Shown here in pieces: positions 1-64,000 of a DNA stretch of 64,000 bases; position 1 is the first letter of the stretch; every line of letters starts with the position of its first letter. Below the pieces are notes generated by a model. The model worked only from the letters and a program-made list of their open reading frames with translations, was not told where the DNA came from and ran no database searches. This stretch comes from Phormidium tenue FACHB-886 (lineage in GTDB: Bacteria > Cyanobacteriota > Cyanobacteriia > Elainellales > Elainellaceae): assembly GCF_014764505.1 (NCBI RefSeq), contig NZ_JACXWX010000001.1, positions 248,001 through 312,000 on the forward strand, in the 5' to 3' direction. A program made the translations under genes and the position numbers.

Positions 1-314
1 GGCAGTTCGTCAAACAGCTCAGCCCGATCGTCTGGGCGCATTGAGTCAATTAGCTGCCGAACATCTGCTGCCTGTAGTGAGCTAAGCAGCTCCTCTTGAA
101 TATCTGTAGGCAAATACTCGAACACATCGGTTGCATGATCTTTCTGCAGCAGCCGGAAGGTGAGCGCCCGTTGCTCAGGAGACAACTCGGTAATGTAGTC
201 GCCTACATCAATTGCTGGGAGCTGGTTTAGCTCCCACTTCATTTGATTTAAACCAGCCCGATCTAAGCCAGCAGCAAGTTCCGACAGGGAAAACTGTTTT
301 TCCTGGGTGAGCAT
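1..314 (-). CDS. mgtE: Magnesium transporter MgtE, N-terminal part (3' end outside window)
   Basis: Reading leftward from an ATG at 314 gives about 104 residues without a stop before the window edge. The protein starts MLTQEKQFSLSEL and has the alpha-helical pattern of the MgtE N domain: LSPEQRALTFRLLQKD, DVFEYLPTDIQEELL and MRPDDRAELFDELP. MgtE is an inner-membrane Mg2+ channel gated by its cytoplasmic N and CBS domains when Mg2+ is plentiful; only part of the N domain is visible here. The start is supported by an AGGAGG ribosome binding site about 5 nt upstream. A structured leader precedes it. The CBS and membrane parts are not in the window, so the family call rests on the N domain alone. 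Confidence 0.85.
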   Translation of the reverse strand, partial: MLTQEKQFSLSELAAGLDRAGLNQMKWELNQLPAIDVGDYITELSPEQRALTFRLLQKDHATDVFEYLPTDIQEELLSSLQAADVRQLIDSMRPDDRAELFDEL

Positions 315-500
315 GACATCCTCCTAAATCCTCCCTCGCGCTGGAAGGTTAGGCTCGCTCAGAGTCTATGCCACCAGGCTAGAGAGGAGGTGTACTGTGG
401 GGTAATGGACTTCGGTCCACCATAAGAACGGTTAATGCAACATCAGTGCCGGTGAGACGCAGCACCGCTAGTAGACATCCTAACGCTAACGGTGTGCAAT
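315..500 (-). promoter_or_regulatory. Candidate structured 5' leader of mgtE (possible Mg2+ riboswitch)
   Basis: On the minus strand, GTTAGG (484-479) can pair with CCTAAC (354-349) and close a domain of about 130 nt. Inside are a TGGAC-CGAA-GTCCA hairpin near 405-420 and a smaller stem near 450-470 (CGGTG/CACCG). The closing stem begins with the same GUUAGG as the M-box (ykoK) Mg2+ riboswitch, and a GGUGCUGC stretch slightly recalls its CGCUGCUGCC core, but the rest does not align convincingly by eye. Position directly upstream of mgtE fits. The riboswitch identity is inference; a structured leader is the safer statement. Confidence 0.35.
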
Positions 501-846
501 CGGCAGATCTAAATCGAACTTTCACACTACAGGCAGAAAAATCGTTAAAGAAAGGAATAAAAGTTGCGGATTGTTGAAATGGCTTTGCTCAGTTAAGACT
601 AAGCTCCTCCAAAAATTCTGTGCAGCCTTTAAACCAAAGGGAACGACAGCAGTTTTCACTTGAGTAGACTACAAGTTATTTTTTGAGAATCACATCAAGG
701 TGGCTTTCAAAAAATAATCTGGTTTTGTTTCAGCGCAAGCGCTACATAAGGGGAATGACTTCAAATGGAGTAATTTTGCTCCTGCCGATAGCCTTTGCAC
801 CTGAACTCCGGAAATTCGAGCCAAGCAGTGGTTCCTGACTAGCAAC

Positions 847-950
847 ATGGCGCTCCGCGCTCAAATGAAGCGTAGTTATTGTTGTGTGCCGCGCTCCCCA
901 GGGCACACAACAAAAAACCAGTACCTTACGCGATTGGGAATCGCTATAGT
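847..950. repeat. Dispersed intergenic repeat family R1, copy A
   Basis: About 100 bp that recurs at 29007-29109 and 59259-59364. Shared parts are a left end like GCGCTTCGCACTCAAAT, a central inverted repeat around GTGTGCCG, and the right end GATTGGGAATCGCTATAG. In this copy the central stem is TTGTTGTGTGCC (879-890) pairing with GGCACACAACAA (902-913). Left and right ends are imperfect inverted repeats. No coding potential is convincing here; a 68-codon frame over it is judged spurious. The flanks at 501-846 and 951-1082 show nothing I can name. Confidence 0.65.
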
Positions 951-1082
951 AATGCCCCGCTACTGGCTTGCACTAACTTGCCAGGGGAGTAAAGCGGGCA
1001 CCTTGACCCTGCTTCGTCAGAGCGTTACATTCCTTTCATATCTCCTGATTTGATCTCTATTTGAGCCAGGACTTACTCGCTC

Positions 1083-1577
1083 ATGTCTCATTCCGTCAAC
1101 CCTACACCCCTCCTTCACCCCTGGGATGTCGGACAAGCCGTTGCAGAACTGCAGGAATTGCTCTGCGCTCATGGCTTTAGCCGCGTCCGGGTAGACGGCG
1201 ACTTTGGCTCGAAGACGGAAACTGCCGTTAAGCTTTTCCAAAAGCAGCACGGCTTGAGAATCGATGGCATTGTGGGGGTTGAGACTTGGGTAGCCCTGAG
1301 GGCAACCGTGCAGCCAGGGACCCGGAATCTGCGATTTGGGCGATCGGGTGCAGATGTCATGGAACTGCAAGGGCTGCTCCAGATTAATGGATTTGATGTA
1401 AAACGAGATGGATATTTTGGATCGAAAACAAGGGCAGCAGTAATTAGCTTCCAGCAACGGCACCAGCTACAGCCAGATGGCTTGGTTAGCTCTGTGATTT
1501 GGACACTGCTACGAGGGCACAGATCCCCCTACGCTCCACCGCTGCGCCCCAAACCTACCAAGAAAAAGTTTAGTTGA
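1083..1577 (+). CDS. Protein with two peptidoglycan-binding (PGB_1) domains
   Basis: 164 residues forming two tandem PG_binding_1 domains, roughly residues 15-72 and 85-143. Each ends with the family signature: VDGDFGSKTETAVKLFQ then DGIVGVETWVAL in the first, and RDGYFGSKTRAAVISFQ then DGLVSSVIWTLL in the second. Such three-helix domains normally bind cell wall peptidoglycan and are attached to hydrolases. Here there is no catalytic domain and no recognisable signal peptide, so either export is by another route or the fold has been reused. The last 20 residues are basic and Pro-rich. It is followed by a strong hairpin and faces nadA convergently. A second small protein of this fold lies at 58887. 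Confidence 0.8.
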   Translation: MSHSVNPTPLLHPWDVGQAVAELQELLCAHGFSRVRVDGDFGSKTETAVKLFQKQHGLRIDGIVGVETWVALRATVQPGTRNLRFGRSGADVMELQGLLQINGFDVKRDGYFGSKTRAAVISFQQRHQLQPDGLVSSVIWTLLRGHRSPYAPPLRPKPTKKKFS

Positions 1578-1593
1578 CTGCTTTAAAGCCTAA

Positions 1594-1646
1594 AACCTTT
1601 GCGTGGGGGTGGCACAGCGCTGCTGCGTCACCCCCACGCAAAGGTT
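1594..1646. terminator. Hairpin between convergent genes (bidirectional terminator)
   Basis: AACCTTTGCGTGGGGGTG (1594-1611) is perfectly complementary to 1629-1646, giving an 18-bp stem with a 17-nt loop. It sits between the PG-binding gene and nadA, which converge. There is no clear T-run, so it is rho-independent-like only in its stem. Confidence 0.55.
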
Positions 1647-1699
1647 CTGGTTCTCGAACACTCTCATACGGCAGCTTGCAGTTTGAGAAGCCGCTGTGT

Positions 1700-2659
1700 T
1701 CAGCTCATAGCTAGCATCCGTTGAATGGGTTGTAAGGCGGCTTGGCGGGTGTGTTCAGGAAGAGTGATTTCTGGCGATCGCGTTTTCATTGCCTCATACA
1801 GCTTCTCTAGCGTGTTCAGCCGCATGTGGGGGCACTCATTGCAGGCGCATTGGTTGAGCGGTGGTGCAGGAATAAAGGTTTTCTGCGGCTGTTGCTTTTG
1901 CATCTGGTGAATAATACCAGGCTCGGTAGCAACAATGAACGTGGAACTATCGCTTCTGTGGCAGTAGTCCAACAGCGCAGTTGTGGAGCCGATATAGCGG
2001 GCGTGGCGCAGCACAGCCATCTCACATTCAGGATGGGCAATCACTTCGGCTTTGGGATGTTCAATCTGGAACTGCACGATCTTCTTTTCTGAGAAGGTTT
2101 CATGCACCATGCAGCTGCCTTGCCACAGCACCAAGTCCCGCCCGGTTTGCTCCATCACGTAGCGACCCAAATTGCGATCGGGCGCAAAGATAATAGGCTG
2201 ATCGGCAGGAATCTGACGGACGATCTTGACAGCGTTGGAGCTAGTGCAAATGATATCGCTGAGGGCTTTAATTTCTGCTGTGCAGTTGATGTAAGACACA
2301 ACTAAATGCCCTGGATGAGCTGCTTTGAACTGGGCAAATTCGGCAGGCGGGCAGCTATCAGCAAGCGAGCAGCCTGCATTTAGATCGGGCAGCAGCACTA
2401 GCTTGTGGGGGTTGAGAATTTTGGCTGTTTCTGCCATGAAATGAACGCCTGCAAACACAATTACATCGGCATCTGTGGCGGCTGCCTGTTGCGATAGCCC
2501 CAAAGAATCGCCGATGTAATCCGCAACATCCTGAATGTCTGGGTCTTGGTAGTAGTGCGCTAGGATCACCGCGTTTAGTTCGCGCTTTAGCGACTGGATC
2601 GCCGCAAATAGATCGATCGGCTGTGCAGAATTTTGGTGAGAAAGCGTGGCTGTAAACAC
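1700..2659 (-). CDS. nadA: Quinolinate synthase NadA
   Basis: NadA condenses iminoaspartate with dihydroxyacetone phosphate to quinolinate in de novo NAD synthesis, using a labile 4Fe-4S cluster. Visible signatures: [20 protein letters not shown], the Cys in [36 protein letters not shown] and the C-terminal [21 protein letters not shown] region, which supply the three conserved cluster cysteines. I place the start at the GTG at 2659 ([10 protein letters not shown], 319 residues) because it has a GAGGAA ribosome binding site and matches the usual cyanobacterial N-terminus MFT. The frame is open to an ATG at 2773, but those extra 38 residues do not look like family sequence. Cytosolic; single gene, no nad neighbours in view. 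Confidence 0.95.
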
Positions 2660-2794
2660 GGTTGTTGCTATTTCCTCAGAATTTAGGACGATGATAGGGG
2701 GGTTGTAATTTGCAATTATAGTTTGTTTTACCAAAAGCTGGGGATAGCAAAGTGGTAACCGAAAGCATCTCACTCAAAACAGAACTTAACGTAA

Positions 2795-2819
2795 ACAGGG
2801 CGGGTAGTACCCGCCCTGT
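2795..2819 (-). terminator. GC-rich hairpin after the M61 peptidase gene
   Basis: ACAGGGCGGG pairs with CCCGCCCTGT around a TAGTA loop. It lies just past the stop of the M61 peptidase gene and upstream of nadA, so it probably ends the peptidase transcript. In that direction it is followed by TTTACGTT, a weak T-run. Confidence 0.55.
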
Positions 2820-2839
2820 CTTAAAACTGCGGCGGTGCT

Positions 2840-4654
2840 TCAGATAGCATCCAAGCTAATTCCCAGCCAGCCTTGCAAATTCTGCTGCTGTTCTGCCGAA
2901 GGCTGTTCCACGGGTACAAGTTTGTAGGCTGTAGGGCGGGGAGCCGCCAGCGTCACTGAGCGCGTCAGAAGCTCGTCTTGGTGAAATACAGTGAGCTGCA
3001 CCGTATCACCCGGCTGATGATCCTTCAGCCGATCGCCCAACTGGTCTGCTTTCACCCGGATTCCGTCGAGCGCTAACAGTTCATCGTCTGGATCGATGCC
3101 TGCTGCTTGCGCAGGCGAATCCATTTCTACAAATTTGACCAGTTCTCTGCCCGTTTCAAATCTAGCAATCAGCCCTAGGTAAGGCGGTTGTCCTTCTGGA
3201 TTTTCAGGCTGCACTTTCAGCCCAAAAGCTTGCAGATACTCGTTAAACGGCAGTTCCTCAGTCGTTTCCAGAACGTGATGGAAAAACTCAGACAGGTCTT
3301 GTTCTGCGATAGACTCAATCACCTCTTGGAGTTGCGCTGGCGTAAAGCCAACCTCAGACTGACCAAACTGCTGCCAGAGCTGTCGCAGTACGTCATCCAG
3401 CGATCGCTGATTTTGATGGCGGGAGCGAATCAGCAGATCCAGCAGCAGCGACACCATTTCGCCTTTCAAATAATAGGAAATTTGATTGTTGTTGCTGTTG
3501 GCATCACGACGGTAGAGTTTGATCCACGCGTCGAAGCTGGATTCTGCAAGCGGCTGCACCTTGCGACCGGGAATGGTAAGAAACTGCGAGATTTCTTTGC
3601 TCAGCAGCTTCAGAAACATCTTGGCATCATAAATCCCAGCCCGGAAGGGAATCGTCACATCGTAGTAGCTCGTTGTGCCCTCGCTAAACCACAAAGAAGG
3701 GGTATAGTTTTCGGCTTCATAGTCGAATACTTCTAGCGCTTTAGGACGAATCCGTTTAACGTTCCATAGGTGAAAGAATTCGTGAGCGACCAGCTGCATA
3801 AAGCGGCAATAGCGATCTTCATCACGAAAACCAAAGCGTGAATACAGGAGTGTACAGGAGTTTTTATGTTCTAAACCACCAAAACCCTGTGATGACAGAT
3901 GCAGCAAGAAAAGGTAGCGATCGTAAGGCAACCCGCCAAACAAATCAGCTTCGACCTGAATCACCTTTTGGGTATCTGTCAGCAGCCGATCGCGCTGAAA
4001 GTTTCCCTGCCCCCAAATCGCAAATGCATGCGGCTTGCCTCCTACCTCAAATTCGTACAGCAGGTGTGTCCCAATCTCAAACGGGCTATCAACCAGCGTA
4101 TCGAAGTCTGCCGCCTCAAAAGTATTGGTTTCACCTGCTACGACAGGCAGAGCCGTGGCAACCTGCCAGTCAGCAGGCGGGACGATCGTGACGCGAATGG
4201 GCTGCCGCTCCAGTCCCGGTACAAAGAAAAATAAAGCTGCGCCGTTGAAAAACCCATGCGTTGCATCTAGATGGTTCGTTCGAACGGTTAGCTCATTGGC
4301 GAATACACGGTAACGTACCGTCACTTCAGCAGCGTTGGCAGTGTCAATCTGCCAGTGGTTCTTGCTGCATTTACGCCAGCTCAGTGTGCTTTGGCTGGTG
4401 CCGTCTTGGCTAGCGCTGAAGTTTTGGACATGTCTGGCATATTCCCGGATCAGGTAGGAGCCAGGAGTCCAGACGGGCATTTTTAGATCGAGCTGGTCTG
4501 CTTGCCAGCCACTTACGTGCAGTGTCACCTCAAACAGGTGGGTCTCGGGCTGGGGCATTGCCACCTGATAGCGAAGCTGGGCGTGAGTCTGGAGCGGTTG
4601 AGTGGGTCGGAGCGGGGTTGCTTGTGTCATTGAGGCGATCGCTTGTTGAAGCAT
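2840..4654 (-). CDS. M61 family peptidase with C-terminal PDZ domain
   Basis: 604 residues. Residues 25-200 form the beta-rich N domain of M61 (glycyl aminopeptidase-like) enzymes. The gluzincin zinc motif HEFFH is at about 291-295, followed by LWNVKRIRP, and the third ligand is likely the Glu in WFSEGTTSYYD near 325. A PDZ domain occupies roughly 490-580 (PPYLGLIARFE, DSPAQAAGIDPDDELLALDG). No clear signal peptide is seen, so a cytosolic location is likely. An ATG nine codons in (4630) is an alternative start; neither start has a good ribosome binding site. The substrate is unknown; members prefer N-terminal Gly or Ala. Transcribed alone between two hairpins. Confidence 0.88.
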   Translation of the reverse strand: MLQQAIASMTQATPLRPTQPLQTHAQLRYQVAMPQPETHLFEVTLHVSGWQADQLDLKMPVWTPGSYLIREYARHVQNFSASQDGTSQSTLSWRKCSKNHWQIDTANAAEVTVRYRVFANELTVRTNHLDATHGFFNGAALFFFVPGLERQPIRVTIVPPADWQVATALPVVAGETNTFEAADFDTLVDSPFEIGTHLLYEFEVGGKPHAFAIWGQGNFQRDRLLTDTQKVIQVEADLFGGLPYDRYLFLLHLSSQGFGGLEHKNSCTLLYSRFGFRDEDRYCRFMQLVAHEFFHLWNVKRIRPKALEVFDYEAENYTPSLWFSEGTTSYYDVTIPFRAGIYDAKMFLKLLSKEISQFLTIPGRKVQPLAESSFDAWIKLYRRDANSNNNQISYYLKGEMVSLLLDLLIRSRHQNQRSLDDVLRQLWQQFGQSEVGFTPAQLQEVIESIAEQDLSEFFHHVLETTEELPFNEYLQAFGLKVQPENPEGQPPYLGLIARFETGRELVKFVEMDSPAQAAGIDPDDELLALDGIRVKADQLGDRLKDHQPGDTVQLTVFHQDELLTRSVTLAAPRPTAYKLVPVEQPSAEQQQNLQGWLGISLDAI

Positions 4655-4712
4655 TAGGACTTGGCGTTTATTGTGCCTCTAGCAGCGCGAAACTGACAAC
4701 TCCAATAGGACT

Positions 4713-4755
4713 AAGGTGTGGATGGGTAGGCTTTGCCACCACCCATCCACACCTT
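4713..4755. terminator. Perfect 15-bp stem-loop downstream of the Crp/Fnr gene
   Basis: AAGGTGTGGATGGGT (4713-4727) is perfectly complementary to 4741-4755 with a 13-nt loop. It sits 60 nt past the stop of the regulator gene and upstream of the M61 gene, so it probably terminates the regulator transcript. No long T-run. Confidence 0.5.
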
Positions 4756-4816
4756 GCTTCAGGAACAGAAGACCTGTGTAGCCCGAAGGTATTAGGAACC
4801 TGTAAAAAAAGCTTGC

Positions 4817-5503
4817 TTACTGAATTTTGCCTGCCAGATGCGTTAGCTGACGCATGTTGGTTAAGTAGATCGCCTGGTGCATGGGCGCAATTTTAATCCA
4901 GCCTTTGCTATCTAGCTTTTCCATAATTTTGCCAGTTTCATCCAGCGTAATGTCGCTCACATCTGCCAGGTCCTTAAAAGGGATGTTGTAAATTTCTGTG
5001 CCGTACTCACTGGGGCTGCCGTAGATTTCGCCCAGTGAGACGAGCGTATTGGCGAGCTTAATGGCGGGTGGCTGATGGCGGAGCTGAAAACGAAAATTGG
5101 TTTGGCGCAGACGGCGCACCATCAGCTGCAGCATCCGGTGGTGGAGCTGTGAATCTTTAAATAAGGTTTGAATGAAACGCTGGGCAGAAATGCTGAGCAG
5201 CTTAACAGACGATAGCGCGATCACGTCAGTCGATCGGGGTGACTCGTCTAAAATTGCCATTTCGCCAAAAAAATCGCCGCGCCCTAAGATCGCCAGCGTA
5301 GCAAAATCCTCACCGACATGGCGACGGACTTTTACCCAGCCCGACTCGACAAAATAGACCGCATTGCCCCAGGCATCTTCCATCAGCACTGCCCGGTCAA
5401 CAGGGTACTCGTGTTCTACAGTGATAGACAGCAGCCATTCAATTGTTTCAGGGCTGGCGGCATGGAAGAGAGGAAACAGTTCGCTAAAGACAGCAGTCTG
5501 CAT
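4817..5503 (-). CDS. Crp/Fnr family transcriptional regulator
   Basis: 228 residues. Residues 12-130 form a cyclic-nucleotide-binding fold with the phosphate-binding cassette GDFFGEMAILDESPRSTDVIA, in which the Glu and Arg that contact cAMP are kept, so it may bind a cyclic nucleotide. A linker helix follows, then a winged helix-turn-helix near 165-215 (FKDLADVSDITLDETGKIM). This is the architecture of cyanobacterial SyCRP-type regulators, which control motility and carbon or light responses in Synechocystis. I cannot tell which paralogue it is. It stands alone; the 600-nt region upstream shows no clear TGTGA-N6-TCACA operator. Confidence 0.88.
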   Translation of the reverse strand: MQTAVFSELFPLFHAASPETIEWLLSITVEHEYPVDRAVLMEDAWGNAVYFVESGWVKVRRHVGEDFATLAILGRGDFFGEMAILDESPRSTDVIALSSVKLLSISAQRFIQTLFKDSQLHHRMLQLMVRRLRQTNFRFQLRHQPPAIKLANTLVSLGEIYGSPSEYGTEIYNIPFKDLADVSDITLDETGKIMEKLDSKGWIKIAPMHQAIYLTNMRQLTHLAGKIQ

Positions 5504-6103
5504 TGAAATAAATTCAGGTTAAGGTTTTGTCGCTTCCGCCTGCAAAAAATTTTTGAGTTCTCCTGGCTGAAGGCGATATCAAAGGCTTAGCTTCTGCTAA
5601 GCGCCTCATATCATGCCGGGGTGCAGCAATACACAGTTGGCAGGGGAAATGCATACTGTCTAGCCTATGTTACCCAATCGCCCTAGAAAACCTGCACAGC
5701 GCGGCTTGCGTTTTTGAGCGGCAGCAGGGCTGGCGAGGGTTAGAGGCAACAACAGAGACGAGTTTTGATCGCAGGTGTCGCAGTTCTATTGCTCAGGATA
5801 GCATCGATCGCACAGCTCCATATTGCCCAAAATTCAAGGCATTTCCCAGAGAAAAGCTGATTCTTGAGATAGGCTTGCACCCTACTCTAAGCCGCTAGCT
5901 CAGCCCATCTTCTTCGGATCGCAAAACTGATCAGCACACCAAGCAAGGCTTTTCAATTGGACTGAGGCAATGCCATGATTAAGAGAAAAATCCGCAAACT
6001 TTTCTAAAATAGCCGCTCGAAAGCTATGCTGATGAAATTGCGAACCGTATCTTTGAGTAACAATTTAGCCGCTATACTTTCTCATCCGGGTTGAATTTAG
6101 TCT
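5504..6103. other. Intergenic region between divergent genes, no feature recognised
   Basis: Six hundred bases between the Crp/Fnr gene and the next rightward gene. I find no convincing ORF, RNA gene or repeat. A TATACT (6073-6078) about 25 nt before the ATG at 6104 could be a -10 element, but no well-spaced -35 is evident. Confidence 0.5.
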
Positions 6104-7420
6104 ATGGCTCATCGGTTTCGTTTGTTTCGGCTGCAGGCAGGGCAGATGCGCCTGCTTCTGGAAGCCCTTATTGCCCCTACCACCGAGCGCCCCCGCTGGA
6201 TGACGTTCATCCTGTGGTTGATAATTCCCGCTATGCTGCTGGCTCCGGTGGGGGTTAGCCTCTGGGCAGTTAGCGATCTGTTTGGGCTACCCGCATTACC
6301 TCAGTGCCTAACGGCATCCTGGTCGGATGGTAATTCTGCAGCTCGCCTCTACTGCGCCAAGCTCACTGCCGATCGGCGCACTCCCCAGGAGTTACAGGAG
6401 GCGATCGAGCTAGTGAGCCGAGTTCCCCGGACTGATCCACTGCGACCTGAAAGCGATCGGCTGATCCAGCAGTGGACAGAGGATGTGCTGAGGCTGGGCG
6501 AAGCCAAATTCCAGGACGGCAACTTTGAGGAGGCGCTTGAAATCGCCGATAGGATTCCGCAAACTGTGCAGAGCCGTCGGCTAGCAGACGATCGGATTCA
6601 GCAGTGGAAAGATATTTGGGACCAGGCAACAACCTTGTCTGAAGATGCTAAGCAGAAGCTGAGCGACGGAGATTGGTATGGAGCACTGGCAGCCGCACGC
6701 CAGCTATTGACTTTGGGCAACCGCTACTGGGCAACAACACAGCATGCAGCCCTAATGCGACAGCTGCATGCCGCAAAAGACCGCGATCAAAACCAGAAAA
6801 AAACGGAAGCTGACCGCGCTCAGAAACCCACTTCCAATGGTGGAGTGCAAGATTACTTGTCAAAAATTCAGCAGGAGCAAGCCGCAGATTCCCGCAGCCA
6901 GCTCAATAAGGCCAGAAGTTTGGCAAAGGCAGGCACAGCAGAAGGATTGCAAGCCGCCATCAGTGAAGCGCAACAGGTAATTTTTGGCACAGAGGGCTAC
7001 GAAGAAGCGCAAGCTGCGATCGACGGCTGGCGACAACAGCTCGAACTGTTTGAAGACCGCCCTATTCTCGCTCGTGCCCTTACCCTCGCCAACAAAGGCG
7101 ATGAAGCCTCGCTGCAGGCTGCCATCAGCGAAGCCAACCAGATCGGCTGGGGGCGTGCTCTCTACAGTGAAGCTAATGGCTATGTGGAGCAGTGGCGCGA
7201 TCGAGTCTTTCAGCTACAAACCGAAGCCCGCACCCGTCAGCTAGAGGCAATGCAGGGCAGCAGATTTTCTCAACCCACCTATCAACCGCCACCGATTTCG
7301 AATATGCCTGAGCGCCTACCTAGCTCGCAGCTAACTGGCGGCAGCAATCAACCTTCTGCGCCCAATCCACCTTCTACAGCGCCGCTCATTACTACGCCTC
7401 CCCCAGCTTCTAATCCCTAA
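6104..7420 (+). CDS. Membrane-anchored cyanobacterial protein with helical repeats and Pro-rich tail
   Basis: 438 residues, function not recognised. A basic N-terminus (about 30 residues) precedes one hydrophobic segment near residues 33-60 (MTFILWLIIPAMLLAPVGVS), so the protein is probably an inner- or thylakoid-membrane protein with a large soluble part. Residues 85-370 are helical and contain repeated blocks of the type AKAGTAEGLQAAISEAQQV and ANKGDEASLQAAISEANQI, preceded by TPQELQEAIELVSRVP: a TPR-like solenoid. The last 60 residues are rich in Pro, Ser and Gln and probably disordered. Related proteins in cyanobacteria are often labelled chromosome segregation ATPase, but I see no Walker motif. 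Monocistronic, followed by a small hairpin. Confidence 0.75.
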   Translation: MAHRFRLFRLQAGQMRLLLEALIAPTTERPRWMTFILWLIIPAMLLAPVGVSLWAVSDLFGLPALPQCLTASWSDGNSAARLYCAKLTADRRTPQELQEAIELVSRVPRTDPLRPESDRLIQQWTEDVLRLGEAKFQDGNFEEALEIADRIPQTVQSRRLADDRIQQWKDIWDQATTLSEDAKQKLSDGDWYGALAAARQLLTLGNRYWATTQHAALMRQLHAAKDRDQNQKKTEADRAQKPTSNGGVQDYLSKIQQEQAADSRSQLNKARSLAKAGTAEGLQAAISEAQQVIFGTEGYEEAQAAIDGWRQQLELFEDRPILARALTLANKGDEASLQAAISEANQIGWGRALYSEANGYVEQWRDRVFQLQTEARTRQLEAMQGSRFSQPTYQPPPISNMPERLPSSQLTGGSNQPSAPNPPSTAPLITTPPPASNP

Positions 7421-7422
7421 AC

Positions 7423-7439
7423 GGAGGACGGTTTCCTCC
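7423..7439. terminator. Short hairpin between convergent genes
   Basis: GGAGGA pairs with TCCTCC around a 5-nt loop in the 35-nt gap between the stop of the 438-residue protein and the stop of the DUF2470 gene. Short stem without T-run; weak evidence. Confidence 0.3.
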
Positions 7440-7455
7440 TGCACTATCTTGCTTG

Positions 7456-7743
7456 CTACCCGTTCGCCTGCTTACGCGCCTGCTTTACCATCTCGATCAA
7501 GGTGTGATGGGCATCTTCGGAGTCTTGAAGTGCGTGATCAAACGTGACTCGCACAGGCAGCGTTTCCTGCTCGGTTTGCACCAGCAGATCCATCCCCTGT
7601 GGGTCTATTTTGAGCATTTGGGCAGCTAGGGCATTGGCAGTGCCGCCAAACGCTTTAGCATAGAGGGCTACTGCATCTGCGTGGTCTTCGTTCATGTGTT
7701 TACAGATGCGATCGCTCACTTCTGGAGAAAATGCGTCAGCCAT
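7456..7743 (-). CDS. DUF2470 domain protein
   Basis: 95 residues forming a single DUF2470 domain: SDRICKHMNEDHADAVALYAKA, then IDPQGMDLLVQ and VRVTFDHALQDSEDAHHTLIEM. The domain also occurs at the end of HugZ-type haem-utilisation proteins and in plant proteins that affect haem/tetrapyrrole metabolism; a haem or pyrrole link is therefore plausible but not shown. The HMNEDHADA motif holds the conserved histidines. Full length for stand-alone cyanobacterial members. Soluble, no signal peptide, apparently transcribed alone. Confidence 0.88.
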   Translation of the reverse strand: MADAFSPEVSDRICKHMNEDHADAVALYAKAFGGTANALAAQMLKIDPQGMDLLVQTEQETLPVRVTFDHALQDSEDAHHTLIEMVKQARKQANG

Positions 7744-7949
7744 GTTTTATAGTCCTGCTTCTCTAGATTGAATTGAACCGACTTATGATCTCGACTTTCA
7801 ATATGCAAGTTTTGCGGTGCTTTGTGCCGCATACTGCTGCATAGATGCAACCGAGTCTTTACGAGTCTTTAACAGTGTAGTAGGGGCACAGCGCAACTTC
7901 TACGCTTACCAAGAACAAGAAACAGAGGTGTTCTTAGGAAAAGGTTCAT

Positions 7950-8060
7950 TTAAGGAGTGCCCTGCACATAAAACATGACCAGCCGAATCAGGCTCGTCGC
8001 AATAAACGCGATCAGAATAAAGCTGATAGCAACATTGACAATATCGCGGAGCTTTTGCAT
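7950..8060 (-). CDS. Possible 36-residue single-pass membrane protein
   Basis: A short frame reading MQKLRDIVNVAISFILIAF and on to a hydrophobic stretch ending in LVMFYVQGTP. It has a charged start, one transmembrane helix (about residues 8-31) and a polar tail, the layout of small subunits of photosynthetic or NDH complexes. I do not recognise the family. No strong ribosome binding site is visible upstream. It follows another small membrane protein gene on the same strand with a 60-nt gap. It may be real or a chance ORF. Confidence 0.4.
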   Translation of the reverse strand: MQKLRDIVNVAISFILIAFIATSLIRLVMFYVQGTP

Positions 8061-8123
8061 GAAACCAAGGCGAACAAATTACAAATTAACGAGACAAATC
8101 TACTGTATCAGGCGGCACGAGAG

Positions 8124-8423
8124 TTATTCTTCCACGATCGCTTCCGGGCTACGGATTGTAAAAGAAATCGATGAAGACGTGGTGCAATCGGCGGCAGAGG
8201 ATGGAACCACAGGCTGAGCTGAAGCAGCGATTGGCGGGGTAGCTGGCTGAGGCGCAGCGGCGGCAACAGTGGAGGCAGCACGCACTGAACGGAGATTAGA
8301 GACGACTGCCAACAATACTCCAGCGGCAATCAGCACTGGCATTGGTAATGATAATCCTTTTGCCCACTGATAAAACTCAGCTATGCCAAAAAACAGAACT
8401 AAACAGATGATCCAGACTTGCAT
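8124..8423 (-). CDS. Small cyanobacterial membrane protein
   Basis: About 99 residues from the ATG at 8423 (a GTG four codons upstream at 8435 is in frame). Two hydrophobic helices at the N-terminus, roughly residues 1-18 (MQVWIICLVLFFGIAEF) and 27-43, are followed by an Ala/Pro-rich stretch and a polar Ser-rich tail. This pattern, a short loop with QWAKG between two helices, recurs in small unnamed cyanobacterial membrane proteins. Function unknown. It may be co-transcribed with the 36-residue ORF downstream. Confidence 0.65.
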   Translation of the reverse strand: MQVWIICLVLFFGIAEFYQWAKGLSLPMPVLIAAGVLLAVVSNLRSVRAASTVAAAAPQPATPPIAASAQPVVPSSAADCTTSSSISFTIRSPEAIVEE

Positions 8424-8529
8424 GACAACCACCACTTCAGATCTTGAGCGCCTGTATTGAATCAGGGCTTATGAGGCTCCTCTATTTGTAGTGCATTTTG
8501 TAGATGAATGGTGGCACAGCCCTCCACCT

Positions 8530-8943
8530 TCAGCACCTGCTAACCTGAGGCAAAGCCGCAGGCTGCTGCCGTGACCCCCCGGTCGGCAACGCCACAACCT
8601 GCTGTGCGATCGCCTCCACTTGTGCAGGTTCTGCCTGCTGCAGCGTTGCCAGCAGCTCTATGCTTTGCACTAAAAGCAGGTCAACATCGATCTCAGCATA
8701 CTCAGAAGGGTAGCGCCGCAGTCGATTGATTCCTTCACCCAGTAGGATCAAGGCTCCCCGTAGATTGCGGTTGCTCAAATGGTAAAGCGCCACTGCTACC
8801 TGCAATATGCCTTGATAAAACGTTCTGTCAGGTTCGATTGCCTCCATCCACAGTGCCTCTAGCGTGTCGTGGCAGGCATAAAACTCACCGTTGTTAAATT
8901 GCTCAACGCCTTGCCAAAAAGCAGAGTCAGAGGGTTCAGTCAT
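8530..8943 (-). CDS. DUF309 family protein
   Basis: 137 residues. The helical DUF309 core spans about 8-110 with the typical motifs FWQGVEQFNNGEFYACHDTLE, LWMEAIEPDRTFYQGILQVAVALYH and RGALILLGEGINRLRRYPSEY. The conserved His and Glu residues suggest a metal or ligand site, but no reaction is known for the family. Its start overlaps the stop of the upstream DUF58 gene by 8 nt, so the two are translationally coupled and likely act in the same unit. The C-terminal 25 residues are variable. Confidence 0.87.
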   Translation of the reverse strand: MTEPSDSAFWQGVEQFNNGEFYACHDTLEALWMEAIEPDRTFYQGILQVAVALYHLSNRNLRGALILLGEGINRLRRYPSEYAEIDVDLLLVQSIELLATLQQAEPAQVEAIAQQVVALPTGGSRQQPAALPQVSRC

Positions 8944-10120
8944 GGTTTTGCTCCAAGGCAGCGGTAGGGGACAGGGCAGAAGATTGCAGCTGTAGTTGTA
9001 AAGGCTGATCGGGCTGTATCGTTCGACCCACAGATTGAGCTGTCTTCTGAGGCGAAGCTCCCGCCAAGGCGCTCGCTGCCGCAGACGAGAACCAAAGCAG
9101 CCAGCGGCTCCCGAGCGGCAGAGCCCTAAGGCTACCGGGGCTTTGGCTTAACCAGAGCAGCGGTACGTTTGGTGTGGAGCGATGGGGTTCTCCGGCAATC
9201 GTTGCTGCCAGTGCTTCCAAAACTGTTTGATCGCCCTGAATACGATCGGTTGCGGCTGTCCAAAGGCTGACGCGCAGGTGACGCTGACGCGCATAAGAAT
9301 AAAGGGATGCAGCCGCAACGACTGCTTGCTCAAAGTCTTCCGGCTCCCAAGAGCTGCAGGTGTCCAGCGCAATCACCAGCTCTTGTCCACCGGTATAGGT
9401 CTCCAATTCTCGCACCCGCAGATCGCCATAGCGGGCGCTCGTCTTCCAGTGTACTAGGCGAATCGAGTCACCCCAGCGGTAGGGGCGGAGAGTGCGTGTT
9501 AGCCCTTCACTAGCGGCTTGTGCTTGAGTTGCGCTCAGTAGCTGTTGGCTGGTATCTTGCCCCATCTCGTCTACTAAAGGACACTGAGTCAGGGATAGGA
9601 CCATCGGGTAAACAACTGCGATCGCTTTTGCCCGCCGCTGCCGCTGGCACCAAAATAAGCCTAGTGGAGCAGCCGTTCGCAGCCCGATCGTTTGCCAACG
9701 ATAAACACCACGCCGTTGGTCCGGTAATCCGTAGCGCCAAATATGTATACTGCGCGGTAATATCACCTCGATCGCCTGCTCCATGGGCTTTCCTAGCTGC
9801 GTGGGTAGTTCATCTCGCACCTGAAGCAAGGTTTGCGGCTGCGGACTGAGATTTTCAAGGTGGACCTCAACCGTCAAGGCTTCGCCAGCGCTTACAGGAA
9901 CAATTTCATGGCGACGGACCCGGAGCTGGCGGAGCGATCGGGAGGGCAAAATCGCACCAATTGCTAACAGCGCTAAGATTACACCGCTAATTACGTACAG
10001 CCAGCCTGCCATTGTGTTGGTTGCTGCCCCAAAGAAGAAGAGGGCTAGCCCAGCCAGTAGACAACCGCTGTAGGCAGGCGTAACCCAGTGTGTTTCAAGC
10101 CAATGGAGGAGATGGCGCAT
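8936..10120 (-). CDS. DUF58 domain membrane protein
   Basis: 394 residues. Two transmembrane helices near residues 14-55 (GLALFFFGAATNTMAGWLY, then VILALLAIGAILPS) are followed by a beta-rich region and the DUF58 signature RPYRWGDSIRLVHWKTSARYG (around 210-235), then a von Willebrand A-like part with LVIALDT. DUF58 proteins usually accompany MoxR AAA ATPases and transglutaminase-like proteins, and are thought to act in assembly or cell-wall-linked processes. No MoxR gene is in view here; the partner is DUF309, overlapping by 8 nt. Acts at the cytoplasmic membrane by inference. Confidence 0.87.
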   Translation of the reverse strand: MRHLLHWLETHWVTPAYSGCLLAGLALFFFGAATNTMAGWLYVISGVILALLAIGAILPSRSLRQLRVRRHEIVPVSAGEALTVEVHLENLSPQPQTLLQVRDELPTQLGKPMEQAIEVILPRSIHIWRYGLPDQRRGVYRWQTIGLRTAAPLGLFWCQRQRRAKAIAVVYPMVLSLTQCPLVDEMGQDTSQQLLSATQAQAASEGLTRTLRPYRWGDSIRLVHWKTSARYGDLRVRELETYTGGQELVIALDTCSSWEPEDFEQAVVAAASLYSYARQRHLRVSLWTAATDRIQGDQTVLEALAATIAGEPHRSTPNVPLLWLSQSPGSLRALPLGSRWLLWFSSAAASALAGASPQKTAQSVGRTIQPDQPLQLQLQSSALSPTAALEQNHD

Positions 10121-10244
10121 GGAGATGAGAACGTTTTGAGTAGAGCAAATTTGTTACTTTATCCTCTGGTTTACCTCTAATTGGCAATGCTTGCCAGCCA
10201 ATCGACACGTTATAATTCTTCGCAGGTATACGCAAACTTTCTTT

Positions 10245-10571
10245 ATGAGTAATTCTCTGGTCCATGCGTTTTTCGTGGGGCGGGCGATCGCTGAAGCCCT
10301 TGGCGAGCAGCTCGAAAACTCCGTCACAAATGCGCTGAGTGAACTGGGTAAATTTGACGCTGAACAGCGGGAGCGGCTGCGGCAGTTTACTGACGAGGTG
10401 TTGGAGCGGGCTAATCGTGCTGAAGAGCTGGCAATGCAGGGGCGATCGACGGCGATCGTACCAGTTGGCAACAAATCTGAAGATCTGCAAGCTATGATCG
10501 ACGACCTGAGAGCTGAAGTTGCCCACCTCAGAGCCGAACTCCAGCGCTACCGCAATCGCATTTCGCAGTAA
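10245..10571 (+). CDS. Small conserved cyanobacterial coiled-coil protein (DUF6825-like)
   Basis: 108 residues from the ATG at 10245 (MSNSLVHAFFVGRAIAEAL). The N-terminal third is a conserved amphipathic helix; residues 35-60 and 78-105 are strongly helical with heptad character (RERLRQFTDEVLERANRAEE, then DDLRAEVAHLRAELQRYRNR), so it probably oligomerises. Proteins of this type occur across cyanobacteria, and similar ones in plants, and have been described as thylakoid-associated; that is from memory and not verifiable here. An upstream in-frame ATG at 10191 adds 18 residues with no family look. It precedes the ABC1 kinase gene by about 90 nt on the same strand and could share its transcript. 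Confidence 0.7.
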   Translation: MSNSLVHAFFVGRAIAEALGEQLENSVTNALSELGKFDAEQRERLRQFTDEVLERANRAEELAMQGRSTAIVPVGNKSEDLQAMIDDLRAEVAHLRAELQRYRNRISQ

Positions 10572-10659
10572 GGCGGCATGTCCCTAGTTAAACCTGGGAT
10601 AGCCTCCAGTCTCACTGCTCCGTCTAACAAGCCACCTCCTTCACCCCTCACCTGCCTAA

Positions 10660-12489
10660 GTGACTGCTCTGTTTGATGACTCTAACCCGTTGCTCGATCC
10701 TGAGGGGGTGCGGTCGTCCTTCGATCGCTTAGATACGCCATCTGGAACTCAGCCGCCCATGCAAGAGGACGATCGTCAAGTTATCCCCACCTACCCCGTC
10801 AAACCCTATGGCGGCAAGGCCTACCGTTGGAGCCGCGAGAACTATTCGCGCCGCCGCCGCTACATTGACATTTGGTCATTTGTGCTGAAGCTGCTAGCTG
10901 CGCGATGGGCATTCAACAAGTCTTGGTCTTATACGGGTGGTATCACCGAAGAGAAAAAAGCGAAACGACGGCGGGAGCTAGCCATCTGGATTCGAGAAAC
11001 GCTGCTGGAATTGGGACCCACGTTCATCAAGATAGGTCAGCTCTTCTCAACTCGCGCCGATCTATTTCCGATCGAGTATGTCGAAGAATTGTCTAAGCTG
11101 CAAGACAAAGTTCCTGCCTTTAGCTACGAGCAGGTAGAAGCCATCGTTCGGCAAGATTTTGGCAAAACAATTCCTGAGCTATACCGCAATTTTGACCCGA
11201 TTCCGATCGCGGCTGCTAGTTTGGGTCAGGTTCACCGGGCTCAGCTCTATTCCGGCGAAGAAGTAGTCGTCAAGGTACAGCGACCGGGCTTAAAAAAGCT
11301 CTTTACAATCGACCTGGCGATTCTCAAGGGCATTGCGCGCTACTTCCAAAACCATCGGGAGTGGGGGCGTGGGCGAGACTGGATGGGTATTTACGGCGAA
11401 TGCTGCAAAATCCTTTGGGAAGAGATCGAGTATCTGAATGAGGGGCGCAACGCTGATACTTTCCGGCGCAACTTCCGGGGTGAAGACTGGGTGAAAGTAC
11501 CGCGTATTTACTGGCGCTACAGCTCCCCACGGGTGCTAACGCTGGAATATATGCCCGGTATCAAAATTAGCCACTACGAAGCGCTAGAGGCTGCCGGGCT
11601 CGATCGTAAAGCCTTGGCAAGGCTAGGAGCTAAGTCTTATCTGCATCAGCTTCTGCACAATGGCTTTTTCCATGCTGACCCGCATCCCGGCAATATTGCA
11701 GTCAGCCCAGAGGGAGCGCTAATCTTCTATGACTTTGGCATGATGGGGCAGGTGCAGCCGGTGACGCGAGAACGGCTGATGGATACGTTTTTTGGTATTG
11801 CCCAGAAGGATGCCGATCGTGTTGTTACTTCGCTGGTGGCGCTGGGGGCATTGGCAGAAGCTGAAGATATGGGTCCGGTGCGGCGATCGGTTCAGTTCAT
11901 GCTGGATCACTTCATGGATAAGCCATTTGAGCACCAGTCGATTACGGCGATCAGCGACGACCTCTACGAAATTGCTTATGATCAGCCCTTCCGCTTTCCG
12001 GCCACGTTTACCTTTGTAATGCGCGCTTTTTCTACGCTGGAGGGCGTTGGCAAGGGGCTAGACCCAGAATTTAACTTTATGGAGGTTGCACAACCGTTTG
12101 CAATGCAGCTTATGAGTAATGGAAACGGCTCTCACAACGGAATATCTGAAAGTTTGCTGGGCGAACTGGGACGGCAGGCAGCGCAAGTTAGCAGCACAGC
12201 TCTAGGCTTGCCCCGCCGCATCGAAGACACCCTCGACAAGCTAGAACGCGGTGACGTCCGATTGCGGGTACGATCGACTGAATCCGATCGGCTCCTGCGG
12301 CGGATCAGTAGCGTCAACATGGGAACTAACTATACTTTACTGGTAGGGGCATTTACGCTATCTGCCACCATCCTCCTGGTAAATCATTACCTTTGGCTGG
12401 CTGGACTGGCAGCGGCAATCGCGGCGTTTGCTGCGTTCGCGCTGATCCGGCTGATGATGCGGCTAGATCGATACGATCGGATGTTTTAA
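10660..12489 (+). CDS. ABC1/UbiB-type atypical kinase, AarF family
   Basis: 609 residues from a GTG at 10660. The ABC1 kinase-like domain spans about 120-470: KIGQLFSTRADLFP (the family-specific KxGQ motif), the Ala-rich loop AAASLGQVHRAQL, VVVKVQRPGL with the catalytic Lys, FHADPHPGNIAV as catalytic loop and YDFGMMG as the metal-binding DFG. The C-terminus has two hydrophobic segments (LLVGAFTLSATILLV and AGLAAAIAAFAAFALI), giving membrane attachment. Family members act in quinone (plastoquinone/tocopherol) metabolism, probably as ATPases; cyanobacteria carry several copies, so the exact role is open. Followed 97 nt later by a PP2C phosphatase gene on the same strand. Confidence 0.93.
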   Translation: MTALFDDSNPLLDPEGVRSSFDRLDTPSGTQPPMQEDDRQVIPTYPVKPYGGKAYRWSRENYSRRRRYIDIWSFVLKLLAARWAFNKSWSYTGGITEEKKAKRRRELAIWIRETLLELGPTFIKIGQLFSTRADLFPIEYVEELSKLQDKVPAFSYEQVEAIVRQDFGKTIPELYRNFDPIPIAAASLGQVHRAQLYSGEEVVVKVQRPGLKKLFTIDLAILKGIARYFQNHREWGRGRDWMGIYGECCKILWEEIEYLNEGRNADTFRRNFRGEDWVKVPRIYWRYSSPRVLTLEYMPGIKISHYEALEAAGLDRKALARLGAKSYLHQLLHNGFFHADPHPGNIAVSPEGALIFYDFGMMGQVQPVTRERLMDTFFGIAQKDADRVVTSLVALGALAEAEDMGPVRRSVQFMLDHFMDKPFEHQSITAISDDLYEIAYDQPFRFPATFTFVMRAFSTLEGVGKGLDPEFNFMEVAQPFAMQLMSNGNGSHNGISESLLGELGRQAAQVSSTALGLPRRIEDTLDKLERGDVRLRVRSTESDRLLRRISSVNMGTNYTLLVGAFTLSATILLVNHYLWLAGLAAAIAAFAAFALIRLMMRLDRYDRMF

Positions 12490-12586
12490 CCCTTCATCCG
12501 GTTGAGACACAGCTTTGCTGAGTTGGCAGGGGCATCGCCTTCAGCAACTAAACTACAAGTAGGACAATGATGCCGATAGCGCAAAC

Positions 12587-13333
12587 ATGAAACGTTTCTT
12601 CACGGGTCTTACCGATCCGGGGCTTCTGAGAGCAGTCAATCAGGATGACTACTTTATCGATCCAGACGGTCGATTCTTTGTCGTGGCAGATGGCATGGGC
12701 GGGCATGCAGGCGGGCAAGAAGCTAGCCGTTTAGCAACGCAGGCTATCCAGAGTTGCCTCAGTGAAGCTTGGGACTCAGAAGAATCTTCGCAGGCGCTGC
12801 TGGAAACTGCTTTTTTGAAAGCCAACCAAGCTATTTTACAAGACCAGGCAACGCACCCAGAAAGATCGGATATGGGCACGACAGCCGTTGTGGTGATGCT
12901 GCGGCAGGAGCAACCCTGGTGCGCCCACATTGGCGACTCTCGCCTTTACCGACTGCGCGGAGCCAAACTGCAGCAGATTACCGAAGACCACACCTGGGTG
13001 GCGCGGGCAATGCGGATGGGCGATATCACCCCCGATCAGGCTCGCATTCACCCCTGGCGACATATCTTGTCTAAGTGCTTAGGGCGGGAAGACCTCCGCC
13101 AAATTGATGTTCAGCAGTTTGATCTCCAAGCCAATGATCGCCTCCTCCTCTGTAGCGATGGCTTAACCGAAGAACTTTCTGACCATCTGATCGCCCACCA
13201 GCTCAAGACAATTCGATCGTGCGATCGGGCTGCTGTGGCGCTGGTTGATGCTGCGAAGGACAAAGGTGGCCGAGATAACATCACCGTAGTGATTGTAGCT
13301 TTTGATGAGAGTGGCTTATCGACTGACGTTTGA
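12587..13333 (+). CDS. PP2C-type serine/threonine protein phosphatase (Stp/PrpC-like)
   Basis: 248 residues, a complete bacterial PP2C. Metal- and phosphate-binding motifs in order: GLTDPGLLRAVNQDDYF, VVADGMGGHAGGQEAS, DMGTTAVVVML, HIGDSRLYRLRG, TEDHTWVARAM, LLLCSDGLTE and GGRDNITVVIV. It dephosphorylates Ser/Thr residues with Mn2+ or Mg2+ in the cytosol. In many bacteria this enzyme is paired with a PASTA kinase; no protein kinase of that type lies nearby, and the immediate upstream gene is an ABC1 kinase, so the partner is unknown. No extra domains. Confidence 0.94.
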   Translation: MKRFFTGLTDPGLLRAVNQDDYFIDPDGRFFVVADGMGGHAGGQEASRLATQAIQSCLSEAWDSEESSQALLETAFLKANQAILQDQATHPERSDMGTTAVVVMLRQEQPWCAHIGDSRLYRLRGAKLQQITEDHTWVARAMRMGDITPDQARIHPWRHILSKCLGREDLRQIDVQQFDLQANDRLLLCSDGLTEELSDHLIAHQLKTIRSCDRAAVALVDAAKDKGGRDNITVVIVAFDESGLSTDV

Positions 13334-13459
13334 GTGACTGGATTGGGGTAACGCAACGCTGCAGAGCCAAAACTTGGTTTGAATTTACGCACAATTTCGG
13401 AGGAGTGCTGTAAGCTATTGCTGATGTTGCTGCATCCAGTTCTCGTTGAATTCGTGTTT

Positions 13460-14068
13460 ATGCGATCGACTTCGGTTTCCGCTGCTCACAAGCGCCCCTC
13501 TCTGTTGAAACGGTTCATTCGCGTTTGCCGCAAATCCCTCATCGCCTTAGTAGCTTTGATATTGCTGGGCTTAGGGTACAAACAGCTTGAAAGCTTTCTC
13601 CATCCGCCCCAAGCAGTTTTAGTGCTGGGCGGTTCTATAGAACGCGAAAAGTTTGCTGCCAGCTTCGCACAAGCGCATCCTGACCTACCCGTGTGGATTT
13701 CGTCGGGCAGCAACCCTGAATATGCTGAGTGGGTTTTTCAGGAAGCAGGCATTTCGCCCGAGCGTCTGCATCTGGACTATCGCGCCGTTGATACCGTCAC
13801 CAACTTCACCACGCTGGTCGATCAGTTCAAGGCGCAGGACATTCACAGCATTTACCTGATCACCTCCGACTACCACATGCGCCGCGCTTCGGTGATTGGC
13901 GAAATTGTTTTGGGAAGTCGCGGCATCGATTTTAGAACAGTGGAAGTGCCCTCCCAGCGATCGCCCGAACCTCTCAACAAAGCCATTCGCGACGGAGCCA
14001 GAGCCGTTCTCTGGGTTGCAACAGGCAGCACCGGATCAAGTTTTGCCAATGTCCTTAGCCAGAAATAG
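13460..14068 (+). CDS. YdcF/SanA family (DUF218) protein
   Basis: About 202 residues from the ATG at 13460; in-frame ATG (13424) and TTG (13379) starts exist and the choice is uncertain. A basic leader and one membrane helix (KSLIALVALILLGLGY) anchor the DUF218 domain: QAVLVLGGSIEREKF, PVWISSGSNPEY, ERLHLDYRAVDTVTNF and IYLITSDYHMRRASVIG. The DxxAxxTxxN-like stretch and SDxxHxxR motif are hallmarks of the family, which is linked to envelope permeability and lipid-linked precursors, but no reaction is established. Probably faces the periplasm. Starts shortly after the PP2C stop. Confidence 0.85.
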   Translation: MRSTSVSAAHKRPSLLKRFIRVCRKSLIALVALILLGLGYKQLESFLHPPQAVLVLGGSIEREKFAASFAQAHPDLPVWISSGSNPEYAEWVFQEAGISPERLHLDYRAVDTVTNFTTLVDQFKAQDIHSIYLITSDYHMRRASVIGEIVLGSRGIDFRTVEVPSQRSPEPLNKAIRDGARAVLWVATGSTGSSFANVLSQK

Positions 14069-14252
14069 CGCAGATGCACACCACCTCGCTAGGCAATACG
14101 CTAGGACTAGAGGATTTGCATCAGCCCTGCTCTGCTGAGTCTCGTCGCAAAAGGCGCTAAGTCAAGGCATGAGGAGATCCGAAGTGGGCAATCCTCTATA
14201 TCCCGATCGACAATAGAAGAGTAAGCACTCACGCTCGATCGCTGATTTCATC

Positions 14253-14906
14253 GTGCCTCACTCCTCCTCTGTCTGGACTATGCCAAATCCTGAGGATGTC
14301 CAGCCTCGCTCACCATCTGACGCTCCTGAAACCGCAGAATTGCTTGATGAGTCCAGTTTGAATACGGTACTGGACATTGTAGCGGCGATCGAAACTGCGG
14401 AAGAATTGGCGCTGCTCGAAACGCTCACGCTGGCTCAGAAACGCCAAGTTTGGGCTGCTATTTCTGACGAGCAAAAGCTAAGGCTAAAGCAAATTCGCAC
14501 CGCCTCATCAAACGGTACTCAGGCAGCGGTCGCCCCGAGCGAACCTGCCCCAATGCCAGCGCTGCCGCTGACTCGGCAAACGACCGAAGATCCTGTAGCC
14601 GAACCCACAGCCGAGGCAGACGCAACTGCCGCTGAAATGGATTCGCTTGATGTAGAAGAAGAGATGCAGGCAGACCTGCAAAACGATTTAGAAGAAATTG
14701 CTCAGTCTACCTTAGACAATCCGATTCCCAGAGTGGGCGATCGCGTTATCCTCCTGCCCAAACCGCAGCTCAATTCAGCAGACTTGATTGCTATCTGGGA
14801 TGTGATAGATATTCAAGGTGAACATGCCCAGATCAAAGACAAGCGCCTTGGTACGCGCCGCTATCCGCTGAACTGGCTAATGCGCTATCCAGATCCAGAC
14901 TTTTAG
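14253..14906 (+). CDS. Conserved cyanobacterial acidic protein of unknown function
   Basis: 217 residues from a GTG; an ATG at 14280 (MPNPEDVQPR) is an equally likely start. Three parts: a helical N-terminal third (TVLDIVAAIETAEELALLETL, KRQVWAAISDEQKLRLKQIR), a low-complexity acidic middle rich in Ala, Glu and Asp, and a compact C-terminus with VGDRVILLPKPQL and GEHAQIKDKRLGTRRYPLNWL that looks like a small beta-barrel (SH3-like). No membrane segment or signal. I do not recognise a function; the C-terminal barrel suggests a protein- or nucleic-acid-binding role. A short tandem repeat follows the stop. Confidence 0.7.
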   Translation: MPHSSSVWTMPNPEDVQPRSPSDAPETAELLDESSLNTVLDIVAAIETAEELALLETLTLAQKRQVWAAISDEQKLRLKQIRTASSNGTQAAVAPSEPAPMPALPLTRQTTEDPVAEPTAEADATAAEMDSLDVEEEMQADLQNDLEEIAQSTLDNPIPRVGDRVILLPKPQLNSADLIAIWDVIDIQGEHAQIKDKRLGTRRYPLNWLMRYPDPDF

Positions 14907-14909
14907 CCC

Positions 14910-14954
14910 GCTTGAGCCTAGGTTGCTTGAACCTAGCTTGCTTAAACCTATGCG
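14910..14954. repeat. 15-bp tandem repeat, three units
   Basis: Three consecutive 15-mers: GCTTGAGCCTAGGTT, GCTTGAACCTAGCTT and GCTTAAACCTATGCG. The array fills the gap between two convergent genes and runs into the last codons of the ABC-2 permease gene. Confidence 0.7.
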
Positions 14955-15727
14955 CCCATCCCCGAATACTGTTTCAGCCCCCTTCGCCACAGCCAACGAT
15001 TCAGCACCCAAAATACAGCAATCCAGCCGAGCATTGCCAGAAAACCTTGACCCAAATTAACCGGCAGCCCCACCAGAATGCTAGCTGGAAAATCGATTAG
15101 ATAAGGAAAGGGTGTCCAAAGGGCAATTTGCCGAACGAGCGGTGGAAACACTTCCAGCGGTGCAATCAGCCCAGATAGGAATAAGTAGAACAGAAACCAG
15201 AAAGACTCGATCGCATTGGCGCGTTCAATCCAGAACGCCATCATGGCAAAGGCATACTGCGACACAAAGCGCAAAATAAACGCCAGCGTCACTGCCAAAA
15301 TACAGAGCAGAATTTGAGTCAGGCTAGGAGCCCAGGCTGCCTGCGGATAGAGGACAAAGAACAACACCAAAAGGGCAACTGCGAACGGCAACCGAGCCAA
15401 TCGCTCTGCTAGATGCGAAGCAAAATGATGCCAACCCGGATCCAGCGGCTGCAGCAGCCGAAACGATAGTTTTCCCTCGACGATCTCTCGCTCAAATTCC
15501 CAAATCACCCAAACGATGCTGAATTGCCGTACGAAGAAGACTGCAATAAAGTAGCGAACAAAATCTAACGGCGACAGCCCAAACTGCCCCTGCTGCGAAG
15601 CCTGCACCCAAACACCCATCAAAATAATCGGCAAGCTACCCGACAGCACCCAAAAGAACAGCTCTGCCCGGTATTCCAGCATGTAGGCATAGTAGACGAA
15701 GAGAAGAGTTTTGGCAGTGCGGAACAT
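14948..15727 (-). CDS. ABC-2 family transporter permease
   Basis: 259 residues with six predicted membrane helices. It belongs to the ABC-2 subfamily once called DUF990/PF06182: N-terminal MLEYRAELFFWVLSGSLPI, VWVIWEFEREIVEGKLSFRL, LQPLDPGWHHFASHLAERLA, then WIERANAIESFWFLFYLF and SGLIAPLEVFPPLVRQIALW. Encoded about 100 nt downstream of an ABC ATPase gene on the same strand, together forming an exporter. In most genomes this family comes as ATPase plus two different permeases; only one permease is visible here, so the second must be elsewhere or this one works as a homodimer. Substrate unknown; polysaccharide, lipid or peptide export are possible. Confidence 0.88.
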   Translation of the reverse strand: MFRTAKTLLFVYYAYMLEYRAELFFWVLSGSLPIILMGVWVQASQQGQFGLSPLDFVRYFIAVFFVRQFSIVWVIWEFEREIVEGKLSFRLLQPLDPGWHHFASHLAERLARLPFAVALLVLFFVLYPQAAWAPSLTQILLCILAVTLAFILRFVSQYAFAMMAFWIERANAIESFWFLFYLFLSGLIAPLEVFPPLVRQIALWTPFPYLIDFPASILVGLPVNLGQGFLAMLGWIAVFWVLNRWLWRRGLKQYSGMGA

Positions 15728-15827
15728 GAGTGGAGAAGGAATAAAGGCGGATAGAGCAAGAATTGGTGGAAAGAAAAGCGAGCGGGGTTAGCGCTCGATA
15801 GCCCAATAGTTTAGAATTTTCGCTGCC

Positions 15828-16835
15828 TCATCGCCCTGTCCTTCCTGCCGCCGTTGTTCCAGCGGTAAACACCTGCCCGATCACTTCTTCGATCGGCGGC
15901 TCTGTGACCTTCAAATCTGCCACTTCCAGATTAGCGAGGACGCGTGAGAGGGTATGCGTCAGCTTTTCCTGCGGAACAATGATCCGAACTACACGACCGT
16001 CTACATCGACTTCACCCAGATCGCCATAAGACTGAAGCTCGGCGGGCGATCGTGCCTCAACTAGCTCCACAATGATCTCGCGGCAGGGGGCAAAACGTTC
16101 TAGCAGCCCATCTAAGCTGCCGTCGTAGATCAGTTGCCCCGCTCGGATGACCAAAACGCGCTGACAGAGTGCTGTAATGTCTGCCATGTAGTGGCTAGTC
16201 AGCAGCACAGTGGCTTGATAGCGCTGGTTGTATTCTCGCAGAAACTCGCGAACGCTGACTTGGGCGTTCACATCTAAGCCCAGCGTTGGCTCATCGAGAA
16301 ACAGCACTTTGGGGCGGTGAATCAGCGCAGCCAGTAGCTCGGCTTTCATGCGTTCGCCCAGCGATAGCTTGCGGACGGGCTGCGAGAGTTTATCTTCTAG
16401 GGCAAGCATGTCGCTCAGTTCGCCCACGCGCTGGCGGAAGTCTCGATCGCTTATGCCATAGACTGCCGCATTAATCCGCAATGAATCTAGAGCCGGTAGA
16501 TCCCAAATGAGCTGCTGCTTTTGCCCCATCACCAGCGTAATTTTTTGCAGAAAATCTTGCTCGCGCTTGAAGGGTACATGTCCTGCAACGGTGATGCTGC
16601 CGCTAGATGGATGAATCAGTCCGGTTAGCATTTTTAGCGTAGTGGTTTTTCCGGCTCCGTTTGCGCCCAAAAACCCAACCACTTCTCCGGGTTCAATTTG
16701 GAATGAAACGGATTGTACCGCCGCGATCGATCGATAAGTGCGTTTAAAGAAGTGAACCAGCGTCCCTCGCAGTCCTGGTTCTTTAACGGCTACCGGGTAA
16801 ACCTTGTTCAGGTTTTGCACAGAAATAATTGACAT
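15828..16835 (-). CDS. ABC transporter ATP-binding protein (exporter)
   Basis: 335 residues. ATPase core about 20-240: Walker A GANGAGKT, Q-loop MGQKQQ, signature LSLGERMKAELLAALIHRPK (LSLGE), Walker B VLFLDEP and switch His in LLTSHYM. The N-terminal insertion HFFKRTYRSIAAVQSVSF is typical of ATPases that pair with the ABC-2 (DUF990-type) permease encoded just downstream. The C-terminal 100 residues are a regulatory region seen in drug, polysaccharide and Nat-type exporters. Upstream 16836-17072 (237 nt before the LOG gene stop) has no recognised feature beyond a probable promoter. Confidence 0.92.
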   Translation of the reverse strand: MSIISVQNLNKVYPVAVKEPGLRGTLVHFFKRTYRSIAAVQSVSFQIEPGEVVGFLGANGAGKTTTLKMLTGLIHPSSGSITVAGHVPFKREQDFLQKITLVMGQKQQLIWDLPALDSLRINAAVYGISDRDFRQRVGELSDMLALEDKLSQPVRKLSLGERMKAELLAALIHRPKVLFLDEPTLGLDVNAQVSVREFLREYNQRYQATVLLTSHYMADITALCQRVLVIRAGQLIYDGSLDGLLERFAPCREIIVELVEARSPAELQSYGDLGEVDVDGRVVRIIVPQEKLTHTLSRVLANLEVADLKVTEPPIEEVIGQVFTAGTTAAGRTGR

Positions 16836-17072
16836 GGGCGGCAGATGGAGCGAGTAGCGCTTTAAAGGGACTGGGTGGATTGTCTGGTGTTTAGGGGGTT
16901 CTGTCTACCTCCTTAGAGGGGAGACAGCCGTTGAACTGTAGCGATCGTTTCCAGTCTTCAGCAACAGGTTTTTAGTAAACAGAGCTAAATGCCTGGATCT
17001 AAGCAGCATGAAGCTGTCCGCTGAGGCTACCGGATGAATAGGATAATTGGACTATCCAACCAGCAAATTGCC

Positions 17073-18140
17073 TCACTTCTGCTCTGGATGGGTTGATTCG
17101 GGAGCATCCATGCCCATTTGATTAATCACGTTGATCATCTGATACAAGCGACCCAAATCCCGCTGATTGAAGTGGAAGATCAGGCGCGGCAAATTAGTTG
17201 TTTCATCAGCGGCTTCCTGAGGCAGAGCCTGGCTCTGGACGATCTGCCCTTTAACCAGCAGATCGCTAAAGTTTTCATTGAGCGAGTCTACATCTGCCTG
17301 GGAAAGCGCAGAGTTAAGCCGCAGCACGAGTTGCTCGCCTACATAACGGCTGGAGTGGAACACTCGATAGAAGCTGGTGATCGTCTCACAGGCTACATCC
17401 ACCCGATCGGTAATTGTATACAAATTCAGATCTGCCGGACTGATTAACCCTTCTGTCAACAGGCGATCGCGCAGGTAAGCATCCCAGCTCTTCCAGTAAT
17501 CATCACCGGGTGGATCAAGCAGCACCACAGGCAGCAAGCCAGATTTGCCCGTTTGCATGAGCGTCAAACACTCAAACGTTTCATCCTGAGTGCCAAAGCC
17601 GCCCGGTAAGCCGACTACGGCATCTGTTTCCCGCAGGAAAAACAGCTTGCGGGTAAAGAAATACTTGAAATTGATCAGCTTGCTGTCGCCTTCCATCACG
17701 GAATTCGACCCTTGCTCAAACGGCAGCTGGATATTGAGCCCAAAGGAATTTTCCACGCCTGCACCTTCATTGCCCGCCTGCATAATGCCAGGCCCGCCGC
17801 CCGTCATCACCATGAAGCCCTGCTGAGCAATCACATGGGCAAATTCTTCGGTCATCTTGTAGGCAGGGTGAGTGCGCGGCGTTCGGGCAGAACCAAAAAT
17901 GGCGATCTTGCGAACATGGCGATAGGGATAGAACACGCGAAACGCCCGTTCCATGTCTTGCAGCGAAGCGTTGAGGATCTTCCAATCGAGGCGATCGGCT
18001 TCCACCTCCGCCATCCGGACTAGGGTCGTTAGCGCCTGCTGGATCAGCTCTCCGTGCTTGAGGTGGGGTAACTGTTCCAGCAATTCACCAATCTCAGTCT
18101 GAAGCGATTCTAAGGCATTGGTTGAGGACGAAGAACTCAT
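17073..18140 (-). CDS. LOG family protein, long form
   Basis: 355 residues. The central Rossmann domain (about 85-280) carries the LOG/lysine decarboxylase-like motifs TGGGPGIMQAGNEGA and GLPGGFGTQDETFE, known for cytokinin nucleoside monophosphate phosphoribohydrolases. Unlike the usual 180-200-residue enzymes, it has about 80 helical residues before and 75 after the core, with RIFAV-like spacing KIAIFGSARTPRTHP at the core start. Long forms of this kind are common in cyanobacteria and other bacteria and are often annotated TIGR00730 Rossmann-fold protein; the substrate may be a nucleotide other than a cytokinin. Transcribed alone. Confidence 0.9.
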   Translation of the reverse strand: MSSSSSTNALESLQTEIGELLEQLPHLKHGELIQQALTTLVRMAEVEADRLDWKILNASLQDMERAFRVFYPYRHVRKIAIFGSARTPRTHPAYKMTEEFAHVIAQQGFMVMTGGGPGIMQAGNEGAGVENSFGLNIQLPFEQGSNSVMEGDSKLINFKYFFTRKLFFLRETDAVVGLPGGFGTQDETFECLTLMQTGKSGLLPVVLLDPPGDDYWKSWDAYLRDRLLTEGLISPADLNLYTITDRVDVACETITSFYRVFHSSRYVGEQLVLRLNSALSQADVDSLNENFSDLLVKGQIVQSQALPQEAADETTNLPRLIFHFNQRDLGRLYQMINVINQMGMDAPESTHPEQK

Positions 18141-18273
18141 GAATTCTTTAGATTTGGCAGCACCCTATTCTACCGAGATTTCAGGAGCAACGACTGTGTG
18201 ATTCTTGCGAAGGGCGATCGGGCAATGGTGCTGGGTTACATTTGCTCAGTGCTATTACCTTGTTTGGCTACTC

Positions 18274-19974
18274 TTAGCGGGTTTGGTTGTCCTTAACCCC
18301 GCGAGCCACACCATATTTAGCAACCCAAACATCATAGTTGCCCTGCTGGGATACGCCCGCAAATGCGCCTTGCGTCTGTCCAACAAGATAGATATCACCC
18401 GCTGCATCCGCTGCAATGTTGTAAGCTTCGTCGTCTTGGTTTGTGCCAATCTGGGTGCTGCCGGCTAAACGACCGTCACTGTCGAATGCGGCGATCCAGG
18501 CATCCCCACCGCCCAACGGAGCATTGTCAAAAATGCCGCCTCTAGTTTCTCCTGTTAAATAGACCATGTTATTGCTGAAGGCAATTCCCTGTCCTTCATC
18601 CAGGGCTGCCGTGCCAAACTGCTTGAGCCACTGCTGATTGCCATTAGTGTCATATTTAGCAACAAAGCTGTCTACCCCGCCTGCACTTGCCTGCCCCGGC
18701 AGCGTCCCATCTGTTTGCCCCGTGAGGTAAATATTTCCCGCTGCATCAACTGCAATGCCACGGGCGTATTCTGCTCCTGCAGAAGCGATCGTCTTGTCCC
18801 ACAGTTTTCTGCCAGCATTACTGTATTTGGCAAAGAAGACATCGCCGCCGGTAAACGGATTGTTGGTATCTGTGGTTAAAGTCGCGTTAGTAATTCCAGC
18901 AATGTAGACATCGCCGCTGGCATCAATCACCATGCTGGTGGCGCTGCTAGACCGAGCAGGGGTAGATTGATCCGACCAAACCAGCTTACCTGTCGTATCG
19001 TACTTCGCAACATAAGCTTGAGCTGCAGAAAATCCAGGGATTCCCTTAGAAAAACCAGCCGCATAGCTATTGCCAGCGGCATCTGTTTTAAGGGCAGCAA
19101 TCGCCTCAGCGCTGATCGCTCCTTTGAGGTCTTGCTGCCAAGCTTCTGTGCCATCACGATCGTATTTTTTGACATAGCCGCTGGAATCAGGCAAGATTCC
19201 CGTTGAAGCATTGACTCCACCCACGAAGTAGTTGCCTGTAGCATCAGTGGCAATTCCTGTGGCAATATCTAGCCCTGCTGCCCCAAACTGCCGTACCCAT
19301 TGGGCTATTCCATTCGTTTTGTATAAGGCAGCAAAGCTGTCGCGGCTTCCTTTGTTAGCGCCCGCTAAGCTACCTTCGGTAGAACCCGACAGGTAAAGGT
19401 TGTCCCCAGCGATCGACACACCATAGGCATAATCGTTGCTGGCTGTTCCAAACTGCTTGATCCAACTCTGGGTCAGCTGAAGCCGCACGGGAGCTGGGAA
19501 TATTGTCGCTGGGGGTAGAGTGCCACCAGTATTTCCTGAGTTAGCGGACAACGGACTAGCAGAAACGCTGATCCTGTAGGCAGTGCTGCCTTGGCGTGGC
19601 AATAGTCGAACGTAGTATCCACCTGCTGACAAAACACGGTTAAGCGAATAGCTGCCCTTGCCAGTAACCGAGCGCGCCACATAGGTAAGCTTGGCAAGGT
19701 CTTTTGCCTTAAGTTGGCTCAGGTCAGTCTGACCGAGCGCTTTTACAACTTTCTGGGCTGAACCCTTTAGTTTAAATATTTCAACGCCGACCCCTGCCGC
19801 CTTGCCTAGCCCGTCTAAATTCAGCTTGAAGCGACTACGGCTGCCAATCTGAACTCGGTATAGGTCAGACAAATCCGATTTACCGACAAAATCTCGAAAC
19901 ACACTAGGCTTGCTGCCCAAAGTTCCTAAGTTTTTTGCCTGAACAAGCGAGCCTCCCACGCGATCGCGTTCCAT
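18274..19974 (-). CDS. SBBP-repeat beta-propeller protein
   Basis: 566 residues. Residues 20-150 look like a bacterial pre-peptidase-like/beta-sandwich domain (SDLYRVQIGSRSRFKLNLDG and LSAGGYYVRLLPRQGSTAYR). From about 170 to the end come seven or so SBBP repeats, each containing AWVRQFG- or WLKQFGTA-type strands and a GDIYLVGQTQGAFAG-type turn, forming a beta-propeller. Such proteins are usually exported and adhesive or structural. Here no classical signal peptide is visible at the N-terminus (MERDRVGGSLVQAKNLG), a pattern shared by many cyanobacterial RTX-like or type I-exported proteins, so secretion by a C-terminal or unknown signal is possible. Flanked by the Gld-like cluster on the same strand but separated by about 170 nt. 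Confidence 0.85.
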   Translation of the reverse strand: MERDRVGGSLVQAKNLGTLGSKPSVFRDFVGKSDLSDLYRVQIGSRSRFKLNLDGLGKAAGVGVEIFKLKGSAQKVVKALGQTDLSQLKAKDLAKLTYVARSVTGKGSYSLNRVLSAGGYYVRLLPRQGSTAYRISVSASPLSANSGNTGGTLPPATIFPAPVRLQLTQSWIKQFGTASNDYAYGVSIAGDNLYLSGSTEGSLAGANKGSRDSFAALYKTNGIAQWVRQFGAAGLDIATGIATDATGNYFVGGVNASTGILPDSSGYVKKYDRDGTEAWQQDLKGAISAEAIAALKTDAAGNSYAAGFSKGIPGFSAAQAYVAKYDTTGKLVWSDQSTPARSSSATSMVIDASGDVYIAGITNATLTTDTNNPFTGGDVFFAKYSNAGRKLWDKTIASAGAEYARGIAVDAAGNIYLTGQTDGTLPGQASAGGVDSFVAKYDTNGNQQWLKQFGTAALDEGQGIAFSNNMVYLTGETRGGIFDNAPLGGGDAWIAAFDSDGRLAGSTQIGTNQDDEAYNIAADAAGDIYLVGQTQGAFAGVSQQGNYDVWVAKYGVARGVKDNQTR

Positions 19975-20146
19975 AGCTTCGGAGAATTTAAGTGAACGGC
20001 AAATCCAGGATGCCTAGTCTCATCTCCCAACTACAAGAAATTCTTGCGGAATTTACGCAGAGTTCACAGAATCATGAAAGCTGAGAAGCCTAAAAATAAG
20101 TAATTTCACGGAGATGCCTACGATCACGTGCGCCAGCCGGACTCGC

Positions 20147-20869
20147 CTATTCCGCTGGCGCAGTAGGCGCAGCATTGGGTGAAGCGGCTGGCGCAGCGCT
20201 TTCAGGCGAAGGGCTTTCAGCGGGCGAAACCGTTGCAGAAGGAGCAGGGCTAGGCGGAGCGGCTGCATCAGGAGAAGCAGGGCTGGGAGCATCAGGAGAA
20301 GCAGGGCTGGGTGATGCAGCCGTAGCTTTCCAATCTGCTAGAGGGCGGCTGACAGCATTTTCGAAGTTAGGAGACACCAGCAGCACCTTCAAGTCTGCCT
20401 GCGAGTCGGCAGGCGGATCAGCCAAGGCATAGAGATTGCTGCGGTTAAAGTCGTAGCCGCCCAAGATCAGTTTATGCGTCTCTTGATTATTGAGCGTCAC
20501 CTCGATCGTCGCTAGCGGCTGATGGAAGCTGTACTCTTCCCGCTCGCCCCCCTTCACCGTAAAGGATCGCTGGCTCTTGCCGGTCGCAACTTGATTCAGC
20601 AGAAAGGCGATCGACGCGTCGCTGGCAGGTACTTTATCTGGCTCCAGCATTTGCCACTTGCCATCTTTATCCCGCTCAAACTTTAGCGATCGTAACTGCG
20701 TTTGCAGCGTCAACGTCTTCACCTGGCCCTCTTGAAACGCAAACAAATTCTGCGGCTCCGACTGCTGTGCCTCCTGAGCAGGCGGCGACTGCGACTGCAC
20801 CACCAGCACCACACCCCCTAGCAGAAGCGCAGCTAAGACAAAAAATAGAGTAGAGGGCTTAAGTTTCAT
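20147..20869 (-). CDS. DUF4340 domain protein with Pro/Ala/Ser-rich tail
   Basis: About 240 residues from the ATG at 20869 (MKLKPSTLFFVLAALLLGG), chosen because the longer frame would overlap the upstream gene and lacks family sequence. An N-terminal membrane helix precedes the DUF4340 region (TLTLQTQLRSLKFERDKDGKW, EYSFHQPLATIEVTLNNQE, KLILGGYDFNRSNLYAL). The last 60 residues are a low-complexity run of Pro, Ala and Ser (ASPDAPSPASPDAAAPPSP). DUF4340 proteins are encoded next to GldG-like genes and probably form part of the same ABC assembly at the outer face of the cytoplasmic membrane. Last gene of a four-gene unit. Confidence 0.85.
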   Translation of the reverse strand: MKLKPSTLFFVLAALLLGGVVLVVQSQSPPAQEAQQSEPQNLFAFQEGQVKTLTLQTQLRSLKFERDKDGKWQMLEPDKVPASDASIAFLLNQVATGKSQRSFTVKGGEREEYSFHQPLATIEVTLNNQETHKLILGGYDFNRSNLYALADPPADSQADLKVLLVSPNFENAVSRPLADWKATAASPSPASPDAPSPASPDAAAPPSPAPSATVSPAESPSPESAAPAASPNAAPTAPAE

Positions 20870-20915
20870 GGCGAGGGATGAAAGATGAAGGAGAGCAATC
20901 AGGCTAAAACTTTGT

Positions 20916-22616
20916 TTACCTTCTCCGCCACCACACAAAGGCAGCAGTACCAAAGCCGATCGCTGGCAGCAGCGCTAAGGCAATCAAAGCGGTAGTTGTC
21001 TGTTGTTCCGGCGACAGCAGAATGCGGCGACTGGTAACTTCTTTAGGGCGAATCGAGAGCGCTTCATCATCACGCTGGCTCAGCCAGCTCATCGCGTTTA
21101 GGAATAGATCGCCGTTGAGCTGCTGGTCGAATCGTCCATCGGTCGCAAAGCCAGAATTGCCAATGATCACAAGCCGCGCTTGGGCATCAGCATCAGCCGC
21201 TGGAGAAGGAGCAGGCGAGGAGGAGGGGGAAGGCGAGGGAGAAGCAGGGCTGGGGCTAGCTGCCTCTGGAGTAGGGGAAGCAGGGCTGGGGCTAGCTTCA
21301 GAACTGGGAGCAGGGGAAGCAGTAGGGCTGGGGCTAGCTTCAGGGCTAGGGGCTTCTGGTCTGGTTGCGCGGGTCAGCGCTGTTCCTAGATTGAAGGGTC
21401 CTTTGGGATCAGTGGCCGCATCAAACTGGAGTTCGCCATCCTCACCAACTCGCTGGGCAGTAGTGCGATCGCTCGAGTAGATCAGCGGTGTAGCTTGCAC
21501 TCCTTCAACAGGCGTCACCTCCAGCGGCAGCGCCAGCGGATAAAACGAAAAGCCATTGCCAAAGCCGCGCGTAATCGGGTGTTCGCCGTACTGGTTGACG
21601 ATCGTCACGCCAGGACCCAAACCCGATGCTTGACCCGCCGGATCGATGACAATCCGATCGCTGACTCGGACTCCCCATTCACTCAGCAGTTTGTCTAGCT
21701 GGGGAGTAGTTTGTGGATCGATCAGCAGCATCAGACCGCTCTTGCGACGCGAAAAGGCGCTGAGGGCATCCACCTCTTTAGCAAGCAAAGGGCGCTCCGC
21801 TCCCGCCACCACCACAACCGCCGCATCTTCAGGCACAGTTGGATTCTCTGCCAGATTGAGCGGCTGCGGCTCAAAGCTTTCTTCACCAAGGCGTTTGCTC
21901 GCCTGAGATAGCCCACCCTCACCTGCGGTCAACGGTTTTTCGCCGTGTCCCTGCAGAAAGTAGACTTTCTGAGCTTGAGCAGTGCTGACTTGCACCAGCG
22001 CATTGGTCAATCTGCGTTCAGATAGCCGCTCCTGAGGGGTAATGGACTGGACAAAGCGCCGCTTGCCGCCCGTTTCTAAATACACCTCCCCAACTGACTG
22101 AACCCCAAACTCCCGGGCTATCCCTGGTTTTGCCTGGGGGTCAACAGCCTCATAGCTAAACTGATTGCTGCGCCTGCGGTAGTTCTCTAGCAATCCCCGA
22201 TCGATCGGGTCAAGCGAGGAGCTAAACAACCAGGCTTTGGCAGGCTGCCGGAGGCTCTGCACCACTTGCTGAGACTGCGGTGCGAGGGTATAAATTTGGT
22301 TCTCGGTCAAGTCTATCCGGGAGGAGTAGCGTACCCCCAGGAAGTTGACCATGCCAAAGATCGCCAGAATCGCCAGCGTAGACAGCAAGACATTTGCACC
22401 TGCCTGGGTCGATCGCCGTCCCCAAAAACTGGGCTGAGCAGCGCTTTCAAGCACAAGCCAAGCTGCAATTACCGCCAGCCCTGCCACTGCTAACCCAGAT
22501 GGCACCACCCCCCAACTGCCCAACACAGCTGCCGCAGACAGCCCCATGACAATCAGCATAGGGCCGAGCCAGAACAAGTATTTGAAAGTTTTCCAGTTGA
22601 GACGGGCTTTTTTCAT
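20916..22616 (-). CDS. GldG-like ABC transporter auxiliary protein
   Basis: About 566 residues from the ATG at 22616 (MKKARLNWKTFKYLFWL). Two N-terminal membrane helices plus a third give the anchor; then the GldG/ABC_transp_aux domain: VRYSSRIDLTENQIYTLAPQ, WLFSSSLDPIDRGLLENYRR, VYFLQGHGEKPL and GLMLLIDPQTTPQLDKLL. Near residues 425-485 lies a long Pro/Ser/Ala insertion, after which the fold resumes (RLVIIGNSGFATDGRFD) and ends in a membrane helix with WWRRR. In Bacteroidetes GldA/F/G are linked to gliding; in other phyla the function is unknown. Third gene of the cluster. Confidence 0.87.
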   Translation of the reverse strand: MKKARLNWKTFKYLFWLGPMLIVMGLSAAAVLGSWGVVPSGLAVAGLAVIAAWLVLESAAQPSFWGRRSTQAGANVLLSTLAILAIFGMVNFLGVRYSSRIDLTENQIYTLAPQSQQVVQSLRQPAKAWLFSSSLDPIDRGLLENYRRRSNQFSYEAVDPQAKPGIAREFGVQSVGEVYLETGGKRRFVQSITPQERLSERRLTNALVQVSTAQAQKVYFLQGHGEKPLTAGEGGLSQASKRLGEESFEPQPLNLAENPTVPEDAAVVVVAGAERPLLAKEVDALSAFSRRKSGLMLLIDPQTTPQLDKLLSEWGVRVSDRIVIDPAGQASGLGPGVTIVNQYGEHPITRGFGNGFSFYPLALPLEVTPVEGVQATPLIYSSDRTTAQRVGEDGELQFDAATDPKGPFNLGTALTRATRPEAPSPEASPSPTASPAPSSEASPSPASPTPEAASPSPASPSPSPSSSPAPSPAADADAQARLVIIGNSGFATDGRFDQQLNGDLFLNAMSWLSQRDDEALSIRPKEVTSRRILLSPEQQTTTALIALALLPAIGFGTAAFVWWRRR

Positions 22617-22733
22617 AGGAGGTAGAGGAGTAGAAGCGAGAGGGCAGCCCACTTAATGCAGAAGGCAGAAAGCAAAAAGTGCAGAAGGCGAACAAGAATC
22701 TAGGTTTGGAGTCTGAAGTTTAGCTGTCACGAT

Positions 22734-23534
22734 CTACGATCGTTGGAATCGAAAAGCTTCGACAGACTGCGCTGTTAGGAATAGCCCAAGGGCAATGTAG
22801 CTCAGGAAAACAATGACGCTGCTGCTGTCCAGAATGCCTTGGGTAAAGTTGCCATAGCTTTTGAGCAGCGAGAGGTGGTTGAGCGCTTCACCTACCGGTC
22901 CGCTGATGCTGCTGGCAACCAGATCGATCACCCAAAGAAACAACACAAGGGCAAAGGTAAGAATGGCTGCCAGGATGGTGCTGTCTGTGAGCGAAGAGAT
23001 GAACATTCCCAGCGACAGCACTGCCGCCGCCAGCAACACTAAGCCCAGATGCCCCAGCAGAAACACAGCAGGCTGCACGGGTGGATCAGAGGCTCCTAAA
23101 GCAACAGATTCATATACCAGAAGCGGCAGCACCATCGTCAGGAAGAAAGTGACAACGGCAAGCAGCTTACCCAACGCAACCGCCCAATTGGTCACGGGGG
23201 ATGTGGCAAGCAGCTCCAACGTGCCGCGCTTGCGTTCTTCGGTGTAAAGCCCCATCGACAGCACTGGCAAAATAAACAGCGCGATCGATGCCAGCACTCC
23301 CAAAAAAGCGTTGAGAAATTCGTAGGCAACATCGATCGGCGGGTCGGTAATGCCCATTTGATCGCGCATTGCCACTTGAGAAAGCAGACCACCTTGAGCC
23401 ATCAAAATGGCAACGAAGAAGAAGCCGCTCAAAATCCAAAAAATACCAGCAATCGCATAGGCGAAAGGCGAGGCGAAGTAGCTTTGCAGTTCCCGCCGGT
23501 AGATGGCGATGATGTTGGCGAGGATAATTCCCAT
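22734..23534 (-). CDS. ABC transporter permease, GldF-like (ABC-2)
   Basis: 266 residues, six membrane helices. Starts NIIAIYRRELQSYFASPFAYA, the typical beginning of GldF/ABC-2 permeases, followed by a loop with RKRGTLELLATSPVTNWAVALG and helices such as LLAAAVLSLGMFISSLTDST. Its start codon shares one base with the stop of the ATPase gene (TAATG), so the two are translationally coupled. Forms the membrane channel with the ATPase upstream and the GldG-like and DUF4340 proteins downstream. Transported substrate unknown. Confidence 0.9.
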   Translation of the reverse strand: MGIILANIIAIYRRELQSYFASPFAYAIAGIFWILSGFFFVAILMAQGGLLSQVAMRDQMGITDPPIDVAYEFLNAFLGVLASIALFILPVLSMGLYTEERKRGTLELLATSPVTNWAVALGKLLAVVTFFLTMVLPLLVYESVALGASDPPVQPAVFLLGHLGLVLLAAAVLSLGMFISSLTDSTILAAILTFALVLFLWVIDLVASSISGPVGEALNHLSLLKSYGNFTQGILDSSSVIVFLSYIALGLFLTAQSVEAFRFQRS

Positions 23535-24538
23535 TAGGCGGCATCTCCTTGGGTGGGGGTAGAAGGGAGGGGAAGCGGAGGGGCAGGGTCGTCTAGCGGT
23601 TTTTCTTCGGTGGTTAGCTCTAAGAAGACTTCTTCAAGGCTGATGCGCGATCGCTTCATTTCATAGAGTCCGAAGCCGCTGCCCACTACAGCTGCCGCAA
23701 TCGCCCGACCCGGATCGCTGTTTGGCTCTAGCGCAATCTTTACCTGATGGCGATCGGTGGAGTTGTCGATTGTCTCGATGTTTACCGACTTGATGCCATC
23801 CAGCGGAGCCAGCAGCGAGGGCAGCATCTTGGCGTTGCCTTCCACTTCTAGCTCATAGCCCACGCCGCTATTAAGCTGTGCCACTAGCTGGGCGGGTGTG
23901 TTGGTTGCCACCACCTGACCCCGGTTGATGATCGCCACGCGGCTACAGGTCATGCTGACTTCTGGCAAAATGTGCGTCGAGAGAATGATGGTATGCTCTC
24001 CTGCCAAACTTTTGATCAGGTTTCGCACATCAATGATCTGGCGCGGATCGAGCCCCACTGTCGGTTCGTCCAAAATAATAGCGGGCGGATCGTGGACGAT
24101 CGCCTGAGCAATGCCAACTCGCTGGCGAAACCCTTTGGACAGCTTGCGAATCAAAATTTTGCGCTTCTCTAGTAGATTGCAGCGCTTCAACGCCATTTCA
24201 ACTCGCTTGACGCGATCGCCTGCCGCTACTCCTTTAATGCGCGCCACAAAATGTAGAAATCCTTCAACGGTCATATCCGGATAGAGCGGCGGCGTTTCTG
24301 GCAGATAGCCAATCCGCTTGCGGACTGCCATCGAGTCGTCGTGGACATCAAACCCAGCGATTTTTGCAGTGCCGCTGGTAGCAGGCAAATAGCCAGTCAG
24401 AATTCGCATCGTTGTGGTTTTGCCTGCACCATTCGGTCCCAAAAAGCCTAGAATCTCGCCTTTTTCTACTTCAAAGGTGACATCTTTGATGGCGGCGGTG
24501 CTGCCGTAAAGTTTGTTGAGGTGTTCGACAGAGATCAT
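23534..24538 (-). CDS. ABC transporter ATP-binding protein, GldA-like
   Basis: 334 residues. Walker A GPNGAGKTTTMRILTG, Q-loop YLPETPPLY, signature LSKGFRQRVGIAQAIVHDPP, Walker B AIILDEPTVGLDP and switch His STHILPE. The C-terminal 110 residues carry the extension found in GldA/Nat-type ATPases, ending in a Pro-rich tail. First gene of the four-gene unit ATPase - permease - GldG-like - DUF4340, a conserved arrangement in many bacteria. Energises an ABC-2 type complex of unknown cargo. Confidence 0.93.
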   Translation of the reverse strand: MISVEHLNKLYGSTAAIKDVTFEVEKGEILGFLGPNGAGKTTTMRILTGYLPATSGTAKIAGFDVHDDSMAVRKRIGYLPETPPLYPDMTVEGFLHFVARIKGVAAGDRVKRVEMALKRCNLLEKRKILIRKLSKGFRQRVGIAQAIVHDPPAIILDEPTVGLDPRQIIDVRNLIKSLAGEHTIILSTHILPEVSMTCSRVAIINRGQVVATNTPAQLVAQLNSGVGYELEVEGNAKMLPSLLAPLDGIKSVNIETIDNSTDRHQVKIALEPNSDPGRAIAAAVVGSGFGLYEMKRSRISLEEVFLELTTEEKPLDDPAPPLPLPSTPTQGDAA

Positions 24539-24928
24539 GAAACCTTAGAGGGGGCAGATTTAAACATCGAGAGACGGCGATCGCCAGCTCCTACCTTGCT
24601 GACTTGGTATAGCGCAATTTATCGCCGATCGCTATTGTGATCAATTCGGCTGAATTGTAGCCAAAAGCGGGGGCACTGCGTGTGAAGTAGATATGTCAAA
24701 AGTATTAAAAGGCTTCTCACATGCGGCAAAGATGCTTTCTTAAGCTTTGTTGCTAAAGTAGCTATTACAGGGAGCGAGGAAATGGGGCGACTTGGGACAA
24801 CCCACAAACTATAGCTGTCTCCATACCCTTGTCTCCATTACAGTTAGAGCATTTTTGTAGGCACACTGTTCCCCCAACAACGCCTGCATCTAACTGCTGG
24901 GCGGTTGCTAAGAGTTTAAAGTCGAATT
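24539..24928. other. Intergenic region with a degenerate R2-like repeat
   Basis: About 390 nt between divergent genes. Around 24809-24900 are CTATAGCTGT and AGAGCATTTTTGTAGGCAC, similar to the left part of the R2 repeat family (see 58064 and 61874), but without a clear right end. No ORF or RNA gene is recognised. Confidence 0.35.
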
Positions 24929-25183
24929 ATGAAGCTACCAGAGCTAGATAGTGAAACCCTCAATCGGGTAATAGAGATGGCATGGGAAGACCGAACGCCC
25001 TTTGAAGCAATCAAAACGCAGTTCGGTTTAAACGAAACGCAGGTGATTGGGCTGATGCGGCGCGAAATGAAGCCGTCTAGCTTTCGGATGTGGCGAGAAC
25101 GAGTCAGCAATCGCGAAACGAAGCACGGGAAAAAGCGTGGCTTTGTAGAAGGGCGGTTTCGATCGCAAAATCAGAAGGGGTAG
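24929..25183 (+). CDS. DUF2805 / TIGR03643 family protein
   Basis: 84 residues. The motif run IEMAWEDRTPFEAIKTQFGL, TQVIGLMRREMKPSSFRMW and RERVSNRETKHGKKR is the family signature. The N-terminal half looks like a small helix-turn-helix and the C-terminus is very basic, so nucleic-acid binding is likely; the biological role is unknown. The family occurs in cyanobacteria, Bacteroidetes and Proteobacteria. Stand-alone gene. Confidence 0.88.
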   Translation: MKLPELDSETLNRVIEMAWEDRTPFEAIKTQFGLNETQVIGLMRREMKPSSFRMWRERVSNRETKHGKKRGFVEGRFRSQNQKG

Positions 25184-25226
25184 CCAAAAACGTCAGGAAT
25201 ATGTAGTAGGTGGGATGGCTAGCAGG

Positions 25227-25260
25227 TACTTACCTCTCTAGTAGATACTCACCTCTCTAG
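25227..25260. repeat. Short direct repeat, two units of 15 bp
   Basis: TACTTACCTCTCTAG (25227-25241) and TACTCACCTCTCTAG (25246-25260) with a 19-bp period, between the DUF2805 gene and the kinase stop. Confidence 0.55.
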
Positions 25261-25289
25261 CTAGTGTGCGATATGCACAAAATGCTAAT

Positions 25290-28200
25290 CTACTCAAATT
25301 CCAATTCTTGAGATCGGCAGCGCGATCGCTCTAAGCTTAAAGCAATTTGCACCTTGTCATATTCGGCTTCGATCTGGCAAACGTAGTCGCTTGCAGCGTT
25401 AGGGATTTCGTCAGACTGCAGCATAGCTTCTAGCTGTTTGCACAAATGAGCGAGCGACTGTGCTCCCAAAGTAGCACTCCCGGCCTTCAAGGTATGAGCA
25501 GTCCGCCGTAGAGTAGTTAAATCTGCCTGCGCTAGAGCTTCCTGAAGAAGATGGAGCAGCTTCGGTGATTCCTCTAGATAACAATCGATAATCTCGATCC
25601 AGTCTTTAGGGTTGTCTGCGCCTGCATTCCTTCGCACGTCTTGGAGCGTGTCGAACGTGGAGACTAAAAGTGAGGAGGCTTGAGAAGTTCGGTTTGAGTC
25701 GTCGGTCAAGGGTTGAGCTTTTTCTAAAACTTGCACTAGCTCGTTTACGCGAATGGGTTTAGTGATGTAGTCATCCATGCCTGCATCAAGGCAGCGCTGG
25801 CGATCGCCCTGCATGGCATTGGCAGTCATTGCCACAATCCGAGGGCGGACTTGCCATTCCTGACAAATGCGCCGCGTGGCGCTCAGCCCATCCATTTCTG
25901 GCATCTGGACATCCATCAGCACCAGGTCATAGGGTTGCCGACGCAGCGCCCCTAGCACCTCTATGCCATTACTGGCTACATCAGCCCGGTAGCCTAAACG
26001 CTGGAGAATCAGCAGTGCCATTTTCTGGTTGACCAAGTGGTCTTCTGCCAGCAAGATACGGAGGGGATGGCGTGTTCCTAGCGGTTCAGCAGATTGAAGC
26101 GGTGTGGCTGGCGTAGCCTGCGTTTGACCATTGAGTACCCGAATGAGAACTTGAGCGAGCTGGTTGTACTTCAGCGGTTTATTCAAATAGGCAGCTACTT
26201 TAATGCTCTTAGCACCTAATGTAGATTCCGACTTGCCGATCGGGGTCAGCAGAATCAGCGGAGTTTCCCGGAAGTGAGGATGTTGGCGGATCGCTCCAGC
26301 CAGCGTTAGCCCGTCCAGATCGGGCATCTTCGCATCTAAAACTAACAGATCAAACGAGTTCTGCTGAATCACTTCCAATGCGCAGTTTCCAGAGCCAACG
26401 GCAGTTGCCTTCATTCCCCAAAACTGTGCCTGCATGGTTAACGCTTTGCGGTAAGTAGCGTTGTCGTCAACAATTAGCAATCGTTTGCCTTGGAGTGCTG
26501 TCAAATCAATTTCTGCTGTAGACTTCGATTGTCCTGCAAGGGGAACGACGATCGACACATAAAAGGTAGATCCCACCCCAACTTCGCTGTCTACCCAGAT
26601 CCGACCGCCCATCAGCTCGCTGAGGCGCTGGCTGATCACTAACCCCAAGCCCGTCCCGCCATAGGTACGGGTAATGGAAGAGTCAATTTGGGTGAACGGA
26701 CGAAACAACCGATCGAGGCGGTCTGGTGGAATGCCAATGCCAGTATCTTTAACTGCAAAGCGCAAGGCATAGGTTGGCGCTTCCCCATCGTGCAGTTCTC
26801 GCGCTGCCACTCCCACGGTAACTTCTCCCGTGTGGGTAAATTTGACTGCATTACTGAGCAGGTTCACCAAAATTTGCCGCAGGCGAGTGGTATCTCCTGT
26901 GAAGAGATCAGGCATCTCAGGATCGATTACATAGGCAATCTCTAAGCCTTTCTCGGCGGCTTTGGAGGCAACCAGATCGAGTGATTCTTCAATACAGGTG
27001 CGGAGGCTAAACGACTGCTGCTCTAGCTCTAGCTTGCCCGATTCAATTTTAGAGAAATCTAGAATATCGTTGATGATAGTCAACAGTGCATCGCCGCTGG
27101 TGCGGATGGTTCTGGCGAAGGATTGTTGTTCTGCGGTCAGGGGCGTATCGAGTAGCAGCCCGGTCATGCCAATCACAGCATTCATCGGCGTGCGAATTTC
27201 GTGGCTCATCATTGCCAGAAATTCTCCTTTGGCGGTGTTGGCAGCATCCGCAGCACGGCGTTCTTCTTCCAGGATGAGGTTTTGTTCGGTGAGCAGCTCG
27301 CGCTGATGGATTTCCTGCTCTAGAAGCCGCGCTTGCGCCAAGGCAATGCCTACCTGTGCGGCAACAGCTTCCAGTAGCTCGATCTCGTCGGTTGTCCAGT
27401 GCCGAAAGCGATCGCATTGGTGCAGCCCTAAAACGCCGTTAGGCTGTTGCTGGTAGGAGGTGCGAATTGCCAGCATCGATTTTATGCCCAGCTTGTGGCA
27501 AAGCGGCTGGACATTTATCAATAGTGGGTCAGCATAGACATCAGAAGATGCGATCGCTTGATCTTGTGCCAACACAGCCGCAAGATGAGTATTGCCAACA
27601 AGCGGCATTTGCCATTGCAACAGAGTTCTAGCAGAAGGTTGAGAATATTCTGCGACGCAGGGCAACAGCGGCTGAACCACATTGGCAGCGAGGTTCTGCC
27701 CGGTGAGGGTTTCAGCATCGGTGGCAGTATAAACATGCAGCAGGCAACGATTGACCCCAAACACCCGACCCACTTGAGTCACCGTAGTTTGAAACACCTT
27801 CTGGGCATCAAGGCTTTGGCGAATCTCTTGCGTAATTTGTTTGATCAGCAATGCCTGTTGCACCTGCTGCTGAAGAACTTGCTGTGATTGTGTTAGCTCA
27901 GCGGTTCCCTGGAGCAAAACCGCTTCGGCAGCTTTGCGCTGAGAGATGTCCTGGATTTGCAAGATGAAGTACAGCGGTTTTCCTTGAGGGTCACGGGCGA
28001 TGGAAACATCCAGCAATGTCCAAATTACATGCTTCTGCTGGTGAATCAAGCGCTTCTCAACCCGGTAGGTATGGAGGTTGCCTTCTAGGAGCAGATGCAG
28101 AGAGTTTTGATCGATCTCCAGGTCATCCGGGTGTGTAATGTGCTGCAGCGTTTTCTGTAGCAGGTCGGCTTCGGTATAGTGGAGGATACTACAGAGAGCC

Positions 28201-28664
28201 TGGTTAACCTGAAGCAAGCCTCCATCTGGAGCAACGATCGCCATGGGGATGGCAGCACAGTCAAAAGCACTATGAAACCATTTACTTTGCTGTTGCTCTG
28301 CTTTAACATGCATCTGCAGCTGGGTTGCCTGCGTCTGCTGCGTCATTTCCAGCAAAATCACCAAAACCGCAGGCTCAGCCTCCAAATCTGGCAGGACAGA
28401 CAGATCAAAATGGAAAGCAGTACCATCCTGACTCGATCGCTCGATTGCCTGCATCACCAAGCTCTCCTGTTCCCCAGATGCGATTGTCGCCATTTCTGCC
28501 TGTGCCAGCTCAGGCAGCACTAATCGACAATCACCACCTGCGCTCAGAGGTGCAACCATGAAGCGATCAGCTCCAGCAGACCACTGAACGAGCGTCCAGT
28601 CTAGCTGAATGACCAAATACTCTATCTGGCGCAGAGAGAGGAAGGTTTTGAGCAACGCTTTCAT
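25290..28664 (-). CDS. Hybrid sensor histidine kinase: PAS-GAF-HisKA-HATPase-REC-REC-HPt
   Basis: 1124 residues, soluble. Order: an unassigned N-terminal region (1-120), PAS (about 126-245, with the PAC-like [11 protein letters not shown]), GAF (285-445), HisKA with phosphoacceptor His488 in MMSHEIRTP, HATPase (590-710; N box [12 protein letters not shown]1 DTGIGIP, G2 GGTGLGL), receiver 1 (728-845, Asp777 in [13 protein letters not shown]), receiver 2 (868-985, Asp918 in [12 protein letters not shown]) and HPt (about 1003-1110, His1057 in [13 protein letters not shown]). All phosphotransfer residues are present, so a full four-step phosphorelay is possible. GAF lacks an obvious chromophore Cys context, so it is probably not a phytochrome. 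No response regulator lies next to it; the output partner is elsewhere. Confidence 0.94.
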
Positions 28665-28791
28665 CAGGATGTAACCAGTAGGCGAAGAAAAAAGAAGCCA
28701 ACGACTTGGCTTTTATCTGCTAAAGTTCCCAGCTTGACAGATTCAGTTGACATGGCGTTTCTTTCAGCCTGTAAATTAGCAGCAATCCTTT

Positions 28792-28827
28792 AGAAGAGCC
28801 ATGGGTACTAGAGGAGCCATGGGTACG
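28792..28827. repeat. 18-bp direct repeat, two units
   Basis: AGAAGAGCCATGGGTACT followed directly by AGAGGAGCCATGGGTACG. It lies upstream of the hybrid kinase in a 478-nt intergenic stretch that otherwise holds only the R1 repeat copy B. Confidence 0.65.
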
Positions 28828-29006
28828 CCTGCACTCAACCTGAAACATTGAGGAATTGCCTACCGCACCCAGTAGGCTACAGCCCTTCTCCCGTACTAGA
28901 AGCGCTGGTGTCCTACATCTTCATTCATTAGGAGTGAAGCTGAGGGCAGATTCAGCACCTTCATGCTTAAAATTAGCTGCCCCCCTGCTGCAATGAATTC
29001 TTGACT

Positions 29007-29109
29007 CATAACGCTTCACACCCAAGTGAATGGAATTTTTTGTAGTGTGCCGCACTCTGCGTAGCACACCACAGAAGACTGTACCTCACAGGATTGGGAA
29101 GCGCTATAA
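29007..29109. repeat. Dispersed intergenic repeat family R1, copy B
   Basis: Matches copy A (847) and copy C (59259): left end ACGCTTCACACCCAAGTGAA, centre TTTTTTGTAGTGTGCCG, and right end GTACCTCACAGGATTGGGAAGCGCTATA. The central stem TGTAGTGTGC/GCACACCACA is imperfect in this copy. Located just downstream of the Lin0512 gene stop. Confidence 0.65.
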
Positions 29110-29142
29110 CCCGGTTATTTACCATGGTTACTCAGGTGAAAA

Positions 29143-29505
29143 CTAAGTGTCGACTAGTACAGTAACTGCCGCGATCGCCACTAGCATCTCATCATTTTTG
29201 TCTTGCAGAACTGGAATAGCGCGTCCTTGCACGACCATACCGCCTGCTGTCACGCTCAAAGTTTTACGTCCGAAGGGCAATACTGCCAGCACTTCGGCTT
29301 CTCGGACTTGCGCGGCATAAGGCACAGCAATTTCCACTTCCACAATCATCTCATCTGGGCTGGCTAAGCCTGCCACTTCCCAAATTCCCGGCAGGGCATT
29401 ATGGGCGATCGCATTACGGACAGCACGGGCAGCAGCCACCGTCGGGTCTTGTCCATGCTGATCAATACCCATTCCCATCTCAATCACTAAGCGCTTGCGA
29501 ACCAC
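29143..29505 (-). CDS. Lin0512 family protein
   Basis: 120 residues. Starts RKRLVIEMGMGIDQHGQDPT, followed by AAARAVRNAIAHNALPGIWE and VEIAVPYAAQVREAEVLAVLPF, the signature of the Lin0512/DUF family known as small ring-forming proteins. The protein resembles a reductant- or pyrrole-like small fold but no activity is established. It lies 47 nt downstream of ycf39 on the same strand and may be co-transcribed with it. No signal or membrane segment. Confidence 0.85.
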   Translation of the reverse strand: MVRKRLVIEMGMGIDQHGQDPTVAAARAVRNAIAHNALPGIWEVAGLASPDEMIVEVEIAVPYAAQVREAEVLAVLPFGRKTLSVTAGGMVVQGRAIPVLQDKNDEMLVAIAAVTVLVDT

Positions 29506-29552
29506 ATTGACCTCGGATGTGATAAAGCCTCTAAATTAAGGTGAATAGAAGG

Positions 29553-30623
29553 TTACTCAGTTGGGGGTTGATCCACAGACTGAGCGGTAGACTGCTCGGT
29601 TGGAGGAGTAGATTTGCTGGCTGCAGCAGCTCGGTTTGCCGTCGCAGACTTAAACGGGCTACGCTTTTTCTTTTTACGCTCTTTTGCTCTTTCGCGCTCA
29701 AACTCTAGCTCCTTCAGTTTTTTGGTAATGCGCCCAAAATACTCCTGCAGGTAGTTTTCTACGGTAGTCGTCTCTTGGCGATTGATGCCAAACACAGCAT
29801 AGGTTTCATCCATTGGCGCATCTAGAGTTTGACCAGAGGCAACCACTTCGGCAAAGGCGAGGCGATCGGCAAGGTTCCAGCCCCACTGGAAGAAACGCGC
29901 TGTTTTCTGGACGGTACGCAGTAGCCCGATCGGCATCTTGCTGATTTTGGCTTCCCGCCCTGACAGCCGCTCACAGAGGCGGATAATTTCGTAAGCACCC
30001 CAAGCTCTAGTTCCCACCACTGGAAAGCTGCGATTGACAGTTTCTGGTACTTTAAGCGCCTGCACCGCAAACCGAGCAATGTCTTGAGTGTCCATGTAAG
30101 CAGTGGGTGAGCCATCGCCCATGACCCAGACGGCTTGCTTCTCCAGAACAGGAATAGCGTATTGACCAATTAAGCCCTGCATAAACCCACAGGGACGGAG
30201 AATGGTGTAGTTTAAGCCAGATTCTGCCAAAAAAGTCTCTGTACAGCGCTTGATTTCCATCAGCGGCACATACGGATATTTTTCGCAGTCTAGAATGGAG
30301 AAGAAGATAAAGCGATCAACGCCTGCTGTTTTTGCTGCCTGAATCAGCGAGACTTGTCCATCCCAATCTACTTTGCGGATACCTTGAGAATCAGTCGGGC
30401 GGGCGGTGGCAGCATCGATCACCGCTGTAATACCTTCTAAGGCAGGCGGGAGAGAAGTTGGGTCGCACAGGTCGCCCCCGACTAGCTCTGCACCCCACTC
30501 CTTTAGAAAAGCTGCCTTGCGGAAGCTGCGTACCAAGCACCGCACCTGGTATCCCTCATCCAGGGCACGGCGGGCAATTTGCCTTCCCAAAGTACCAGTG
30601 GCACCAACAATTAGAATGTTCAT
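29553..30623 (-). CDS. ycf39: Photosystem II assembly factor Ycf39, NmrA-like
   Basis: 356 residues. An atypical SDR with the NAD(P)-binding ILIVGATGTLGRQIARRALD, CLVRSFRKAAFLKEWGAELV, DAATARPTDSQGIRKVDWDG, FFSILDCEKYPYVPLM and GFMQGLIGQYAIPVL, all closely matching cyanobacterial Ycf39. In Synechocystis Ycf39 binds the Hlip HliD and helps deliver chlorophyll to newly made D1 during PSII assembly. The last 65 residues are unusual: a highly charged run ERERAKERKKKKRSPFKS and an Ala/Thr/Pro/Gln tail, beyond the normal 320-330-residue length. A 19-bp AT-rich inverted repeat lies just upstream. Probably thylakoid-membrane peripheral. Confidence 0.92.
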   Translation of the reverse strand: MNILIVGATGTLGRQIARRALDEGYQVRCLVRSFRKAAFLKEWGAELVGGDLCDPTSLPPALEGITAVIDAATARPTDSQGIRKVDWDGQVSLIQAAKTAGVDRFIFFSILDCEKYPYVPLMEIKRCTETFLAESGLNYTILRPCGFMQGLIGQYAIPVLEKQAVWVMGDGSPTAYMDTQDIARFAVQALKVPETVNRSFPVVGTRAWGAYEIIRLCERLSGREAKISKMPIGLLRTVQKTARFFQWGWNLADRLAFAEVVASGQTLDAPMDETYAVFGINRQETTTVENYLQEYFGRITKKLKELEFERERAKERKKKKRSPFKSATANRAAAASKSTPPTEQSTAQSVDQPPTE

Positions 30624-30641
30624 GAGGGATTCCGTAAAGAA

Positions 30642-30660
30642 TTATTAATCTTCTTAATAA
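30642..30660 (-). promoter_or_regulatory. AT-rich inverted repeat upstream of ycf39
   Basis: TTATTAA-TCTTC-TTAATAA, a 7-bp perfect inverted repeat 19 nt before the ycf39 start. It could be an operator, or part of the promoter or the 5' untranslated region. No known binding-site consensus assigned. Confidence 0.35.
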
Positions 30661-30761
30661 TATCAGGATACCCGAAGGCGGCTCTTCCCTTCTACAGCCC
30701 GATCGATTTTCTAAAAATATTTGGGGCATACCCCAGATGCATTGCATCCAGTGACGTCAGG

Positions 30762-30792
30762 CACTGTTCGCAGTACAGTACTACGAACAGTG
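30762..30792 (-). terminator. Stem-loop downstream of the 99-residue protein gene
   Basis: CACTGTTCG (30762-30770) pairs with CGAACAGTG (30784-30792). In the leftward direction it follows the 30859-31158 gene. Two further small palindromes, TGGGGCATACCCCA and GATGCATTGCATC, lie just beyond (30721-30748). Confidence 0.45.
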
Positions 30793-30858
30793 TCTTTTGA
30801 TTCAAACCACTGCTCCAGTCAATCTTCTGGTAAATCTAATACCGCTATACAGGACATT

Positions 30859-31158
30859 CTATTGCTCTTGCATTAGCCGCAAGTGATTTTGCTGAAGGTT
30901 GGTAAAGCTCTCGCCGAGCTTATCAGACATGGTTTTCTCGGCATCAGAGATTTGCTCCCAGAAGGCAGCCGAGCGGCGAGCAGCAATCAGTTCGTTCCAG
31001 GTTAGCTCTAGCAGCTCTGCGGCAAGCGGGTGTTCGGCAGCAACCTCAGCCTTTAAAGCAGCAAACCGCTCTTTAGCTTCGGTGTGCTGAGTAATGTCTT
31101 GCGTGAGAGCCAGACACTGTTGCAGTTGCGCGATCACCTCGTTGGAAAGCTGTGCCAT
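30859..31158 (-). CDS. Conserved small helical protein of unknown function
   Basis: 99 residues, almost entirely alpha-helical (LSNEVIAQLQQCLALTQDIT, ERFAALKAEVAAEHPLAAEL, ELTWNELIAARRSAAFWEQI). No membrane segment or signal. I do not recognise a named family; similar short proteins are found in cyanobacteria. A perfect palindrome (31207-31222) lies 49 nt upstream of the start. Confidence 0.65.
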   Translation of the reverse strand: MAQLSNEVIAQLQQCLALTQDITQHTEAKERFAALKAEVAAEHPLAAELLELTWNELIAARRSAAFWEQISDAEKTMSDKLGESFTNLQQNHLRLMQEQ

Positions 31159-31206
31159 AACGAAAACCTCGATCGAAAGTGCGTTGAGCTTTTAGAATCA
31201 AATGTT

Positions 31207-31222
31207 ACACTTCTTGAAGTGT
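31207..31222. promoter_or_regulatory. Palindromic site ACACTTCTTGAAGTGT
   Basis: A 7-bp perfect inverted repeat with a 2-nt centre, placed 49 nt upstream of a leftward gene; shape and position suit a dimeric regulator. The rest of 31159-31517, up to trpS, shows only HIP1-like sites and a short CTTAGG/CCTAAG stem (31296-31315). Confidence 0.35.
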
Positions 31223-31517
31223 ATTGCGGCAGAGCTGCGCCTAAATTGCCCAAAAGGTAGATTCTGGATAGGGAGCCAAAGACGAGGAGCTTAAGCTTAG
31301 GACTACGAGCCTAAGAAGTACCACCTCGATGCAGCTTAAACTGATGCAATTTAACTAGGGTTATGCCATTCGGTTGTTTAGCTTTCGGAAGTAGGCGATC
31401 GGCTAGGCGATCGTCGAGTTAAACCAGAGTTGCGAATTCAGGCAAAATGGTGACCGGTGTTCATTACTATTAGTGAAATAACAGTTAGTGACGTATTCAG
31501 TTGGGATCAGTCGAACT

Positions 31518-32528
31518 ATGGGTAAGCCGCGGGTTTTCTCTGGAATTCAGCCAACCGGTGATTTACATCTAGGCAATTACTTAGGCGCAATTCGCAACTG
31601 GGTGGTCGATCAAAGCTATTACGACAATTTCTTTTGTGTGGTTGATCTGCATGCGATTACAGTGCCACACAACCGCGAGGCACTCGCTGCCGATACCTAT
31701 GCTGTAGCAGCGCTCTATTTAGCTTGTGGCATTGAGCTAGAGTATTCCAACATTTTTGTGCAGTCTCACGTGTCTGCTCACAGTGAGCTAGCTTGGCTGC
31801 TGAACTGCATTACACCGCTGAACTGGCTGCAGGATATGGTGCAGTTCAAAGAGAAGGCAATCAAGCAAGGGGAGAATGTTGGCGCAGGGTTGTTAAATTA
31901 TCCGGTGCTGATGGCAGCAGATATTTTGCTGTATGACACAGACAAAGTGCCTGTGGGCGAAGATCAGAAGCAGCACCTAGAGCTAACCCGCGACATCGCT
32001 GCCCGGCTAAACTATCAGTTTGGTCAAGAAGATCATCCAGTGCTAAAGCTGCCAGAGCCGGTGATCCGGACGGAGGGGGCACGGGTGATGAGCCTGACAG
32101 ACGGAACCCGTAAGATGTCTAAATCTGATCCGTCTGATTTGAGCCGTATTAACCTGCTGGATACACCAGAGCAAATTCAGCACAAGATTAAGCGCTGTAA
32201 GACCGACCCAATTAGAGGTTTGACATTCGATGACCCGAATCGCCCCGAATGCAACAACCTGCTGACGCTCTATATGATTCTGTCAAACCAGACAAAACAG
32301 GCAGTTGCTCAAGAGTGTGCTGATATGGGCTGGGGGCAGTTCAAGCCGCTGTTTACAGAGGCGACGATCGCCGCACTGAAGCCAATTCAGGAGCGGTATT
32401 ACGCGCTGCGGGCAGAGCCTGGGTATTTAGAAGGTGTGTTGGGTCAAGGGCGGGAGAAGGCAGAGGCGATCGCCAAGCAGACCTTGACCAGGGTGAAGAC
32501 TGCTTTGGGCTATTCTATGCCGCTGTAA
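31518..32528 (+). CDS. trpS: Tryptophanyl-tRNA synthetase
   Basis: 336 residues from the ATG at 31518 (MGKPRVFSGIQPTGDLHLGN), which matches the usual cyanobacterial start; the frame is open to a GTG at 31488. Class I signatures are present: the HIGH-equivalent HLGN, and KMSKS at about residue 195 (DGTRKMSKSDPSD). Specificity motifs DLHAITVPH, GEDQKQHLELTRDIA and PVLMAADILLY fit bacterial TrpS. It charges tRNA-Trp in the cytosol. Normal length, alone on its strand, followed by a short hairpin. Confidence 0.96.
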   Translation: MGKPRVFSGIQPTGDLHLGNYLGAIRNWVVDQSYYDNFFCVVDLHAITVPHNREALAADTYAVAALYLACGIELEYSNIFVQSHVSAHSELAWLLNCITPLNWLQDMVQFKEKAIKQGENVGAGLLNYPVLMAADILLYDTDKVPVGEDQKQHLELTRDIAARLNYQFGQEDHPVLKLPEPVIRTEGARVMSLTDGTRKMSKSDPSDLSRINLLDTPEQIQHKIKRCKTDPIRGLTFDDPNRPECNNLLTLYMILSNQTKQAVAQECADMGWGQFKPLFTEATIAALKPIQERYYALRAEPGYLEGVLGQGREKAEAIAKQTLTRVKTALGYSMPL

Positions 32529-32567
32529 AGCTCGGTGAGGCAGATTTTGGCGGCGCGGGAGGATGTT

Positions 32568-32584
32568 TAAAAAGTCGCTTTTTA
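32568..32584 (+). terminator. Short AT-rich hairpin after trpS
   Basis: TAAAAAG-TCG-CTTTTTA, a 7-bp stem with triloop, 40 nt past the trpS stop. Weak stem, but the 3' arm supplies a T-run. Confidence 0.35.
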
Positions 32585-32679
32585 GTCCTTGGCGTTGTCA
32601 ATCCTTCCTACCCTTTTGAGACAGGGGGGAACCTAAGCCTTTAGAGTCCCTACTTTCTAGAGAAGATTTTTTCAAACAT

Positions 32680-33363
32680 CTAAAGGTGGATCTGGCTGAG
32701 AATGACTCGCAGACGGTCGAAATCCTCCTTCAACAAGAGGCTGAGCGATCGTCCCACGCTGACCAGCCAAGCACGATCGGCTTGGCGAAGGCGGTAGATT
32801 TCGCGGACTGCAGCAGCAGTCAGGGCATCTACAGGGGCGCTGTTGACCTGAAGAAGGGTGCGAAGGAAGTCTAGCTGTTCGCTAAACTGGAGAATTTCAG
32901 CCGGGTCGCACTGATAGACGGCTTGATGAATTTGGGGCGGGCGGGGTGGCAAGTGCTGGTAGATTGCACCACCAAATAGCGAAGGGGTGCGATCGCCATT
33001 GCCGTTAGTTTGGGAGTCAGGGGTTTGGAAGCCTACGATCGCCGCCCGGAACTCAGTTTTGAGCATGGCAAAAATCTGCGGCTGCTGTTCCCTCAGCTCC
33101 TGCAACGACAAACCCAGCGCTCTAGCCCGATGTACAGAGTCGATCGGGCTAGTGGTCGCATGGTAAACCACTGCATAAACCTGGTTACCCGATTCTTCAT
33201 CTTGCGCTTTCACCCAGCTGCCAAACGGCGGCATCACCGCAAAGCTCAAATCTTCAGGCTCCAAGCACTGCGCCAGAAACTCAGTCGTAGCAGTTTCAAT
33301 TACCTCTGCAAAATAGTTGGAAGGACGGTTTTGCGTGTTGAACTGGGGCAGGGGCAGGCGCAT
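32680..33363 (-). CDS. Conserved cyanobacterial protein, possible HAS-barrel fold
   Basis: 227 residues. N-terminal half begins MRLPLPQFNTQNRPSNYFAEVIETAT and continues FGSWVKAQDEESGNQVYAVV, resembling a HAS (HerA/ATP-synthase) beta-barrel with the usual loop. The C-terminal half is helical (LQFSEQLDFLRTLLQVN, AAAVREIYRLRQADRAWLVSVG). No ATPase motifs follow, so it is not HerA itself. The gene follows ndhS with a 30-nt gap on the same strand; this linkage is what I can say about its job. Function unknown. Confidence 0.65.
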   Translation of the reverse strand: MRLPLPQFNTQNRPSNYFAEVIETATTEFLAQCLEPEDLSFAVMPPFGSWVKAQDEESGNQVYAVVYHATTSPIDSVHRARALGLSLQELREQQPQIFAMLKTEFRAAIVGFQTPDSQTNGNGDRTPSLFGGAIYQHLPPRPPQIHQAVYQCDPAEILQFSEQLDFLRTLLQVNSAPVDALTAAAVREIYRLRQADRAWLVSVGRSLSLLLKEDFDRLRVILSQIHL

Positions 33364-33393
33364 GAGACGACTGTAAGTAAGATTAGTACAATC

Positions 33394-33591
33394 TTACTTC
33401 TTCGTGCGTCCAGCGGTTGCATCAATTAGTTCTAATTCTGAGATGCGGAAGCTGACGAGCTTATCCCAGTTGCCGCCTTCAAATAGAACGGCAACGTTGC
33501 CGCTGCTGACCCGCTGCACGAGTCCCTGATAGCCGTAGTAGATATCGTTAACGTTTTTAACGCGAACGGCTGAACCTGGCAAAATCATCAT
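33394..33591 (-). CDS. ndhS: NDH-1 subunit NdhS
   Basis: 65 residues with an SH3-like fold: [40 protein letters not shown] and [14 protein letters not shown]. This matches cyanobacterial NdhS (Synechocystis Ssl0352), which sits on the NDH-1 peripheral arm and provides the docking site for ferredoxin in cyclic electron flow. The start could be either of two consecutive ATG codons. The C-terminal basic tail TAGRTKK is typical. It probably shares a transcript with the downstream HAS-barrel-like gene. Confidence 0.9.
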
Positions 33592-33818
33592 GGCGTATGT
33601 GTAATGGGGTGGGGTAATGGGGTAAAGATTTATCTCCTATCTCTTTATCAGCTTAAAGCATTGCTTACTCGTCCGAACAACGGTTTTCGACTGGATAAGC
33701 TTCAGAAGTATCTATTCTCAATCGAGCCCGAAGCACTGTAGGCAAAAGATTTTGGGCTTAAAAGTAGCGTGCCCGCTTTAAACCCCTGCTAAAATTCGAG
33801 TTGTTGCCACTTCTCGCA

Positions 33819-34727
33819 ATGTCAGCGCAACCTCTGACGATCGACTTTGCCCAAGAGAAAGAAGCAGGCTACCGGCGCATTTATGCTCGATCGCCTTTAT
33901 TGACGAGCTTAGCGGCAGGCTGGGATGACATTTATTTTGCCTACAATCATCTTCCGCCGGGGGAAACACCAGAGATTTTTGCAGCCCAGCATGGAGTTGG
34001 AATCTTCATCGACCAGCCAATCCCTGCTCAAGCTGAGCGCAAATTAGGCGGGGAGTTTCGGCGAGAACAGGTAGTGCAGGGAAATATTTTGGTGTCTCCA
34101 GCACAGATGGGGCACGAGGCCCAATGGGATGCGGCAGGTGGTGTAGTGTTCCTGGGTATTCAACCTGCTTTATTCAGCCGAGTTTCTGAAGCAATGGGCT
34201 ACGGCGGTGCCGAGTTGATTCCCCACTTTGCCACGCCTGATCCGCTGCTCTGCCAGATGGCTGTGGCGCTCAAAACTGTCTTGGAAACCTATGGCAGCGC
34301 CAGTCGCCTTTATGCCGAAACAATGACAACTGCTCTGATAGTGCATCTGCTGCAATACTATTCGGATCGGCAACCCAAACCTTGGAAGCATGCGAATGGC
34401 TTACCCGCCCACAAGCTACAGCGGGTGATCGATTACATTCAAGCCTCACTTGAGCGGGATTTAGGTTTGGAAGAACTGGCGGCAATTGCTCAACTGAGCG
34501 CTCACTATTTTTGTCAGCTTTTCAAGCAATCAATGCATCTCACCCCACATCAGTATGTGATCCGTTGCCGCATAGAACGCGCTAAAGACTTATTGAGGCT
34601 AGGCGATCTATCGATCGCTGAGGTTGCCAGATGCGTTGGCTTTGTCGATCAAAGCCATTTGCATCGCCACTTTAAGCGAATCGTCGGCATGACCCCTAAA
34701 GCCTTTCTGCAACACTGCAAAAACTAA
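33819..34727 (+). CDS. AraC family transcriptional regulator
   Basis: 302 residues from the ATG at 33819. The N-terminal ~190 residues are the sensing region (VVFLGIQPALFSRVSEAMGY). The C-terminal ~100 residues are an HTH_18 AraC domain with two helix-turn-helix units: LGLEELAAIAQLSAHYFCQL and LSIAEVARCVGFVDQSHLHR, then HFKRIVGMTPKAFL, the classic AraC signature. Ligand unknown. The next gene on the same strand, 240 nt on, is ndhH; a hairpin lies between them, so co-transcription is unlikely but regulation of it is possible. Confidence 0.93.
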   Translation: MSAQPLTIDFAQEKEAGYRRIYARSPLLTSLAAGWDDIYFAYNHLPPGETPEIFAAQHGVGIFIDQPIPAQAERKLGGEFRREQVVQGNILVSPAQMGHEAQWDAAGGVVFLGIQPALFSRVSEAMGYGGAELIPHFATPDPLLCQMAVALKTVLETYGSASRLYAETMTTALIVHLLQYYSDRQPKPWKHANGLPAHKLQRVIDYIQASLERDLGLEELAAIAQLSAHYFCQLFKQSMHLTPHQYVIRCRIERAKDLLRLGDLSIAEVARCVGFVDQSHLHRHFKRIVGMTPKAFLQHCKN

Positions 34728-34806
34728 AATTGCTCTCGCCAAAGGAATCTACCGTAAGCGAAGCAATTTATAGAACCCCTTAGTGGGAATAGGGAGAACA
34801 AAGAAA

Positions 34807-34833
34807 TTTTGGGGCACGTTCCGTGCCCCAAAA
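34807..34833 (+). terminator. Perfect hairpin between the AraC gene and ndhH
   Basis: TTTTGGGGCACG-TTC-CGTGCCCCAAAA, a 12-bp stem with triloop, 80 nt after the AraC stop. The following CAAGTCACTTGGTCACAGCT resembles the right end of the R2 repeat family, so the hairpin may be the inner stem of a degenerate R2 copy serving as a terminator. Confidence 0.55.
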
Positions 34834-34966
34834 CTTCTCAAGTCACTTGGTCACAGCTAAAGAATCAGAGAAACCTACAACAATCGGAAAATTCTACAAG
34901 ACTAACGGTCGCTCGTTTTTTCACACTGCAATTAAGCAATTTGAATTCCTGCAGGGAGCAATCGTC

Positions 34967-36151
34967 ATGAACAGAATTGAGACTAGAACCGAGCCGATGG
35001 TGATCAACATGGGGCCGCACCATCCCTCTATGCACGGCTGTTTTCGGATCATTGTGACGCTAGATGGAGAAGACGTTGTAGACTGCGAGCCTGTGATCGG
35101 CTACCTGCATCGTGGCATGGAAAAGATTGCCGAGAACCGTACTCCCATCATGTACATTCCCTACACCAGCCGCTGGGATTACTACGGCGGCATGTTCAAC
35201 GAAGCCGTTACAGTGAATGCGATCGAGAAGCTAGCGGATATTCCTGTACCCAAACGCGCCAGCTATATCCGGGTCATCATGCTGGAGCTAACGCGCATTG
35301 TTAATCACTTACTTTGGTTGGGTCCGTTTGTCATGGATCTCGGCTGCCAAACGCCTTTTTTCTATACGCTACGCGATCGGGAATTGATTCTAGATCTGTT
35401 TGAGGCAGCAACAGGATACCGGATGGTGAATAACAACTATTTTCGGGTAGGAGGTGTGGCGGTCGATTTGCCTTATGGCTGGACAGAGAAATGTCTGGAG
35501 TTTTGCAGCTACATGCTGCCCACATTAGATGAGTATGAAAAATTGATCACCCAGAATCCGATCTTCCGGCGACGGCTGGAAGGGGTAGGCGTTCTGAGCC
35601 GGAAGGCAGCAATCGACTGGGGCATTTCTGGACCCATGCTGCGAGCTTCTGGAGTGAAATGGGATCTGCGCAAAGTTGATCACTACGAATGCTACGACGA
35701 TTTTGATTGGGAGGTGCAGTGGGATACGGCAGGGGATTGTCTGGCTCGCTACCGGGTGCGGCTTGATGAAATGCGGCAGTCCCTCCAAATTATCCGGCAG
35801 GCGATCGAAGCTATACCCGGTGGCGCTTACGAAACCCTTGAAGCCCATCGGATGGCAGCAGGTCCTAAGTCAGAGTTGAACCAGCTTGACTATCACTTCA
35901 TCTCCAAAAAGATTGCTCCTACTTTTAAGATTCCTAAGGATGAACATTACGTGCGTGTGGAATCTGGCAGGGGCGAGCTAGGAATCTATCTAATAGGAGA
36001 TGGCAGCAGCTTCCCGTGGCGTTGGAAAATTCGTCCTGCAGATTTCAATAACCTGCAAGTTTTACCACAGCTGATCCAGGGGCAAAAGGTGGCAGATATC
36101 TTTGCAATTCTGGCGAGCATTGATGTGGTGATGGGGTCAGTTGATCGATAG
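34967..36151 (+). CDS. ndhH: NAD(P)H-quinone oxidoreductase subunit H (divergent)
   Basis: 394 residues from the ATG at 34967, supported by a GGGAG ribosome binding site. NdhH is the 49-kDa/NuoD-type subunit of NDH-1 whose loops line the quinone pocket. Clear matches: [50 protein letters not shown] and [15 protein letters not shown]. However, several positions that are near-invariant in cyanobacterial NdhH, as I recall it, differ: HGCFRII instead of [24 protein letters not shown] instead of NVMYVPYVSRWDYAAGM, and [21 protein letters not shown]. This suggests a second, specialised copy or an unusual lineage. No other ndh gene is adjacent. Confidence 0.9.
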
Positions 36152-36684
36152 TCTCAAGAAAAATTACATTTTTTGAGGAAATATTTCAAAATTGACTTTA
36201 CTAGCAAAACTGTGTATAGAACAAAACATGGGATTTAGTCCAGGCAGTTTTTGACCGCACTACGCCTGCTCGCCTTTCGCAACGCGGTTAAGCAGGTTAA
36301 AACTTTACAAAACCACTCATCTGAAAGATAGAGCAAATTCCATTTGGGATCTGCAGAATAGCCCCCAAACGTAAAGTTTTATCTACCTTTCGTCAGCTTG
36401 ACTCGTTTAGAAAGTTAAGCGACACTAAAACTTAATAACTGGAGCATAGCCTCACTAGTCTGCTAACTTTATTTACGGTTTGACTCGGATTATCCCAAGA
36501 TTTGCCTTTTAGCGAATTTGCAGGTTCAATCTGAATTAAACCTAACCGAGTCTTTAAGGGCACGTCTCTAAGGCTAGAGGGTGGACTGGGTGCTGATCGC
36601 AAGCGATCGGCAAAGGCAAACTGGCAGTAACTTATACCAAGCTAAACGCAGACTTGCTAAATATCGGAGGGCTGGTCAACGAAG
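36152..36684. other. Intergenic region, no gene recognised
   Basis: About 530 nt between ndhH and the DUF2997 gene. The only structure noted is AAAACTTTAC (36299-36308) with its perfect complement GTAAAGTTTT (36371-36380), a 10-bp stem with a 62-nt loop that could be an RNA fold or chance. No ORF or tRNA. A GGAGGG ribosome binding site precedes the ATG at 36685. Confidence 0.4.
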
Positions 36685-36891
36685 ATGGAAACGTTGGAAT
36701 TCATTATCTATCCAGATGGGCGTGTGCAGGAAAAGGTGACAGGCATAGTGGGAGCGTCCTGTGCTGAAGTCACAGCTGCGATCGAGGCTCAACTGGGTGT
36801 AGTTATTACTCAAGACACCACCTCTGAATATTTTGCTCAGTCTGTGCAATGCGTATCCACACAGTCTCAAGCCACCTTTAGTGAATGGTAG
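36685..36891 (+). CDS. DUF2997 domain protein
   Basis: 68 residues: METLEFIIYPDGRVQEKVTG, GASCAEVTAAIEAQLG and TTSEYFAQSV. This is the DUF2997 pattern (short beta hairpin, helix with a conserved Cys, then a strand). Such proteins are encoded next to Ycf35 (DUF1257) in cyanobacteria, as here, 180 nt upstream of ycf35 on the same strand. Function unknown; the strict pairing suggests a complex with Ycf35. Confidence 0.87.
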   Translation: METLEFIIYPDGRVQEKVTGIVGASCAEVTAAIEAQLGVVITQDTTSEYFAQSVQCVSTQSQATFSEW

Positions 36892-36923
36892 ACATTCAAG
36901 TCTAGATAATCTTGTCTGGATGG

Positions 36924-36971
36924 CTCTTAGTCTAGGTCACTCCTAGTCTGGGTAGCTCTTAGTCTAGGTAA
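36924..36971. repeat. 16-bp tandem repeat, three units
   Basis: CTCTTAGTCTAGGTCA, CTCCTAGTCTGGGTAG and CTCTTAGTCTAGGTAA in a row, between the DUF2997 gene and ycf35. The reverse complement resembles the unit of the four-copy 16-bp array at 55996-56059. Confidence 0.8.
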
Positions 36972-37073
36972 CTCTCTAGCAAACCCCTATTTAGCCCTGG
37001 TCAGTCTTTAGATAGATCCTAGTTCAAACGTTTGCCTAATTTTGTCCAAATAACTATTTATTGATTATCGCCC

Positions 37074-37460
37074 ATGTCTCACTTTAGCCAGATTAAAACC
37101 CAAATTCGTGACCTCTCCTGTCTGCAAGCTGCGCTGACCGATCTAGGAATTAGCTGGAAAGCGGGTCCTCAGCCGGTGCGTGGCTACCGAGGGCAAACCA
37201 AAACTGCTGATGTTGTAATCGAGCAAGCCAATGGCTACGATATCGGCTTTAGCCAAAATGAGCAAGCCTACGAGCTCGTCGCCGATTTGCAATATTGGCA
37301 GCAGCCGCTCACCGTGCAAGGGTTCCTCAATCGCGTTACCCAGCGCTATGCCTATCATACCGTGATGCAAGAAACTCTGAACCAGGGCTTCCAGCTCACC
37401 GAGCAGCAGCAAAATCAGGACGGCTCTATTCGCCTAGTCCTGCAACGCTGGAGCGCTTAA
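37074..37460 (+). CDS. ycf35: Ycf35 (DUF1257) protein
   Basis: 128 residues. Family sequence throughout: MSHFSQIKTQIRDLSCLQAA, LGISWKAGPQPVRGYRGQT, ADVVIEQANGYDIGFSQNE and YELVADLQYWQQPLTVQGFL, then QRYAYHTVM. Ycf35 is conserved in cyanobacteria and some algal plastids, and its role is unknown. Soluble, no cofactor motif. Between DUF2997 and a ferredoxin gene on the same strand with gaps of 180 and 100 nt, an arrangement that suggests one functional unit. Confidence 0.92.
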   Translation: MSHFSQIKTQIRDLSCLQAALTDLGISWKAGPQPVRGYRGQTKTADVVIEQANGYDIGFSQNEQAYELVADLQYWQQPLTVQGFLNRVTQRYAYHTVMQETLNQGFQLTEQQQNQDGSIRLVLQRWSA

Positions 37461-37561
37461 GCAAATAGCCAAATTGCAAGGGGCTGGAGGCTAAGCTATT
37501 ACTTAGCGTTCAGTCCTTTACTGTATCTAGGTTGATCTAGGTTGAATTAGTGAGAGACTCT

Positions 37562-38008
37562 ATGAGCGATTGGTCTTCTACTCCGCCAGCGGACAATCAG
37601 CAGACTGGCTGCGAGCCTGAGCTAGGCGGTATCTTGCGAGATGCACCCGAGCGAACGGGCTTTGAGCCTGAGCTGGGTGGGATTGTACGGCAAAAAGGGG
37701 TGTATGTGGATGAAGTGACTTGCATCGGCTGCAAGCATTGTGCCCATGTTGCCCGCAACACGTTTTATATCGAGCCAGACTACGGGCGATCGCGCGTGAT
37801 TCGCCAGGATGGAGATACAGACGATATCATTCAGGAAGCGATCGACACTTGCCCAGTAGACTGTATCCACTGGGTCGATTACACCGAACTGCGAAAGCTA
37901 GAAGACGAGCGAAAATATCAAGTGATTCCGATCGCAGGATTCCCAGTTGATCGAGCGATAATTGCTGCTGCCCAGCGGCGGCGGAAGCGAGAGCAGCAGG
38001 GCAGGTAG
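37562..38008 (+). CDS. 4Fe-4S ferredoxin with duplicated EPELGG motif
   Basis: 148 residues from the ATG at 37562. An N-terminal stretch of about 45 residues contains the motif TGCEPELGGILRDAPE and again TGFEPELGGIVRQKG, an internal duplication. The ferredoxin core follows: CIGCKHCAHVARNTF supplies three ligands (CxxCxxC) and DTCPVDCIHWV the fourth (CP), enough for a single 4Fe-4S cluster. The C-terminus is basic and helical. Proteins with this layout occur widely in cyanobacteria and follow ycf35, and may carry electrons to an enzyme not yet known. Soluble. Confidence 0.9.
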   Translation: MSDWSSTPPADNQQTGCEPELGGILRDAPERTGFEPELGGIVRQKGVYVDEVTCIGCKHCAHVARNTFYIEPDYGRSRVIRQDGDTDDIIQEAIDTCPVDCIHWVDYTELRKLEDERKYQVIPIAGFPVDRAIIAAAQRRRKREQQGR

Positions 38009-38075
38009 CGCAGGAACGGTTCACACAGCATTCAAAAACCAGGCAAGGGACAAAAACCAGGTAAGGGCAAGTTCT

Positions 38076-40550
38076 TTAGGACAAATTCATTGGATCGATG
38101 TCAATCGTCAAGCTCACTGCTGACGGGCAGCGTGATCGCAGTTCTGCTAGATCAGGAATAGCTTGATCCAGCGGACGCTTCAGCAGAATTTGCCAGCGGT
38201 ATCGACGGGCAACTTTGGCAACCGATGCGGGTGCAGGTCCAAGGATCTGAGCTGCCGCTGAGGGAGGCAGCAGACTGCGGAGGTGAGTGGCAATGGCAGC
38301 CGCCGCCTCCTGAACAGCAGCAGGATCGATGCTACTGAGCCGCAGCAGCGCTAGCCCTCCGCAGGGTGGGTACTGCAGAGCTTGCCGATACTGTAGTTCT
38401 GCCTCAGCGAAGGCAGTATAATCTTGCCGCTGAACAGCTTGAATTACCGGATGCTGCGGCGTGTAGGTTTGCAAAATTACTTGCCCCGGTTCATCCCCAC
38501 GTCCTGACCGTCCTGCTACTTGAAGTAGCGTTTGGAACGCCCGCTCGCTGGCGCGAAAATCTGCCATGTGCAGCAGCCCATCAGCGGCGATGACGCCAAC
38601 CAGCGTGACCTGCGGCAAATCAATTCCTTTGGTCAACATCTGCGTACCCACCAGCAGATCGGCTTCCCCCTGAGCAAACTGACTAAGCAGCGCTCGATGC
38701 GCTCCTTTGGTGCGAGTCGTATCACTATCAAACCGTAGACAGCGCAAATTGGGAAACTGCTGGGACAGCTCCTGCATGACGCGCTGTGTCCCGCTGCCAA
38801 AGTTTTTAAGATAGGGCGAAGCGCAAGCAGGGCAGCTGTCTGGATGAGATTGTCCATAGCCGCAGTAGTGACAGCGCAGCGATCGATAACCCCCTTCGAG
38901 CGGTTGATGAAACGTTAGCGCCACATCGCAATGAGGACACTCCATCACATGTCCACAGCTCCGACAAGACACAAAGGTGCTATGCCCGCGCCGATGAATG
39001 AACAGCAGCCCTTGCCGTCCGTCTCGCAGCCCCTGTAGCGCTGAATGCAGCGATCGACTAAAAATCGATCGGTTGCCGTGCTGTAGCTCCTGCCGCATGT
39101 CTACAACTTGAATTGCCGGCATAGGACGAGCCTGCACTCGCTGCGAAAGAGATAGATAAATAGATCGCCCCTCCTGAGTAGCGTTCACCCAGCTTTCTAG
39201 CGAAGGCGTTGCCGATCCCAGCAGCAAGGGGCAGTTTGCTAGTTCTGCCCGCCACACCGCCACAGTACGAGCATGATAACAGGGAGCAGGCTGGTCTTGC
39301 TTGAAGCTGCCATCATGTTCTTCGTCAAGAATGATTAATCCTAGATTGGTCAGTGGCGCAAAGATTGCAGAACGCGTCCCGATGATGACCTGAGCTGCAC
39401 CATGCAGCATCTGCCGCCAAGTGTCATAGCGTTCCCCATCCGAGAGGGCGCTGTGATAAACGTGCACCTGTTTGCCGAATCGAGCACGGAAGCGATCGGT
39501 CAACTGCGGCGTTAATCCAATTTCGGGAACCAAAACCAGCGCAGATTTGCCCTGCTGCAGGAGCGGCGCGATCGCCTGCAAATACACCTCTGTTTTTCCT
39601 GACCCGGTGACCCCATGCAGCAAAACCTGCGTAAATCCATTTAGCTGCTTTAGGGTAGCAAGGGCGGTGGCTTGTTCTGAAGTCAGCGATTTGGGCTGGT
39701 CGAGGGGCGATCGGCTGTCTTCCAAGCGCAGGACTTCACGCGGCTGCAAAACGATACAGCCTTTTTGCGCCAGCCCCTTCACAACAGACGAACTCACCTG
39801 GCAGATTTGCAGCAGTTCTTGTAGCCACAGTTCGCCACCGCGCCGCTTCAGCACATCCAGGATTTCTTTTTGGCGTGGCGTTAGTTCCATGCCAGTATCA
39901 AGTAAGGTAACCGCCTGCCGCTGCTTAGGACGCATTGCGGTAGGCGGTTCTAAATAGCTCTCAACCCATTGACGCTGCAGCAGCTCGCGCAAGCCACGAC
40001 TAGCTCCCCGCACCTGCCGCTGCAGGTATTGCCAGGAATAGTCGCCCTGCTTCTGAGCTTGTAGCAACGCCAAAATGCAGGCTGCTGTGGGGTGCAAAAA
40101 CTGAGCATCTAAATCTGAAGGCACATGAGGCAAAAGCCGAATGCGACGCTGCGATCGCCCCAGCAACCCCGGCGGCAGGGCAACCCGAATCACCGACATC
40201 AGCGGTGTTTGGTAATACTGTGCTACGCGCTGCAGCAGCATCCAATACTCTGCTGGGAAAAAGTTCTGGCTAATTCTATCTTCGATCGGGCGGACGCTTG
40301 CAGGAGGTAGGGCAGCTGGCAAGCGAGACAGTAGCTGAATGGCGATCGCCCCGACCTGCTGTGCTCCAAACGGAACGCTTAAAATATCACCCGGGCATAC
40401 TGTTAGATCAGATGGAACTTGGTAAGTATACAACCCTTGTGCCCCCGCACAATCTACCAGCACCTCTACCCACTGGGGCTGCTCCAGCACTGGATATAGA
40501 GGTGCAGGTTCAGCAACGATCGGCGGCACGGAACAGGTGAGCGGCTGCAT
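38076..40550 (-). CDS. priA: Primosomal protein N' (helicase PriA)
   Basis: About 824 residues from the ATG at 40550 (MQPLTCSVPPIVAEP); the frame is open to an ATG at 40649 but that extension lacks family features. PriA restarts collapsed replication forks. Seen: N-terminal 3'-DNA-binding region (VLVDCAGAQGLYTYQVPSD), Walker A GVTGSGKTEVYLQAI, DEEHD, SATPSLESW, and the zinc-binding module CRSCGHVMECPHCDVALTFH continuing to CHYCG and CPAC (eight Cys), then TKGIDLPQVTLVGVIAAD and QVAGRSGRGDEPG. Complete; monocistronic. Confidence 0.94.
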   Translation of the reverse strand: MQPLTCSVPPIVAEPAPLYPVLEQPQWVEVLVDCAGAQGLYTYQVPSDLTVCPGDILSVPFGAQQVGAIAIQLLSRLPAALPPASVRPIEDRISQNFFPAEYWMLLQRVAQYYQTPLMSVIRVALPPGLLGRSQRRIRLLPHVPSDLDAQFLHPTAACILALLQAQKQGDYSWQYLQRQVRGASRGLRELLQRQWVESYLEPPTAMRPKQRQAVTLLDTGMELTPRQKEILDVLKRRGGELWLQELLQICQVSSSVVKGLAQKGCIVLQPREVLRLEDSRSPLDQPKSLTSEQATALATLKQLNGFTQVLLHGVTGSGKTEVYLQAIAPLLQQGKSALVLVPEIGLTPQLTDRFRARFGKQVHVYHSALSDGERYDTWRQMLHGAAQVIIGTRSAIFAPLTNLGLIILDEEHDGSFKQDQPAPCYHARTVAVWRAELANCPLLLGSATPSLESWVNATQEGRSIYLSLSQRVQARPMPAIQVVDMRQELQHGNRSIFSRSLHSALQGLRDGRQGLLFIHRRGHSTFVSCRSCGHVMECPHCDVALTFHQPLEGGYRSLRCHYCGYGQSHPDSCPACASPYLKNFGSGTQRVMQELSQQFPNLRCLRFDSDTTRTKGAHRALLSQFAQGEADLLVGTQMLTKGIDLPQVTLVGVIAADGLLHMADFRASERAFQTLLQVAGRSGRGDEPGQVILQTYTPQHPVIQAVQRQDYTAFAEAELQYRQALQYPPCGGLALLRLSSIDPAAVQEAAAAIATHLRSLLPPSAAAQILGPAPASVAKVARRYRWQILLKRPLDQAIPDLAELRSRCPSAVSLTIDIDPMNLS

Positions 40551-40700
40551 GGTGGGAGGCAAGAAACGAAATTGAGATGCTATCGTAGCACCTGCTGACA
40601 GTCTAAACACTTTTAGCCGAAACACTTTAAATTTCGTGCAATCGCCCACTTTGTCCTACAGCCGCCTTTCTGCAATAGGCAGCAATCAGGCAGCAATCAT

Positions 40701-40789
40701 ATAGATGTAGCCGCGCTACGACGGTTAGGGCAGAGACAGGTTCGTGGATACACCCACGAACCTGTCCTAAGCCACTTAGCTACAGCTAT
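40701..40789. repeat. Dispersed intergenic repeat family R2, copy 1
   Basis: Left end ATAGATGTAGCC and right end CACTTAGCTACAGCTAT frame a perfect 13-bp stem GACAGGTTCGTGG/CCACGAACCTGTC with a 6-nt loop (ATACAC). Related copies are at 58064, 59134 and 61874; the stem sequence differs between copies while the ends are alike. Confidence 0.7.
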
Positions 40790-41013
40790 GTTAAATTACG
40801 TAAAACTCTCTAGACGAAACACTAGGGCTAGCGATAGACTCCACTCCTCGAATCATCTTGCATCCAACCTGCATTCGTACTCCCATCTATATAAAGAAGA
40901 AACAGGCAGTAGGCGAAAGTCGATTGACCTTAATTCATGGGGCACTGCTGAATGTAGGGATAAAGCCGTAGGGGTCAAACCATGCGTAAGGGTAATCCCT
41001 CACGCTATTGAAT

Positions 41014-41064
41014 TATGAATTTTTGTTCGAGGGGTGCTGAGTTCTTTTCAAACAAAAATTCATA
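41014..41064. repeat. 14-bp perfect inverted repeat in the long gap before the sigma factor gene
   Basis: TATGAATTTTTGTT (41014-41027) and AACAAAAATTCATA (41051-41064) with a 23-nt loop. It could terminate a transcript or be part of a small RNA. The surrounding gap (40790-42155) holds no ORF I believe; a 76-codon frame at 40788 is unsupported. Confidence 0.5.
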
Positions 41065-41252
41065 GCTGACCTTATCAGCCTTCAAAAACCTATTTCAGTT
41101 AATTGAGCAGATAGGGATCTTTCTGCTGCCTGAGCTTATAAAAAGATTACTTTTTTAAAGCTAGAAGAAAGGCTGATTTGCAATTTGGTAGTTCAATTCA
41201 GAGCCGCAAGCGCTTGAATATGTCCAACATTCCAAAAAATTTATTCAACCCC

Positions 41253-41280
41253 GTGACATTTGACGAGAGGCTGCTATAGT
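41253..41280 (+). promoter_or_regulatory. Candidate promoter for the sigma factor gene
   Basis: GTGACA (41253-41258) and TATAGT (41275-41280), spaced 16 nt, resemble -35/-10 elements. If used, the 5' leader of the sigma factor mRNA would be about 870 nt. Unverified pattern match in an AT-rich stretch. Confidence 0.3.
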
Positions 41281-42041
41281 ATAGGCAACTTCAGCCCGGT
41301 TCACTTCTAGTGAATGCTCTGCAACAGCTCAGAGAAATTCATTTGAAGGGTTGATTCTCCTTCGGAGAGCTACGCTAAAGGCGCTAGATTGCATCTACAT
41401 TCTTAACAATCTTGATTCTTTGAATCAGAAGATTGCATTTCAGGAAAGGATGCTTTACTCTGTAGCTGGATTATTCGGAACTGAAGATTTGAGGCATGAC
41501 TAGATCACCCGATCAATTGCAGGCTGGATTCAGACAACGCTGATTGGGTCTGCATTTCAGTTGTAGTTGTGGTTAGGAAAATAGAGAGATCTGATGTCCG
41601 AGATCAGGTTTGCCATTGGGGTGTTGGAGGTATTCTTAAGCCCTGGCAGCTCTAGCTATCTGTCTGTTGCAGTTGGTGCTGAACGCGTTCCTTGTTGAAT
41701 TAGCTTCCTAATTAGCTCGTTTATCAACGCTAATGATTGTTTTCTTTAGTTCGGTTTACGAACCAGAGAGCTGCTGGTTATAGCTATCTGTAAACCGCTC
41801 AATCTATTCGCTTTGCATGAGCTCTTTTGCAGAATGTTGCTAAAGAAATTTTAGCGCTACCTGATTAATTCTAATCAATAGAAATATTTAGGTTTCTAAA
41901 CAAATGTTCCGCCAATCGATTGCATGTTCTATTCTCTAGTTTTTCTTCAGTTTCTTAAAAGCGAGGGATCAGATGAATTCAGTTTTGTACCGTTTGCTTG
42001 AATTAAAGCGATTTGTTTAGAGCAAACAGAAGCTGAACCTC

Positions 42042-42068
42042 ATGATGAATGACAAGCAACAAGCTTGA
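42042..42068 (+). promoter_or_regulatory. Possible leader peptide with duplicated start context
   Basis: CTGAACCTCATGATGAATG starts an 8-codon ORF (MMNDKQQA, stop at 42068). The same context, CTGAACCCCATGATGAGC, is found at the sigma factor start 114 nt further on. It may be a small duplication or an upstream ORF that affects translation of the sigma gene. Confidence 0.35.
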
Positions 42069-42155
42069 GCAATCTTCAACTATCTGCCTGCAACATCTTC
42101 CTGTCACGTTTTTGATCAATCAGATTTTATCGATACCATACAGAGCCTGAACCCC

Positions 42156-43301
42156 ATGATGAGCAATTCTCTAATCGATTCCACCGATCCGCTACAGCTA
42201 ATGTCGTTTTCAGAAGAAGATTATCTTCGCACTGCCGACAGTGAGTTTCAAACTGATGAGCGATCGTCCAATGGCATCTTTGTTGAGTTCGGTTTGGATA
42301 GCGAACTAGAGGATTTATTAGCAAGTCGGGCATCTGGCTATCGCAAAACGATTTCTGACGATGCAGTTGGTGCATTCTTCAAAGAAATGGCGCGCTATCC
42401 GCTGCTGAAACCAGATGAAGAAGTTGAGCTGGCTCGTCGCGTCAAATTTTTAGCAGAAATTGAGGCGCTGCGCGAACGGCTGCAGAAAGATTTGGAACGT
42501 CCTGCTACCAAAGCAGATATCGCCAGCAAGCTAGAACTCACCGAGCGGCAGCTAGAACACCGCCTGTATCTCAGCCGCGTCGCCAAACGCAAGATGATTC
42601 GATCCAATTTGCGGCTGGTGGTGTCGATCGCCAAGCGCTATCTAAACCGGGGTGTCCCGTTTCTAGATTTGATTCAGGAAGGGGCACTCGGCTTGAACCG
42701 CGCTACCGAAAAGTTTGATCCAGACAAAGGCTATAAGTTCTCAACGTACGCCTACTGGTGGATTCGTCAGGGCATTACGCGAACCATTGCCAATGACGCT
42801 CGCACGATTCGGTTGCCCATTCACATCGTTGAAAAGCTAAACAAGCTGAAGAAAGCCCATCGGGAACTGCGCAAAGAGCTAAATCGTAATCCGACTGAGA
42901 CCGAACTGGCTGCAGCCCTGGATATGACACCGGAACAGCTGCGCAACCTTCAGCAGGTACGGCGGCGATCGCTATCACTCAACCACCGTGTGGGTAAAGG
43001 CGAAGACACAGAACTGATGGAGCTGCTAGAAGACAGCAATACCCAATCGCCAGAAGCGCAGATGAGCGAAACAATGATGCGCCAGGAGATTTATTCGGTA
43101 TTGGGTGAGGTACTCACCGAGCGTGAACGAGATATTATCGCACTCCGTTATGGATTAACGACCGGAGAAACTCACACCCTAGAGGAGGTAGGTGGAATTT
43201 TCAATCTATCCCGCGAACGGGTAAGGCAAATTCAAACGAAAGCAATGCGGAAGCTACGACGCCCACAGGTGGCAGCACGGCTAAAGAGCTGGTTGCGCTA
43301 G
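42156..43301 (+). CDS. Group 2 RNA polymerase sigma-70 factor (SigC-like)
   Basis: 381 residues. Region 1.2 starts near residue 68 (DAVGAFFKEMARYPLLKPDEE), region 2 holds IRSNLRLVVSIAKRYLNRG, LDLIQEGALGLNRATEKFDP and YKFSTYAYWWIRQGITRTIA, and region 4 ends with the helix-turn-helix TLEEVGGIFNLSRERVRQIQ followed by KAMRKLRRPQ. It lacks the long acidic region 1.1 of the principal SigA, so it is a group 2 factor; the N-terminus and the C-terminal end suggest SigC, but B, D and E types cannot be excluded. It directs RNA polymerase to alternative promoters, often under nutrient, light or heat change. The 1.5-kb upstream gap suggests complex control. Confidence 0.88.
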   Translation: MMSNSLIDSTDPLQLMSFSEEDYLRTADSEFQTDERSSNGIFVEFGLDSELEDLLASRASGYRKTISDDAVGAFFKEMARYPLLKPDEEVELARRVKFLAEIEALRERLQKDLERPATKADIASKLELTERQLEHRLYLSRVAKRKMIRSNLRLVVSIAKRYLNRGVPFLDLIQEGALGLNRATEKFDPDKGYKFSTYAYWWIRQGITRTIANDARTIRLPIHIVEKLNKLKKAHRELRKELNRNPTETELAAALDMTPEQLRNLQQVRRRSLSLNHRVGKGEDTELMELLEDSNTQSPEAQMSETMMRQEIYSVLGEVLTERERDIIALRYGLTTGETHTLEEVGGIFNLSRERVRQIQTKAMRKLRRPQVAARLKSWLR

Positions 43302-43320
43302 CTGTATATTGAATGGCTTC

Positions 43321-43376
43321 ATACGCCTATCTTTCAAAAAGCGCACAATTGTGCGCTTTTTGAAAGATAGGCGTAT
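43321..43376. terminator. Perfect 56-bp palindrome between convergent genes
   Basis: The 28 bases at 43321-43348 are exactly the reverse complement of 43349-43376, centred on CACAATTGTG. Both strands can fold into an identical long stem, and the inner part GCGCAC-AATT-GTGCGC followed by TTTTT gives rho-independent terminators in both directions. It separates the sigma factor gene and the 2Fe-2S protein gene and ends four bases before the latter's stop. Confidence 0.85.
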
Positions 43377-43379
43377 AAA

Positions 43380-44042
43380 TCAAAGAGCTACAGCGCTAGA
43401 AGCATTCGCTGATTCGGGCATTAATTCAGGCACTGATTCAGGGAAGTGTTTATCTAGCAGCGCTGGGGTTGCGCCTGGACGCACACGGCTGTAGCGTGTT
43501 TTATCTGGCATGATGACGTTTGCTCCTTCTTTGCAGCGCTTCATGCAGCCAGTTGCTTTAACCGTGACTTGATCCTGCAAGCCTCGTTCGCTCAACTCCG
43601 CCTCTAATGCTCTTGCAACCTGCTGGCTGCCTCGCTTGCAGCAATCCGACTTTTGGCAAATCAAAATACAGGCAGGCTTACCCGCTTTTGCGACCGTAGC
43701 TTCAGCAGGCGACTGAGCGAGCGAATAGGGGGTGGGCAAACAAGCGGCATGTGAAGCAGCACTTGCATCTTTTGTATTTGCCGGCGTAACTTGGTACGCC
43801 TTCAGCTTCACGCCGCCTTCTGTCTTCGGTTTTTGCGATCCAGATACCTGCACCCACATGCCCGGTGTCAAACTACGGTAGAGCGGAGAGCGTAATTCTT
43901 TGGAGAGCTTGATGTGATGCTCACCTGTAGAGGTTGCCAGCCGTAAGTACTTTAGCTTGTAGCTGCCGATTTCGGCGGCAAACCCTAAAAAACGCCCTTC
44001 TAGCGTAAATTCTGTTGAAGAATCGAACTTGAGTTTAGTCAT
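43380..44042 (-). CDS. (2Fe-2S) thioredoxin-like ferredoxin domain protein
   Basis: 220 residues. The N-terminal ~90 residues form a small beta-rich domain (EFTLEGRFLGFAAEIGSYKL, MWVQVSGSQKPKTEGG). The C-terminal ~95 residues are a thioredoxin-like 2Fe-2S ferredoxin: ACILICQKSDCCKRGSQQV, then ATGCMKRCKEGANVIMP with the ligand pairs CxxxxCC and CxxxC. Such fusions occur in cyanobacteria with no proven partner; an electron-carrier or iron-responsive role is likely. The linker is low complexity and the C-terminal tail rich in Ala, Ser and Glu. Starts near an opposite-facing gap and ends at the perfect palindrome. Confidence 0.87.
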   Translation of the reverse strand: MTKLKFDSSTEFTLEGRFLGFAAEIGSYKLKYLRLATSTGEHHIKLSKELRSPLYRSLTPGMWVQVSGSQKPKTEGGVKLKAYQVTPANTKDASAASHAACLPTPYSLAQSPAEATVAKAGKPACILICQKSDCCKRGSQQVARALEAELSERGLQDQVTVKATGCMKRCKEGANVIMPDKTRYSRVRPGATPALLDKHFPESVPELMPESANASSAVAL

Positions 44043-44117
44043 AGGTTTGGGTGCAGTTTTGCAGGTGCAAAGGCTATGGACAGAAGTTGAGACAACGACA
44101 CAGTTAAAGCACGCTGG

Positions 44118-44360
44118 CTAGCAAGAGAGTTTCCAGCAGTGCAGCAGCCACTCTGCTAACTGCTGCCGGGGAGCCATCAAATGCTGCGTCACACTCCAAA
44201 GTTGGGCTGCCGCTGTGGGGGTATCTATGTTTGCCCTGAAGCCACCATTAGGCAGGCAAGTGCAGGAAATGTCTAGCTCTTGCAGGCGATAGTAAGCCTG
44301 CCAGCGATCGCTCCGCGAAATTGAAATATCCAAACCAACAGAAGAACAGTTTTGTTTCAT
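44118..44360 (-). CDS. Asr1405/Asl0597 family protein
   Basis: 80 residues from the ATG at 44360 (an ATG seven codons upstream is also in frame). Core: DRWQAYYRLQELDISCTCLP, RANIDTPTAAAQLWSVTQHL and RQQLAEWLLHCWKL. This matches a small cyanobacterial family named after two Nostoc proteins, with no known function. Contains several Cys. Lies 75 nt upstream of the 2Fe-2S gene on the same strand, so they may be co-transcribed. Confidence 0.75.
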   Translation of the reverse strand: MKQNCSSVGLDISISRSDRWQAYYRLQELDISCTCLPNGGFRANIDTPTAAAQLWSVTQHLMAPRQQLAEWLLHCWKLSC

Positions 44361-44801
44361 TGAGCAGCCTTCAGGTTCCATCCAAAATCAAGTGCTAAAG
44401 ATTCTTGTTGTGCAGGAAGAAGTTTCAAAAAGTTTCTACTGGAGCTAGCGATCGGTCGCTATTTCTGTAAATTCATTTGTACTAGCTAAGCAAGAGATTC
44501 AGCTTGGCAAATTCTGCTAAAACTCTGACGAATCATGGATTCAACAGGTTTTGATTTAGTGATTGCAGCTGCTTAGAGCTGCTTTGCCAAAACTTATCAA
44601 TGTCATTAGCCATTTCTATTGCGAAATATATTCAATAAGCAAGTAATACTAGATTAATCGAAAGTGGCTCTATTTGAAAACTACTTTCATTAAGGATCGG
44701 TGAAAGTTTGGCAAGATAGCTCGGCTCAACTGGGTCTATTGAATTTTTGGCTGAGGGCTAGCTGCAGCGAAAGGTTTCCTCGACATCATGGTCAACTATC
44801 G
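44361..44801. other. Intergenic region, nothing recognised
   Basis: About 440 AT-rich nt between two leftward genes. No ORF, tRNA or repeat from the families described here. It presumably holds the promoter of the Asr1405-type gene. Confidence 0.45.
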
Positions 44802-45239
44802 TTACTGTTTGTCCAGGGTGGAATGCTGAACTGACCAATGGCAATTGAGGAAGCTAATCAGATCGCCAATGGTCAGGGGCATCAGCCCCTCTAGATCATC
44901 ACTTAGGTCTATTTCAAAGCAAGAATAAAAGTCGTCGCAGAGGCTCAGCTCCCAGTCAAACCAGCAAACACTTGTCCAGCAGAGGTCATCAACCAGGCGA
45001 TCGCTCAGCAACACCCGACTGAAGCTTAACCCTGAGTAGCACTCTAGGTGGGTGTAGGCAAATACAGCGACCGGATAAGCAATTCCTTCTTTTTTGCAGA
45101 ATGTTTCAAACCACTCGTCCTGACTTAAAGCGGGGCGATGGCGCAAAGCCCGATTGACTTGCCGTCGGACGTTGCAATCGGGACTCAAAAGATCATAAGT
45201 CCGGAGGCCGAGAGAGAAATTTTTGAGCTTATGCCACAT
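44802..45239 (-). CDS. Conserved cyanobacterial hypothetical protein
   Basis: 145 residues, function not recognised. The sequence has a segment SRVLLSDRLVDDLCWTSVCW followed by FDWELSLCDDFYSCFEIDLS, a pattern reminiscent of acyl-carrier-protein-like DUF1493 proteins (helix, DRLxxDL turn, helix), but the phosphopantetheine Ser is not evident, so this is a weak analogy. Rich in Trp, Cys and acidic residues. No signal or membrane helix. About 80 nt upstream of aroA's stop. Confidence 0.65.
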   Translation of the reverse strand: MWHKLKNFSLGLRTYDLLSPDCNVRRQVNRALRHRPALSQDEWFETFCKKEGIAYPVAVFAYTHLECYSGLSFSRVLLSDRLVDDLCWTSVCWFDWELSLCDDFYSCFEIDLSDDLEGLMPLTIGDLISFLNCHWSVQHSTLDKQ

Positions 45240-45317
45240 AAATGATGAAGAGGTGCCGCTCGGAACTTAGGCTTAAGCCATATTTCTAGTATTCCCAGAC
45301 AAGCCATCCCCTATCCC

Positions 45318-46664
45318 TCATCCCTGGCAAATCTGCTGCAGCGTTGCTGTAAAGCTGGGGTAGGAAACGGCAGCCGCTTCTGCACGGTGGATTATTGTTT
45401 TGCCTTCGGCACGCAGGGCAGCGATCGCCAAGCTCATAGCAATTCGGTGGTCGGTGTAGCTATCAACTTCCGTGCCGATCAGCTTTGTTCCGCCTGTAAT
45501 TTCCAAGCCATCGGGCAGCTCATTCACGGCGGCGCCGAGGCGCGTGAGCTGGGCTGCCATCACCGCAAGCCGATCGCTTTCTTTGACCCGCAGTTCAGCC
45601 GCATCCCGGATCACCGTCGTCCCTTGAGCAAAAGCAGCAGCCACTGCCAGAATCGGAATCTCGTCAATCATGCGAGGAATCAGGGTTTCTCCGGCAATTG
45701 TGCAGGCTTTAAGGGGGCTGTAGCGCACGCGCAGATCGGCGACTGGCTCGCCTGCTACCTGCCGCTGGTTCTCTAGCGTAATATCAGCTTCCATTGCTGC
45801 GAGCGCATCCAGAATGCCAGTGCGGGTGGGGTTAACCCCTACGTTAAGCACCGTCAGGTCAGATCCCGGAACGATCGCCCCTGCAACCAGCCAGAAGGCA
45901 GCAGAGCTGATGTCCCCCGGCACAACCACTGATTGCCCCTGTAAGGTGGCGCCACCTGTGACAGTGGCACTACAGGTATCCGGATCGACGCTGATGTCAG
46001 CGCCAAAAGCTTTGAGCATCCGTTCGCTATGGTCACGAGAGAGGGCAGGCTCAGTGACGGTAGTGCTCCCTTCTGTCAGCAGACCCGCCAATAAAATGCA
46101 GGATTTAACCTGAGCCGAGGCGATCGGCGATCGGTAGTGAGTCGGCTTTAGGAATTGTCCTTGAATCGCAATCGGCGCGTACCCACCTGCCCGGTGCCAA
46201 AGCTGAGCGCCCATCTGCTGTAGCGGCTGAATGACGCGAGACATAGGGCGCGATCGCAGTGAATCATCCCCTGTGACCGTGAAGAAGCAGCCAGGCTGAG
46301 ATGCCAGCAGACCCAGCATCAGCCGCATCGTCGTTCCAGAATTGCCTGCATCCAACACTGTTTTTGGCTCTTGGAGTTGACCCAGCCCAATGCCACGTAC
46401 CACCACTCGTTCAGTATTCAAGTCAGAGATTTCGGCTCCCATTGCCCGAAAGCAGTTGGCAGTGCTATGTGGGTCTTCACCCAGCAGTAGACCTTGGATC
46501 TGGGTTTCGCCTGCTGCGATCGCCCCCAGCATGAGCGCCCGATGAGAAATCGACTTGTCGCCCGGAATCTGAATCTGACCCCGTAGCGCTAAATCAGCGG
46601 CTGGGGCGATCGTCAGCTGGTGGTGAGGCTGTTCGCAATTCAACAGAACGGTGGCGCTTGACAT
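45318..46664 (-). CDS. aroA: 3-phosphoshikimate 1-carboxyvinyltransferase (EPSP synthase)
   Basis: 448 residues, full length. Signatures: [21 protein letters not shown] (substrate loop), [58 protein letters not shown] and [15 protein letters not shown]. The enzyme joins phosphoenolpyruvate to shikimate-3-phosphate in aromatic amino-acid synthesis and is the glyphosate target. The glycine-rich loop here is DAGNSGTT with GDKS, typical of class I-like cyanobacterial forms. Upstream lies a short tandem repeat, then sasA. Confidence 0.96.
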
Positions 46665-46692
46665 GGGTTTACAGAGGTTTACAGGAAATTTA

Positions 46693-46748
46693 ACAGGGCA
46701 ATTTGCCAGGGCAATTTGAAAGGGGCAATTTGCCAGGGGCAGTTTGAC
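46693..46748. repeat. 13-14-bp tandem repeat in the aroA leader
   Basis: The core GGGCAATTTG occurs at 46696, 46709, 46723 and (as GGGCAGTTTG) 46737, spaced 13-14 bp. It lies in the 167-nt gap between sasA and aroA, just upstream of the aroA start, in the 5' leader or promoter. Confidence 0.75.
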
Positions 46749-46832
46749 AAAAGCTGAGCAGGCTCAATCGGCACAAGAGCAGCGCTTGCGATCGTACCGT
46801 CTTTTAAACCCAATTTTTCCTGGCTCCTATAT

Positions 46833-48017
46833 TTAAGCCATCGGGATAACCCGATAGACAGGCAGGGTGAAGTGAAAGCAACTGCCCTGATCCGGCTCAG
46901 ACTCAACCCAGATTTGCCCATAGTGGGCATGAACCACCCGCCGACAGAGCGCCAGCCCAATTCCATAGCCTTCCTTGGCTTCGTCGCGTTTTAGCCGGAA
47001 GCGATCTTCAAAAATCCGCTTCTGGTTCTCAAAAGGAATGCCTAGACCATTGTCACAGATACTCACCTGGATCTTTTGGGTGGTACGGTGCAGAATCGAG
47101 ACTTGAATCGTGCCTTCCTCCGGCGTATATTTAATCGCATTGTCTAGCAGATTCACAAACACCTGCCGAATTCGCTCCGGGTCAGCGTGGACTTTTGGCA
47201 GATCGGACGGGATATCTGTCCGTACTTGCTGCGCTTTAGATTGGAGTTGCTCATGCAGGCGATCGAGAACTTCGGCGCAAAGTTCGCCCAGATCTAGCGC
47301 TTGGGGTTGGATGCGAATTTCAGCCCCGCGTTCTCTGGCAGCCTGCAGAATGTCAGTAATCATTCGATCTAGGGCTTTAGCTTGGGTGCGGGCATGGCGC
47401 AGGAGTTGGGCGATCGTTTTAGGAGTGAGGCGCGATCGGACCTTTTCGTCTTTGCTGCTGTTGCCCATTTCCAGCGTTTCCAGCGCCATAGATACTGCTG
47501 TTAGGGGATTGCGGAGATCGTGCGCCAGCATGGCAATCAAATTATCTTTGAACTGAAGCTGAGCCTGTAGTTCCTCTTTTTCTTTCTGCAGCCGAAATAC
47601 CTCGTCAGCTAGACGGATCAACTCAGCGGTCTGCATAACCGATCGAATCTGACCGCTGTTGCCCTCTGGCTTGAGATCGCTGGGGTTTTGCTTTGCCAAA
47701 TAATCCTCAACCGATTGCTGCCAGCGCGGTAGCCAGCTCTCCAGCTGTGCCACCAAATTACTCCCAGCCAGGGTTTGGCGGGGCAGCGGATGAATCTTGA
47801 TCAGAGAGGGCGTGGCAACTAGCTTAAATCGCTCAGCTAAATGAGGTTGATCGCTGACATCAACAACCTGGAGCTCATAGGCACAGCTAGGCTCCAATTC
47901 CTCAAGGCGATTACGAATTTGCCGAATTCGTTCATCAGAGTCAGGGCGCTTGTCAGTAAACAGCACCAGCTGAAGGGGAGCTTCAGCGCTTGAAAATTGG
48001 GGTTGCAATGCCTCCAT
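46833..48017 (-). CDS. sasA: Circadian clock-associated histidine kinase SasA
   Basis: 394 residues. The N-terminal ~100 residues are the KaiB-like thioredoxin fold that binds KaiC: LQLVLFTDKRPDSDERIRQI, YELQVVDVSDQPHLAERF and LVATPSLIKIHPLPRQTLAG. The kinase part carries HisKA with His166 in IAMLAHDLRNPLTAV and a HATPase domain with VFVNLLDNAIKYTPEEG, ICDNGLGIPFENQKRIFEDR and EGYGIGLALCRRVV. SasA autophosphorylates with KaiC and passes phosphate to RpaA to drive rhythmic transcription. kaiABC and rpaA are not in the window. Confidence 0.94.
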   Translation of the reverse strand: MEALQPQFSSAEAPLQLVLFTDKRPDSDERIRQIRNRLEELEPSCAYELQVVDVSDQPHLAERFKLVATPSLIKIHPLPRQTLAGSNLVAQLESWLPRWQQSVEDYLAKQNPSDLKPEGNSGQIRSVMQTAELIRLADEVFRLQKEKEELQAQLQFKDNLIAMLAHDLRNPLTAVSMALETLEMGNSSKDEKVRSRLTPKTIAQLLRHARTQAKALDRMITDILQAARERGAEIRIQPQALDLGELCAEVLDRLHEQLQSKAQQVRTDIPSDLPKVHADPERIRQVFVNLLDNAIKYTPEEGTIQVSILHRTTQKIQVSICDNGLGIPFENQKRIFEDRFRLKRDEAKEGYGIGLALCRRVVHAHYGQIWVESEPDQGSCFHFTLPVYRVIPMA

Positions 48018-48731
48018 GTCAATTTGCCCAGAATGGCTTGAGGAAAAGAGAAGCTTGAAAGAAGGGCAATGAGCACTTCATTAGGCTGCCCGAACAAAAT
48101 ACGTAAGGCTCAGTCAGTTTGTTTTTTAGACTTTGAGAAATACCAAATTTCTTAACCATTTTGACAGATTTAGTGATCAATCATCTTGTTTTAAGCTTCT
48201 GAGGTGCTCAAGAGGCTAATCTAGAATTTGCTCTGGATAAATGAATTATGAGTTGCCGTTTAGGCTAGCTTGTAGTAAGCAATTTTACCTAGAGTTTGAG
48301 AAACTGCTGCTTATGCCTTGATATTGCGGATCTCCCCCCTCGCTCCCCTGCGCAAGGGCGAAGCCCGTTCACGTAGCCTGGGCGTTAGCTTAACCGCCCT
48401 GAAAGGGCTAGCGCCTTGCCACTCAAGTTTCTCCTTTGTAAGCTCTGCCTTCCTCAGGGTAGGGAGATTTAGGGGAGCGAACAACGTGTTGCTTGAAAAT
48501 AGTCTTCTCAGAAACCTGCTTTGAGGGCTATTCAAATTTTTCTCCGCAGTAGGCCAGCTGCGATTAAACGAATGGCAGACGGAATGACATAAGCTATGTA
48601 AAGCTACAAATCTGCCTTTTTGCTGAGCTAATATGTGCGCCGATGAGCACTTTGCCTCACCACACAGCAACCCTCAGCGCTTACGATCGCATTAGTTCTC
48701 TATAGGTTTCTTGGAGTATAGGGTTAAAACA
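48018..48731. other. Long intergenic region between divergent genes
   Basis: About 710 nt. Holds the REP-like element at 48329-48482. Apart from this I see no gene; short frames crossing the element on both strands are explained by its repetitive structure. Presumed promoters of sasA and the glycosyltransferase are not resolved. Confidence 0.5.
48329..48482. repeat. REP-like element with nested inverted repeats
   Basis: TCGCTCCCCT (48340-48349) and AGGGGAGCGA (48471-48480) mark the ends. Inside are GGGCGTTAGCTTAACCGCCC and other GC-rich short palindromes. The composition (runs of C then G) is like common noncoding repeats of filamentous cyanobacteria. Only this copy was noticed in the window. 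Confidence 0.55.
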
Positions 48732-49919
48732 ATGAGAATTCTGGCAATGGCTTGGGAGTTTCCACCCCGCATCGTCGGGGGAATTGCCCGCCATGTTTCA
48801 GAACTCTACCCCGAAATAGTGAAGCTGGGGCATGAGATTCATCTACTGACGGTAGAGTTTGGTCAGGCTCCCCGCTATGAAGAAGTAGATGGTGTCAAGG
48901 TTCACCGCGTTCCGGTGACAGGTAGCAACGACTTTTTCCACTGGATCGCCAACATGAACGAGAGCATGGGGCGGCACGGCGGCAAAATGCTGGCCGAAGA
49001 GGGCGACTTTGATCTCATTCATGCGCATGATTGGCTAGTGGCTGATGCGGCGATCGCGCTCAAGCATCACTTTAAAGTGCCGCTGGTGGCAACCATTCAT
49101 GCTACAGAACATGGGCGGCACAACGGCATCTATAGCGATGCCAGTGCTCACATCCACGATAGGGAAAAGCATCTTGTTGCTGAGGCATGGCGAGTGGTAG
49201 TTTGCACAAACTATATGCGTCTGGAAGTAGAGCGAGCGTTGCACTGCCCCTGGGACAGAATTGACGTGGTTTACAATGGCATCTGCCTGAACAGAAAACA
49301 GCCACGCCAAGCTTTCGATCGTTGGCGGCTACGGCGACGTTTTGCGGCTGACCAAGAGAAGATTGTGTACTATGTAGGGCGGCTGTCCTATGAGAAGGGC
49401 GTTGAGCTACTGCTGTGCGCTGCACCCAAAATCCTTTGGGAAATGGGCGGGGGTGCCAAGTTCGTCATCATCGGAGGCGGTAATGCCGATCGGCTCAAGA
49501 AGCTGGCATGGGATATTGGCATCTGGCACAAATGCTATTTCACCGGCTTCATGTCTGAAGAGGAGCTCAACCAGTTTCGCAGCGTTGCCGATTGCTCGGT
49601 CTTTCCTAGCCTGTATGAACCGTTTGGTATTGTGGCGCTAGAAAGCTTTGCCGCCCGGATGCCCGTCGTGGTTTCTGACACAGGTGGATTTCCAGAAGTA
49701 GTGCGCCATGGCAAAACGGGCATCGTCACCCGCACAGGCAACCCTGACTCGATCGCCTGGGGTATTGTGGAAGTTCTCAAAAATCCAGAGTATGCCAAAT
49801 TCTTAACCGAGAATGCTTACAACGACCTCGATATCCGCTTCAACTGGGCAAAACTGGCACAGCAAACTGAGGCAGTTTATGGGCGAGTGCTGCATGAGCG
49901 AGAAGCGGTAGAGTGGTGA
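48732..49919 (+). CDS. Family 4 glycosyltransferase (GT-B)
   Basis: 395 residues from the ATG at 48732 (MRILAMAWEFPPRIVGGIAR), seven codons after a TTG. N-terminal half binds the acceptor (FDLIHAHDWLVADAAIAL); the C-terminal half has the GT4 donor site IVYYVGRLSYEKGVELLL, FVIIGGGNADRLKKLA and the EX7E motif in PSLYEPFGIVALESFAAR. The start resembles starch/glycogen synthase-like GT4 enzymes (PPRIVGGIARHV), but it is shorter. It probably adds a hexose to a sugar or lipid acceptor; substrate not determinable. The DUF790 gene starts 17 nt after its stop. Confidence 0.9.
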   Translation: MRILAMAWEFPPRIVGGIARHVSELYPEIVKLGHEIHLLTVEFGQAPRYEEVDGVKVHRVPVTGSNDFFHWIANMNESMGRHGGKMLAEEGDFDLIHAHDWLVADAAIALKHHFKVPLVATIHATEHGRHNGIYSDASAHIHDREKHLVAEAWRVVVCTNYMRLEVERALHCPWDRIDVVYNGICLNRKQPRQAFDRWRLRRRFAADQEKIVYYVGRLSYEKGVELLLCAAPKILWEMGGGAKFVIIGGGNADRLKKLAWDIGIWHKCYFTGFMSEEELNQFRSVADCSVFPSLYEPFGIVALESFAARMPVVVSDTGGFPEVVRHGKTGIVTRTGNPDSIAWGIVEVLKNPEYAKFLTENAYNDLDIRFNWAKLAQQTEAVYGRVLHEREAVEW

Positions 49920-49935
49920 CAAGAACAATCTAAAT

Positions 49936-51162
49936 ATGCTGCCAACCGATCTACTGATGTCTCGCCAGAACGGCGAGGAAATGCTACCAAAACGGCTAGC
50001 GATCGACAAGCGCAACTTGGCAATGGCAGCAGAGCTGATTGCTTTGTTTGCTGAGTGCCAGGGCAAAACGCAGGGTGAGCTCGATCGCCAGCTGCAAGCG
50101 CTGGAAGGAGAAGAAACCAACTACCGCATCAAGCGAGGACTGGCACATCTGCTCAAGAGCGAGACGTTCAGTACGTTTGAGATCGTCAGCCCGCTAGAAC
50201 CGATCGCCCTGCGGCAGCGAGTCTTTGCCCTCTCTGCTGAGGCTGCTCCCCTGCCCACTGCTGCCCCTGCCACCTTAACAAAGCTGGCGGTTCAACTAAG
50301 TGAGGAGCTAGGTCATGAAGTTCTGCCCGATCAGATTCAGGCAGGGCTGTATTCCGACCTAGCAGAGAACCGAGTTTTGACGCAGTTTGAAGCCCCCACG
50401 CCAGAAGCTCTGCTGCATCGCTACAACCTATCGCAGGTACAGGGCATTTTTTACAGAGCTAGCCAGATTAAAATCACCGCACATCGCAACGATCCGGGTG
50501 AGTATAAGCTACTGTTTCGCTACCTGAAGCTATTTGGCTTAATGGCTTACATCGAGGGGGACGCAGATCATGGCTTCACAATTACGATCGACGGACCCAC
50601 CAGCCTTTTTAAGGCTAGCACCCGCTATGGGCTAGACATCGCCAAGCTCATCCCAGCTTTGCTGCACGTTACCAAATGGAGCCTAACAGCAGAACTTCAG
50701 CTAAAAGATCCCTACACCAAAGCAGAAAAAACTCGACGATTCACACTAGAGTCTGACTGCGGCTTGGTTAGCCACTATCCACCCGGAAAACCGTACGACA
50801 GTATGCTGGAGCAGGCGTTTGGCGAGCGCTGGGAAGCACTCGGCTTGGAGTGGCGGCTGGAGCGAGAAGTCGATCTCATTCCAATTCCGGGCAGCGTAAT
50901 GATTCCTGATTTCCGGCTGGTGCATCCGAATGGGCGATCGATCCTGCTAGAAATTGTGGGCTACTGGCGACCGGAATATTTGCGCAAGAAGTTCTCGCAA
51001 GTGCGGCAAGCAGGACGAGATGATTTAATTCTAGCCATCTCAGAACGGCTGAACTTAGAGAAAGCAGGTGTTAAAGTTACCGATACGCCAGTTCGCATCA
51101 TTTGGTTCAAAGATAAGCTCTCGCCCAAAGCAGTGTTGAGCGTGCTGAATGAGCTGGGGTAG
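49936..51162 (+). CDS. DUF790 family protein (Bax1-like nuclease)
   Basis: 408 residues, complete. N-terminus MLPTDLLMSRQNGEEMLPKR is the family hallmark. The C-terminal part holds a PD-(D/E)XK-like core: MIPDFRLVHPNGRSILLEIV with the catalytic-type Asp and Glu, then GYWRPEYLRKKF. In archaea Bax1 works with the helicase XPB as a DNA-repair nuclease pair; cyanobacteria often have both genes side by side. No XPB helicase lies beside it here: upstream is a GT4 glycosyltransferase (17 nt) and downstream Hsp20. Probably cytosolic. Confidence 0.9.
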   Translation: MLPTDLLMSRQNGEEMLPKRLAIDKRNLAMAAELIALFAECQGKTQGELDRQLQALEGEETNYRIKRGLAHLLKSETFSTFEIVSPLEPIALRQRVFALSAEAAPLPTAAPATLTKLAVQLSEELGHEVLPDQIQAGLYSDLAENRVLTQFEAPTPEALLHRYNLSQVQGIFYRASQIKITAHRNDPGEYKLLFRYLKLFGLMAYIEGDADHGFTITIDGPTSLFKASTRYGLDIAKLIPALLHVTKWSLTAELQLKDPYTKAEKTRRFTLESDCGLVSHYPPGKPYDSMLEQAFGERWEALGLEWRLEREVDLIPIPGSVMIPDFRLVHPNGRSILLEIVGYWRPEYLRKKFSQVRQAGRDDLILAISERLNLEKAGVKVTDTPVRIIWFKDKLSPKAVLSVLNELG

Positions 51163-51290
51163 GGCTTTTAGAGTATCGGAAAACCCTACTGCTATATTCC
51201 AGTTCTCCTTACTCTCGATCGCCTAGAAATACGGCACTATGAAGTCATGAACCTCAAAGCAACGAACGAGTTCTACAAGGAGATCGATCA

Positions 51291-51797
51291 ATGATGACTC
51301 GCTATTGGAATCCTTGGCGCGAAATGGAAACGCTACGGCGCCAGTTTGACCAAGTATTTGATGGATTGATGACTCAGAACCCGATTGAGCCTACGTCTGA
51401 GTCCTTCTCCTGGGCACCCGCAGTGGAACTAAACGATACCGGCGATACCCTGGTGCTACGCGCCCAATTGCCCGGCATAAATGCAAACGATTTAGATATC
51501 CAAGTGACCAGAGAAGCAGTTGCCATTGCCGGTGAGCACCGCCATGAGCAAAAGACCGAAGAGAATGGCTTCTTCAAATCTGAGTTTCGCTATGGCAAAT
51601 TCCGCCGCGTAGTTCCACTACCCGTGGCGATCGAAAATGAGCAGGTACAAGCCGAATACAAAGACGGTATTTTGAACCTGACATTGCCCAAAGTAACGAA
51701 AGCTCAAAACAAAGTTGTGAAGGTGAATCTGGGTGGACAGATTAGTGGTCAAGCTGCTGCACCTGCAATTGCAGAAGGCAATGCTGAAAACAACTAA
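51291..51797 (+). CDS. Small heat shock protein, Hsp20/alpha-crystallin family
   Basis: 168 residues. N-terminal arm MTRYWNPWREMETLRRQFDQ, alpha-crystallin domain about 45-140 (VELNDTGDTLVLRAQLPGIN, GEFRYGKF-like EFRYGKFRRVVPLPVAIE) and the C-terminal part KVTKAQNKVVKVNL, ending in a Gly/Ala-rich tail. It is an ATP-independent holdase that guards unfolding proteins and membranes in heat or light stress. An AAGGAG ribosome binding site lies 8 nt before the first of two ATG codons. A strong terminator follows. No clear CIRCE site upstream. Confidence 0.94.
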   Translation: MMTRYWNPWREMETLRRQFDQVFDGLMTQNPIEPTSESFSWAPAVELNDTGDTLVLRAQLPGINANDLDIQVTREAVAIAGEHRHEQKTEENGFFKSEFRYGKFRRVVPLPVAIENEQVQAEYKDGILNLTLPKVTKAQNKVVKVNLGGQISGQAAAPAIAEGNAENN

Positions 51798-51851
51798 GAC
51801 TGCCCAAAGCTAGGTCAAATTCACAGCATAGAGTTTGGCATGTAGCGCACT

Positions 51852-51902
51852 GAAATAGCCAAAGCCGAGATGTACAGAGTACGTCTCGGCTTTGGCTATT
51901 TC
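51852..51902 (+). terminator. Strong terminator after hsp20
   Basis: GAAATAGCCAAAGCCGAGA (51852-51870) is perfectly complementary to 51884-51902, a 19-bp stem with a 13-nt loop that itself has GTAC/GTAC. It sits 55 nt after the stop. Confidence 0.75.
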
Positions 51903-52104
51903 AAGCTTGGGTGTGGGCGGAAATATTTGAAGACGTAGCAGTACAGGTATACAAACAGATAATTTATTTTATAAAAATTCCATTCTACAGGCTCCCATAA
52001 AGGGAACCTTAGTTAGGTGCATAGCATCATACTGAAAAACCAGTTTGAGAACTTGTATAAGAAATTTTTTGTTTAACACAGGATACATTGCCATTCTGCA
52101 GCAT

Positions 52105-52128
52105 ATATGTGCACGAATATGTGCACGA
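52105..52128. repeat. 12-bp tandem repeat upstream of the AmpG-like gene
   Basis: ATATGTGCACGA occurs twice in tandem. Each unit contains the palindrome GTGCAC, so the pair could be a regulator site. It lies about 200 nt before the start of the permease gene, in an otherwise unremarkable 420-nt gap (51903-52322). Confidence 0.6.
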
Positions 52129-52322
52129 AAAATTAGAAACACAGTGTTGTCACCACATAAATTGTTCCACACAAGCTGAAATTTCTAACTTGGCAGGATA
52201 TCAAAAACACCTCCAAAGTCAGCAACGCACTTCTCCTGTACAATTCAGTGAGAGCGTTAGGTTCAAGCGGGTGCACTACCCTAGAGAAACCGTCGCACAA
52301 ACAAGAGCTACCCTGTGTAAAC

Positions 52323-53597
52323 ATGTTTAAATTTCTCAGAGTCTTCCAGAGCCGCAAGATGGTCGCTCTACTGCTGCTAGGGTTTTCTTCAGGGCTGCCT
52401 CTTCTTCTAACCAGCAAGACTTTACAAGCCTGGATGACCGTAGAAGGCGTAGATTTAGGATCGATTGGGCTCTTTAGTCTAGTTGCGTTGCCCTACTCGC
52501 TTAAGTTTCTCTGGTCTCCCTTCCTCGATCGCTTCACGCCGCCTTTTTTGGGACGACGACGAGGCTGGCTAGTCATCACACAGGTGTTACTGGTGCTGGC
52601 GATCGCGGCAATGGCGTTCCAAAGCCCCAAGCAGGCGCTGAACTTGCTGGCGATCAATGCGTTGCTGATTGCTTTTTTAAGCGCAAGTCAAGATATCGCT
52701 TTTGATGCCTACCGCACCGATGTGTTAGAGGAGCCAGAGATGGGAGCCGGTGCGGCGATCACGGTACTGGGCTACCGAGTGGCGCTAATTCTGACGGGTT
52801 CCATAGCACTAATTCTGGCAGATCGGTTGCCTTGGACGATGGTTTATCTGCTGCTGGCAGGACTAATGGCGCTAAATCTGCTGGTTTCAATTTTTGCCCC
52901 CGAACCGACGGTTAGCGAGCGTCCCAGTACCCTTTCAGAAGCCGTGTACCGACCGTTTGAAGAATTTTTTGGGCGATCGGGTGTGCTCCGAGGCGTATTG
53001 ATTCTGGTGTTCATCGTTCTGTATAAGCTCGGTGACGCTTTTGTGAATAATATGTCTACGCCGTTCCTGCTTCAGGCGGGTTTCAGCCAGACCGATATTG
53101 GGGCAATTCAAGGTGGAATGGGGCTACTGGCAACGATCGTTGGCGCACTTGTGGGGGGAGCGCTGCTAAGCCGGTTGGGGATTAATCGCTCTCTTTGGGT
53201 GTTTGGCGGGCTGCAGGCGGTCAGCAACCTGGTGTACTATGTGCTGGCTCAGGTTGGGCAAAACTATCCGTTTATGGTAGTTGCTATCAACATTGAAAAC
53301 TTCTGTGCTGGGTTAGGCACGGCTGCTTTCGTAGCATTTTTGATGAGCCTTTGCAATCCACGCTTTTCTGCAACGCAGTTTGCCTTGCTGTCTAGCTTGA
53401 TGGCGGTGAGCCGAGATATTTTGGTTGCGCCTGCCGGAAAGCTGGCCGAGCAAACCGGCTGGACGTTATTCTTCTTAATTACAATCGTTGCTGCCCTTCC
53501 AGGATTGCTGCTGCTGCCCTTTTTTGCACCTTGGAAGGCATCTCCGTCCCTGCTGCCATCAGGTTCAGTGTCAGGGACAGAGGAGGAGAAGCCTTAG
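52323..53597 (+). CDS. AmpG-like MFS transporter
   Basis: About 424 residues from the ATG at 52323 (MFKFLRVFQSRKMVALLLLG); the frame is open further upstream but without family sequence. Twelve or so membrane helices. AmpG signatures: SSGLPLLLTSKTLQAWMTVE, SLKFLWSPFLDRFTPPFLGR (followed by RRGW), SQDIAFDAYRTDVLEEPEMG and ENFCAGLGTAAFVAFLMSLC. AmpG imports muropeptides (GlcNAc-anhydroMurNAc peptides) for cell-wall recycling across the inner membrane. The tail is short and charged. Confidence 0.9.
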   Translation: MFKFLRVFQSRKMVALLLLGFSSGLPLLLTSKTLQAWMTVEGVDLGSIGLFSLVALPYSLKFLWSPFLDRFTPPFLGRRRGWLVITQVLLVLAIAAMAFQSPKQALNLLAINALLIAFLSASQDIAFDAYRTDVLEEPEMGAGAAITVLGYRVALILTGSIALILADRLPWTMVYLLLAGLMALNLLVSIFAPEPTVSERPSTLSEAVYRPFEEFFGRSGVLRGVLILVFIVLYKLGDAFVNNMSTPFLLQAGFSQTDIGAIQGGMGLLATIVGALVGGALLSRLGINRSLWVFGGLQAVSNLVYYVLAQVGQNYPFMVVAINIENFCAGLGTAAFVAFLMSLCNPRFSATQFALLSSLMAVSRDILVAPAGKLAEQTGWTLFFLITIVAALPGLLLLPFFAPWKASPSLLPSGSVSGTEEEKP

Positions 53598-53670
53598 TCA
53601 ACTGAAGAACTTCTAAAGAGTTTCGTCGATTGAAAACTTCTTAAAGCAACAGAACTTAAACCTTTCTAAA

Positions 53671-53742
53671 AGCGGGTGATGGGACTCGAACCCACGACGT
53701 TCAGCTTGGGAAGCTGACATTCTACCACTGAATTACACCCGC
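53671..53742 (-). tRNA. tRNA-Gly (CCC)
   Basis: Reverse strand folds into a cloverleaf: acceptor GCGGGTG/CACCCGC, D-arm with TTCAGTGGTAGAA, anticodon stem TCAGC/GCTGA with the loop TTCCCAA giving anticodon CCC, and T-arm with the GTTCGAGTC loop. The 3' CCA is not encoded; the discriminator base is U, as usual for Gly. It would read GGG codons. Confidence 0.95.
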
Positions 53743-54228
53743 AGATTTATATCAATGCGTCTTCAAGCATAGCGCATCTGAAAGAACATGAGCAATTGGG
53801 TGATTTCATTCACCGCTGCCACTGTCCCAACTCACCGCCGAAGGGCAGATCGCCTCACATTTACAAACCTTTAGCTACGGTAAGGTACAAATAGCACTGG
53901 AGCGGGCATTCTTGAGGCTAGGGAGCTACTCGCCCAGAGCCACCTACCCAACTCCCCACTGCTCCACTTGAAGATTCTTTGCGTAGCGGCTGCGCGATCG
54001 CAGAAAGTCTTAAATTGAGCCATACCAACTGAAGCTGACAAAGCACTAGGATAAAAGGTATGGGTAAACTGTATCTCTTTGGACACCTTATAGCTAATCG
54101 TTTGGTCTAGAGTTTTAAAATTTAAGTTTAAGAACTTCTGAGCCTACATCTTGAATCATTGTGCATTTGGGTAGGTGATAGTCCTTTATTGATGTTCATC
54201 CCCTGACGCAAAGAGGGAATAGCCAGCC
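53743..54228. other. Intergenic region, no gene recognised
   Basis: About 485 nt between the tRNA-Gly gene and the HD protein gene. A 71-codon frame on the minus strand is not supported by composition or similarity. No repeat of the families described here was seen. Confidence 0.45.
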
Positions 54229-55095
54229 ATGTATAACGCCACCGAACTTTTAATTGATGATTTTGTCCGTCAACTCAAGGAAGGCTATCGCCGCACCTAC
54301 GGCGGTTGGAAGCACGACTATGAAGATATTTTAGGCTGGGTGGGGGCAATGGCGCTCGAAAATATTGCCAACAGCGATGCGCTCTACCACAACATCGAAC
54401 ATACCATCCTAGTGACGCTAGTAGGACAAGAGATTTTGCGCGGTCGGCATATCCGTGAGGGGGGCGTCTCCTGTGAAGACTGGCTGCATTTTGTGATTTC
54501 GCTAGTTTGCCATGACATTGGCTATGTTAAAGGCGTTTGTCGCAACGATCGGGAAGGGTGGTATGACATGGGCAATGGAGAACTAATCCACTTGCCACCT
54601 GGCTGCTCGGATGCCAGCCTCACACCTTACCACGTCGATCGCGCCAAGCTCTTTATAGAAGAACGGTTTGGCGGGCACAGCCTCATTGATGCCGATCGAA
54701 TTATCCAAAATATTGAGCTAACTCGCTTTCCAGTCCCCAAAGCCGAAGACCACCAGGACACAATCAATTACCCCGGTTTAATTCGCGCCTCTGACTTGAT
54801 CGGGCAACTCAGCGATCCGCGCTACCTCAAGAAGATTGGTGCATTGTTCTACGAGTTTGAAGAGACGGGTGTCAACAAAGCGCTAGGCTACCGCCATCCG
54901 GGAGATTTGCGGAAGAACTATCCCAAGTTCTACTGGAACGGCGTTTTTCCCTATGTTAAAGACGGGCTGCGCTACTTGGAGCTGACCCAGCAAGGGAAAC
55001 AGGTGATTGCAAACCTTTACTCGAATGTGTTTGTAGTAGAACACGAACCGCTGGTTGAGCCTGTAGTACCTGAGGGTGTTTATCAAAAAGTCTAA
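54229..55095 (+). CDS. HD-domain metalloprotein, Npun_R2479 family
   Basis: 288 residues. HD superfamily motifs: NSDALYHNIEHTILVTLVG (H and the following His), then VISLVCHDIGYVKGVCRNDR with the HD dyad, YHVDRAKLFIEERFGGH and LIRASDLIGQLSDPRYLKK (D). This matches a cyanobacterial group named after a Nostoc punctiforme protein. HD proteins are metal-dependent phosphohydrolases for nucleotides or cyclic dinucleotides; the substrate is unknown. Soluble. The gap to cbiM is 145 nt; a hairpin-like CCCCCAGAAGGGG lies near 55155. Confidence 0.88.
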   Translation: MYNATELLIDDFVRQLKEGYRRTYGGWKHDYEDILGWVGAMALENIANSDALYHNIEHTILVTLVGQEILRGRHIREGGVSCEDWLHFVISLVCHDIGYVKGVCRNDREGWYDMGNGELIHLPPGCSDASLTPYHVDRAKLFIEERFGGHSLIDADRIIQNIELTRFPVPKAEDHQDTINYPGLIRASDLIGQLSDPRYLKKIGALFYEFEETGVNKALGYRHPGDLRKNYPKFYWNGVFPYVKDGLRYLELTQQGKQVIANLYSNVFVVEHEPLVEPVVPEGVYQKV

Positions 55096-55240
55096 TCCAG
55101 CTCAACATGCTTTAAACTGTTGTTTCTGTATTTCTCCTTAAGTTTTCAGTCACATCCCCCAGAAGGGGATTGAATTGCATCAGGATAGCTGAGAACGTTA
55201 TCGAAGCTATATCTCTACCTATCAAGAGACCCTGAACGCT

Positions 55241-55990
55241 ATGGGCGAATCGACAGTGACAACAGTGACAACTTTTATATTTCACCAATTGCCTGGATTG
55301 CCGCCGCAGCTGGCACTGCATATCCCAGATGGGTTCTTGAGCTTGCCAGTGAGCTTGGTAACTTGGGTTTTGGCGATCGTGCTAATCGTCTTGGCGCTGC
55401 AGCGGGTTGAGGCAGAATACAAAGAAAAGACAGTGCCGCTGATGGGCGTTTGTGCTGCCTTTATCTTTGCTGCCCAAATGATTAACTTTCCGATTCCGGG
55501 CGGCACATCAGGACACTTGCTGGGGGGTACTTTGGCAGGTGTGCTATTGGGTCCTTGGGCAGGCTCGCTGGTGATGACAGTGGTCTTTATCGTGCAGGCA
55601 GCATTGTTTCAGGATGGTGGTTTGACGGTGCTGGGAGCCAACGTATTCAACATGGGGCTGATCGGCACGTTTGGGGGCTACTACCTCTATAGAGTGCTAC
55701 GGTCAGCATTGGGATTTAACTCATGGCGCGGCATGGCGATCGCTACAGTAGTTGCCGCTTGGACAAGCGTTGTGGTTGCCTCGTTCTTTTGTGCTATTCA
55801 GTTGGTGCTGTCAGGGACAGCAACTTTTGCGCTTGCTGCCACGGCAATGTTAGGCTGGCACATCCTGATTGGGATTGGCGAAGCGCTCATTACGTTGGTG
55901 GCAGTCAGCTATATCTGGCGAACCCGCGCTGACCTGCTGTATGATCCACCGCAGCGATCGCCCTTACCCCGTCCGCTCGTCAATCGCTAA
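55241..55990 (+). CDS. cbiM: Energy-coupling factor cobalt/nickel transporter subunit CbiM
   Basis: 249 residues, about seven membrane helices. CbiM is the substrate-specific (S) component for Co2+ or Ni2+. Family motifs: HIPDGFLSLPVSLVTWVL, FAAQMINFPIPGGTSGHLLG and MTVVFIVQAALFQDGGLTVL then NMGLIGTFGGYYLY. Most members start MHIPDG or have it right after a cleaved signal, because the N-terminal Met-His coordinates the metal; here a 27-residue leader ends in LALHIPDG with no in-frame Met next to the His. First gene of the cluster cbiM - PDGLE - cbiQ - cbiO. Confidence 0.9.
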   Translation: MGESTVTTVTTFIFHQLPGLPPQLALHIPDGFLSLPVSLVTWVLAIVLIVLALQRVEAEYKEKTVPLMGVCAAFIFAAQMINFPIPGGTSGHLLGGTLAGVLLGPWAGSLVMTVVFIVQAALFQDGGLTVLGANVFNMGLIGTFGGYYLYRVLRSALGFNSWRGMAIATVVAAWTSVVVASFFCAIQLVLSGTATFALAATAMLGWHILIGIGEALITLVAVSYIWRTRADLLYDPPQRSPLPRPLVNR

Positions 55991-55995
55991 TCCAG

Positions 55996-56059
55996 CTAGG
56001 GGCTAACCTAACTAGGAGCTAACTTAACTAAGAGCTAACCTAACTAGGGGTTAGCCTAA
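55996..56059. repeat. 16-bp tandem repeat, four units
   Basis: CTAGGGGCTAACCTAA, CTAGGAGCTAACTTAA, CTAAGAGCTAACCTAA and CTAGGGGTTAGCCTAA in a row, immediately after the cbiM stop and before the PDGLE gene. The inverse complement is similar to the array at 36924-36971. Confidence 0.85.
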
Positions 56060-56111
56060 ACAGGGTTTGTGCGCTTACACACCCTCGCATGTAATATTCC
56101 TCTGAAGTTTT

Positions 56112-56450
56112 ATGACTAACCGATCTAATCGTTCTAACCGGGCATTTGTATTAGCAGGTTTGGCAGCTGCTTTGGTGATTGCGGTATTTCTGTCGCCGTT
56201 TGCTAGCTCCGATCCGGATGGACTCGATCGCGTTTCCCAAGATCAAGGGTTTGACGAAGCTGCCCACGAAGATACGCCTGCTAAACGGCTGCCGTTTTCT
56301 GCTGTTTTTGAAGAATATGCCCTGCGCGGCGTTCCCGAAGGAGTCGCCACACCTCTAGCAGGCTTAATTGGCACATTGGTAACATTTGGCGTGGCTTGGG
56401 GGGCAGGCAAGCTATTAGTCAAAGGTGCAAGCGACTCCGATCGCGCTTAG
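56112..56450 (+). CDS. PDGLE domain protein of the cobalt/nickel ECF transporter
   Basis: 112 residues with a hydrophobic N-terminal helix (FVLAGLAAALVIAVFLSPF) followed by the diagnostic SSDPDGLDRVSQDQGF motif and a second helix near the C-terminus (GLIGTLVTFGVAWGAG). PDGLE proteins act with CbiM-type S components, in the place of CbiN or NikL, in Co/Ni uptake. A 121-nt gap with a tandem repeat separates it from cbiM, and its stop is 11 nt before cbiQ. Confidence 0.88.
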   Translation: MTNRSNRSNRAFVLAGLAAALVIAVFLSPFASSDPDGLDRVSQDQGFDEAAHEDTPAKRLPFSAVFEEYALRGVPEGVATPLAGLIGTLVTFGVAWGAGKLLVKGASDSDRA

Positions 56451-56461
56451 CACATCCCCTC

Positions 56462-57238
56462 ATGCTGCTGCATATTGGCGCTTTTCAGCTCGACATTGAC
56501 AGTCAAGGCAATTCACTTTGGCATCGCTTAACACCCCGAACACGGGTAATTTGTGCGCTGCTATTTGTATTTGCTACAGCGCTCACCCCTAACGGACGCT
56601 GGTGGACTTGGTTAGTTTACGGGAGCGGTCTAATACTGCTGCTGGGGTTGTCCCGGGTGACGCTGCCTGTCCTGCTAAAGCGAGTTGCGATCGAATCCTC
56701 TTTTCTCAGCGTTGTGCTGCTCGGCACCCTGTTCCGCAGCGAGGGCAAAATTCTCTGGCAGTGGGGTTGGCTGCAGATTAGCAGCGTCGGTTTACTGGTG
56801 CTGGGCAGCGTCACGCTCAAGGCGCTGTTGTGCCTGCTGATGCTCAATCTGCTGGTGTTGACCACCTCAATTCCGGCGCTGCTGCATTCTTTGGTCGCGC
56901 TGCGAATGCCGCCGTTGCTGGTTGCGATCTTTGCCTCGATGTATCGCTATATTGGCGTGTTGATTGAGGAGTTCGGCACGATGCGACGAGCGGCAGCTTC
57001 CCGCAACCTGATGGGCACCGGACGCCATCAGCGTTTAGTCATTGGCAACATGATTGGATCGCTATTTATTCGGACTTATGAACGGGGCGAGCGGGTTCAT
57101 CAGGCGATGCTGGCGCGTGGCTACACTGGGTTACCCCCTGTTCTAGAGGTTCCCAAAGAGCGGCGGATTGACAAAATATTCCTGACGCTTGTGCTAGCCC
57201 TGCTCCTGCTAGGACAGCTCCTCTATCTACGTTTCTGA
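56462..57238 (+). CDS. cbiQ: ECF transporter transmembrane protein CbiQ
   Basis: 258 residues from the ATG at 56462 (MLLHIGAFQLDIDSQGNSLW), 11 nt after the PDGLE stop. Five to six membrane helices and the coupling motifs of the T component: FEEFGTMRRAAASRNLMGTG (ends at the first Ala-Arg-Gly-type helix) and RTYERGERVHQAMLARGYTG, the conserved ARG signature that contacts the ATPase. It transmits ATP hydrolysis to the S component in Co/Ni import. Complete. Confidence 0.92.
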   Translation: MLLHIGAFQLDIDSQGNSLWHRLTPRTRVICALLFVFATALTPNGRWWTWLVYGSGLILLLGLSRVTLPVLLKRVAIESSFLSVVLLGTLFRSEGKILWQWGWLQISSVGLLVLGSVTLKALLCLLMLNLLVLTTSIPALLHSLVALRMPPLLVAIFASMYRYIGVLIEEFGTMRRAAASRNLMGTGRHQRLVIGNMIGSLFIRTYERGERVHQAMLARGYTGLPPVLEVPKERRIDKIFLTLVLALLLLGQLLYLRF

Positions 57239-57249
57239 CTGTTTGCCTC

Positions 57250-58056
57250 ATGCATCACAACCCGATTAACATTCGACATCTGAGCTACACCTATCCAGAC
57301 GGCACTCCAGCACTGCAAGATCTCTCCCTTTCCATCGAGGCAAGTGAGCGGGTGGCGATCGTGGGGGCAAACGGGTCTGGCAAATCGACATTTTTGCAAC
57401 ACCTCAATGGCATTCTCCTGCCTCAAACTGGCGAACTACGAGTCGGCGAAATGCCTGTAACACCAAAAACCTTGAAGGCAGTTCGCAACTTTGTGGGGCT
57501 GGTATTTCAGAATCCAGATGACCAGATCTTTATGCCCACTGTATGGGAGGACGTCGCGTTTGGGCTAATAAACCAGGGAGTGCGAGGGGAAGAGTTAAAT
57601 CATCGCGTTCATCATGCTCTCCACGCGGTTGGGCTTGATCCGGAGCGCTACGCAGCGCGAATTGCCACCAATTTGTCAGGCGGTGAGAAGAAGCGAGTGG
57701 CGATCGCGGGTGTCTTGGTAATGCGTCCGCAGGTGCTGGTGCTAGACGAACCTACTGCCCAGCTAGACCCGCAATCGCGGCGGCAGCTCATCTACTTATT
57801 GCAAAATTTACCGCTGACCCAGCTAATTGCAACACACGATCTGGATTTGGCTGTCGATCTGTGTAGCCGCACCATTATTCTGAGTCAGGGGCAGCTTGTC
57901 TATGACGGTTCGACTGAAGCCGTTATGAATCGTTCCAGCTTTTTAGAGCAGCACTCTCTAGAGATGCCGCTGTGCTATTCGCGCCCCTACTGTTTACTGG
58001 AGCACCGTCCAGTAGATCGCCCGCATCCGGCCACATTGCCTCACCTTAAGGGTTAG
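57250..58056 (+). CDS. cbiO: ECF cobalt/nickel transporter ATPase CbiO
   Basis: 268 residues. ATPase motifs: Walker A GANGSGKSTFLQHLNG, Q-loop FQNPDDQ (FQNPD is typical of ECF ATPases), signature LSGGEKKRVAIAGVLVMRPQ, Walker B VLVLDEPTAQLDP and switch His ATHDLD. It powers the CbiM/Q complex at the inner membrane. The C-terminal 40 residues are variable. Last gene of the transporter cluster; followed after 8 nt by an R2 repeat. Confidence 0.94.
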   Translation: MHHNPINIRHLSYTYPDGTPALQDLSLSIEASERVAIVGANGSGKSTFLQHLNGILLPQTGELRVGEMPVTPKTLKAVRNFVGLVFQNPDDQIFMPTVWEDVAFGLINQGVRGEELNHRVHHALHAVGLDPERYAARIATNLSGGEKKRVAIAGVLVMRPQVLVLDEPTAQLDPQSRRQLIYLLQNLPLTQLIATHDLDLAVDLCSRTIILSQGQLVYDGSTEAVMNRSSFLEQHSLEMPLCYSRPYCLLEHRPVDRPHPATLPHLKG

Positions 58057-58063
58057 CTGCGTT

Positions 58064-58176
58064 AGCTATAGTCGTTGCCACAATGGTTAAGACAGGGACA
58101 TTTTTGTAGGGGCGGAGCGCACCTCACAAAGATGGTCCTCACAAAAATGTCCTCAGCTCCTTGGCTACAGCTATAG
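58064..58176. repeat. Dispersed intergenic repeat family R2, copy 2
   Basis: Ends CTATAGTCGTTGCC and GGCTACAGCTATAG are imperfect inverted repeats; the inner stem is GGGACATTTTTGT (58095-58107) against ACAAAAATGTCC (58141-58152). Compare copies at 40701, 59134 and 61874. It directly follows the transporter cluster and may serve as its terminator. The rest of the 355-nt gap to 58412 shows nothing recognisable. Confidence 0.75.
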
Positions 58177-58411
58177 AACAATCGCGATAGAAGGCTTATG
58201 CCAGCCTTGGGCTGAGACAGTCAGCCGCCAAATCGTAGCGAATTTACCAAAATCCTGTGCTAGATAGAGGTCATGGCGCAAGAGTATCCGGCATAGTATT
58301 AAGCAAGCCTGTTGACGCAACTATTACCGATTCGCTGAGCGGATGAGCCGCCAACTGGTAAGGCAGGCTTACGGGAATTGCTATTGATATTACTACTGGA
58401 GCTGTTGACAC

Positions 58412-58660
58412 ATGAGTAGGTTGAAGGCATTAATCTACCTGGAACAATCGAACCAAATTGAGACTCTGATCGTGGAGTTTAAGTGCTGGGAACACCTTTA
58501 TGAATCGATCCAAGCGGTGCAAATCGCTCATCCTACTGCAAAAGCCGGATTGGAACGGTTGCTCGATACAGTCCCTCAAGATTTTCCTGTCTTTGAGTGG
58601 CAGGTCCGTTGGGGTAGACCGTATACTATGCTACAACCTGCTCCAATCACAGCACGATGA
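58412..58660 (+). CDS. Small hypothetical protein
   Basis: 82 residues. MSRLKALIYLEQSNQIETLI, EFKCWEHLYESIQAVQIAHP and DFPVFEWQVRWGRPYTM. No family recognised; no membrane segment or signal. A GGAG at 58398 could be its ribosome binding site. A hairpin follows the stop. May be a lineage-specific gene. Confidence 0.5.
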   Translation: MSRLKALIYLEQSNQIETLIVEFKCWEHLYESIQAVQIAHPTAKAGLERLLDTVPQDFPVFEWQVRWGRPYTMLQPAPITAR

Positions 58661-58671
58661 ATAACTATCAA

Positions 58672-58693
58672 GCTAAAGGTTATTGCCTTTAGC
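58672..58693 (+). terminator. Hairpin after the 82-residue protein gene
   Basis: GCTAAAGG-TTATTG-CCTTTAGC, an 8-bp stem 12 nt after the stop at 58660. No long T-run follows. Confidence 0.45.
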
Positions 58694-58886
58694 ATTCATA
58701 GTTTTGGTTCATAGATACGTGGATGCAGCATATTTTTAGTATTCGTTCATAAAATTTCAGCTTTGCTAGAACGGGTTTTGAAAGCCCTATATACCCCCTG
58801 CGGGTACCCTTGAAGCTGCAGTCCGAAATGGTAGCGGGATCGTTTGAATGCTGTTAGTAGATGATATCAACCTGTAGAGAAACGTC

Positions 58887-59135
58887 ATGCTAACAAATTT
58901 ACCCACGCTGATCCAAGGTACTCAAGGGCAAGCCGTAGCCTTATTGCAGCGACTGCTGGTCATTTATGGATATGAAAAATATCTCAAACTGAACAGTGTT
59001 GACGGTGTGTTTGGGGTTGAAACCCACAATGCAGTAGAAGCTTTTCAAGACGATCATTATCTTGATAAGGATGGGCAGGTTGGTTACTACACCTGGAAGG
59101 CAATGGCATATCCCTTCGATAACCCTAACCAGTAA
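58887..59135 (+). CDS. Single-domain peptidoglycan-binding-fold protein
   Basis: 82 residues, one PG_binding_1 domain: LIQGTQGQAVALLQRLLVIY, LNSVDGVFGVETHNAVEAFQ and LDKDGQVGYYTWKAMAYPF. No signal peptide and no attached enzyme, like the two-domain protein at 1083. Since the domain alone binds glycan, a soluble protein of this kind raises the same question about location. Its stop is immediately followed by an R2 repeat. Confidence 0.75.
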   Translation: MLTNLPTLIQGTQGQAVALLQRLLVIYGYEKYLKLNSVDGVFGVETHNAVEAFQDDHYLDKDGQVGYYTWKAMAYPFDNPNQ

Positions 59136-59255
59136 TGTAGCCATTGTCACGATGGTTCAAACAGCGGCATTTTGTAGCTGTAGCGCAGACGCGGAGCATA
59201 CTTAACGCAGAGCATACCCAATCAAAGGGACTCTAAGCTGCTTGACTACAGCTGT
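59134..59255. repeat. Dispersed intergenic repeat family R2, copy 3
   Basis: Left AATGTAGCCATTGTCACGAT, inner GCATTTTGTAGCTGTAGCGC, right end CTTGACTACAGCTGTGAA. More degenerate than the 58064 copy. It abuts R1 copy C. Confidence 0.6.
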
Positions 59256-59258
59256 GAA

Positions 59259-59364
59259 TATAGCGCTTCGCACTCAAATAGAGGGCAATTTTTTGCTGTC
59301 TACCGCTCTCTGTGCGGCATCCCACAAGAACCTGTGCCTCCCGTGATTGGGAATCGCTCTAGTA
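59259..59364. repeat. Dispersed intergenic repeat family R1, copy C
   Basis: Starts TATAGCGCTTCGCACTCAAA, has TTTTTTGCTGTCTACCGCTC in the middle and ends GATTGGGAATCGCTCTAG. Compare 847 and 29007. It is placed head to tail directly after an R2 copy. The remaining gap to 59490 shows nothing else. Confidence 0.65.
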
Positions 59365-59489
59365 GCCAAGAAAAAGTAAATCAGAAAAAAGGGCAGATCT
59401 AGAATTAGATCTGCCTACCCCAACAAACTTTGTAAATATCTTCCCTGATTCAAGCGAGCATGAATTTGCTCTGCACCCTTTAGCAAACG

Positions 59490-59732
59490 CTAGTAAAACT
59501 CATTGGTATTCAGCAATATTTCGCCATAGTCTGGAATCCAAGCAACCCACTGTGTGTCGGAATGCTGACACAACAGCCATGCCTCATCAAAGCTAAATGC
59601 CGTAGGCGGATTGACCAGCCTTACCCAGGTAGACGGCTGAGGTACTGTTGGCTGAGAGCGATCGCCCAGCTCCCAAAATCTTGCGTTTACAGGATTCACT
59701 TCCTGTCGATTGCGGCTATCTAAGAAGTGCAT
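59490..59732 (-). CDS. Conserved cyanobacterial hypothetical protein
   Basis: 80 residues: MHFLDSRNRQEVNPVNARFW, then WVRLVNPPTAFSFDEAWLLC and QHSDTQWVAWIPDYGEILLN. The block FDEAWLLCQHSDTQWVAWIP looks like a conserved core of a small cyanobacterial family, but I cannot name it or a function. No membrane or signal segment. Monocistronic on the minus strand. Confidence 0.7.
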   Translation of the reverse strand: MHFLDSRNRQEVNPVNARFWELGDRSQPTVPQPSTWVRLVNPPTAFSFDEAWLLCQHSDTQWVAWIPDYGEILLNTNEFY

Positions 59733-59755
59733 AACTCAAAACCCAATACAGCAAA

Positions 59756-59848
59756 ACAGAAACACCAGGAAAGTCAGGTTTCACTTAGCAAATCCGTCTT
59801 TACTTAGCAAGTCTGCCTTTTTAGAATTTGTAGAGCCTGTGTTTCTGT
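59756..59848. repeat. Inverted repeat enclosing a 20-bp direct repeat
   Basis: ACAGAAACACCAGG (59756-59769) pairs with CCTGTGTTTCTGT (59836-59848) with one bulge. In the loop, CACTTAGCAAATCCGTCTTT and TACTTAGCAAGTCTGCCTTT form a 20-bp direct repeat at 59782-59821. Function unknown; could be a small RNA or a noncoding element. The rest of 59733-60139 has only AT-rich sequence and the promoter region of the peroxiredoxin gene. Confidence 0.5.
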
Positions 59849-60139
59849 ATTTTATGATACAGAATTTTTTTAATAGGCTATTGAGCAAGACTTAAATCTT
59901 TACAAGCAGGGGTGAATCGCACATTGCGGCCGCAGCTCTATACAATGGGAAATTGCTGCGCTTGCAGCAGTTTCTCAGAACGGCTTTGTTCTTAGCTTTG
60001 AGCCAGACAAACCGGATCTGAGTGAGTGGCAGCTAAACCTAAAGAAAGCGCTAAACTCCGGGCGGAATACCGGAGTTTTGTGAGATGATAGTTAACACTC
60101 TGAAATTTGTACTTAAAGCGACAGACAGGAAGTTCAGCT

Positions 60140-60778
60140 ATGACGCTTCGACTTGGTGACACCGTACCCGACTTTACCCAAGCTTCCACCCACGGCGACA
60201 TTCATTTTTACGAGTGGGCTGGCGATAGCTGGGTAATCTTGTTTTCCCATCCGAAAGACTTTACGCCCGTTTGCACAACCGAGCTAGGCGCAGTCGCAAA
60301 GCTAAAACCCGAATTTGATAAGCGCAACGTCAAGCCAATTGCTTTAAGCGTGGATGATGTGGAGTCTCACAAGGGCTGGGTAGGCGATATTGAAGAAACA
60401 CAAGACGCTGCCCTCAACTACCCAATCTTGGCAGATCCCGATCGCAAAGTGTCGGACTTGTATGACATGATCCACCCCAACGCCAACAACACCTTAACGG
60501 TGCGATCGGTCTTCATTATCGACCCCAACAAAAAGCTGCGCCTCACGCTGACCTATCCTGCCAGCACCGGACGCAACTTTGATGAACTTCTACGGGTGAT
60601 TGATTCGCTCCAGCTGACCGAGTATCATAGCGTGGCAACACCTGCGAACTGGCAAGATGGCGATGATGTGGTCATTGTTCCTTCGATCACTGACCCGGCA
60701 GAGCTAGAGCAGAAGTTTCCCAAGGGCTACACGGCAGTTAAGCCATACCTGCGCTTGACACCTCAGCCAAACAAGTAA
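60140..60778 (+). CDS. 1-Cys peroxiredoxin (Prx6 type)
   Basis: 212 residues from the ATG at 60140 (MTLRLGDTVPDFTQASTHGD). Peroxidatic Cys in HPKDFTPVCTTELGAVAKL; SVDDVESHKGWVGDIE and HPNANNTLTVRSVFIIDPNK follow, and the 1-Cys C-terminal domain with LTYPASTGRNFDELLRVIDS is present. No second resolving Cys is seen. The enzyme reduces H2O2 and lipid peroxides. Soluble. Ends at a good terminator. Confidence 0.95.
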   Translation: MTLRLGDTVPDFTQASTHGDIHFYEWAGDSWVILFSHPKDFTPVCTTELGAVAKLKPEFDKRNVKPIALSVDDVESHKGWVGDIEETQDAALNYPILADPDRKVSDLYDMIHPNANNTLTVRSVFIIDPNKKLRLTLTYPASTGRNFDELLRVIDSLQLTEYHSVATPANWQDGDDVVIVPSITDPAELEQKFPKGYTAVKPYLRLTPQPNK

Positions 60779-60795
60779 TTTGGGCTCAGATTCAT

Positions 60796-60827
60796 GCAAA
60801 AGGCGCTCCTAATGGAGCGCCTTTTGC
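60796..60827 (+). terminator. Terminator after the peroxiredoxin gene
   Basis: GCAAAAGGCGCTCC-TAAT-GGAGCGCCTTTTGC, a 14-bp perfect stem, followed by TTTGG. The remaining gap to 61105 has no recognised feature. Confidence 0.8.
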
Positions 60828-61105
60828 TTTGGTGATTGTCTCTTTCAATCTGCGGACTCTTTAAGCTAAAACTGGATGGAACTCAGTAGCATTCCCTTGC
60901 GTCCTTCCAAGAGCAGGAGCCCGCTATGGATATAGGAATGGTTGTAGAGATAAGAGATACTTTGCACTTAGGTTGACCAAACTATTCTCGAAAGCTGCTC
61001 TATGTGAAGATCTTACAGAAGAATTCGCACTTCCCTGAAACGCAAGGCACTATAAAGTAAAAAGTAAAAACGGATGCACTTATTGACCTGTATACCGAGA
61101 CAGCT

Positions 61106-61654
61106 ATGAATCTCAAATCTATTGTTTCGATCGCCGTCTTCAGTGCAAGCAGCTTAGGCATAACGGTTCTGCCTGCTCAACGGGCACTAGCTCAAGAAAT
61201 TGAGCGTTCTACTCAGCCTATTATTCAATACGAATGCTACAACCTGGATGGAACGGTGGCTTACGTCACCACCAATCCACAGGAGACCATCGGCTGGCAA
61301 CAGGGTTGTCGCGAAGTGCCTTACGTAGTAACAGAACCAGCTCAGTCCTTAACTACGTACTACCAATGCTACGACGTGAAGGGCAACACTTTATTTACTA
61401 CCGCCAGCCAGCAGGTTGCTGAAGCTATGGAGGAGGAGTGTAAGGAAATTGGTTACCGAGATAGCACGCCGGTGCCAATTAATGCAGCTTACTATGAGTG
61501 CTATAACAACCAAGGAGAAGTTGCCTTTACTACCACCCGCCACCAAGACACACAGGGCTGGATTCCCTCTTGTCGGGAAGTGCGGACGATTACTAATGCC
61601 CCAAGTATTAATGCCCCAAGTATTGATGTCCCAAATCAGCAAGGGCAGCCGTGA
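61106..61654 (+). CDS. Secreted protein with three Cys-containing repeats
   Basis: 182 residues. A signal peptide (MNLKSIVSIAVFSASSLGIT, cleavage near ALAQE) leads to three repeats of about 45 residues, each of the type YECYNLDGTVAYVTT-then-GWQQGCREV: YQCYDVKGNTLFTT with EEECKEIGY in the second and YECYNNQGEVAFTTTR with GWIPSCREV in the third. Two Cys per repeat, so three intra-repeat disulphides are likely in the periplasm or outside the cell. A Pro/Asn-rich tail contains a short duplicated NAPSI motif. I do not recognise a family. Followed by a strong terminator. Confidence 0.75.
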   Translation: MNLKSIVSIAVFSASSLGITVLPAQRALAQEIERSTQPIIQYECYNLDGTVAYVTTNPQETIGWQQGCREVPYVVTEPAQSLTTYYQCYDVKGNTLFTTASQQVAEAMEEECKEIGYRDSTPVPINAAYYECYNNQGEVAFTTTRHQDTQGWIPSCREVRTITNAPSINAPSIDVPNQQGQP

Positions 61655-61700
61655 GGCATGAGTATAGCGCTACGCGCTTACGTTAAGACACTTAAGACAC

Positions 61701-61747
61701 TGTTTTTATGTAAAAGTCCCGCGAGGCGGGGCTTTTACATAAAAACA
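61701..61747 (+). terminator. Long stem terminator after the secreted repeat protein
   Basis: TGTTTTTATGTAAAAGTCCC pairs with GGGGCTTTTACATAAAAACA around GCGAGGC, with one G-T wobble; the arm itself supplies a run of T. About 50 nt past the stop. Confidence 0.8.
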
Positions 61748-61754
61748 ATTTTGA

Positions 61755-61868
61755 TTTAGGCACGTAGTGCCATAAGAGCATTTAAGGTCAGGTCAGCATC
61801 TCTCACTTATTGCCTGAGGCAGGCGATTTTAACAGCACACTTCCTAGAGGAGTGTGCTGTTTGATTTG
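61755..61868 (+). ncRNA. Candidate small RNA ending at its own terminator
   Basis: No ORF is present between the previous terminator (61747) and a second one at 61831-61861 (AACAGCACACT / AGTGTGCTGTT followed by TTTGATTT). The 80 nt between contain small palindromes GGCACGTAGTGCC and TGCCTGAGGCA. A terminator with no upstream gene is the main argument for a short transcript; a promoter is not obvious. Speculative. Confidence 0.35.
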
Positions 61869-61873
61869 CGGTC

Positions 61874-61958
61874 CTATAGCCATTGCCATGCCGATTAGAA
61901 CAGGAGCATTTTTACAGGCTCTCTGCACCAAATCTCCGAAGTTACTTGGCTACAGCAG
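61874..61958. repeat. Dispersed intergenic repeat family R2, copy 4
   Basis: CTATAGCCATTGCCATGCC at the left, AACAGGAGCATTTTTACAGG inside and CTTGGCTACAGCAG at the right. Shorter than the others. Lies upstream of the MFS transporter gene. Confidence 0.65.
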
Positions 61959-62083
61959 CGTAATCCCTACAACTGTAACCAGCAGAAGCGGAGAAAACTG
62001 CACCTATACAAATCCTGTTAAATCCGGCATGATAGCAGCCTGCTTAGGCTTAACCAATCCTTTTTCGCCAGATTTTGTCACCC

Positions 62084-63259
62084 GTGAATCAAGCCAAGAA
62101 AACTGTTTTCCTGCTCGCTCTCTGTCAGGCACTGGCCATGACCGGCAGCATCGTTTTATTTACTACTGCCGCACTGATTGGTTCGACGTTAGCCACAGAT
62201 AAATCGCTCGCCACCCTGCCGCTCGCCATTCTGCAGCTAGCAACGATGCTAACCACAATTCCGGCAGCCTTGATCTTGAAGCGATGGGGAGGCAGGGGCT
62301 TCGTTATAGGAGTGCTGGTTGGGCTAGCGGGTGCAGGCTTAGGTATCTATGCTGTTTTTACAGGTAGCTTTGTGTTGTTTAGCATTGCTACATTGCTTTA
62401 CGGCATTTTCAATGGGTTTGTTGGCTATTACCGTTTTGCTGCTGCAGATGTAGCAACCGAGGCGTTTCGCAGTCGAGCCATTTCCTTTGTGATCGCCGGT
62501 GGAATCATCGCTGCAATATTAGGACCTGAGCTGGCTACCTGGACGAAAGACTGGCTCCCTGCTACCTTTGCCGGCGGGCTGGTGGCGATCGCCCTGCTCC
62601 AGATCCTGACTCTGTTGCTCTTGGTCTGGGTCGATCTGCCGCCGCTGTCTCAGCAGAAATATCACGAAGCTGGACGCGGACTGGGCGCAATCGTGCAGCA
62701 GCCCGTTTTTATTGTGGCAGTGCTGGGCAGCATGATCGGCTATGGCGTGATGGCACTGCTGATGACAGCAACGCCGCTGGCAATGGTTGCGGTTCAGCAT
62801 CCCTTCCGAACGGCTGCTTCAGTGATTCAGTGGCATGTGCTAGGCATGTTTGCCCCGTCGCTGGGGACGGGCTACTTGATTGCTCGCTTTGGGGTGTTGA
62901 GAATTATCCTGGTAGGTATTGTGCTGAATGGACTGTGTATTGCGATCAACCTAGCTGGAACGGATGCCCCCTACTTTTTTGCAGCACTGTTGCTACTGGG
63001 TATAGGTTGGAATTTTATGTTCATCGGTTCGACCACGCTGCTGACTGAGGCATATACCCCGGCTGAACGCGCCAAAACTCAAGCAACTCACGACTTCCTC
63101 ATGTTCAGCTTTGTTGCCTTCACCACGTTTCTATCAGGCAGACTGCTGAACGATTGGGGTTGGGCAACCGTCAACTACACTGGACTTGCCCTGATTGCAG
63201 TTGTGCTGGTTGCGGTTCTATATTTTTGGCAACGACGATCGCTGCTGCAGCAACACTAG
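62084..63259 (+). CDS. MFS transporter
   Basis: 391 residues from the GTG at 62084 (MNQAKKTVFLLALCQALAMT with Met for GTG); a TTG three codons earlier is in frame. About 12 membrane helices. MFS features: LKRWGGRGFVIGVLVGLAGA after helix 2, FNGFVGYYRFAAADVATEAF, and LTEAYTPAERAKTQATHDFL in the second half, a motif seen in the uncharacterised YfmO/SLC-like MFS group. Substrate not identifiable. The coding region is followed by a perfect hairpin and a convergent peptidase gene. Confidence 0.88.
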   Translation: MNQAKKTVFLLALCQALAMTGSIVLFTTAALIGSTLATDKSLATLPLAILQLATMLTTIPAALILKRWGGRGFVIGVLVGLAGAGLGIYAVFTGSFVLFSIATLLYGIFNGFVGYYRFAAADVATEAFRSRAISFVIAGGIIAAILGPELATWTKDWLPATFAGGLVAIALLQILTLLLLVWVDLPPLSQQKYHEAGRGLGAIVQQPVFIVAVLGSMIGYGVMALLMTATPLAMVAVQHPFRTAASVIQWHVLGMFAPSLGTGYLIARFGVLRIILVGIVLNGLCIAINLAGTDAPYFFAALLLLGIGWNFMFIGSTTLLTEAYTPAERAKTQATHDFLMFSFVAFTTFLSGRLLNDWGWATVNYTGLALIAVVLVAVLYFWQRRSLLQQH

Positions 63260-63368
63260 CGAGTCTTACCTACAGTCCTGTCTTATATTTTTTGGTGTAG
63301 AGATTCCCTGCGAGGCTTCTACACAGCAATGTCCTAAGCGTAATGGCAAAAGCCATAGCCTCTGATCA

Positions 63369-63397
63369 CAAACGGGAAGTCTGAGACTTCCCGTTTG
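63369..63397. terminator. Perfect hairpin between convergent genes
   Basis: CAAACGGGAAGTC-TGA-GACTTCCCGTTTG, a 13-bp stem with triloop, between the MFS gene and the M16 peptidase gene. Suits termination in both directions; no T-run. Confidence 0.65.
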
Positions 63398-63437
63398 CTA
63401 CATACCCTTGCTATGGGTTGCTATAGGTGAGCAGTGC

Positions 63438-64000
63438 TCAACCGCCAGTAGGTGTGCCGTCGCCGGGTCCTGTTGTGACGATCAGCAAATTATCGGGGTG
63501 AATTAGATCGCTAATCGCCTGGTTGACCTGCTCTGCTGTCACCGCATTAATCTTCTCTGGATACTGACGAATCTCTTCTAGACTTAAGCCCAGCACATCA
63601 TTATCCACCACTGCAGAAGACAGCGCACTTGGATCGGCTAGCTCTACAGAGTAGCTGCTGGTCAGCGATCGCTTGGCTGTATCCAGTTCTGCCTCGGTGA
63701 CACCTTGGTCACGGAGCTGTTTCAGCAAGGCGATCGTGCTGTCGATCGCTTTGGCGGCATCCTCGGGCGCAGTTTGCATATAGATGGCAAAAGGTCCTGG
63801 CTCCAGCCCTGCCTGGAAGAAGCTATAAATGCCGTAGGTCAAGCCTTGGCGATCGCGCACTTCCGTCCCCAAGCGGCTTGAGAGGGTATCGCCACCCAAT
63901 ATCTGGTTGAGGATGAGTGCCGCGTAGTATTCCGGAGACTGGCGTTCGATGCCGCCGTAGTAGCCCATGTAAGTAACGGCTTCAGTCTTACCGGGAATGA
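63438..64000 (-). CDS. M16 family peptidase, C-terminal part (5' end outside window)
   Basis: The frame is open through the window edge, reading IPGKTEAVTYMGYYGGIERQ and on. It is the C-terminal half-barrel of a pitrilysin-type (M16) protease: YYAALILNQILGGDTLSSRL, TEVRDRQGLTYGIYSFFQAG, MQTAPEDAAKAIDSTIALLK and VDNDVLGLSLEEIRQYPEKI. The catalytic HxxEH motif, if present, would be in the missing N-terminal half or in a separate partner subunit, so I cannot say whether this chain is the active or inactive one. Acts on small peptides or on exported proteins in related species. Confidence 0.88.
   Translation of the reverse strand, partial: IPGKTEAVTYMGYYGGIERQSPEYYAALILNQILGGDTLSSRLGTEVRDRQGLTYGIYSFFQAGLEPGPFAIYMQTAPEDAAKAIDSTIALLKQLRDQGVTEAELDTAKRSLTSSYSVELADPSALSSAVVDNDVLGLSLEEIRQYPEKINAVTAEQVNQAISDLIHPDNLLIVTTGPGDGTPTGG

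Follow-up and report, generated by a model that had tools for sequence, protein, structure and literature searches.

Closest described systems

The gene trio duf2997-ycf35-fed7 was described in a 2014 review as the conserved 'cluster g' (PMC4284462). According to the available part of that review, fed7 of Synechocystis lies in a tricistronic operon, written there as ssl0060-ssl1263-ssl0662, and its product is dispensable, although cells need it to withstand oxidative, metal and salt stress (PMC4284462). Low iron, high light and low inorganic carbon raise the expression of the gene; the partners of the protein include the catalytic chain of ferredoxin-thioredoxin reductase and, in two-hybrid tests, the DnaJ protein Sll1384, and it is regarded as part of an FTR-glutaredoxin pathway, its Cys residues mattering for partner binding (PMC4284462). 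Two Synechococcus JA strains stand without fed7 in the 2014 table (PMC4284462). Elsewhere, ssl1263, fed7 and ycf35 are jointly named among the transcripts that depend on SigD (PMC8875361), and repression of fed7 is reported to improve growth at 30% CO2 (PMC11782454).

Ycf35 is retained in many algal plastid genomes, as titles and abstracts record, and in red algae the loss of ycf35 is reported to follow the same marine/freshwater pattern as that of ycf46, ycf34 and pbsA (PMC5940233). No mechanism for Ycf35 or DUF2997 was found in the consulted part of the literature naming DUF2997, Ycf35, DUF1257 or Ssr1698. To that extent the preliminary description of the present locus, which had called the module uncharacterised and without a known reaction, still stands, but the cluster and the stress phenotypes of Fed7 had been published in 2014 (PMC4284462). 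A relative of Fed7 in the green lineage is fused to a J domain. This DnaJ-Fer, reported from green plants and Thaumarchaeota, resembles the present system in that its Fed7-like ferredoxin part is of cyanobacterial origin and, in Chlamydomonas, interacts with the chloroplast Hsp70B and Cge1; it differs in that the chaperone link is made by the J-domain fusion (PMC3564930).

Two further systems share features with the adaptor role proposed below. HscA/HscB, likewise an Hsp70 system, serves one particular Fe-S protein, IscU, whose short LPPVK motif it reads; it differs in having no DUF1257 or DUF2997, in the motif itself, and in that the client is a scaffold rather than a ferredoxin. SspB/ssrA is a tag-plus-adaptor system of an AAA+ machine, and in systems of this type, too, an AAA+ motor works with a small adaptor and a tag that is short and portable. 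Their adaptor families are unrelated, however, the ssrA tag is C-terminal, and the outcome is proteolysis.

The locus studied here has the same three genes in the same order as cluster g and is a member of it (PMC4284462). The available part of the review assigns no function to DUF2997 or Ycf35; EPELGG is absent from its main text, and DUF2997 and DUF1257 appear only in the cluster legend (PMC4284462). A literature text search found no mention of EPELGG or AVLGGIEG, and matched DAVLGG only in work titled on cotton villin genes and cathepsin E peptides. The trio was already known; as far as the literature consulted shows, the novelty is its membership of a widespread family that is linked to AAA+ and Hsp70 and shares a tandem LGG tag.

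The operon in Phormidium tenue

The window, that is, the whole stretch of 64,000 nucleotides analysed from Phormidium tenue FACHB-886, carries the trio collinearly on the + strand. The DUF2997 protein (36685..36891, 68 aa; PF11211, E 1.4e-21) has a single Cys, C26, and is followed by the adjacent gene for Ycf35, a DUF1257 protein (37074..37460, 128 aa; PF06868, E 4.6e-46). The third gene (37562..38008) encodes a Fed7-type 4Fe-4S ferredoxin, identified by PF13370 Fer4_13 (E 3.1e-18) and by alignment with Fed7, and is the sole Fed7 match of its genome at E <= 1e-15. Its listed reading frame opens at GTG 37550, but the in-frame ATG at 37562 is probably the true start because many homologues begin with MSD, MSE or MAD. 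The preliminary account of three same-strand genes for DUF2997, a Cys-containing protein, Ycf35 and a ferredoxin is thus borne out by both the reading frames and the Pfam matches.

Upstream of the trio lies an NdhH-like reading frame (NdhH by eye) and downstream, on the opposite strand, priA. No AAA+, Hsp70 or GrpE gene was found among the flanking reading frames, and any chaperone link must therefore act in trans. A simple scan found no terminator-like site on the + strand in 36100-38150, and promoter and terminator signals across the operon were at background level.

The N-terminus of the window Fed7 reads ...TGCEPELGGILRDAPERTGFEPELGGIVRQKG and holds two copies of the heptapeptide EPELGGI, so that a tandem N-terminal LGG tag is encoded alongside the DUF1257-DUF2997 pair. 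In the first copy (37613..37633, + strand), P, E, L, G and G occur in at least 90% of 21 aligned Fed7 proteins. The core of the second (37664..37684, + strand) is invariant in 21/21, namely G33, E35, P36, L38, G39 and G40, which argues that the repeat did not arise by chance. The two copies differ at 4/7 codons, all synonymously, and the repeat is therefore kept at the protein level. The N-terminal repeat had been recognised before, with I or V as the final residue; the repeat is confirmed, but the variation is not, as both copies end in I. Two of the 21 proteins (L051 and L052) lack the first copy and have only one.

Behind the tag, the cysteine region (37721..37864, + strand) contains C54, C57, C60, C97 and C101, the 4Fe-4S ligands plus an extra Cys, all invariant in the same alignment. 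They correspond to C53, C56, C59, C96 and C100 in PMC4284462, whose numbering is offset by one. The extra Cys is equivalent to C100 of Synechocystis Fed7, and the window protein is accordingly of the Fed7 type.

Co-conservation and photosynthesis

A search of 244 Cyanobacteriota genomes gave matches to DUF1257 in 124, to DUF2997 in 154 (among the matches listed) and to Fed7, at E <= 1e-15, in 114. The order DUF2997-Ycf35-Fed7 and the common strand are kept in 114/114 Fed7-positive genomes, among the DUF1257 and DUF2997 matches listed, with match starts 244-2074 and 275-709 nt apart. The co-conservation expected in the preliminary description, which had named phylogenetic co-occurrence as a check, is therefore confirmed, and its expectation of co-expression agrees with the operon reported for Synechocystis (PMC4284462) and with the joint SigD dependence (PMC8875361), as far as those sources are available. 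Two genomes, G195 and G199, each have a second Fed7-like place, on which the gene-order count does not depend.

Fed7 was found in 114 of the 117 genomes assigned by kinship labels to class Cyanobacteriia, against 0/127 among the other Cyanobacteriota, four of which were checked for a Photo_RC gene and all four lacked it. Of the three class members without Fed7, two have no intact Photo_RC gene: G177 gave no match, and the three found in G141 are partial, two of them containing stops. G137, from the same genus, has intact Photo_RC genes. G141 and G177 are probably non-photosynthetic diatom endosymbionts, presumably spheroid bodies. Remnants persist in both, a weak DUF2997 match in G141 and two DUF1257 places in G177, the better at E 2e-10. 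The third genome, G171, is photosynthetic (Photo_RC present), yet has no Fed7.

Run on a further sample of 117 class genomes, the Fed7-type tag profile matched 98 and missed 19. Nine of the misses are small genomes of one family (f19, which we take to be Prochlorococcus and marine Synechococcus); all nine have Fed7 at E <= 1e-15, and in the one Fed7 read from this family, L051, the tag is short. The other ten have no Fed7 even at E <= 1e-6: seven belong to family f25, presumably the Synechococcus JA group, and three are G452, G456 and G479. All ten carry Photo_RC genes. We therefore rejected the idea that the operon is essential for photosynthesis; it goes with photosynthesis but is not indispensable to it. 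The earlier suggestion that the module matters to photosynthetic cells holds in part, for the distribution across the class, but not for these ten genomes.

DUF2997 and Ycf35 at residue level

The Cys of the DUF2997 protein, C26 in the window, is invariant in 61/61 sequences from bacteria, archaea and phages. The Synechocystis member is presumably Ssl1263. No conserved Cys was found among the invariant or nearly invariant columns of a 66-sequence Ycf35 alignment. What Ycf35/DUF1257 proteins do share is Ser-His directly after the start codon, present in 210/210 distinct proteins with a covered N-terminus (201 with ATG, 9 with in-frame GTG, read as Val). This check was made without an 'MSH' filter, although some of its loci had been fetched by a pattern containing MSHF; the 66-sequence alignment and a 97-row tree included only proteins with 'MSH', which in those two data sets is no evidence for the motif.

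No sequence relative of either protein was found in the PDB; the best score for Ycf35 was E 0.66, and DUF2997 gave no match. The AlphaFold2 model of Ycf35 has a mean pLDDT of 93.3, with a best Foldseek E of 0.077 and a best VIA match of Z 6.4 (rmsd 3.1 over 80 residues); that of DUF2997 has a pLDDT of 71.6 and a best VIA match of Z 6.4 (rmsd 2.5, 63 residues). Such scores are in the range of chance arrangements, and we therefore claim no structural family for either protein.

The preliminary description had seen all three proteins as one redox module. Made specific, this becomes our main rival explanation: Fed7 would exchange electrons with the invariant Cys of DUF2997, with Ycf35 as a scaffold and EPELGG as a docking motif. 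The placement of Fed7 in the FTR-glutaredoxin pathway, with Cys residues needed for partner binding (PMC4284462, available part), speaks for such a complex, as does the invariance of the DUF2997 Cys in 61/61 sequences. The same Cys, however, is kept in modules and phages that have no Fed7, Ycf35 has no conserved Cys, and tags of the LGG kind also occur on HEAT, WD40 and FGE-sulfatase proteins. We consider a redox complex unlikely, if still deserving of attention. Because the DUF2997 Cys and the DUF1257 Ser-His start are both retained in modules without Fed7, they appear to have their role in the module itself and not in Fe-S electron transfer.

A wider module with AAA+ and Hsp70 partners

The sequences place DUF1257-DUF2997 at the centre of a more extensive module, present in bacteria and some archaea, which mostly includes a neighbouring AAA+ ATPase and in some cases Hsp70 or GrpE. 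In the window no AAA+ ATPase stands next to the pair. The same genome has two further DUF1257 genes; one follows a Ycf46-kind AAA+ ATPase on another contig, and the third of the genome lies about 1.3 kb from an FtsH-like protein (by eye). The names NdhH, Ycf46 and FtsH are presumptive for the proteins so called here.

A scan of one genome per species gave 174 relatives, of which 80 were taken as loci; another scan gave 139, of which 80 were taken. The 80 loci from the 174 relatives span Myxococcota, Chloroflexota, Acidobacteriota, Planctomycetota, two archaea and others. Counted over these 80, some of which are shortened by contig ends, DUF1257 was present in 79, DUF2997 in 65, AAA+ in 62, an Hsp70-like protein in 21 and a GrpE-like one in 13. 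DUF2997 lay at most 500 nt from DUF1257 on the same strand in 61/80, and AAA+ within 1.5 kb of DUF1257 in 59/80. Pfam AAA and HSP70 were confirmed on example loci, and GrpE scored above the cut-off in L239 only. By score, the AAA+ partners resemble CDC48, proteasome-activating, FtsH and IetA-type ATPases. The idea that the DUF1257 family is specific to photosynthesis was rejected, since it is present in many non-photosynthetic phyla.

Plasmids carry the module as well, with the orders AAA-x-DUF1257-DUF2997 (Paenibacillus), AAA...DUF2997-DUF1257 (Planktothrix), DUF1257-DUF2997-x-AAA (Trichormus) and, as annotated, GrpE-Hsp70-DUF1257-ATPase-DUF2997-AAA (Pseudanabaena). Other cyanobacteria have a second type of DUF1257, for which 24 genomes were hand-picked from non-Fed7 DUF1257 places among the matches listed. 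AAA+ was found in 18 of the 22 inspected (G105 and G197 were left out) and not in G038, G093, G110 or G171. Hand counts over 20 regions round this second type gave AAA+ in 17, DUF2997 in 16, Hsp70-like in 14 and GrpE-like in 9, the last two recognised by sequence motif, and tandem LGG-tagged proteins in 14, with tag matches in L061 and L072 judged to be chance and not counted. PADLOC gave no match to DUF2997 or Ycf35 of the window. It did match the AAA+ of other modules to IetA, which we took as general AAA likeness, and a defence role was not adopted.

Occurrence of the pair in many phyla and phages, whether beside AAA+/Hsp70 genes or alone, suggests a part in protein handling; it also speaks against treating all three proteins as a redox module.

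LGG tags beyond Fed7

Proteins encoded beside the second DUF1257 type, HEAT-type and others, start with a tandem tag of another flavour, YDAVLGG...AVLGGIEGVKxRL. The folds behind it, according to Pfam, are FGE-sulfatase plus HEAT, WD40 and LRV/HEAT, and plasmid copies are annotated in part as GUN4-domain proteins. The corresponding profile matched 23/244 Cyanobacteriota genomes: 21/24 with the second DUF1257 type against 2/220 without (among the DUF1257 matches listed). The Fisher p for this association is 4.5e-25, or 5e-18 with a background of 118 class genomes (the true number is 117), values that are inflated by relatedness. Tag and second type also co-vary inside genera g13, g21, g25 and g46. 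In g14 they mostly do so, but G239 has the second-type gene and no tag, and G121 shows a weak tag and no such gene; further exceptions are G105 (g34), G166 and G193. In some genomes tagged genes lie far from the module, as do 4/5 places in G093, which is where clients reached in trans would be expected.

The Fed7-type tag is coupled to the module in cyanobacteria and in two Chloroflexota. Within the 98 cyanobacterial genomes matched by its profile it occurs once in 96, with two weak extra places, and in 36/36 genomes checked the tagged place is Fed7. In the fetched flanks of the 80 genome loci, Fed7-like tags were found only in L234 and L239, both Chloroflexota, and in none of the others, including all Myxococcota; a looser scan of the 80 loci also gives chance matches. 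L234 and L239 share the operon order AAA-DUF1257-DUF2997-GrpE-Hsp70, followed by the tagged proteins. In L234 the tag stands on a response regulator plus HEAT protein (SGFEPGLGG...SGMEPAL) and on a HEAT protein (SGLEPRIGG...TGYEPSLGGERR), with a further Fed7-like segment, SGQEPMLGGQRR. In L239 it stands on HEAT proteins (SPRLGG...SGLEPGLGGVRR and NEPRLGG...MEPMLGGLRR) and on an FGE-sulfatase, that is, sulfatase-modifying-factor-like, protein (NDPGIGGG). Both genomes have more tagged genes elsewhere.

Profile A8 for this tag drew in part on L234 and L239 (the latter from genome G244). It therefore matches there by construction, and its search against 201 Chloroflexota genomes serves as a specificity test only. 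That search gave two matches, a strong one in G244 and one in G323 (E 0.008). DUF1257 was present in 3/201, namely G244, G349 and G421, and G349 and G421 gave no tag match; nor did the Chloroflexota genomes of L215 and L250. The non-cyanobacterial Ycf35 proteins most like that of the window are also from Chloroflexota (L207 51%, L215 48%, L234 46%, L239 and L196 45%), and the 97-row tree unites Ycf35 of Fed7 operons and phages (98/92), with L207, L215 and L239 as weakly supported neighbours (81/26). Since Fed7-like tags occur in Chloroflexota whose Ycf35 is among the most similar to that of the window, the flavour of the tag seems to go with the subfamily of DUF1257.

LGG is short and most DUF1257 modules show no tag, and it could be argued that the three genes are co-transcribed without co-operating directly, EPELGG being private to Fed7 and its likeness to the Chloroflexota and HEAT tags being convergence. 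The conservation of the operon in 114/114 genomes weighs against such an arrangement, and so does the narrow distribution of the motif: G-x-E-P-x-[LI]-G-G within the first 100 residues was confined to proteins with a ferredoxin Cys pattern and to the two Chloroflexota genomes among 4780 reading frames of at least 90 residues at 294 loci, of which L255-L271 and L275-L294 had themselves been fetched by tag. A search of plasmids gave a single match to the Fed7-type tag, at E 6. Mere co-transcription is accordingly very improbable in our judgement.

As an N-terminal, portable element on several folds, the tag could instead be a degradation or localisation signal: the pair would not help the tagged protein to fold but bring it to an AAA+ unfoldase that turns it over, or to a particular complex or site. 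The likeness of the AAA+ partners to CDC48, proteasome-activating, FtsH and IetA-type ATPases would suit this, as would the FtsH-like protein near the third DUF1257 gene of the window genome. Hsp70 and GrpE in part of the modules are better suited to folding, and we think a degradation or localisation signal improbable.

A proposed tag-reading adaptor

Taken together, the Cys and Ser-His residues kept by the module, its ATPase partners, the portable N-terminal tag, the reported link of Fed7 to DnaJ and the J-domain fusion make a tag-reading adaptor the most likely explanation, which we hold with moderate confidence. DUF2997 and Ycf35 would form a two-protein unit that acts as a co-chaperone-like adaptor for proteins with N-terminal tandem LGG tags. 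Its dedicated partner in photosynthetic cyanobacteria would be Fed7, bound through the EPELGG...EPELGG segment. The pair would then pass the oxygen-sensitive 4Fe-4S protein on to Hsp70/DnaJ and possibly, in trans, to a Ycf46-kind AAA+ ATPase. Under oxidative or metal stress, high light or low iron, Fed7 might in this way be matured, repaired or assembled with its partners in a controlled manner. Elsewhere, in other bacteria and at other cyanobacterial loci, the pair with its own AAA+, and sometimes Hsp70 and GrpE, would handle other tagged proteins. The sequences themselves establish gene order, co-occurrence and shared tags; binding of the tag, the ATPase acting in trans and the fate of Fed7 are inferred.

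Several observations count against the adaptor reading. The invariant Cys of DUF2997 and the reported binding of ferredoxin-thioredoxin reductase by Fed7 (PMC4284462, available part) fit electron transfer. No AAA+, Hsp70 or GrpE gene stands at the window locus, most modules show no tag in the fetched flanks, and phages P-SSM2 and P-SSM7 have the pair without a detectable tagged protein. We also counted the weak tree link (81/26), the uninformative fold matches, and the DUF2997 remnant of G141 and DUF1257 remnants of G177, which persist without Fed7.

A broader form of the adaptor reading can be offered tentatively, and with more doubt than assurance. The tandem N-terminal LGG tag may be a portable client code across several bacterial lineages, read by DUF2997-DUF1257 and acted on by dedicated Hsp70/AAA+ proteins, with subfamilies that read EPxLGG or DAVLGG; the Fed7 operon would be the photosynthetic branch, and the cyanophage copy of the reader would act on the Fed7 of the host. 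If true, a tag-directed protein-care system serves a stress ferredoxin in cyanobacteria and very different proteins elsewhere, and has been taken over by cyanophages. With Ycf35 and DUF2997 linked to a defined tag and to AAA+/Hsp70 modules, their function becomes testable.

Cyanophage and viral copies

Ycf35 was found in 15 phage records, and the same 15 contain DUF2997. Nine of these come from marine single-cell viruses, and the other six are entries, in part duplicates, for the Prochlorococcus phages P-SSM2, P-SSM5 and P-SSM7. P-SSM2 and P-SSM7 gave no match to a profile of the Fed7-type tandem tag, which is insensitive to single-copy tags and also misses Fed7 of the f19 family. At metagenomic viral loci the pair lies within 500 nt on one strand, overlapping, in 88/92, with DUF2997 first in 87; AAA+ is present in 1/92. 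Four phage Ycf35 rows of the tree join the row of a single small-genome cyanobacterium (100/96), and the phage gene was therefore probably taken from a host. The DUF2997 and Ycf35 genes overlap in both P-SSM2 and P-SSM7, and in P-SSM7 the pair lies near hli genes, psbA and a ferredoxin gene.

Among the 244 Cyanobacteriota genomes searched, 127 lie outside the class Cyanobacteriia; DUF2997 was found in 38 of these, and DUF1257 in only eight. The DUF2997 proteins of family f30 (e.g., those of genomes G034 and G037) seem to be without their usual partner. DUF1257 was likewise encountered alone: on a plasmid of Treponema succinifaciens (locus L077, 6001-6408) it lies within a contractile tail gene cluster, surrounded by genes for baseplate, sheath and tail proteins, and neither DUF2997 nor an AAA+ protein is among the 11 annotated features of this locus. 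Three spirochaete loci (L222, L248 and L253) also gave no match to DUF2997 or AAA+.

At four further loci, L186, L209, L232 and L237, from Planctomycetota, Acidobacteria, Myxococcota and Hydrogenedens, DUF1257/DUF2997 is surrounded by at least three AAA+ matches. Hsp70-like genes are present at all four, and GrpE-like genes at three.

The pair also occurs in two cyanophage loci, where the DUF2997 and Ycf35 reading frames overlap (L004, 3802-4381; L005, 3832-4384) and are annotated solely as hypothetical proteins. We regard them as a candidate auxiliary metabolic gene pair.

Within the window, an imperfect short tandem repeat occupies positions 36899-36979, between DUF2997 and ycf35, with a unit of approximately 16 or 32 bases resembling AGTCTAGGTAACTC. 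This repeat may make the intergenic gap longer in this genome. Just upstream of the operon are genes for NdhS, the ferredoxin-binding subunit of NDH-1 (33394-33591, reverse strand, PF11623 match), and an NdhH-like protein (34823-36151, forward strand, read by eye), with an AraC-type regulator between them.

The region of the third DUF1257 gene of the window genome (contig C47, locus L007, 1215-4763) was likewise read by eye; an FtsH-like gene lies approximately 1.3 kb from the DUF1257 gene, and two transposase-like ORFs are close by.
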